DNA of 22,336 bases from a virus, in the IMG/VR virus record IMGVR_UViG_3300027963_000366, positions 1 through 22,336 of that record; one strand, written 5' to 3'. This document shows positions 1-22,336 of the stretch, piece after piece; the stretch's first letter is position 1; every line of letters starts with the position of its first letter. The position numbers were made by a program, and so were the translations under genes. The notes under the pieces are model-generated. The model saw nothing but the letters and a program-made list of their open reading frames with translations, was not told where the DNA came from and ran no database searches.

Positions 1-239
1 TGTTTAATCCAGCTCAAGTCAGATTTAATTGCAATTAATGATTCCGCAACGGTTCTTAACTCTGTTTGTTGTGCCGCCGCTTGAGCTTTAATGGCCGACA
101 TGTCGCCGTCTAGCCGCTGCACCGTAATCCACATCTTCCCCATTCCAACCGCCGCCCCCATAGCTGCCGCTCCCGTACACGTAGTCACAAGTCCCACCAT
201 ATTGATGTCAATCGGGATGATGTACGCAAACGGACTCAT
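1..239 (-). CDS. partial small membrane protein with coiled-coil tail
   Basis: An ATG at 237-239 opens a minus-strand frame with no stop down to base 1, so at least 79 residues are visible and the C-terminus lies outside the window. Residues about 5-38 are hydrophobic and rich in Gly/Ala (GAAAMGAAVGMG), compatible with one membrane segment. Residues about 42-79 (QRLDGDMSAIKAQAAAQQTE and onward) look like an amphipathic helix or coiled coil. An AGGA-type ribosome site lies about 8 nt upstream. It follows the 89-aa gene in the same direction with a 25-nt gap. A membrane anchor plus short coiled coil is common among phage holin-like or accessory lysis proteins, but no family is recognised, so that role is only a guess. 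The frame itself is well supported. Confidence 0.6.
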   Translation of the reverse strand, partial: MSPFAYIIPIDINMVGLVTTCTGAAAMGAAVGMGKMWITVQRLDGDMSAIKAQAAAQQTELRTVAESLIAIKSDLSWIK

Positions 240-264
240 AAATTTATCCTACCCCGATTGCGTG

Positions 265-534
265 TTACGAATCCCCGTTAACCGTCGTATGCCCAATCCC
301 AATGAACACATACGCGATGTACTTCTCGTCCGGCGTAAACTCCACCGTGGTTTTGGCTCGTTCACCGATGCCACTGTACCGGGTCGCCGGTGTGAACGCT
401 TTCTTCGCTAGGTCTACACTGATCGTACATCCAGCTTTGAGCGACAGGTGTTCGGCGAGCTTGACGTACGACTGCTCAACAAACCGGGTTAGGTCGCGGT
501 CCTTGAGGGTGCCGGGGGTGGAGTAGATTTTCAT
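265..534 (-). CDS. hypothetical protein, 89 aa
   Basis: A small soluble protein of 89 aa; no family recognised. Its ATG overlaps the stop of the upstream gene by 4 nt (TCAT on the plus strand at 531-534), the usual sign of translational coupling in this operon, and it ends in TAA at 265-267. The N-terminal half is mixed alpha/beta with charged residues; the C-terminal half (TTVEFTPDEKYIAYVFIGIG) looks like paired beta strands. No signal peptide or membrane span. The overlapping plus-strand frames are treated as shadows because they break this overlap pattern and lack ribosome sites. Confidence 0.65.
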   Translation of the reverse strand: MKIYSTPGTLKDRDLTRFVEQSYVKLAEHLSLKAGCTISVDLAKKAFTPATRYSGIGERAKTTVEFTPDEKYIAYVFIGIGHTTVNGDS

Positions 535-1001
535 GCACTTACCGCCTCACTTACCGCCTCACTTACCCCATCATCCATTAACCACTCCATAGCGCGGGCA
601 AAGTTGTGAGGGGTGAATGTCACATCCACACTCGGGCCGTCATCGTCCATGATACACATAGACGGGGTGGCATTGTTGTGCAGAATGAACACGTCCTTAT
701 CGTTCCTGCTCCATTTTGTTTCAAGTTGCTGAAACCGGGCGCAATAATAAACGGAATGCTTAACCCCGCGACTTTCGTAGTCCTGAGTCTTGAAATTCTT
801 CCCGCTATACCGGTCTAAAACCGTTTCCTTACGCGGCTCCGCAATAGCTAACGCGGCAACCTCGGCCACTCTCGTAAGGTCGGTAATGGCCTCTCGCACG
901 GCGTCTAGGTCCTGCCGTAGCATCGTTCGCATCTTGTCGAGCGAAACTACCTGCGGGTCGGGTTTGGGCCAACGGTCAAATTTTGGAATGCTCACACTCA
1001 T
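531..1001 (-). CDS. hypothetical protein, 156 aa
   Basis: A soluble protein of unknown function. The start chosen is the ATG at 999-1001 (MSVSIPKFDRWPKPDPQ), because it overlaps the stop of the upstream gene as ATGA; a longer frame to 1040 is possible but would run deep into that gene. Residues about 25-65 (LDKMRTMLRQDLDAVREAIT and on) form a likely long helix or coiled coil. The central part carries aromatic and Cys residues (VYYCARFQQLETKW, ATPSMCIMDDDG) and looks globular. The last residues are two copies of Glu-Ala-Val-Ser encoded by a 12-bp tandem repeat (537-566). It is followed by the 89-aa gene with a 4-nt overlap. Confidence 0.65.
   Translation of the reverse strand: MSVSIPKFDRWPKPDPQVVSLDKMRTMLRQDLDAVREAITDLTRVAEVAALAIAEPRKETVLDRYSGKNFKTQDYESRGVKHSVYYCARFQQLETKWSRNDKDVFILHNNATPSMCIMDDDGPSVDVTFTPHNFARAMEWLMDDGVSEAVSEAVSA
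537..566. repeat. 12-bp tandem repeat at a gene 3' end (2.5 copies)
   Basis: The unit ACTTACCGCCTC occurs at 537-548 and 549-560, and half of it again at 561-566. Read on the minus strand it encodes Glu-Ala-Val-Ser twice at the C-terminus of the 156-aa protein. The unit length is a multiple of three, so copy-number change would keep the frame up to the stop. Confidence 0.85.
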
Positions 1002-1210
1002 ATCTCTTTCGTGTTCTCGTTCAACTGATCTTCGCACCATGCCATGGCTTCTTGTTCCGTGTTGAAGTATCCGTGGATGTCGCTATGTAGCACGAGGCCG
1101 TAAAACTTACCGGGCTTAGTGCCAGACGGGATATACGACGCAACCGGCTTCAGGTTGCGGCACAACCAAGCTCCACCGCCGGGGCCATATAGGTTCCATT
1201 GTTCGTTCAT
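998..1210 (-). CDS. hypothetical protein, 70 aa
   Basis: The start is placed at the ATG 1208-1210 (MNEQWNLYGPGGGAW) because a good GGAG ribosome site precedes it by about 6 nt; the open frame continues to 1243 but without a better site. The protein is small and soluble. Its aromatic/Gly-rich N-terminus and the segment HSDIHGYFNTEQEAMAWCED suggest a compact beta-alpha fold. The stop overlaps the start of the 156-aa gene as ATGA. No family is recognised. Upstream, 1211-1289 contains no gene that can be supported. Confidence 0.6.
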   Translation of the reverse strand: MNEQWNLYGPGGGAWLCRNLKPVASYIPSGTKPGKFYGLVLHSDIHGYFNTEQEAMAWCEDQLNENTKEI

Positions 1211-1289
1211 ACTCTCTCCTACCTCTCTCCTAACCACCCCCACCCGCGCAGGGCCGGGAAGGGGGCGTGTCTGCCAGGACGAGGTTAGT

Positions 1290-1529
1290 TTACCGAAATT
1301 GCCGCGTTACCCACGTATTCACCCGATCTGCGAACCACTTTAAAGCGTAACCCGCAAAAAGGAACATAAGGGCATACAATAACGCCTCTGGCCTCCCGGT
1401 GACCACGAACGGGCCGAAACACAGGGCAGCCATTACCAGCGCCGCAATAGCCGTGATGATAGCCAATAACGCCACACCTGCGGCCATGTACGGGGCTTTA
1501 GCTTCGAGCCATGCGCGGAACTTGTTCAT
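1290..1529 (-). CDS. small membrane protein, two predicted spans
   Basis: A 79-aa protein with two hydrophobic stretches: residues about 14-45 (YMAAGVALLAIITAIAALVM onward) and about 49-62 (ALLYALMFLFAGYA), followed by a basic amphipathic tail. This size and topology fit phage membrane proteins such as holins or superinfection-exclusion proteins, but no specific family is recognised. The ATG overlaps the stop of the 40-aa membrane protein gene (ATGA), and a purine-rich ribosome site (GGAAGAAGAG) lies directly upstream. The pairing of two membrane microproteins suggests a common role. Confidence 0.65.
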   Translation of the reverse strand: MNKFRAWLEAKAPYMAAGVALLAIITAIAALVMAALCFGPFVVTGRPEALLYALMFLFAGYALKWFADRVNTWVTRQFR

Positions 1530-1648
1530 CTCTTCTTCCTATCCTCCCTCAATCGCTCGCACAAAACGCGCCACTGCCACGCGTCGTTACGGGCGTAGAG
1601 ATACATCACCCACCCAACTACGGTTAACGCGCCTAAGGTGAGGGTCAT
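1526..1648 (-). CDS. 40-aa single-span membrane protein
   Basis: This short frame exactly fills the gap between two larger genes. Its ATG (1646-1648) overlaps the stop of the DUF6378-like gene, and its TGA (1526-1528) overlaps the ATG of the two-span membrane protein, each by 4 nt (ATGA). The product begins MTLTLGALTVVGWVMYLYAR, one likely membrane span, followed by a charged tail ending REDRKKR. The two-sided overlap is the main evidence that it is translated. The small size with one membrane helix and a basic cytoplasmic tail resembles many phage lysis accessory or host-takeover microproteins, but function is unknown. Confidence 0.6.
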   Translation of the reverse strand: MTLTLGALTVVGWVMYLYARNDAWQWRVLCERLREDRKKR

Positions 1649-2361
1649 GCTTGCGCTCCTGGTTGCTCTCCTGCTCGCGCTACCTCGGAGGCATCGTCAG
1701 GAACGGGGGTAAACCTTTTTAGGAAGTTTTCCTTAAGCAATGTATTTTCTGCTCCAGTTATCGGCCATCGGTACGAAACAAACATCTCGCCAACACACGT
1801 CACGATCGCCTCATGATAGCCATTGGTCCACACGCTACCCACCTTAATGACCGGCGCGAAGGATTCCTTGCGGGAAACGAAGTCGTAGCACTCCAAGAAC
1901 TTACCTAGTGTAAGGGCACAATCTTGACCGTCAACCGACCGCGTGTACCACACCATATTGTCGATGGGGTCCGTGTCGTCGTGTTCGTCCTGAGTTCGCC
2001 CATCGCGCGTAACGGTAACCAGGGTTCCGCTCTGCTTGCCGCGCCACGTATCCCCAACCTCCACCGTCTCGGGTTCGGGCACTGGTTGCGGGTCGGGTTC
2101 GGCCTCCCCCTTCCCCCGCATCCGATCTATTAACGCGATGTAACCGATAGCGTCAGTCTCGTTGTCCTTGTGGTCAGGCTTGTGTTTGGCTCTCGATGCC
2201 TTGTGCAGCACCATCATCCAGCACACGTCACCAGCGGTCACGGGAGCGCCGAGGTAAGCACTCCATAGCTTGGCAATGCGACGGATGTTAATGCCGGGGT
2301 CGCCGTGGGTTTCCTCGCGGTCGTTCTCGATGATGTTCTGAGCTTCTTGGAAAGGGGTCAT
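1645..2361 (-). CDS. DUF6378-like domain with two C-terminal SH3-like modules
   Basis: A 238-aa protein. Residues 1-86 match what I recall of the DUF6378 phage domain: an N-terminal helix (NIIENDREETHGDP), then AGDVCWMMVLHKASRAKH, then a HKDNETDAIGYIALID motif; the domain's activity is unknown. After a Pro/Glu linker come two copies of a small beta-rich module: VEVGDTWRGKQSG to about residue 165, and IKVGSVWTNG to ENFLKRFTPV. Each starts VG-x-x-W and ends near a Phe-containing strand. Similar modules occur in the genes at 2358-2777 and 6047-6568. The ATG overlaps the upstream stop by 4 nt. Domain naming is from memory of the motif; the modular repeat is visible directly. Confidence 0.75.
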   Translation of the reverse strand: MTPFQEAQNIIENDREETHGDPGINIRRIAKLWSAYLGAPVTAGDVCWMMVLHKASRAKHKPDHKDNETDAIGYIALIDRMRGKGEAEPDPQPVPEPETVEVGDTWRGKQSGTLVTVTRDGRTQDEHDDTDPIDNMVWYTRSVDGQDCALTLGKFLECYDFVSRKESFAPVIKVGSVWTNGYHEAIVTCVGEMFVSYRWPITGAENTLLKENFLKRFTPVPDDASEVARAGEQPGAQA

Positions 2362-2777
2362 TGTCCGTCCCCTTCCCTATCTGCTTCATACCACTCGGGC
2401 GGGTCGCAGGGAGTGAATTCCTGAATAAACTGCTCCATTGGCCGTGTTACCTTAACGTTGCTTAAACACTTCCGGTTTCGACATGTTCGCGTTATTGATT
2501 TAACTTGCGTGTATTCCCCATCCGAGGAAACCCACCAGCTACCAACCGCGATCTCCGGGTCGCTGCCCGTATTCGCCTCCTTTAGGTGAGCGATCTGGGC
2601 GCGGAGGGTTTCGATGACGGCGTTAGCGTGGACCAGCCCTTTGGTTTGCAGTTCTTGGCCGATCTCGCGCGCGTACTGCTCCAACTCCAGAAACGCAAAT
2701 TGCTGAGCGCTTGACAGCGTTGCGGCGAACAACTCCCGCAGTGTTCCTGCGGTTATTGCAATGTGTTCTTTACTCAT
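2358..2777 (-). CDS. hypothetical protein, 139 aa, helical N-terminus plus SH3-like module
   Basis: Start placed at ATG 2775-2777 (MSKEHIAITAGTLREL), which overlaps the stop of the upstream HTH frame (ATGA) and has a GGGAG site about 10 nt upstream; the open frame to 2861 runs through that HTH gene in another phase and is not favoured. Residues about 10-68 are a long charged helix, likely coiled coil (QFAFLELEQYAREIGQELQT). Residues about 77-128 form one module starting IAVGSWWVSSDGEY and ending EQFIQEFTPC, matching the modules in the next gene. The tail is acidic. Function unknown. Confidence 0.65.
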   Translation of the reverse strand: MSKEHIAITAGTLRELFAATLSSAQQFAFLELEQYAREIGQELQTKGLVHANAVIETLRAQIAHLKEANTGSDPEIAVGSWWVSSDGEYTQVKSITRTCRNRKCLSNVKVTRPMEQFIQEFTPCDPPEWYEADREGDGQ

Positions 2778-2962
2778 GCTTTTTGCTCTCCCTTCTTCTC
2801 CCTCGGACTCCACCGCGCCAGGTGATGCGGCAAAACCCAACGGCCTGCAACCTGACGCCAACCGGGACCGGCTGACGACTGGTTGCGGGCGATGTACGCA
2901 GATAGTGTAGCTCGAGATATGCCGCGCAGTCGAGCTACCTCGGTGATGGTTAGGTAGGTCAG
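2774..2962 (-). CDS. helix-turn-helix protein lacking a canonical start codon
   Basis: The frame immediately after the TAG stop of the 117-aa gene encodes about 62 residues that look like an excisionase/MerR-type HTH: LTITEVARLRGISRATLSAY, then a basic wing-like part with GRWVLPHHLARW. It ends in a TGA overlapping the ATG of the next gene as ATGA, as for real genes in this operon. However, no ATG, GTG or TTG lies between the TAG (2963-2965) and the HTH. The first codon is CTG at 2960-2962. It may therefore start at CTG, with a distant GGAGA/GGTGG site, or be made by read-through of the amber codon as a C-terminal extension of the 117-aa protein. A sequencing error is also possible. The HTH assignment is fairly good; the mode of expression is open. 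Confidence 0.5.
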   Translation of the reverse strand: MTYLTITEVARLRGISRATLSAYIARNQSSAGPGWRQVAGRWVLPHHLARWSPREKKGEQKA

Positions 2963-3316
2963 CTAGGCCACCGTCTCCGCGTCCTTCTTGCCGCGCTCTG
3001 CCTCAACCGCCGCCCATCGCTTGCGCAGCATACAAGTTGCTTCGGTCATTGCCTCAATCAACGTAACCGCCGAACCTTCTACCCATTTGTCTTCACCGCC
3101 CGTAACCGGCGGTACTTTGAACTTCCATTGCAGGAAATCGCCCCAAATCTTGACGACCGATGTGCCATGCGCCGTGTCCGGCCCGAACCACGCATTGTCT
3201 TTGGTGTTGTACCTCCATAGCGAATCGTCAGGCATTCGAACCCGGCCGATGGCGACAGCCTCAACAAGTTTGTCTTTTTGCGCCAATTGTGATTTTAGGT
3301 CTTCAATAGTTTCCAT
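2963..3316 (-). CDS. hypothetical protein, 117 aa, ending in amber codon before an in-frame HTH
   Basis: A soluble protein. Residues 1-25 form a charged helix (METIEDLKSQLAQKDKLVEA). The middle is aromatic-rich (DSLWRYNTKDNAWFGPD, KIWGDFLQWKF) and probably beta-structured, and the C-terminus is a basic/acidic helix (CMLRKRWAAVEAERGKKDAE). No family recognised. It stops at TAG, one of only two TAG stops I noted among the checked genes; most end in TGA or TAA. The HTH coding frame continues in the same phase straight after this TAG. An AAGG-type site is close upstream of the ATG, and the 72 nt before the start contain a small hairpin. Confidence 0.6.
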   Translation of the reverse strand: METIEDLKSQLAQKDKLVEAVAIGRVRMPDDSLWRYNTKDNAWFGPDTAHGTSVVKIWGDFLQWKFKVPPVTGGEDKWVEGSAVTLIEAMTEATCMLRKRWAAVEAERGKKDAETVA

Positions 3317-3368
3317 AACCTTTACAGTAAACCTCCCATCTTCAGCCGCAGTAGGTTAGCTCTGCGGG

Positions 3369-3382
3369 ACCCTTCGCAGGGT
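3369..3382 (-). other. short hairpin with GNRA-type loop
   Basis: On the minus strand, ACCCT and AGGGT pair around a GCGA tetraloop (5-bp stem). It lies in the short gap between the 28-aa frame and the 117-aa gene. There is no T-run, so it is not an intrinsic terminator; it could mark RNA processing or be chance. Confidence 0.35.
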
Positions 3383-3388
3383 TTCGGG

Positions 3389-3475
3389 TTATCGACTTGC
3401 TTTATCCTTCCTCGCCCGTTTGAGTTCCAACGTGCGCAGCTTGGCGTGTGTGCGCCGGGTGCGTCGTGGGGTCAC
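3389..3475 (-). CDS. 28-aa arginine/lysine-rich peptide
   Basis: A GTG at 3473-3475 overlaps the stop of the upstream 128-aa gene as GTGA and opens a 28-residue frame ending in TAA. The peptide is strongly basic (MTPRRTRRTHAKLRTLELKR, then ARKDKASR) and would bind nucleic acid or an acidic partner if made. The overlap resembles the junctions of neighbouring genes. At this length composition alone is weak evidence, and there is no homology I can name. Confidence 0.4.
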   Translation of the reverse strand: MTPRRTRRTHAKLRTLELKRARKDKASR

Positions 3476-3858
3476 GCTTGCGCTCCTGCGGATGCCCCTT
3501 CGGGCACGGTTAAACCAAAATCATCGGCGGCGTCTTGTAAGCGCCGCCGCCATGATTGAGGCGCTACGGCGTCGTGGACATCCTGAAGCCTTTTTAGCTC
3601 ATCCCGAAACACTTCCAGCGACGCAGGCAACACGACGCGTTTGTTGTTTAGACCTTTCCCTTCAATGGCCTGGTCGTACATTTCTTCCGGGATCAACGCG
3701 CCAATAAAACACGCTTCGCCCTTCTCGTTGCGGTAGCGGCGTCGCTCGTTCTCGCTAACACACCGCGTTAGGTCTTTGGCCCGCTCCCAAATGATGTCAA
3801 AGCATTCTTGGAGTGTCGTTGGGACGGTCTTGGCAATGTAGGGTTTCAAGGTCATCAT
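3472..3858 (-). CDS. conserved phage-type hypothetical protein, 128 aa
   Basis: A soluble protein. Its middle part (RNEKGEACFIGALIPEEMYD) resembles a family of small phage proteins I know only as hypothetical, with a Cys-x-x-Gly-x-Leu-Ile-Pro-Glu/Asp core. Flanking regions are helical: residues 12-40 contain ECFDIIWERAKDLTRCV, and residues 78-110 contain SLEVFRDELKRLQDVHDAVA. It starts at two adjacent ATG codons; the first overlaps the upstream stop as ATGA. It ends overlapping the GTG of the 28-aa frame. Function unknown. Confidence 0.65.
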   Translation of the reverse strand: MMTLKPYIAKTVPTTLQECFDIIWERAKDLTRCVSENERRRYRNEKGEACFIGALIPEEMYDQAIEGKGLNNKRVVLPASLEVFRDELKRLQDVHDAVAPQSWRRRLQDAADDFGLTVPEGASAGAQA

Positions 3859-4115
3859 CGCGTGGCCTTCTTAAGCGCATTGATAACTCGTGCCGCCGCG
3901 TCGCAGAAAGGCCACGCGTCTCGACAAAACCCGTCACGACCAAGATAGCTAGTGGCGCGAGATTCGATTTCTGCGACCTGATCAGAGTTCAGCGGGCCAA
4001 CCCAAACTTTTCCTTTAAATTCGCCTTTAGGAACTTGCGTTTCGTCGGACGGCCAAACTTCAAGGTGGTCCTGCATCCAGAGCGCGGACAACCGATAGAA
4101 TTGAGTGTTGTTCAT
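3855..4115 (-). CDS. hypothetical protein, 86 aa
   Basis: A soluble protein with an aromatic N-terminus (MNNTQFYRLSALWMQDHLEV) and a C-terminal part with two Cys and several aromatic residues (GRDGFCRDAWPFCDAAARVI). A strong AAGGGG ribosome site lies about 5 nt before the ATG. The stop overlaps the next gene as ATGA. The upstream gap (4116-4178) contains a stable hairpin, so this gene may begin a sub-segment of the operon. No family recognised. Confidence 0.65.
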   Translation of the reverse strand: MNNTQFYRLSALWMQDHLEVWPSDETQVPKGEFKGKVWVGPLNSDQVAEIESRATSYLGRDGFCRDAWPFCDAAARVINALKKATR

Positions 4116-4141
4116 TGTTTCCCCTTGCCCTTCTATGGGCC

Positions 4142-4157
4142 GAGGGCCGAAGCCCTC
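4142..4157 (-). other. stem-loop with UUCG loop in intergenic gap
   Basis: On the minus strand GAGGGC and GCCCTC form a perfect 6-bp stem around TTCG (UUCG in RNA, an unusually stable tetraloop). It sits between the 133-aa gene and the 86-aa gene, the only sizeable gap in this operon. No T-run follows on either strand, so a classic intrinsic terminator is unlikely; an RNA-processing or stability element is more plausible. Confidence 0.5.
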
Positions 4158-4178
4158 CGCACGATTTTCACGCCTAGG

Positions 4179-4580
4179 TTAAAAATGGATTCTAGTTTGG
4201 CGATGAGCGACACTCATAGGGGAATCATTAGAGTCGCTAGAGCGAACCGCCATGCGAAGGTAAATGACGTGGCCTCCGCCGCCTTTTCGGAACCGATCTC
4301 CTCCGTCCTCAATCACGCTCCATGAGCAATCTAGGCGAATTGCATCGTTGCGCTCAACCTCAATCAAATCGGAAACGCGGCTAAGTACGGCAGTGCAAAA
4401 TTCTTCAGATCCAGTAATTCGAATCACGTCCTCACCAAAACGAGAGCCTGATTCTTTTTGAATAGGCCGCATAACGTTGGCGATCGGCATAGGTTTCTTT
4501 TTGGCCAATTTGGCCATGAGCGCACATAGCGCGATTTTGCCAACCGTGCGAGATTTTTGGTTGTGTTCCTTTGTGTTCAT
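4179..4580 (-). CDS. hypothetical protein, 133 aa, first gene of leftward operon
   Basis: The start is the ATG at 4578-4580 (MNTKEHNQKSRTVGKIAL), preceded by a purine-rich GGAGAGAAG ribosome site and a promoter about 35 nt upstream. The open frame extends to 4955, but that part crosses the divergent promoter region and is antisense to a plus-strand gene, so it is rejected. The N-terminus is basic. The central segment (FGEDVIRITGSEEFCTAVLS) and later GGGGHVIYLRMAVRSS suggest an alpha/beta domain. No family recognised. As the first gene after the promoter it could be an early host-interaction protein. Confidence 0.65.
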   Translation of the reverse strand: MNTKEHNQKSRTVGKIALCALMAKLAKKKPMPIANVMRPIQKESGSRFGEDVIRITGSEEFCTAVLSRVSDLIEVERNDAIRLDCSWSVIEDGGDRFRKGGGGHVIYLRMAVRSSDSNDSPMSVAHRQTRIHF

Positions 4581-4612
4581 CTTCTCTCCATCCCTCTCTT
4601 GAGGACACCAAT

Positions 4613-4641
4613 ATAATACAACGTCCCGCTGTAATCCGCAA
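4613..4641 (-). promoter_or_regulatory. sigma70-like promoter for leftward operon
   Basis: Minus strand: -35 TTGCGG (4636-4641), 17-bp spacer, -10 TATTAT (4613-4618). Predicted transcription start is near 4605, giving about a 25-nt leader with the ribosome site GGAGAGAAG before the ATG at 4580. Its -35 shares TTGCG with the divergent plus-strand promoter. Confidence 0.55.
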
Positions 4642-4644
4642 GCC

Positions 4645-4681
4645 TTTTCGAGAGTTTTTTCGAAGAATCTTTTTTCGAAGA
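4645..4681. repeat. AT-rich TTCGAA direct repeats between divergent promoters
   Basis: TTTTTTCGAAGA occurs at 4655-4666 and again at 4670-4681 (15-bp period), with a related TTTTCGAGA at 4645-4653. Each full copy contains the palindrome TTCGAA. The block lies between the two -35 elements of back-to-back promoters, a natural place for a shared operator or UP element. Confidence 0.6.
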
Positions 4682-4697
4682 TTTTCAGCCTAAACCC

Positions 4698-4726
4698 TTG
4701 CGTTTTGGTATTCTCCGTGATACTAT
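4698..4726 (+). promoter_or_regulatory. sigma70-like promoter for rightward 4765-6568 operon
   Basis: Plus strand: -35 TTGCGT (4698-4703), 17-bp spacer, -10 TACTAT (4721-4726). Predicted start is near 4733, about 32 nt before the ATG at 4765, with a GGAGAGAG ribosome site in the leader. It matches the divergent promoter in its TTGCG -35 and TA-x-TAT -10. Confidence 0.55.
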
Positions 4727-4764
4727 GTTCGTGTAGCCCGATGAGACGGGCGGAGAGAGAAAAC

Positions 4765-5103
4765 ATGAAACAATTCATTATTGAAGACCTGATCGGCGAC
4801 ACGGGTTCCGCGTCTATCATTTGCCGCGCTTTGCGACTCAACCAATACGCGCAAGACTTGATGAAATGCATCATTGCTGAATTTGGCGAGACCCAATCGA
4901 TTCCCGATAATTTCGGCACTACGGACCGACCGGCATCGGCCGGCGAATGGATCACGATCCTTGGTGAGCATGTTGAAGGTGAATGTTTTGGAGTTTATTC
5001 GTGGCACGACGGCGTGGAATCCGACAGTGAATTGATTGAATGGGACGGAATTCAAAAGGCGCTTGAGGCTATTGAAACCGGAGACGCCAACCTCGCCAAC
5101 TAA
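4765..5103 (+). CDS. acidic hypothetical protein, 112 aa, first gene of rightward operon
   Basis: Starts at MKQFIIEDLIGDTGSA, directly after a GGAGAGAG ribosome site and about 32 nt from a predicted promoter start; the in-frame ATG at 4705 lies within the promoter and is rejected. The protein is clearly acidic, with many Asp/Glu clustered in the C-terminal half (GEHVEGECFGVYSWHDGVES, ALEAIETGDANLAN). No membrane span and no recognised family. Small acidic first genes in phage operons are sometimes inhibitors of host enzymes or DNA mimics; that is inference from position and charge only. Confidence 0.65.
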   Translation: MKQFIIEDLIGDTGSASIICRALRLNQYAQDLMKCIIAEFGETQSIPDNFGTTDRPASAGEWITILGEHVEGECFGVYSWHDGVESDSELIEWDGIQKALEAIETGDANLAN

Positions 5104-5121
5104 GCCCCACCACGGGGCCAA

Positions 5122-5152
5122 GACCAACAAGAGAGAAGAGACATGAAATTTT
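5122..5152 (+). repeat. duplicated ribosome-site/start-codon block, copy 1
   Basis: A 31-nt block spanning the ribosome site and the first codons of the 97-aa gene (GACCAAC, then purine-rich GAGAGAAGAGAC, then ATGAAATT). A second copy at 5473-5503 matches at 28 of 31 positions and serves the 118-aa gene in the same way. Confidence 0.7.
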
Positions 5153-5436
5153 CAGTCAAGCACCCTTCAAACAAAAGAGGCATCGTCATCGAATCGCCAG
5201 GGCCATGCACGGTCTTCCAAGTTTCAGAGTCGGACTTAATGCGACTTGGCTCCGAATGCGTCCGCGATCTGGCAACGGGTGTCACGGCAACGACAACACA
5301 AAAGATTAGGGGACGGTGGCACAAGGTTGAAGGAACCATCATCGCCGCGATTGGCACCGGTCACGGCATCGGTGTTGTGTTCCATGCCTACAAAACCCCC
5401 GCCCAGGTTGCTGCATTCCGGTCCCGACCGATTTGA
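5143..5436 (+). CDS. hypothetical protein, 97 aa
   Basis: Begins MKFSVKHPSNKRGIVIESPG after a GAGAGAAGAG ribosome site, 39 nt downstream of the previous gene. The fold appears beta-rich with Gly-containing turns (GTIIAAIGTGHGIGVVFHAY). It is basic to neutral, soluble and not recognised. Its translation start region is a near duplicate of that of the 118-aa gene, but the proteins themselves are not obviously similar beyond MKF at the start. Confidence 0.6.
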   Translation: MKFSVKHPSNKRGIVIESPGPCTVFQVSESDLMRLGSECVRDLATGVTATTTQKIRGRWHKVEGTIIAAIGTGHGIGVVFHAYKTPAQVAAFRSRPI

Positions 5437-5472
5437 CCTGAAGACCCGCGATTCGTTAAAGCATAGAACCAC

Positions 5473-5503
5473 GACCAACGAGAGAGAACAGACATGAAAT
5501 TCT
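5473..5503 (+). repeat. duplicated ribosome-site/start-codon block, copy 2
   Basis: Matches 5122-5152 at 28 of 31 positions (differences at block positions 8, 17 and 30). The ATG is at the same place in both copies (5494 here). A looser version (GACCGAAC, then AAGAGAAAACACAATGA) precedes the gene at 6047. Confidence 0.7.
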
Positions 5504-5850
5504 ACACACTTCGCCACCTGCAAAACATGCAAACGTTCCAGTCAATCCACTGCGACTCCCGCAACCCGTTTGCGCACATCGCGCAGTATGCCGCCGAAGA
5601 CCTCGCCGAGTGTTCGGCGCTTTCTGGACTCACTTACACGGCCAGATATTGGCTTACTGGCGACCGACCGCGCATGATTGAACAACTGTCGCACGTTTCC
5701 TACGTGATTGACGGGTCTGTAATGAAAACCTACACCGCGCTTGTCGCATCCCTAGTGGCATCGGAGCTACCCGCGCCATGCAACCCGGACTACGCGTTTG
5801 ACAGCATCCGCGCGTTGCTAGGGATCAAGCTTGAGGTAGCTCAGGCGTGA
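5494..5850 (+). CDS. hypothetical protein, 118 aa
   Basis: Begins MKFYTLRHLQNMQTFQSIH after the second copy of the duplicated ribosome-site block. Predicted largely helical in the middle (AHIAQYAAEDLAECSALSGL) with a hydrophobic helix near residues 80-92 (TYTALVASLVASEL) that is probably part of a soluble core. The TGA stop overlaps the GTG of the following HTH gene (GTGA at 5847-5850). No family recognised. Confidence 0.65.
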   Translation: MKFYTLRHLQNMQTFQSIHCDSRNPFAHIAQYAAEDLAECSALSGLTYTARYWLTGDRPRMIEQLSHVSYVIDGSVMKTYTALVASLVASELPAPCNPDYAFDSIRALLGIKLEVAQA

Positions 5851-6050
5851 CCCACAACAGCTACATTACCCTCGCCGAAGCCTCCGCCCTGGTAGGCTCT
5901 TCGCGAATCAGTCTCGCCCGTGCCGCCCGACGCGGCACCCTACGCGCCACTCAGCTCGGCTACCAATGGTTCACGACAAAAGACGCCGTTGAATCTTGGG
6001 CAGCTAACAAGAACCGAAAGAACACGACCGAACAAGAGAAAACACAATGA
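5847..6050 (+). CDS. excisionase/MerR-type helix-turn-helix protein, 67 aa
   Basis: Starts with GTG overlapping the previous stop. Residues 5-55 match the small HTH domain of phage excisionases and related regulators: YITLAEASALVGSSRISLAR is the HTH, followed by a basic ARRGTLRATQLGYQWFTT wing and DAVESWAAN. Such proteins bind DNA as directionality factors or small regulators. No integrase is visible here, so a regulatory role within the operon is as likely as excision. The C-terminus is a polar, charged tail. It ends overlapping the ATG of the next gene (ATGA). Confidence 0.75.
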   Translation: MTHNSYITLAEASALVGSSRISLARAARRGTLRATQLGYQWFTTKDAVESWAANKNRKNTTEQEKTQ

Positions 6051-6568
6051 CTAAACCAACCCTTACCCTTACCCGCGAGCAGGCCCTCGCCATCATCCAT
6101 CAAGCCATTGGCCCCGAGTTGGTGCCCGTGCTGGACTTCTTGACGTCGTGCGCGATCGCCGACGCACACCGGGACGCGTGCCGCGCACACAACGACAAGG
6201 TGCAGCGTGTTCCCGTGGTGGGAGAGTTGTGGCGAAGGAAGACTACGGGGGAGGTGGTGACCGTGAACCGTGTCACGCATGTTGATGTCCAGTGTGGCTA
6301 CCGGGATGGTCTCAACGTGTACCACGACATGGGACCTTTTACCGCATGCTTTGAACCCGTGTACGACGCGACCGATGCGGAGACCGATACAGCCGAGGAG
6401 GTTGGGGTCAAGGTTGGGCAGGTTTGGGTAAGCAAGGGTGTTGGTAATGCGGCAACCATCGTTAAACTTGATGGTGAATTTGTTGAATACAGATACCACC
6501 TTTCAACTGAAACCAGCCGTTTGTCGCTAGACGTGTTTACCGCCAACTTCTTCCTTCCCAACGCCTAA
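6047..6568 (+). CDS. hypothetical protein, 173 aa, with two SH3-like modules
   Basis: Residues 1-45 form a helical N-terminal part (TREQALAIIHQAIGPELVPV). They are followed by two copies of the small beta-rich module: PVVGELWRRKTTGEVVTVNR to about ACFEPV, and VKVGQVWVSKGVGNAATIVK to FTANFFLPNA at the very C-terminus. The same modules occur in the minus-strand genes at 1645-2361 and 2358-2777, so this operon and the leftward one share a building block. The ATG overlaps the HTH stop. It is the last gene before the terminator. Function unknown. Confidence 0.7.
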   Translation: MTKPTLTLTREQALAIIHQAIGPELVPVLDFLTSCAIADAHRDACRAHNDKVQRVPVVGELWRRKTTGEVVTVNRVTHVDVQCGYRDGLNVYHDMGPFTACFEPVYDATDAETDTAEEVGVKVGQVWVSKGVGNAATIVKLDGEFVEYRYHLSTETSRLSLDVFTANFFLPNA

Positions 6569-6583
6569 CCACTAGCCCAACCC

Positions 6584-6615
6584 GCCCGGACCCGTAAAAA
6601 GGTTCGGGCGTTTTT
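6584..6615 (+). terminator. Rho-independent terminator of rightward operon
   Basis: GCCCGGACC (6584-6592) pairs with GGTTCGGGC (6601-6609) with a single G-T pair, around an 8-nt loop, followed by GTTTTT. It lies 16 nt after the stop of the 173-aa gene and before the converging sigma-factor gene. The minus-strand reading lacks a T-run after the stem, so it acts mainly on the plus strand. Confidence 0.85.
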
Positions 6616-6622
6616 GTGTGTC

Positions 6623-7138
6623 CTAGTCCGGTATGTTCCCGCGCTCGATGTCTTGTTGTCTCTCTTGAGCGATGCGGTTTTGCGCCCACATACGGGCACG
6701 GTAGAGCCGGGTTTTAGCGTTTGCCTCTGTGCATCCGGTAAGCTCTGCGGCCTCTTTTGCTGACAGTTCGTGTAACTCATACCACAACGCATCATAATAA
6801 GTTTTAGGCATATCGTCTAACCATTGCGGAAACATCTCTTCTAGTGGTTCCTTGCTTCCTTGAAACCATAAATTCTCTATGTCCTTTATCGCGTCGTAGC
6901 TGGATTCCTTGGAGTAGTGATGCTTTCTCACTAGGTCGATATGCGTATTACACGCCGTGCGCAGCGCCCAGCTTCGGAACGATCCGTTGCGCAGATGGTT
7001 TCGAGCTTTCCAGCACTTAACTTTGGTTTCTTGCACCAGGTCGTCTATGTCGGCTTCGGGTGCGCGGTTCTTCAACAACGTTAAGAATACGTTCTTTTCA
7101 ACGGTTGCCCATTCGCGCAGGAACTGTTCGTCGGTCAC
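6623..7138 (-). CDS. ECF-like RNA polymerase sigma factor
   Basis: A 171-aa protein with the layout of a minimal sigma70-family (ECF) factor. Region 2 covers roughly residues 10-75: APEADIDDLVQETKVKCWKA, then NGSFRSWALRTACNTHIDLV, the expected DLVQE and SFRSW signatures. Region 4 covers roughly residues 118-158: ELHELSAKEAAELTGCTEAN, then AKTRLYRARMW, the -35-recognition HTH. It should bind host core RNA polymerase and redirect it to phage promoters. The start is GTG at 7136-7138; an in-frame TAA two codons upstream excludes a longer protein, and no clear ribosome site is present. It ends in TAG, facing the terminator of the converging operon. A cluster of TGTAAC/GTTACA sites lies directly upstream, one only 2 nt from the start codon, suggesting tight or self-regulation. 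Confidence 0.8.
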   Translation of the reverse strand: MTDEQFLREWATVEKNVFLTLLKNRAPEADIDDLVQETKVKCWKARNHLRNGSFRSWALRTACNTHIDLVRKHHYSKESSYDAIKDIENLWFQGSKEPLEEMFPQWLDDMPKTYYDALWYELHELSAKEAAELTGCTEANAKTRLYRARMWAQNRIAQERQQDIERGNIPD

Positions 7139-7448
7139 TTGTTACACCCGAGTTTGTAACATCTGTCACCCATCCGTTTGTAACAACCGTTACATTTCTT
7201 GCCCGCTACGTCGTTACATTTCCCGCCCTGAATACCCATCAATACACTTTCTACCATATTTCTATAAGCCACCATATTTAATCGTGTCCCCTTTGAATCC
7301 CTCATTCTCCCGTCACTGTTACCGCCACCTAAAACTAGACTTGCCGTTTCCGGCCACTACACGGGGCCTCTCACGCGTTCCACCGTCGTTTGCGTGTTCT
7401 GTTAGGGGTAGCCGTCCAGACCCGCCTTAAAACCGATTCTACGCGGTT
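7139..7448. other. 310-bp gene-free region, candidate origin or control region
   Basis: No convincing gene is found between the DnaB-like helicase stop and the sigma-factor start. The half near the sigma gene (7141-7218) carries repeated TGTAAC/GTTACA sites. The middle is AT-rich with a direct repeat ACCATATTT at 7253-7261 and 7271-7279 (18-bp period). The remainder (7280-7448) shows no feature I can name. Short repeats plus an AT-rich stretch beside helicase genes fits a replication origin; it equally fits a sigma-factor promoter/operator region. Confidence 0.45.
7141..7218. repeat. TGTAAC/GTTACA site array upstream of sigma factor
   Basis: Exact sites: GTTACA 7141-7146, TGTAAC 7155-7160, TGTAAC 7179-7184, GTTACA 7189-7194, GTTACA 7213-7218, plus a near match TGTCAC at 7164-7169. 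The third and fourth form a perfect inverted repeat with a 4-bp spacer. Read on the minus strand, AAATGTAACG occurs twice 24 bp apart and TGTTACAAAC occurs twice 24 bp apart. This density is far above chance for a 6-mer. Confidence 0.8.
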
Positions 7449-8723
7449 TCAGTAAATCCTTAACCGGCGATTGTCCCACTTCATCGGGATAACTCCCTTT
7501 TGTGGGCCAAATCGTGACAGCCAGACCGTGATATCGCATTCGTTGGTCTCATCGTCATGTTGAACCCAAAGCATCCAGCCGCATTTTGCCATCCATGCCC
7601 GAGACCACCGCGTAACCGGGTTCCCGTCCTTCACGCCGGATAGCTGCGAACCGACAATGATAGCAATTCCGAGGGTTTCCGCAAGTCGGGTCACGATCTC
7701 GCTGGTAATGGCGTTTTGGCGTACCTCGTTGCCCTGCGTGTTCTGCGAAGTTTGGATTTCTTGAGCGTAGTCGAGGAAGAACGCGGCAAAGGGTTTCTTC
7801 TTGTGTTCCGCCTTGAGCCATGCCGCGAAAGTCTCAACACATGAGCCGTCTTCCTGCGCACCGGCCCGGTATACCCCCGAGTTCCACATTTCCACGTCGC
7901 GGATGTCGTCATCGTATTGGTTTGCTAGCACTGGGTCCGACGGGCGGTACGGGTAGCCGGTCATGGCTTGGTTTATGCGGTTTCGAAGCTGCTGGGCGTT
8001 GAGGTCCGCGAAGGTTGCGTAACCTACCCGCTCCGTCAGTGTTTGGCTTAGCGCAATAAACGAACTTAACATAAAAGTTGTTTTGCCGCCCTTTTCGAGT
8101 GCCGCAATAACCGTGACTTGCCCCTTTGGGTACCCCTTGGTGGTCATAAGCGAATCCAGGATTGAGAATCCCGTGGTTACTCCTAGGTCGCTTCCCGGCT
8201 TGGTTACAATGTCCTTAACCTGAATCCACGCGTTTGCGCTCGGTCGAGGTAGCTGTGTTAGCACCGAAGCCCGTTCGCGTACCGCCGTTGGCCCAAGTGC
8301 CGGATTCATGCAGTCACGGGCTATCGCCTTGCACTCTTCGAGAATCTTTCGACGGTACCAACAACCTAGCACGACCTTGGCGTAGCCGTCCACGTTCGCG
8401 GGGGCAGGGCAGTAATCCGCAAGTTCAATCAAGTAGGGGGTACCGCCAACTTCGGCAAGCTTTGGGCCTAGCGCGTTCTTGAGTAGCGGAATGTCTGCCC
8501 CGCCGTCACCTGCGCTTTCGGCCATTGCCGCGAAAATGACTTGGTGTGCCGGTCTCCAAAAGTGAAACGGCTCTAAGGTTTCCAGTGCATCTTCCCATGC
8601 TCCACGGCTAAGCATCATGGCTCCGAGTACGCACATCTCGGATTCAATCGACTTCAATGGGTCCGCTAGCTTTCTTTCCGGCTCTTGGCCTTCGTCTTCG
8701 TATTCCAATTCTGCATCAAACAT
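7449..8723 (-). CDS. DnaB-like replicative helicase
   Basis: A ring-helicase-type protein of 424 aa that would unwind the fork 5' to 3'. Start chosen at ATG 8721-8723 (MFDAELEYEDEG) because a GAGG site precedes it by about 8 nt and it follows the loader gene's stop by 2 nt; the frame to 8768 overlaps that gene. The N-terminal domain is typical (IESEMCVLGAMMLSRGAWED, FWRPAHQVIF, GGTPYLIELADYCPAPANVD). The RecA-like domain has Walker A AALEKGGKTT, Walker B AAFFLDYAQEI, the AIIVGSQLSG strand and a C-terminal WLSRFGPQKG arginine-finger region. It is somewhat shorter than the usual ~450-470 aa. No primase domain is fused, so host primase is probably recruited. Confidence 0.88.
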   Translation of the reverse strand: MFDAELEYEDEGQEPERKLADPLKSIESEMCVLGAMMLSRGAWEDALETLEPFHFWRPAHQVIFAAMAESAGDGGADIPLLKNALGPKLAEVGGTPYLIELADYCPAPANVDGYAKVVLGCWYRRKILEECKAIARDCMNPALGPTAVRERASVLTQLPRPSANAWIQVKDIVTKPGSDLGVTTGFSILDSLMTTKGYPKGQVTVIAALEKGGKTTFMLSSFIALSQTLTERVGYATFADLNAQQLRNRINQAMTGYPYRPSDPVLANQYDDDIRDVEMWNSGVYRAGAQEDGSCVETFAAWLKAEHKKKPFAAFFLDYAQEIQTSQNTQGNEVRQNAITSEIVTRLAETLGIAIIVGSQLSGVKDGNPVTRWSRAWMAKCGWMLWVQHDDETNECDITVWLSRFGPQKGVIPMKWDNRRLRIY

Positions 8724-8725
8724 CG

Positions 8726-9648
<923 letters not shown>

Positions 9649-9649
<1 letters not shown>

Positions 9650-11388
9650 TACCGATTCACCTTACTAAATAACTTGGATAACATGGCCGACGCTTCACCT
9701 TTGGTCATTCTCTCAATTAACTTGGGGTCCACATTCTTTTTAATTAACCATTCAATTTGAGAGTCGCTGGGGCGGTCTTTTCGCCATTTTGCTTGCGTGG
9801 ACACGATGTTTTTTACCCCTGGGAATACCTCAGAAATAAGCGATTCGGCCCCCGTAAACGCCTCATCCATACTGTCCCACGTAAACGTATCGGACCATTC
9901 GGCCCCATCAAATATGTGCAATTCCCACTCACCGATAGGGTTACACGCCAATTCCGCGTTGCGTTTTTTGCCTAAATTATTGGTGCCGCACGATAATTCG
10001 TACACGCCGTCGCCGGTTTTTAGCCATTGAAACCGCGAAATACTCGCTATTTCTTCGGGTACGCCTAGCTCCGATAGCAAATTAACCTCTCGGAGTGCAG
10101 CGCGTAGACCTGTAAATTTCACCGGACGGCCCCACAATGACGATTGTTCCGACTCACTCAGCAATTCGTATTCGTCTATAGCCTCTGAAATTGTATGGCC
10201 CTGTAGGTCTAGTTTGGGCGGCAAACCCGCGATACCCGCAACGGACGGACGCTCCGGCCCGTTTTTTGGTGCGGCACCTAGCGAATGTTGACCCGTAACG
10301 CCAACGACGTCAATGACGATGCAGTCCTGTTTGCCGGGATGAAGTCTCAGCCCTCGGCCCACCATTTGCGTGTATAGCGCCCAACTCTGCGTAGGTCGCA
10401 ACATCAAAATACACGATGTTTGCGGATCATCAAACCCTTCGGTGGCAATATCCATGTTTGTTAAAACTTGGAACTTTCCTTCCCTGAAATCGCGCATTAC
10501 CCGTTCCCGTTCGAGCTTTTTCATGCTTCCATTCACGGTGCCCGCAGATACTCCGTGTGCCTTAAACACATCGGCTAGGTCGCGAGCGTGTTCGATGCCA
10601 GAACAAAACGCGATAGTTCTTCGCCCTTCCGCAACATCGCGCCACGACTTAAACGCTAGCTCGTTTTCCTCGGTCGTGTTCATCGCTTCCTGTAGCTGGT
10701 GTTGGTTGTAGTCCCCGGCGGTGGTCTTGACTTGCGATAGGTCCGCGTGTCCCTGAACCGTGTACGCGCAAATTCCGCAGAGCCATTTATCTCGAACCGC
10801 ATCGCGTAGCGTGTACCGAAACGAACACTCTTCGTAAATGGCCCGTTCACTGCCCTCTAGTGGCTTATTGTCCATGCGGTGAGGGGTAGCCGTAACTCCA
10901 AGGTGGAATAGCGGCACTCGTGGGTTAAATGCCCCGTATCGCCGGTACGCGATCATGTAGCTATTGGCGCACGAATGGTGGCACTCGTCGGTGATAATCA
11001 GCGTCGGGTTAAACCGCGTCAACCGGTTACAGTTCTCTCGCCCGATAGACTGAATGCCCGCAACAATTACATCGTCGTCGTCTTTGGCCCGAGAATCGCC
11101 AGACTCTATGCCGACTTTCAACGACGGGTTTTGTAACGCGATACGCGCGGCACCTTGCTCCAGCAACTCCATTCGATGCGCAATTACTAGCGCCTTGAAC
11201 TTTGGTTCACTGGACCATTTGTTAATCAACGACGCGAATAACGTAGTTTTGCCGCAACCGGTCGGCATAACGATCATTGAGTTTCGAACGCCGCGTTCTC
11301 GTGCCGATTCAATGGCAGCTAGGCAGTCGGCTTGATACGGTCGAAGCGATACTCCCGGCAACGTTGCGGGTCCGTCAAATAGCGACAT
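9649..11388 (-). CDS. superfamily 2 DEAD/DEAH-type helicase
   Basis: A 579-aa helicase (start at MSLFDGPATLPGVS, ATG 11386-11388; the frame opens earlier at a GTG, 11454, without a visible ribosome site). Motifs in order: LRPYQADCLAAI, Walker A MPTGCGKTT, Ia ALVIAHRMELLEQ, DECH box IITDECHHS, III LGVTATPHR, then domain 2 with TIAFCSGIEHARDLADVF, TNMDIATEGFDDP and motif VI QMVGRGLRLHPGK. The C-terminal 200 residues contain an unassigned region and a small helical tail (QIEWLIKKNVDPKLIERMTK). It should use ATP to remodel DNA or RNA; phage relatives are thought to act in replication or recombination. It lies directly upstream of the loader and DnaB genes. Confidence 0.88.
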
Positions 11389-11522
11389 AGGACCGCCATC
11401 CCGCCCGTTTCTCGTCGGTGAACACGCTTGGCGGAGTAGACCATGACCAGGCACGACGGTAGTAAGGGCGGAAGGGTGGGTGGTGGTAATTCATAATCTA
11501 CTCAAATGCGTGTTCGTGTTCA

Positions 11523-11816
11523 TTATACCGGAATTAAAATCTCCACACACCCCCGCAAGAACAGCAGCGACCCAACCTGCGGGAGTCGGTTTAGATCGGG
11601 TTTGACGGCTACGTCTTCGCCGGTTTCGGGGCCAACGCGGATAAGGTGGAACGCACCCTTCCACGTCTTGTGAACTCGGTACACCTCGCCCGTAGGCAAG
11701 TGCTTAACGTGCGACATTGCCGCGATGGACTCCATTAGCGTTTTGACGTGTTCAACATCGTCGGACGCTTTGCCGCCGAAGAGTGATGGCGTGGGTTTAG
11801 GTTGCACTGGAATCAC
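11523..11816 (-). CDS. hypothetical protein, 97 aa
   Basis: A beta-rich small protein; its middle (LPTGEVYRVHKTWKGAFHLI) and end (QVGSLLFLRGCVEILIPV) could be a diverged relative of the SH3-like modules elsewhere in this window, but the match is weak. The start is GTG at 11814-11816, overlapping the upstream winged-helix gene by 20 nt; ribosome-site support is poor, so a later start is possible. It ends in TAA, and 134 nt separate it from the helicase ATG. Function unknown. Confidence 0.5.
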   Translation of the reverse strand: MIPVQPKPTPSLFGGKASDDVEHVKTLMESIAAMSHVKHLPTGEVYRVHKTWKGAFHLIRVGPETGEDVAVKPDLNRLPQVGSLLFLRGCVEILIPV

Positions 11817-12051
11817 CGGGCGTCGCCACCGGGTTACCGTCTGCGTCTTTTACGGGGATGAATCCATAGCCTTTCCCGAGAACGACATACCCCTTGATAA
11901 TTAAGGGCTGAACCATATCGTGCGCATTATATGACTCACACCGAAAGTCATTCATGATCGGCCCGACGGTAATGGGTTCCTGCCCGTTGGCTAACCATGC
12001 ATCCAAAATGCACTGCTGTACTTCTCTCTGTCGAAACGTTAACCCTTTCAT
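11797..12051 (-). CDS. LexA-type winged-helix DNA-binding protein, 84 aa (copy 2)
   Basis: Residues 3-60 match the N-terminal DNA-binding domain of LexA: KGLTFRQREVQQCILDAW, then GQEPITVGPIMNDFRCES, then an IIKGYVVLGKG hairpin. There is no LexA protease domain. It is clearly similar to the protein at 12990-13247 on the other side of the methyltransferase (shared GLT-x-x-Q, an Ile-x-Asp helix, a GQ-containing turn, KGY, and a DADGNPV/DEDGYQV tail). A GAGGG site lies about 11 nt before the ATG, and the start is 6 nt after the methyltransferase stop. Likely a small regulator; its targets are unknown. Confidence 0.7.
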   Translation of the reverse strand: MKGLTFRQREVQQCILDAWLANGQEPITVGPIMNDFRCESYNAHDMVQPLIIKGYVVLGKGYGFIPVKDADGNPVATPGDSSAT

Positions 12052-12057
12052 TGTTTG

Positions 12058-12993
12058 TTATCCCTCAATGTCTAAAAACGCCCTCACGAATTCCGTCGCC
12101 GTTCTAAGGTTGATCGCGTTTCCGTAGGCGCGAAGTCGTCCCACTGTGGAGGAATCGCTTGCAGCCAGCGGGAGTGTGCCGGGTTCAATCGGGCGCCATT
12201 TTTCATCGCGACAGTAGACCCATTCAACAGGATCACCTCCAAGCCGGAGTCGGTCGGGGAACCCGCCAAAGTTGCCACCATCCCGAGGTCGGACAAGGTA
12301 ATCCCCATTGATGAGCCGTTGGCTACCGCTCTCCGTTTCCGCTGCAAGAACTGTTCCGGTGTTCCTCCTAGTTGGGTTACCGTTGGCGTCGGCCATCCCG
12401 CCAACAATGCCGCGCCTTTCAGCGTCATTCCTCCAGTTTGCGCTGGCGTCGGATTGATCGTGTCCTGTGCGCCCTCGTTGACCGTTGGTGTGGGCCAGCC
12501 AGTAAGTGCGGGCGCGGATGTTCGCCGCGCCGAAGCCCGCGCTTGGAATTTCAGCGCACCCGAAGGTGTAGCCGATTCCTTCCAAGTCACCGCGTACAAG
12601 ATCAACCCACTCATCCGCGCCCGTAACTTGCTCGCCAAAGATCGTGTCAGGTCTCTCGTGTTGAATGTGCCAGAACCAGGCTGGCCATAGGTGCCGCTCG
12701 TCATCAAACCCGCCTCTTTTGCCTGCGCTGGAGAAAGGTTGGCATGGGCATGATCCCGTCCATACGGGCCATTCGTCCGGCCACCCTGCGTCTTTGAGCG
12801 CCCTTGCCCAGATTCCGATTCCGGCGAAGAAGTGACACTGTTGATATCCGCAAAGGTCAGTTGGGACCACATCGCAGATGCTTCGCTCGTCAACAAATCC
12901 GCACGGGATTTCGTTGGCGTTGCCAAGGTTTCGCAGCCACTGCCCACAATAGGCGTCAAATTCGTTGTAGTAGATTTCTCCATCGTTGTTCAC
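12058..12993 (-). CDS. DNA C5-cytosine methyltransferase
   Basis: A 311-aa enzyme of the Dcm family that transfers a methyl group from S-adenosylmethionine to cytosine C5. Motif I is HFFAGIGIWARALKDAGW; the catalytic Cys is in motif IV GSCPCQPFSSAGKRGG; motif VI appears as GEQV in place of the usual ENV (the catalytic Glu is kept); motif VIII is ANIRARTYWLAH; motif X is GRLRAYGNAINLRTATEF. The target-recognition region is short. The start is GTG at 12991-12993, overlapping the previous stop as GTGA, with GAGAGG about 8 nt upstream. No partner restriction enzyme is visible, so it is probably a solitary enzyme protecting phage DNA from host restriction. A second long frame runs through it (see next entry). 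Confidence 0.9.
   Translation of the reverse strand: MNNDGEIYYNEFDAYCGQWLRNLGNANEIPCGFVDERSICDVVPTDLCGYQQCHFFAGIGIWARALKDAGWPDEWPVWTGSCPCQPFSSAGKRGGFDDERHLWPAWFWHIQHERPDTIFGEQVTGADEWVDLVRGDLEGIGYTFGCAEIPSAGFGAANIRARTYWLAHTNGQRGRTGHDQSDASANWRNDAERRGIVGGMADANGNPTRRNTGTVLAAETESGSQRLINGDYLVRPRDGGNFGGFPDRLRLGGDPVEWVYCRDEKWRPIEPGTLPLAASDSSTVGRLRAYGNAINLRTATEFVRAFLDIEG
12084..12983 (-). CDS. 299-codon open frame inside the methyltransferase gene (possible overprinted gene)
   Basis: This frame is shifted +1 relative to the methyltransferase, on the same strand, and stays open for almost the whole gene. Segments lying over methyltransferase motifs (YGRDHAHANLSPAQAKEAGL opposite motif IV; LNPAHSRWLQAIPPQWDDFA opposite motif X) resemble, from memory, hypothetical proteins frequently annotated at phage C5-methyltransferase loci. 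That similarity can arise simply because the methyltransferase frame is conserved. The ATG at 12981-12983 has no ribosome site; it is 8 nt downstream of the methyltransferase GTG. It is either a real overprinted gene or a recurring annotation artefact. The methyltransferase frame is certainly the functional one. Confidence 0.25.
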   Translation of the reverse strand: MEKSTTTNLTPIVGSGCETLATPTKSRADLLTSEASAMWSQLTFADINSVTSSPESESGQGRSKTQGGRTNGPYGRDHAHANLSPAQAKEAGLMTSGTYGQPGSGTFNTRDLTRSLASKLRARMSGLILYAVTWKESATPSGALKFQARASARRTSAPALTGWPTPTVNEGAQDTINPTPAQTGGMTLKGAALLAGWPTPTVTQLGGTPEQFLQRKRRAVANGSSMGITLSDLGMVATLAGSPTDSGLEVILLNGSTVAMKNGARLNPAHSRWLQAIPPQWDDFAPTETRSTLERRRNS

Positions 12994-13247
12994 TTCCCAA
13001 CCCTCTCAAACCGACCGATAGCCACCACTTGATACCCGTCCTCGTCTCTCAAAACCATCGGGGGACCGTACCAATCACGCTCAATGTAGCCTTTGTTTTC
13101 TAGCCGCTTGACTGTAAGCCTCATGTTTGAATGTGCCGCATTGAACTCGTCGGCAATAACCCGGATTGTTGCGAATTGGCCTTGTTTAATGTAGTAGTCC
13201 ATGATAAACCTAAGCACGGTCCGTTGGTGTTCGGTTAGCCCGTTCAC
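12990..13247 (-). CDS. LexA-type winged-helix DNA-binding protein, 85 aa (copy 1)
   Basis: The start is placed at GTG 13245-13247 (NGLTEHQRTVLRFI follows), 4 nt after the resolvase stop and about 8 nt after a GGAAGG site; this gives exactly a LexA-type domain from its first residue. An ATG-started longer form (to 13280 or 13316) would overlap the resolvase gene. Motifs: LTEHQRTVLRFIMDYYIKQG, then ATIRVIADEFNAAHSNMRLT, then RLENKGYIERDWYGPP. There is no protease domain. It is a paralogue of the protein at 11797-12051, so the methyltransferase is flanked by two related DNA-binding proteins. Probably a local regulator. Confidence 0.7.
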   Translation of the reverse strand: MNGLTEHQRTVLRFIMDYYIKQGQFATIRVIADEFNAAHSNMRLTVKRLENKGYIERDWYGPPMVLRDEDGYQVVAIGRFERVGK

Positions 13248-13251
13248 CCGT

Positions 13252-13842
13252 TCACCCTTCCGCCTCCATGAGCGCGTCATGTTCGCGCCTTTCCAAATTC
13301 CAATTAACCCCGTCAATATCCGGGTTAGGCCACGGCCATCCCTTTGTGTAATAGTCCAGCGCCATACTCGCTATCGCTAGCGCTGCCCAGACGTCCTTCG
13401 AAATACCTGCGGTCGGTCCGTCCACCTTAACCGTCTTGGTGGTCGGTTTACCCTTGCGGTCGGCCCCGTGGGTGACCCGTTCAACCTTCGCTGGTCCCCA
13501 TCGGTCCAGCATAGCCTGTCGTACGTTGGCGTCTTTCGCTTTAGGTTGGCCGCAGACGTGGATTACGACTTGTTTGCGACCTAAGAACCGTAAACCGTCC
13601 TCGCCCCACTCACGGGCGAACATTCCTGTCCAGAAAACGGTACGAAAAACTTCCTGCCCCACCGCCATACCGTAGGACCGAACCTCTTCGATTACGCAGA
13701 TTGAATCGCGCCTACCCTTTATGCTTTCAATGATCGGTAGCATGTCCGCGTTTAGCACTTTCCCGAACTGTTCTATTATCTCGTCTACGAGAAGAACGTA
13801 AGCACTTTCCGTGGTACCAGGGTCTATCGCGAGGATTGTCAC
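13252..13842 (-). CDS. RuvC-like Holliday junction resolvase
   Basis: A 196-aa RNase H-fold nuclease. Catalytic acids visible: D7 in LAIDPGTTESAYVLL, E52/E53 in VIEEVRSYGMAVG, and D150 in ISKDVWAALAIA near the C-terminal helix. Length is close to bacterial RuvC (about 170). It would cut branched DNA during phage recombination or packaging. Its start is GTG at 13840-13842, overlapping the stop of the upstream HTH gene (GTGA), with TTGGGGAT just before. It fits the recombination context (Sak4-like ATPase, exonuclease, SSB upstream in the same operon). Confidence 0.82.
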   Translation of the reverse strand: MTILAIDPGTTESAYVLLVDEIIEQFGKVLNADMLPIIESIKGRRDSICVIEEVRSYGMAVGQEVFRTVFWTGMFAREWGEDGLRFLGRKQVVIHVCGQPKAKDANVRQAMLDRWGPAKVERVTHGADRKGKPTTKTVKVDGPTAGISKDVWAALAIASMALDYYTKGWPWPNPDIDGVNWNLERREHDALMEAEG

Positions 13843-14018
13843 TTATCCCCAACCGCCGCAACCGATTCCCACGCCACTCCAAGCCGACGGGCAATTTCGG
13901 AGTCTGTAACCCCCTGCGCCCGTAGTTCAAGGATTGTGGCACGGTCGGACTCTTTGGCCCACGGGTAGCGCTGCATCTTGCGAACGCTTGCGATGTCGTC
14001 AATGTATGCGGGTTTCAT
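13839..14018 (-). CDS. 59-aa helix-turn-helix protein
   Basis: ATG at 14016-14018 preceded by a strong GGGGGAG site about 9 nt upstream; TGA at 13839-13841 overlaps the resolvase GTG. The product has a tri-helical HTH: SDRATILELRAQGVTDSEIA, then RRLGVAWESVAA, like the DNA-binding end of resolvases, transposases and Myb-type domains. The N-terminal 20 residues are basic/aromatic (SVRKMQRYPWAK). A standalone small DNA-binding protein, possibly an operon regulator or a partner of the resolvase. Confidence 0.7.
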   Translation of the reverse strand: MKPAYIDDIASVRKMQRYPWAKESDRATILELRAQGVTDSEIARRLGVAWESVAAVGDK

Positions 14019-14167
14019 TATTGTTCGGCTCCCCCGTCACCACCCGCCAAAATCTCTTTAAGGTAGCAGATAGGACAGTTCCTCGCGTGCGCCACCGCGA
14101 TCATTGCCCCGCAGCCGGGGCATTCAACGTATTCTCGGTCGGGGTCAGTTGTTTTAACGTTGGTCAT
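14018..14167 (-). CDS. 49-aa zinc-ribbon-like protein
   Basis: ATG at 14165-14167 with a GAGG site about 5 nt upstream; TAA overlaps the next ATG by 1 nt (TAATG). The product has two Cys pairs, ECPGCGAM and NCPICYLK, separated by about 12 residues: the CxxC-x(n)-CxxC pattern of a zinc ribbon. A short polar tail follows (EILAGGDGGAEQ). It is likely to bind nucleic acid or protein via the zinc site. No specific family is assigned. Confidence 0.7.
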   Translation of the reverse strand: MTNVKTTDPDREYVECPGCGAMIAVAHARNCPICYLKEILAGGDGGAEQ

Positions 14168-14173
14168 TGGTCC

Positions 14174-14335
14174 TCACTTGGAAAATTTTGCTTTGCAAAT
14201 TCTCCATGAAACGGTGCTTGCCGCCGCATACCCTTTACACGTCAAGTGCCAACGACGACCCGATAACTTCGGCATATCGTCCGCGTCTACGATCACCTTT
14301 TCACCTGTTTTTAATGTAATGATACAAGTTTCCAT
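14174..14335 (-). CDS. 53-aa protein resembling the N-terminal part of HNH endonucleases
   Basis: ATG at 14333-14335, 2 nt after the SSB stop; TGA at 14174-14176. The sequence ITLKTGEKVIVDADDMPKLS then GRRWHLTCKGYAAAS follows the usual beginning of phage HNH homing-type endonucleases (a lysine/glycine strand, VDxxD, LS, W, GYA), but the HNH catalytic half is missing; it ends at CKAKFSK. It may be a remnant of a homing endonuclease left in the operon or a domesticated small DNA-binding domain. No clear ribosome site is seen, so it may depend on coupling to SSB translation. Confidence 0.55.
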   Translation of the reverse strand: METCIITLKTGEKVIVDADDMPKLSGRRWHLTCKGYAAASTVSWRICKAKFSK

Positions 14336-14337
14336 AA

Positions 14338-14760
14338 TCAATCGTCTTGGAAAGGATCGTACTCTTCCTTTTGCGATTTAGCTGTTTGACGCGATGCCGT
14401 TCGCGTAGCTGGTTTCGCCGCCCCTTCGCCGTCATCCCTCGGTCGATCCAAGCTCTTAACGTTATCCGCCGAGACTTCCCAAACCTCGCGCGATACTCCG
14501 TCCTTGTCGGTGTATTTTCGGCTTTCGATCCGCCCGTCAACCGCAACCAGTCGGCCTTTCGTGAGGTAGGTAGTAACGAACTCCACCGTCTGACCCCACA
14601 CCTTGACGTTGAAGAAATCGGCGGTCGGTTCGTTCGGGTCGGTCGGTTTGCGGCCCTTGTCCACGGCGATTGAGAACGTCGCGTAGGCTTTGCCGGTCTG
14701 GGTGCTTTTCGATTCTGGGTCGCGGGCGAGGCGACCGATGAGTACGATTCGGTTAAACAT
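14338..14760 (-). CDS. ssb: single-stranded DNA-binding protein
   Basis: A 140-aa OB-fold SSB: MFNRIVLIGRLARDPESKST, then the ADFFNVKVWGQTVEF strand, TYLTKGRLVAVDGRIESRKY and a disordered tail. The start is ATG 14758-14760, with GGAGG 6 nt upstream and an 8-nt overlap with the exonuclease gene; the longer frame to 14877 is rejected. The tail ends EEYDPFQDD, acidic with a Pro-Phe, like the bacterial SSB tip (usually DDDIPF) that recruits partners, but with three residues after the Phe. It coats single strands in replication and is the known partner of Sak4-type recombinases. Confidence 0.92.
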   Translation of the reverse strand: MFNRIVLIGRLARDPESKSTQTGKAYATFSIAVDKGRKPTDPNEPTADFFNVKVWGQTVEFVTTYLTKGRLVAVDGRIESRKYTDKDGVSREVWEVSADNVKSLDRPRDDGEGAAKPATRTASRQTAKSQKEEYDPFQDD

Positions 14761-15328
14761 TTGGTTCCTCCGTGGTGGCTTCTGACGTAAGTTTCTGTAG
14801 CATGGCGACGTAAGCGTATCCGCCCAAAGTCGCGTCTTCAAGTGCGCCGTGAATGCCGGTTGACCGGCTAAGCTCAACCCGGTGCAAAACTGAATTCAAG
14901 TCGTGCTTCGTGGCGTCGGGCCAAACGTGCCTTGACAGTAGTTTCGTGCATCCCCACGGACCAAGTAGGGGGTTAACCTTAACGCGGTTGGTTCCGTCTG
15001 CGTAGAAACCTAGGTCAAACTCCGCGTTATGCGCCCATACGGGCAGGTAGCGACCGTCGGTAATCTCGTTCAGCCACCGCGTCAGCGACTTGTAAACCTC
15101 CAGTTCGTCGAGACCTTCGGACTCAAGCCGCTCCAACGACATCCCGTTGATTTTGAACGCGTCCAAACAGTAGCCGCGACTTCCCACGGGTTTGATGAAG
15201 TGCGAGAACGATTTGACCAGTTGACCGCCGTTGAAGTAGGCGACGGCAAGTGACGCGGGACCGTGAGCGTAGGGTTTAAGCCCTCCGGTTTCGTAGTCCA
15301 GGAAAAGGAAAGGATTGTCGGGGTTCAT
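14753..15328 (-). CDS. DnaQ-type (DEDDh) 3'-5' exonuclease
   Basis: A 191-aa exonuclease. Exo I: D11 and E13 in LFLDYETGG; Exo II: D105 in WAHNAEFDLGF; Exo III: H160 and D165 in IHGALEDATLGG. All four metal-binding acids and the His of the DEDDh class are present. It removes nucleotides from 3' ends and probably works with the neighbouring recombinase and SSB in end processing. The ATG overlaps the Sak4-like stop by 1 nt (TAATG), with GGAG about 11 nt upstream. No polymerase domain is attached. Confidence 0.88.
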   Translation of the reverse strand: MNPDNPFLFLDYETGGLKPYAHGPASLAVAYFNGGQLVKSFSHFIKPVGSRGYCLDAFKINGMSLERLESEGLDELEVYKSLTRWLNEITDGRYLPVWAHNAEFDLGFYADGTNRVKVNPLLGPWGCTKLLSRHVWPDATKHDLNSVLHRVELSRSTGIHGALEDATLGGYAYVAMLQKLTSEATTEEPNV

Positions 15329-16338
15329 TACTTGAGTAGCTCCATAGGGTCAATCGCGTCGGCGTCTTCGTCGTCTTGCGTGGGTTTTGGTTCGGCTCTC
15401 GGAAGGTCTGGGCAACCGTAACTCACCCATTCCAGCGCGGTCGCCATGTCCTTGATGTCCCCGGCGTTGGCTTTCTTGAGCATTGCAACCGGGTCAAAAC
15501 CGTCGGCCTTACAAGCGTCCGAGAACTCTACCCAATGTTCCGGCTCAAACCCCCACGACTTGCGAATAGCGATTAGGTCTTTGTCTGCCTTGGGTCGCGG
15601 CTGGTCCTGAACGCCACCACGCACGGGTTCCGGTTCTCGTTGGGTCGGTGGCACGTAAACTTCTTCGTCGTCCGCAGACTGTAACCAGTTTAGGAACGTC
15701 TTGCCTGTGTCCGGCGTGATCTTGAAAATTCGCTCTCCAAACAACCCGGTTCGGTCCTTGGTTTGTTGCGCGTTGTGGACTTGGTCAATCTGAAACACGA
15801 CCGTAAACTCATATTCAACGTCGGGTTCCTGAATCGCTGCAAGACCGACCTTTTGAACCTTGCCGCCCTCCTGGGAATAATCAGTTTTGGCCCGCATACA
15901 CGCGATAACGTGAATTCGACTTTGAAGAATGGCGTTCTTAAGTTCGTCGGCTTCGGTCTTGACTGGCCCCCAGTTCGCGTACGAGTTCTGCTTGCCGCCG
16001 CGAGCGTCTAGCTTTTCCTTCTTGTCTAGCAGGTACTTCCATGCGTGAGAAAAGGAATCAATGATAATGACAGCGTAACCCTGCTCTTCGGCTTGCTTAA
16101 TCGCCGCAATGTACTTCTCCGGGGCAAATGGCGGCTCAATGTCCGCGACGTCGAATTCCGTGACGTGCGAGTACAGTGACGACGAACCATTCTCGGTATC
16201 AATTACCGCGATCTGACCGCCGTTTGCTAACCCTTTGGCAAGTTCCAGCGCCGAACGCGTTTTACCGCTACCAGACGCTCCCATCAATCCAATCTTTAGG
16301 AATACGCGTTTCCTGCTTGCTTTCTTAAATAATCCCAT
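15328..16338 (-). CDS. Sak4-like single-strand annealing/RecA-type ATPase
   Basis: A 336-aa RecA-fold ATPase of the phage Sak4/AAA_24 type. Walker A GASGSGKT (residues 20-27) follows a basic start; a GQIAVIDTENGSSSLYSH strand and Walker B VIIIDSFSHAW (D94) are typical, with RIHVIACMRAKTDY next. Residues about 210-336 are a variable tail (Pro/Glu/Asp-rich, with a helical segment ALEWVSYGCPDLP). Sak4 proteins pair homologous DNA in phage recombination with their cognate SSB, which is encoded two genes downstream here. The start is ATG at 16336-16338, 6 nt after the HTH gene with an AAGAGAG site. Confidence 0.85.
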   Translation of the reverse strand: MGLFKKASRKRVFLKIGLMGASGSGKTRSALELAKGLANGGQIAVIDTENGSSSLYSHVTEFDVADIEPPFAPEKYIAAIKQAEEQGYAVIIIDSFSHAWKYLLDKKEKLDARGGKQNSYANWGPVKTEADELKNAILQSRIHVIACMRAKTDYSQEGGKVQKVGLAAIQEPDVEYEFTVVFQIDQVHNAQQTKDRTGLFGERIFKITPDTGKTFLNWLQSADDEEVYVPPTQREPEPVRGGVQDQPRPKADKDLIAIRKSWGFEPEHWVEFSDACKADGFDPVAMLKKANAGDIKDMATALEWVSYGCPDLPRAEPKPTQDDEDADAIDPMELLK

Positions 16339-16344
16339 CTCTCT

Positions 16345-16605
16345 TTACTTACCTCCCGTCTTCTTCGCCGCCACGTACCTACCGTGATAGTTGGTGGCTA
16401 ACGCTCGAATTTCTGCGAGCGTGATCTCGTTTCCCAAAATTGCCGCTCGTACTTGGGCGGTGACTTGCCAAGCCGTAGTCGGACTAACTCCAAACGTAGC
16501 TGCGATTTCAGCTACACTCCGATGCGCGATGCCCCGTAGTTTGGAGTTCGCATCCATTTCAAGGTAAAGCGCCGCGTTTCGATACCGCAGGTCTTGTGAC
16601 TTCAT
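16345..16605 (-). CDS. helix-turn-helix protein, first gene of replication operon
   Basis: An 86-aa protein with an HTH at about residues 28-58 (HRSVAEIAATFGVSPTTAWQ) followed by a second helix pair (AAILGNEITLAEIRALATNY) and a basic tail (VAAKKTGGK). It looks like a small transcription regulator with an invertase/sigma-4-like HTH. The predicted promoter places the transcript start within about 0-3 nt of the ATG, so its mRNA may be leaderless. As the first gene beside the divergent control region it is a good candidate for the regulator of both operons. Confidence 0.7.
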   Translation of the reverse strand: MKSQDLRYRNAALYLEMDANSKLRGIAHRSVAEIAATFGVSPTTAWQVTAQVRAAILGNEITLAEIRALATNYHGRYVAAKKTGGK

Positions 16606-16613
16606 ACACCGAC

Positions 16614-16641
16614 ACTATACACGACCCGGGGCGAAAATCAA
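16614..16641 (-). promoter_or_regulatory. sigma70-like promoter of replication operon
   Basis: Minus strand: -35 TTGATT (16636-16641), 16-bp spacer, -10 TATAGT (16614-16619). The start would fall near 16607, almost at the ATG (16605). An AT-rich repeat just upstream of the -35 could act as an UP element. Confidence 0.6.
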
Positions 16642-16650
16642 CCGGAAATT

Positions 16651-16672
16651 TCTACAAAAAAATCTACAAAAA
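16651..16672. repeat. direct repeat TCTACAAAAA in divergent promoter region
   Basis: TCTACAAAAA at 16651-16660 and 16663-16672 (12-bp period), followed by a partial TCTCTAC. It lies between the leftward promoter and the start of the rightward operon, as the TTCGAA repeats do in the other divergent region. Likely operator or UP element. Confidence 0.6.
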
Positions 16673-16699
16673 TCTCTACCGTTTGTGGCGCGGTTCATG

Positions 16700-16705
16700 T
16701 ATTAT
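16700..16705 (+). promoter_or_regulatory. possible -10 element of rightward lysis-region operon
   Basis: TATTAT at 16700-16705 is the best -10 on the plus strand before the 16745 gene. No good -35 is found 16-18 bp upstream, so it may need an activator or another sigma factor. The call is tentative. Confidence 0.3.
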
Positions 16706-16744
16706 GTTTGTGCGGCCCGAGAGAGGTTGCACGAGATAAAGACG

Positions 16745-16867
16745 ATGTGCCCCTACTACCTTGAATACGACGACCCCGACGACCACGGGAACTGTTTTTG
16801 CGACTATGCTACCGGAACGATGTGCGACGAGTGCGCGGAACGGGGCAACTACACGGGAGAAATCTAA
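16745..16867 (+). CDS. 40-aa Cys-rich, probably zinc-binding protein
   Basis: Begins MCPYYLEYDDPDDHGNCFCD and contains six Cys and one His (C2, H14, C17, C19, C27, C30 by count), a pattern suited to one zinc site. The frame opens earlier (16685), but the upstream part covers the promoter. A weak GAGATAAAG site precedes the ATG. It is the first gene of the rightward operon. No family recognised. Confidence 0.55.
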   Translation: MCPYYLEYDDPDDHGNCFCDYATGTMCDECAERGNYTGEI

Positions 16868-16871
16868 GACT

Positions 16872-17090
16872 ATGGATGAATTGAAGATTGACAAGGGAAT
16901 TCCAATGCCAGCACGAAGTACGGGAGCGGCGGCGGTTTTTCGGAAACTGGAAATTGGCGACAGCGTGTTTTCAACTGAATGGAACCGGGCCGGGTTGTTT
17001 AACCAGGCAAAACAAGTTGGAATCAAAATCACGATGCGATCCGTTACGGAAGACGGCGTTAAGGGTGTTCGCGTTTGGCGGGTGGAGTGA
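16872..17090 (+). CDS. conserved phage-type small protein, 72 aa
   Basis: Begins MDELKIDKGIPMPARSTG and continues with KLEIGDSVFSTEWNRAGLFN, then AKQVGIKITMRSVTEDGVKG and RVWRVE. This order (GIPMP, EIGDS, A-x-x-x-GIK-x-T-x-R, VRVWR) matches a common family of phage small proteins that I know only as hypothetical. It is probably a compact beta-alpha fold. The TGA overlaps the next ATG by 1 nt. The start at 16872 fits the family N-terminus. Confidence 0.7.
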   Translation: MDELKIDKGIPMPARSTGAAAVFRKLEIGDSVFSTEWNRAGLFNQAKQVGIKITMRSVTEDGVKGVRVWRVE

Positions 17091-17326
17091 TGCCTATTAC
17101 CCTTACCAACAACCAAGCCGAAGAAATCCTTCGGCAACTTCTTGACCCTAACGGCGAATCGTTGTTTCATAAGTATTGTTCAGCCCGCGACGCCCGCGAA
17201 ACGGAGTTATCCGAATTGCTTCGTAGCAAGAGCAAAACCGCTAACGCCCAAACGGAAACCATTGCCCTACTCCAAGCCGACATCGCGGACCTGCGGGAAC
17301 GGTTAGCGGGGAAGGGGGAAGCGTGA
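17090..17326 (+). CDS. hypothetical coiled-coil protein, 78 aa
   Basis: Starts at MPITLTNNQAEEILRQLL (ATG 17090, overlapping the upstream stop as TGATG). Residues about 35-75 are a continuous charged helix with heptad-like Leu/Ile (LSELLRSKSKTANAQTETIA, LLQADIADLRERL), probably coiled coil. The stop overlaps the GTG of the next gene. Its place just before three membrane microproteins suggests a partner role, but function is unknown. Confidence 0.65.
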   Translation: MPITLTNNQAEEILRQLLDPNGESLFHKYCSARDARETELSELLRSKSKTANAQTETIALLQADIADLRERLAGKGEA

Positions 17327-17478
17327 GCAACCCCCGCATCATGCCTAAGTTCTGGCACGACCAGGCGACGCCGCCGGTGGTTCGATTCCTTCGCCGTGTA
17401 GCCGCAAACGTCTTGGCGCTAGTGACGATTCTGGCCTGCGTGAAAGCGACCAGCGAGTCGTTTAAGGACGGTTGCTGA
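17323..17478 (+). CDS. 51-aa membrane protein or small lipoprotein
   Basis: GTG at 17323 overlaps the preceding stop (GTGA); TGA overlaps the next ATG. After a basic N-terminus (RFLRRVAAN) comes a hydrophobic stretch VLALVTILAC, ending in a Cys that could be a lipidation site, then a short polar tail KATSESFKDGC. A membrane span is certain enough; the lipobox reading is inference. In a lysis region this could be a holin-type or outer-membrane-spanin-like microprotein. Confidence 0.6.
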   Translation: MSNPRIMPKFWHDQATPPVVRFLRRVAANVLALVTILACVKATSESFKDGC

Positions 17479-17588
17479 TGGACATCGCGCCAACGTTTGC
17501 CCTGTTTATGGTGGTTTTGGTCATGGCTGTTGCGTTTGTCAACTGGGCCATCGCGACCGTTCAGAAGAACAAGGACGGCCAACCGTGA
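17478..17588 (+). CDS. 36-aa single-span membrane protein
   Basis: ATG at 17478 overlaps the upstream TGA (TGATG). The product is mostly one hydrophobic helix, APTFALFMVVLVMAVAFVNW, followed by a short basic/polar tail (TVQKNKDGQP). Its size and topology (N-out or N-in cannot be told) fit a small holin or antiholin. Its stop overlaps the following GTG. Confidence 0.6.
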   Translation: MDIAPTFALFMVVLVMAVAFVNWAIATVQKNKDGQP

Positions 17589-17716
17589 CCCGCCACGTCT
17601 GGCGCGAATGGCTCGCCCCGGCCCTGATCATCGTCGCCTTCGCCGCTGCATGCGCGGTTTGCGCCAAGCTCGCCCCGGGTTGCGTGGAGTGGAGCGCCGA
17701 CTTCTATCACTGGTGA
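17585..17716 (+). CDS. 43-aa single-span membrane protein
   Basis: GTG at 17585 overlaps the previous stop (GTGA). The N-terminus is basic (MTRHVWREW), followed by LAPALIIVAFAAACAVCAKL, a membrane span with a possible lipobox-like Ala-Ala-Cys, then an aromatic, acidic tail (GCVEWSADFYHW). It is the third consecutive single-span microprotein. Likely part of a lysis or membrane set; role not proven. Confidence 0.6.
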   Translation: MTRHVWREWLAPALIIVAFAAACAVCAKLAPGCVEWSADFYHW

Positions 17717-17723
17717 AATAACT

Positions 17724-17822
17724 ATGAGCCAAGCATTTATTGAATTGAAAATTGCCGCCGACGTTGAGCGGAAAAAGGAACAAGCCGCCATCGACGCCGC
17801 GAAGGAGGCGGAGGGAGCATGA
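17724..17822 (+). CDS. 32-aa charged helical peptide
   Basis: ATG at 17724; the stop overlaps the next ATG (ATGA at 17819-17822). The sequence SQAFIELKIAADVERKKEQA then AIDAAKEAEGA is a single amphipathic, highly charged helix. No clear ribosome site lies before the ATG, but the overlap at its end supports translation. Function unknown. Confidence 0.45.
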   Translation: MSQAFIELKIAADVERKKEQAAIDAAKEAEGA

Positions 17823-18166
17823 AGCGCCTAGCGTTCACCCCTCAGATGGCCAACGCAGTGCGTGATCGCATCAAAACTTGGACCACGCGAAAAGAGTCGT
17901 GCCCGATCACCTTAGGCGACGTGTTCGCTGGAGTCGAAGCCAAGGACGGGAAGCCCGCATTCTACACGCCGGTGGCTGACGCGTTCGCCACCCTGCGATG
18001 CACCGAGATTATGTTCCGTTCGCCGAACTCGTTCACCGACGACGAAGCGCGGCGGGAAGGGTTTGAATCCAAGGCTGAATACGTCGCCTACTGGCAAAGT
18101 CTCAACAAGACGCTAAGCCCAGACGACACGCAGAAGGTGATCGTGTTCGAGGTTGTGACCCCATGA
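17819..18166 (+). CDS. ASCH-like domain protein, 115 aa
   Basis: The N-terminus LAFTPQMANAVRDRIKTWTT resembles the start of ASCH (PUA-fold) proteins, where an (L/I)-x-F...K-T-x-TRR strand contacts RNA. Later parts also fit: ITLGDVFAGV, TEIMFRSPNSFTDDEARREG and FESKAEYVAYW, the usual 'D-x-A-x-x-EGF-x-s-x-x-e-F' end. ASCH domains bind RNA or modified nucleosides and often occur in phages; activity here is unknown. Its length is typical. It overlaps neighbours on both sides (ATGA). Confidence 0.65.
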   Translation: MKRLAFTPQMANAVRDRIKTWTTRKESCPITLGDVFAGVEAKDGKPAFYTPVADAFATLRCTEIMFRSPNSFTDDEARREGFESKAEYVAYWQSLNKTLSPDDTQKVIVFEVVTP

Positions 18167-18243
18167 CACACCGATCCCTAACCCGCACGGGCCACTTCAC
18201 CGACCCGCTGCAAGCCGACCCGACGACGGAGAGTGAACCATGA
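18163..18243 (+). CDS. 26-aa peptide between ASCH-like and endolysin genes
   Basis: An ATG overlaps the ASCH-like stop (ATGA), and the TGA overlaps the endolysin ATG (ATGA). The product is MTHRSLTRTGHFTDPLQADP plus six polar residues; no membrane span. The perfect two-sided overlap suggests translation; at least, ribosomes could use it to couple endolysin synthesis to the gene before. No function visible. Confidence 0.4.
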   Translation: MTHRSLTRTGHFTDPLQADPTTESEP

Positions 18244-18677
18244 TAAACCCTGCATCCCTAAAACTCATCAAGGAATTTGAAGGGTTTCGCCCCAAACCCT
18301 ACCGATGCCCCGCCGGGGTATTGACCATCGGCTACGGGCACACTGGCCCCGACGTCAAACCCGGAATGACGATCACCGAGAAACGCGGCGAAGAGTTGCT
18401 GGTAGCCGACATTAAGGAAGCTGAAGCCTACATCAAATCTAAGGTGTTCGCCAAGCTAAACGACAATCAGTACGGCGCGTTGGTCTCGCTGGTGTTCAAC
18501 GTCGGGTCGCTTGGGGACGGTATCCTGGTTGCACTCAACACGCAGAACTTTACGAAAGCCACCGAAACATGGCTCAAGTATTGCAACGTAAACGGAAAGC
18601 CTAACGACGGGCTAAAGCGCCGACGAGAAGCCGAGGTGGCGTTGTTTAATACGACGGTGAAGAAGGATAAGACATGA
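18240..18677 (+). CDS. endolysin, T4-type lysozyme (glycoside hydrolase family 24)
   Basis: A 145-aa peptidoglycan hydrolase that cleaves the MurNAc-GlcNAc bond at the end of infection. The catalytic Glu is in KEFEGFRPKP, and the motif PYRCPAGVLTIGYGHT carries the catalytic Thr. The position of T4 lysozyme Asp20 is Cys here, the Glu-Cys-Thr variant known from other phage lysozymes. The C-terminal lobe is typical (LNDNQYGALVSLVFNVGS, LKRRREAEVALFN). There is no signal peptide or membrane anchor, so it needs a holin, plausibly one of the membrane microproteins upstream. Full length for the family. Confidence 0.92.
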   Translation: MINPASLKLIKEFEGFRPKPYRCPAGVLTIGYGHTGPDVKPGMTITEKRGEELLVADIKEAEAYIKSKVFAKLNDNQYGALVSLVFNVGSLGDGILVALNTQNFTKATETWLKYCNVNGKPNDGLKRRREAEVALFNTTVKKDKT

Positions 18678-19018
18678 AACCAGTAACCGGCAACATGCGA
18701 GAAAAGCGAATGACGCGGGTGTACGTTGACTCCACAATGGAAACGACGGTGGCCGACAATGGGCACACGCACAAAATGACCACCACCAAAACGCGCGGGT
18801 TCAACTCTCGTGTTACCGCTGCCCGGTGGTTGGCTCGTCGTGAACTTCAACAACGGATCGCGACGGAATACAATCCCCAAAACAACGAGGAGTGGCAAGC
18901 GGCGATAATGAAGATATTCCCCGCCGACCCGTGCCCGTATTGGTATTACTCTCAATCGGCATCAAGACAATGGATCACCAACCGCGCGGCGAAGATCGTG
19001 GAGGAATGGGGGCAATGA
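18674..19018 (+). CDS. hypothetical protein, 114 aa
   Basis: The ATG overlaps the endolysin stop (ATGA) and the TGA overlaps the next ATG. The N-terminal half is Thr-rich and beta-like (MTRVYVDSTMETTVADNGHT), the middle basic (RVTAARWLARRELQQRIATE), the end aromatic (PADPCPYWYYSQSASRQW). No membrane span; no family recognised. Its position behind the endolysin is where spanins are often found, but it lacks a lipobox or anchor. Confidence 0.6.
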   Translation: MKPVTGNMREKRMTRVYVDSTMETTVADNGHTHKMTTTKTRGFNSRVTAARWLARRELQQRIATEYNPQNNEEWQAAIMKIFPADPCPYWYYSQSASRQWITNRAAKIVEEWGQ

Positions 19019-19539
19019 AACTACCAAAATCACAAAGAGCAAAAGAAAAGGCCCAAAATCAAGCAAGAATTGAAGAATCGGAGCGTCGGTGGAAAAGCAT
19101 GACCACCGAACAACAGGATGAAGAAATCCTGAACGAACGCGTCAAGGCTAAATGGAAAGCGCTGGACATCGAGCTAGCATCGCACGATAAGCAGCCAATT
19201 GATACGGTCGTTACGGAAATGTTTACGTCGTCCGAACTGGCATCGCTACCCGAAGCGTTGTTCCCGTTTGTGGTGATCCAGTATCGGGGCAAAACGTTTT
19301 TAACGTGCATTGCCAATTACAGAATTTGCGAAAAAGGGTTAGAATGTGGACTCGCGGTGCAAAACCCAGACGGGTTGTTTTTGGCGGCTTACGATCTGGA
19401 CGGGAAACCGTGGCCTTGCGAAGATGATCAAGCAGTATGGAAGAAACCCGGCATCTTCTTTCACCAGATTATGAAACCGGGCGTTGCGCCAATGCTTGCC
19501 GTTCAACTGGGACAAAGAATAGGGGAACTTTGTCTTTAG
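19015..19539 (+). CDS. hypothetical protein, 174 aa, helical N-terminus
   Basis: Start at ATG 19015 (MKLPKSQRAKEKAQNQA), overlapping the preceding stop (ATGA); an upstream extension in the same frame lies inside the previous gene. Residues 1-50 are Lys/Glu/Gln-rich, likely coiled coil. Residues 75-174 look like a globular alpha/beta domain (LFPFVVIQYRGKTFLTCIAN, GLFLAAYDLDGKPW, IFFHQIMKPGVAPML). No family recognised. Confidence 0.65.
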   Translation: MKLPKSQRAKEKAQNQARIEESERRWKSMTTEQQDEEILNERVKAKWKALDIELASHDKQPIDTVVTEMFTSSELASLPEALFPFVVIQYRGKTFLTCIANYRICEKGLECGLAVQNPDGLFLAAYDLDGKPWPCEDDQAVWKKPGIFFHQIMKPGVAPMLAVQLGQRIGELCL

Positions 19540-19556
19540 GCTATACCTGAAGCCCC

Positions 19557-19772
19557 ATGACCCCCGTTAGATTCCAGACCCAACTTGACATCAAGACCGA
19601 ACGCGGTCGCGTCGTACCCGCCGGGTCTAGCGGGTATATACTAGCCTATTGCCGCAACCGAAAAGGCATCGCGCACGTCCGGTTTGACGGAATGCCACCC
19701 AAAGAAACCGTACTGGTGATGATGCGACAGCTATTCAATCCGAGAGAAAAACAAAAACCTTATGACAATTAG
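19557..19772 (+). CDS. hypothetical protein, 71 aa, beta-barrel-like
   Basis: MTPVRFQTQLDIKTERGRVV, then PAGSSGYILAYCRNRKGIAH and VRFDGMPPKETV. The order of short strands and Gly/Pro turns suggests a small SH3-like barrel, though it lacks the VG-x-x-W signature of the modules in the left part of the window. It overlaps the next gene by 11 nt. Ribosome-site support is weak. Confidence 0.55.
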   Translation: MTPVRFQTQLDIKTERGRVVPAGSSGYILAYCRNRKGIAHVRFDGMPPKETVLVMMRQLFNPREKQKPYDN

Positions 19773-19983
19773 AGAAGTAACCGCCGCCTACCTGTCCCTG
19801 AAACTGATCGAAAAACTGGAAACGACGTCCGAGCTAAAGGTACATACCCTAACGTTCGACGTGGTTGACGGCATCATTCAGTTCATCCGCAACGAATTCA
19901 AGTTCGCCGAAGGATTTATCGGGTTCAACGAATCGTCGTGTAACCACAACCAACTAAGCCTCAACTACGCCACCGAAGCGTAA
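19762..19983 (+). CDS. hypothetical protein, 73 aa
   Basis: ATG at 19762, overlapping the previous gene by 11 nt. MTIREVTAAYLSLKLIEKLE begins a helical N-terminus; the rest (VHTLTFDVVDGIIQFIRNEF, GFIGFNESSCNHNQ) looks like a small alpha/beta fold. It ends in TAA 30 nt before the stop of the converging metallophosphoesterase gene; no terminator hairpin is obvious between them. Function unknown. Confidence 0.6.
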   Translation: MTIREVTAAYLSLKLIEKLETTSELKVHTLTFDVVDGIIQFIRNEFKFAEGFIGFNESSCNHNQLSLNYATEA

Positions 19984-20013
19984 GACTGTACTCGTACACC
20001 GATGCCCTGAATG

Positions 20014-21060
20014 TCAGCCTACTTTGTGCCGCAGGAATTCGGTGTATTCCACCGCTTGCGCAAGCGACGTAAACACGGTGATGAACCGTTCGTCAGTCTC
20101 CGTGTAGCGCGGGTCAATAACGATGCCAAACGACGGCGTAGAGTCATCCAGGAAATCGTTCTGTTTGCCGTAATCGTCAAACCGCTTGTAGGTCCCGACG
20201 CGCACTGCATGGACCGGTATGCCCGCCACCTTTTGAGTAAGGTAGCCGCTAGTGTGAATATGGCCCGCCACTGCAACGTGGTCCCGGTACTTGAAGAAAA
20301 ACGACTTCATCGGCCCGTGCGTAGGGTGAAACTGGGAGTGGCCTTTTAGATCGTGCCTAGCGTTGATTCTGACTTCTGCACCACTAGGAAGGGCTAGGGC
20401 GATGCGCTGGCCGTGCATGGTGTACACGATGCCCATTGTGCGGGCCGTGTCTGCAGCCCTGTCGAGCGCCCCGCTCCAATGGTCATGATTACCGCCAATG
20501 GCCAGCAGCCAAGGCAACTCGGCAAAGAACCATTGAATAAGAACATGACTCTGCGTTACCGTCGTCGTTTGGTTGGCATAAAGCTTTTGCAGCCGACCGA
20601 CCCAGTTGTTTGTAAAATCGCCGACGCATAGCGAGAACACGTAATCTTTGCCCTTGCAAACATTAATGTCTTCAGTCAGCTTGGAGAAGTCGCACCCGTC
20701 GTCGTCAAGGTGCGGATCACCAAAACACGCGATGCAGATAGCGCCGTCAATATTGATCTTAGCTCGAATTAGCGCCGTAGCTTTATCGTGGGTTTCCTTT
20801 ACGCCAAACTGCTTGAGCTTATACGCGATGATCTCTTCGGCGGATAGCTCACCAGGCGGGAGTTCGGCAATAGTAAACGTCTTGGATGGTTTTGCGTCCT
20901 CTCGCGACTGGGGTAAACCCTTAGCGGCGATAACGCGGGCGGCTTTTTGCCATACCTGATTTTGGGTCCGACCAGGGAAATAGGGCAAGAAATCGTTACC
21001 CCGTAATCCCTTTTCAATGAGTTCTTCAATTAGTTCGGTTTCTGATTTTGACCATGCCAT
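20014..21060 (-). CDS. metallophosphoesterase with Myb/SANT-like N-terminus
   Basis: A 348-aa calcineurin-like phosphoesterase. Metal-binding motifs in order: DPH in CIACFGDPHLDDDG, GDF in CVGDFTNNW, GNHD in AIGGNHDHW, a His in NARHDLKGHSQ, and GHIH in AVAGHIHTSGY. The N-terminal 48 residues (MAWSKSETELIEELIEKGLR, then PGRTQNQVWQKAARV) look like a SANT/Myb-type HTH with its Trp and GRT-x-x-QV motif, implying DNA binding. Substrate is not predictable: DNA nuclease, nucleotide or protein phosphatase are all possible. A GGAG site lies about 7 nt before the ATG. It follows the tail-fibre-like gene on the same strand. Confidence 0.83.
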   Translation of the reverse strand: MAWSKSETELIEELIEKGLRGNDFLPYFPGRTQNQVWQKAARVIAAKGLPQSREDAKPSKTFTIAELPPGELSAEEIIAYKLKQFGVKETHDKATALIRAKINIDGAICIACFGDPHLDDDGCDFSKLTEDINVCKGKDYVFSLCVGDFTNNWVGRLQKLYANQTTTVTQSHVLIQWFFAELPWLLAIGGNHDHWSGALDRAADTARTMGIVYTMHGQRIALALPSGAEVRINARHDLKGHSQFHPTHGPMKSFFFKYRDHVAVAGHIHTSGYLTQKVAGIPVHAVRVGTYKRFDDYGKQNDFLDDSTPSFGIVIDPRYTETDERFITVFTSLAQAVEYTEFLRHKVG

Positions 21061-21109
21061 GCGGATGCTCCGTTGCGAGGTGAAATAGAAACCGGTTAAA
21101 TTGTGCGCC

Positions 21110-22336
21110 TTAGAAGGCCGTGGCGATCCACTTGCCCGTGGAGGAATAGGTGATCATGCCCCGCCCGTTGTTCTTGTTGACAACGGCTACTGAACCGCCG
21201 CCCGCCGCTGTGCCGTTAATGGTTTTGTCGGAAGAGCTTACCGAAAGGTTGGATACAAGCGCGTCGCCCTGAACATCGTAAAAGAAAAACGTGTCGCCAA
21301 TTGATGGGCCGGTCGGAAGCGCCAATGTGTAGGCACCTGCGCCCGTTTTTTCAATTTGCGCTCCACTGGTACTAACAATGGTGCCTGCGCCGCTAAACGC
21401 CTGGGTTTTAATTCGCAACAGGCTTTGAATTGATGCAAGGGCGTTAAACGTGGTAGTGGCGGAAAACGTGTTAGCCGCTGACCACGTGTTAGCGTTGGCG
21501 AGCATCTGAGCGAGGGTAAGCGTTGGCGACCGCCACTCGGTCCCGGTCCAAACCACCGTTCGGCCGATGCCCGCTACCATTGACACGGTAGCCGCGCCGT
21601 CGATGTTGAAACCGTTGCCGGAAAGAGTCCACGCCACCGTAGCCGCGTTTACAATCTTAAACGTCTGGTTGATAACCGGGTTAGCCGGAAGATAGATTGT
21701 GGTCGAAGCCGTAGACCCGCTAATAACGACCAACCCGCCGCCGGTTGTGGTGATCTGACGGGTAGAGCCGTTTAACGTGTAGGCTTGCTGAACCGACACT
21801 TCAACTAGCGGGGAGTCGGGTTTGCGTCGCTCCGTGGTTCCGCCTTGCGTCGCAACCTGCCCCGAGGTGTAGTTAGTGAACGTACCCGCGCCCGAATTGT
21901 CGTCCCACGGGTTAATCTCGAACGCCGTAGAGTTGGCGTTGTACATTGTCGCGCTACCCTCTACCCGGTACTGGGCCATCGGGTTAGCAAACGAATTACA
22001 CGAATCCACGTACATCGTGGCGTTGGTAAGCGCGTGGAACCCGAAGCCACGGGTCACGCCTTGCGAACACTGCGCCCAACATCCGAGATTCCAAGACGAC
22101 GTACTTGCATCTGTGTCGGCAAAAATGGGGCCGTAGGAGTGGTCGCCCATGCACATTACACGAATACCGGTAACCCCGTCGTGGTAAGTGAACGCGTTGT
22201 TGTTGTCGGTCGTTGCGCCACTTGACGTAGCGTTCAGGATTCCGTTTTGCCACGCGCGACAATTAATTTCGAGGACAGTAGGAGTCGAAGAGTGAGTTAC
22301 GCTCTTGTGGTAACCAAACCCGTCGCTGGTGTTCTT
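21110..22336 (-). CDS. tail-fibre-like structural protein, C-terminal part
   Basis: The frame is open from the stop at 21110 to the right edge, so 408 residues are visible and the N-terminus is missing; the ATG at 22156 is internal. The sequence is rich in Gly, Ser, Thr and Asn and poor in Lys, as in beta-rich fibres. It has typical fibre elements: LANANTWSAANTFSATTTFN (a spacer repeat seen in phage fibres), two VNAATVAWTLSGN/GTIVSTSGAQ-like strands, and a C-terminal tip with NNGRGMITYSSTGKWIATAF. It would bind the host surface. An upstream part (YRVEGSATMYNANSTAFEIN) may be a carbohydrate- or receptor-binding domain. The identity of the receptor is unknown. Confidence 0.7.
   Translation of the reverse strand, partial: KNTSDGFGYHKSVTHSSTPTVLEINCRAWQNGILNATSSGATTDNNNAFTYHDGVTGIRVMCMGDHSYGPIFADTDASTSSWNLGCWAQCSQGVTRGFGFHALTNATMYVDSCNSFANPMAQYRVEGSATMYNANSTAFEINPWDDNSGAGTFTNYTSGQVATQGGTTERRKPDSPLVEVSVQQAYTLNGSTRQITTTGGGLVVISGSTASTTIYLPANPVINQTFKIVNAATVAWTLSGNGFNIDGAATVSMVAGIGRTVVWTGTEWRSPTLTLAQMLANANTWSAANTFSATTTFNALASIQSLLRIKTQAFSGAGTIVSTSGAQIEKTGAGAYTLALPTGPSIGDTFFFYDVQGDALVSNLSVSSSDKTINGTAAGGGSVAVVNKNNGRGMITYSSTGKWIATAF

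Follow-up and report, generated by a model that had tools for sequence, protein, structure and literature searches.

A nested +1-frame gene within a phage C5-cytosine methyltransferase gene, the probable second subunit of a split enzyme

The target sites of the methyltransferases M.EcoHK31I and M.AquI are YGGCCR and CYCGRG, respectively. The beta polypeptide of M.EcoHK31I, reportedly 176 aa long, is said to be read in another frame from within the alpha gene, and in vitro the two polypeptides are reportedly both required. C5-methyltransferases normally hold the target-recognition region (TRD) and motif IX between motifs VIII and X (PMC3404938). In M.EcoHK31I the larger subunit contains motifs I-VIII and X, with the predicted TRD placed in alpha, and motif IX is found in the smaller subunit; M.AquI is also a C5-methyltransferase of two polypeptides, with IX and X both in the smaller one (PMC3404938).

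The locus described here probably belongs to the already known kind of M.EcoHK31I, which is its closest described case. It lies in a window of 22,336 nucleotides, the whole stretch of DNA that was analysed (IMG/VR virus record IMGVR_UViG_3300027963_000366, positions 1 to 22,336). All window features given below are on the minus strand.

Two overlapping frames and their products

The locus comprises alpha, the large subunit of a C5-cytosine methyltransferase (12058..12993, 311 aa, GTG start), and a +1 open reading frame (ORF) with a full open extent of 299 aa from an ATG (12084..12983). The first-pass annotation had reported two frames of about 300 codons on one strand, which is what was found; for the second frame this length holds for its openness (299 codons) and not for its coding extent, which is about 262 codons (12872..12084). 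This coding part is beta, a nested +1-frame gene of 262 aa running from a conserved internal ATG to a TGA stop (12084..12872). A random frame this long had also been called unusual, in agreement with 5000 synonymous-codon shuffles of alpha where a +1 run of such length appeared in 0.6% (P=0.006). Under synonymous shuffling an open beta region at a single locus has P=0.037, and the long +1 run at this locus alone is suggestive only. The longest run in the +2 frame is just 50 codons.

Alpha matches PF00145 (E=3.4e-11, above cutoff, spanning motifs IV-VIII only) and phrog_363 (E=6e-65), and its best Foldseek matches are M.HaeIII/M.HhaI. It holds motifs I, IV, VI, VIII and X. Motif I is CHFFAGIGI (12811..12837), recognised from the sequence and the alpha alignments; the catalytic motif IV is GSCPCQPFS (12730..12756), PCQP being invariant in these alignments; motif VIII is NIRAR (12508..12522), with R160 and R162 invariant; and motif X is RLRAYGNAIN (12109..12138), with L287, G291, N292 and A293 invariant. 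The combination that marks a C5-methyltransferase, a catalytic PCQ motif IV together with I, VI and VIII, is thus present (SCPCQP, GEQ and RxR are invariant). Motif IX was not found in the alpha frame, and alpha lacks the usual arrangement of TRD and motif IX in the same chain between VIII and X. Its linker between these motifs (12139..12486) varies in sequence and is predicted to be disordered; its bases also encode the WPTP modules and the motif IX-like element of beta. In the predicted structure pLDDT falls below 50 across most of residues 174-252 and across 273-291, and alpha appears to have no folded region between VIII and X.

In beta a helix-hairpin segment is followed by WPTP modules, of which this phage has two and relatives have 1-5, and by a C-terminal element, LNPxHSRWLMGLPxEW. 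The predicted helix-plus-hairpin domain (residues 72-119, 12516..12659) overprints the alpha catalytic core and has pLDDT ~83-91 over residues 71-110. The first of the two GWPTPT modules is at 12396..12500. The motif IX-like element RLNPAHSRWLQAIPPQW (12141..12191) is near-invariant in the beta alignment and corresponds to an LNPxxSRWLMGxP pattern that alpha is without; in the window it has diverged, with RWLQAIPPQW where RWLMGLPPEW is found elsewhere. Among the window-type loci that were resolved, 203/204 have this element in the +1 frame.

Beta matches phrog_31772 (E=1e-20) and the +1 protein also matches phrog_1008, which together with the phage records listed below bears out the likeness to annotated hypothetical proteins that the first-pass annotation had noted. 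Beta has no Pfam family and no PDB relative by sequence. The AlphaFold model of beta alone is poor (pLDDT 62), and a fold search with it was discarded as it gave only low-confidence chance matches (cyanase, E of at least 0.14); an 'Mte8-like' annotation led nowhere. Using hhalign, the window beta family aligned to the VIII-X region of single-chain actinophage methyltransferases with a probability of 93% (E=3e-7) and to the C72C1 type, which has a more distant alpha, with 99.6%, the controls with reversed or column-shuffled profiles giving 0.1-0.2%. A putative correspondence of beta to the TRD plus motif IX is supported at this level of profile comparison.

Conservation, start and selection of the +1 gene

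Relatives were gathered from viral contigs and bacterial genomes with alpha, the alpha alignment and the beta alignment as queries, and were grouped into 144 clusters (<70% aa identity). Alpha and beta were both present and overlapping, beta always in phase +1, in 258/258 related loci tested, and no stand-alone beta without alpha was identified among these 258 window-type loci. All 86 loci retrieved with alpha as query have the nested +1 beta (86/86). Within the beta region of the 144 clusters no +1 stop was observed vs 427 expected from synonymous shuffles, whereas +2 stops over the same region were undepleted (1859 observed vs 1628 expected). The region was delimited in this count by beta itself, and stops were therefore recounted between alpha landmarks (DERSI to motif X) in loci retrieved by alpha alone. 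In this recount 21 of 30 clusters were wholly open vs 1.35 expected, and the 12 stops seen (vs 96.5 expected) were located only ahead of the beta start, at codons 4-7, or near motif X, from codon 293 onwards. Chance is excluded across relatives as the cause of the open +1 frame. Searches by tblastn with the +1 protein identified 217 phage records, 129 of them covering at least 80% of its length, and those with alpha identified 381, with 205 covering at least 80%; in most records outside the full-length group the match is confined to the conserved core of motifs IV-VIII.

In most relatives the beta ATG is formed at the Asp-Val junction of alpha DERSIxDV. The junction Asp codon is GAT, which creates the ATG, in 81/97 vs 40% overall (p=7e-19), and for the Arg upstream of it 55/137 clusters use AGG, a codon with a share of 8.9% among Arg codons (p=8e-23), yielding a Shine-Dalgarno sequence, GAAAGGAG, ~8 bases ahead of the ATG. 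Many relatives have GAAAGGAGT where the window has the weak Shine-Dalgarno-like GAGCGAAG (12881..12888, within the alpha codons DERS). The window ATG of beta is at 12872, not at 12983. The upstream extension of the +1 ORF (12873..12983) is interrupted in relatives, the frame being closed by stops between the alpha start and the conserved internal ATG in 78/97 clusters, and over it alpha third positions are unconstrained with no sign of second-frame constraint. A start at ATG 12983 was rejected on both grounds, and the stretch 12983..12873 is probably non-coding and open by chance.

Selection was followed through substitution rates by codon position in 29 independent pairs of close relatives, and the analysis was also run on 54 pairs. 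In phase +1 the alpha positions 1/2/3 are beta positions 3/1/2. Outside the overlap the alpha third position is normal (0.181 upstream and 0.229 downstream, 29 pairs), and it drops to 0.121 in the catalytic core (29 pairs); alpha silent sites are about two-fold slower in the overlap outside the VIII-X stretch, the suppression in the core vs upstream reaching only P=0.0115 on independent pairs. In the VIII-X stretch the rates are 0.205/0.111/0.121 at alpha positions 1/2/3 (29 pairs), that is, the fastest position is the beta wobble (third) position and not that of alpha, and 0/2000 bootstraps reverse this. There, 78.5% of random pairs have a higher identity in beta than in alpha, and over the core beta identity amounts to 0.52 vs 0.34 after shuffling. 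From the inverted rates and these identities it follows that alpha is the dominant frame until motif VIII and beta from VIII to X, both being under constraint. Purifying selection acts in both frames and the locus is dual-coding.

Of the two options offered by the first-pass annotation, an overprinted gene conserved across phages is therefore the one supported, by stop depletion, shuffles and synonymous constraint on alpha. The checks it proposed gave no stops within the +1 gene of homologues, even divergent ones, shuffled genes whose frame fails to stay open across relatives, and synonymous-site constraint in the methyltransferase frame. The internal start at 12872 and the identity of the product, a probable beta subunit of a split C5-methyltransferase, are additions to that account.

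Interpretation of the locus

The best explanation, given a probability of roughly 0.83, is a two-polypeptide C5-cytosine DNA methyltransferase of the M.EcoHK31I type, with a catalytic alpha and a beta carrying the TRD and motif IX. Frame 0 would give alpha with AdoMet binding, the catalytic Cys and motif X, and the internal ATG, in many relatives after a strong Shine-Dalgarno sequence, would give beta in the +1 frame. Beta would provide the small domain absent in alpha, with the WPTP modules as target-recognition region together with motif IX. We infer that the two chains associate physically as a heterodimer with methylation activity, in which alpha would flip and methylate the cytosine of a target site read mainly by beta, and that the biological role is presumably to shield the phage genome from host restriction.

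The neighbourhood is a replication/recombination cluster with a DnaB-like helicase, a DNA helicase, a replication initiator, a Holliday junction resolvase and exonucleases. In the replication-initiation-like protein at 8726..9649 a repetitive stretch gives a score, below cutoff, with a procyclic-repeat Pfam model that is unrelated. A scan of the larger ORFs revealed no restriction endonuclease partner, and a solitary phage methyltransferase is therefore the natural reading. Counts of GGCC/YGGCCR are near expectation in the window, 22 kb being too short to inform.

Three other explanations were weighed. That the +1 frame is a persistent artefact, open merely through alpha conservation and stop-poor codon usage, is hardly credible: chance at a single locus is not negligible (P=0.006 for the long run, P=0.037 for the beta region), but the codon shuffles over 144 clusters (0 stops vs 427) and the inverted VIII-X substitution pattern, where beta is better conserved than alpha, refute it. 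Programmed frameshifting joining alpha and beta in one chain is very improbable. The joined product would be structurally sensible, given the actinophage relatives with TRD, IX and X in one frame, but it would be without motif X, which is kept in frame 0, and both the conserved internal ATG with its Shine-Dalgarno sequence and the stops upstream of that ATG in most clusters speak for separate initiation.

Beta could also be real and selected and yet not serve the methyltransferase as a subunit; it might, for example, act in anti-restriction or regulation. Beta alone has no structural match and no Pfam family, single-chain methyltransferases have nothing in frame 0 that corresponds to the N-terminal helix-hairpin of beta, and actinophages retain a +1 ORF with the helix-hairpin segment even when frame 0 already holds IX and X. 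Such a role is nonetheless unlikely, as motif IX is missing from alpha while an element resembling it is in beta, related phages place IX in one frame or the other in a complementary manner, beta is aligned by hhalign with TRD-IX of the single-chain enzymes, and M.EcoHK31I provides a precedent (PMC3404938). The two-subunit methyltransferase is thus the preferred reading.

Frame arrangement in relatives and comparison with described systems

Phages with a more distant alpha place the TRD-IX(-X) block in several ways. In Paenibacillus phage Shelly, Lactobacillus phage Lc-Nu and phage C72C1 with its relatives, motif IX is nested in +1 and X is in frame 0; this was the case in 75/75 resolved C72C1-type loci. 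Most actinophage relatives examined have LPTP modules, IX and X in one frame-0 chain (19 loci), and in three actinophage loci alpha is shortened and followed by a +1 frame that holds the LPTP modules as well as IX and X. Gordonia phage Jumbo (685-1606, locus coordinates) has an alpha that ends after VIII, and an unannotated, partly overlapping +1 ORF comprises an LPTP module, IX and X, an AquI-like split.

Several variant loci were observed. In Shelly (751-1455) the nested beta is annotated as 'g55 internal gene', hypothetical protein, and was thus seen by the annotators without identification. In most single-chain actinophage methyltransferases the catalytic core is still overlapped by an open +1 ORF, which has LPTP modules of its own and in which the segment SxxYSETxPxSGM is conserved; this ORF may encode the N-terminal part of beta, kept as a separate protein. 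Komagataeibacter phage phiKX1 (~2481-2999) has a long in-frame alpha insertion before motif X; read in the +1 frame, this insertion gives an HNH-endonuclease-like ORF and, after it, the C-terminal tail of beta. In Dunaliella viridis virus SI2 (1843-2320, annotated 'cytosine methylase') a large deletion has taken out the core of alpha along with the beginning of beta, both shortened frames being open, and Pseudomonas phage LPPA33 (1461-2108) has a shortened alpha (202 aa) lacking its N-terminal segment and a beta (207 aa) lacking most WPTP modules, the overlap being kept. The last two loci look like deletion derivatives with the overlap retained.

The chances are evenly balanced that beta is the specificity subunit, with 1-5 WPTP modules, of a very large superfamily of phage C5-methyltransferases whose relatives shift the TRD-IX(-X) block between frames. 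If true, methyltransferases could pass in evolution between monomer and heterodimer through the choice of frame, which would also be a means of swapping specificity. A fully dual-coding nested gene of 262 codons kept in hundreds of phages is rare, and it provides a large data set on two proteins evolving on the same bases, with the dominant frame handed over cleanly at motif VIII. Most phage records with visible annotation name one frame only, often misleadingly, and half of a common phage methyltransferase is therefore absent from annotation; a clone of alpha by itself, which is what the annotation points to, would be expected to lack activity.

The phiKX1 insertion resembles the hidden-HNH element of ShiLan (PMC11855218). 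The described hidden second-frame protein in a phage methylase gene is a mobile insertion, whereas beta is a part of the methylase gene family-wide. No description of the nested gene in phages was found in the literature searched, where there also appears to be no account of how widespread it is in phages, of selection proven on both frames or of the frame-shuffling series. The window proteins match known families, phrog_363 for alpha and phrog_31772 and phrog_1008 for beta, all labelled 'DNA methyltransferase' with no indication that they are two frames of one locus.

The locus shares with M.AquI a C5-methyltransferase in two polypeptides with IX in the smaller one, and differs from it in that alpha keeps motif X, both in the window and in aligned relatives. 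With M.EcoHK31I it shares motifs I-VIII and X in the large chain and IX in the second chain, this second chain lying in an alternative frame within the alpha gene, as is also said of M.EcoHK31I. Going by the descriptions, beta is longer here, 262 aa vs a reported 176 aa. The WPTP region that aligns with the single-chain TRD is in beta here, whereas the TRD of M.EcoHK31I was predicted in alpha, and the phage locus makes it testable which subunit reads the DNA in enzymes of the EcoHK31I kind.
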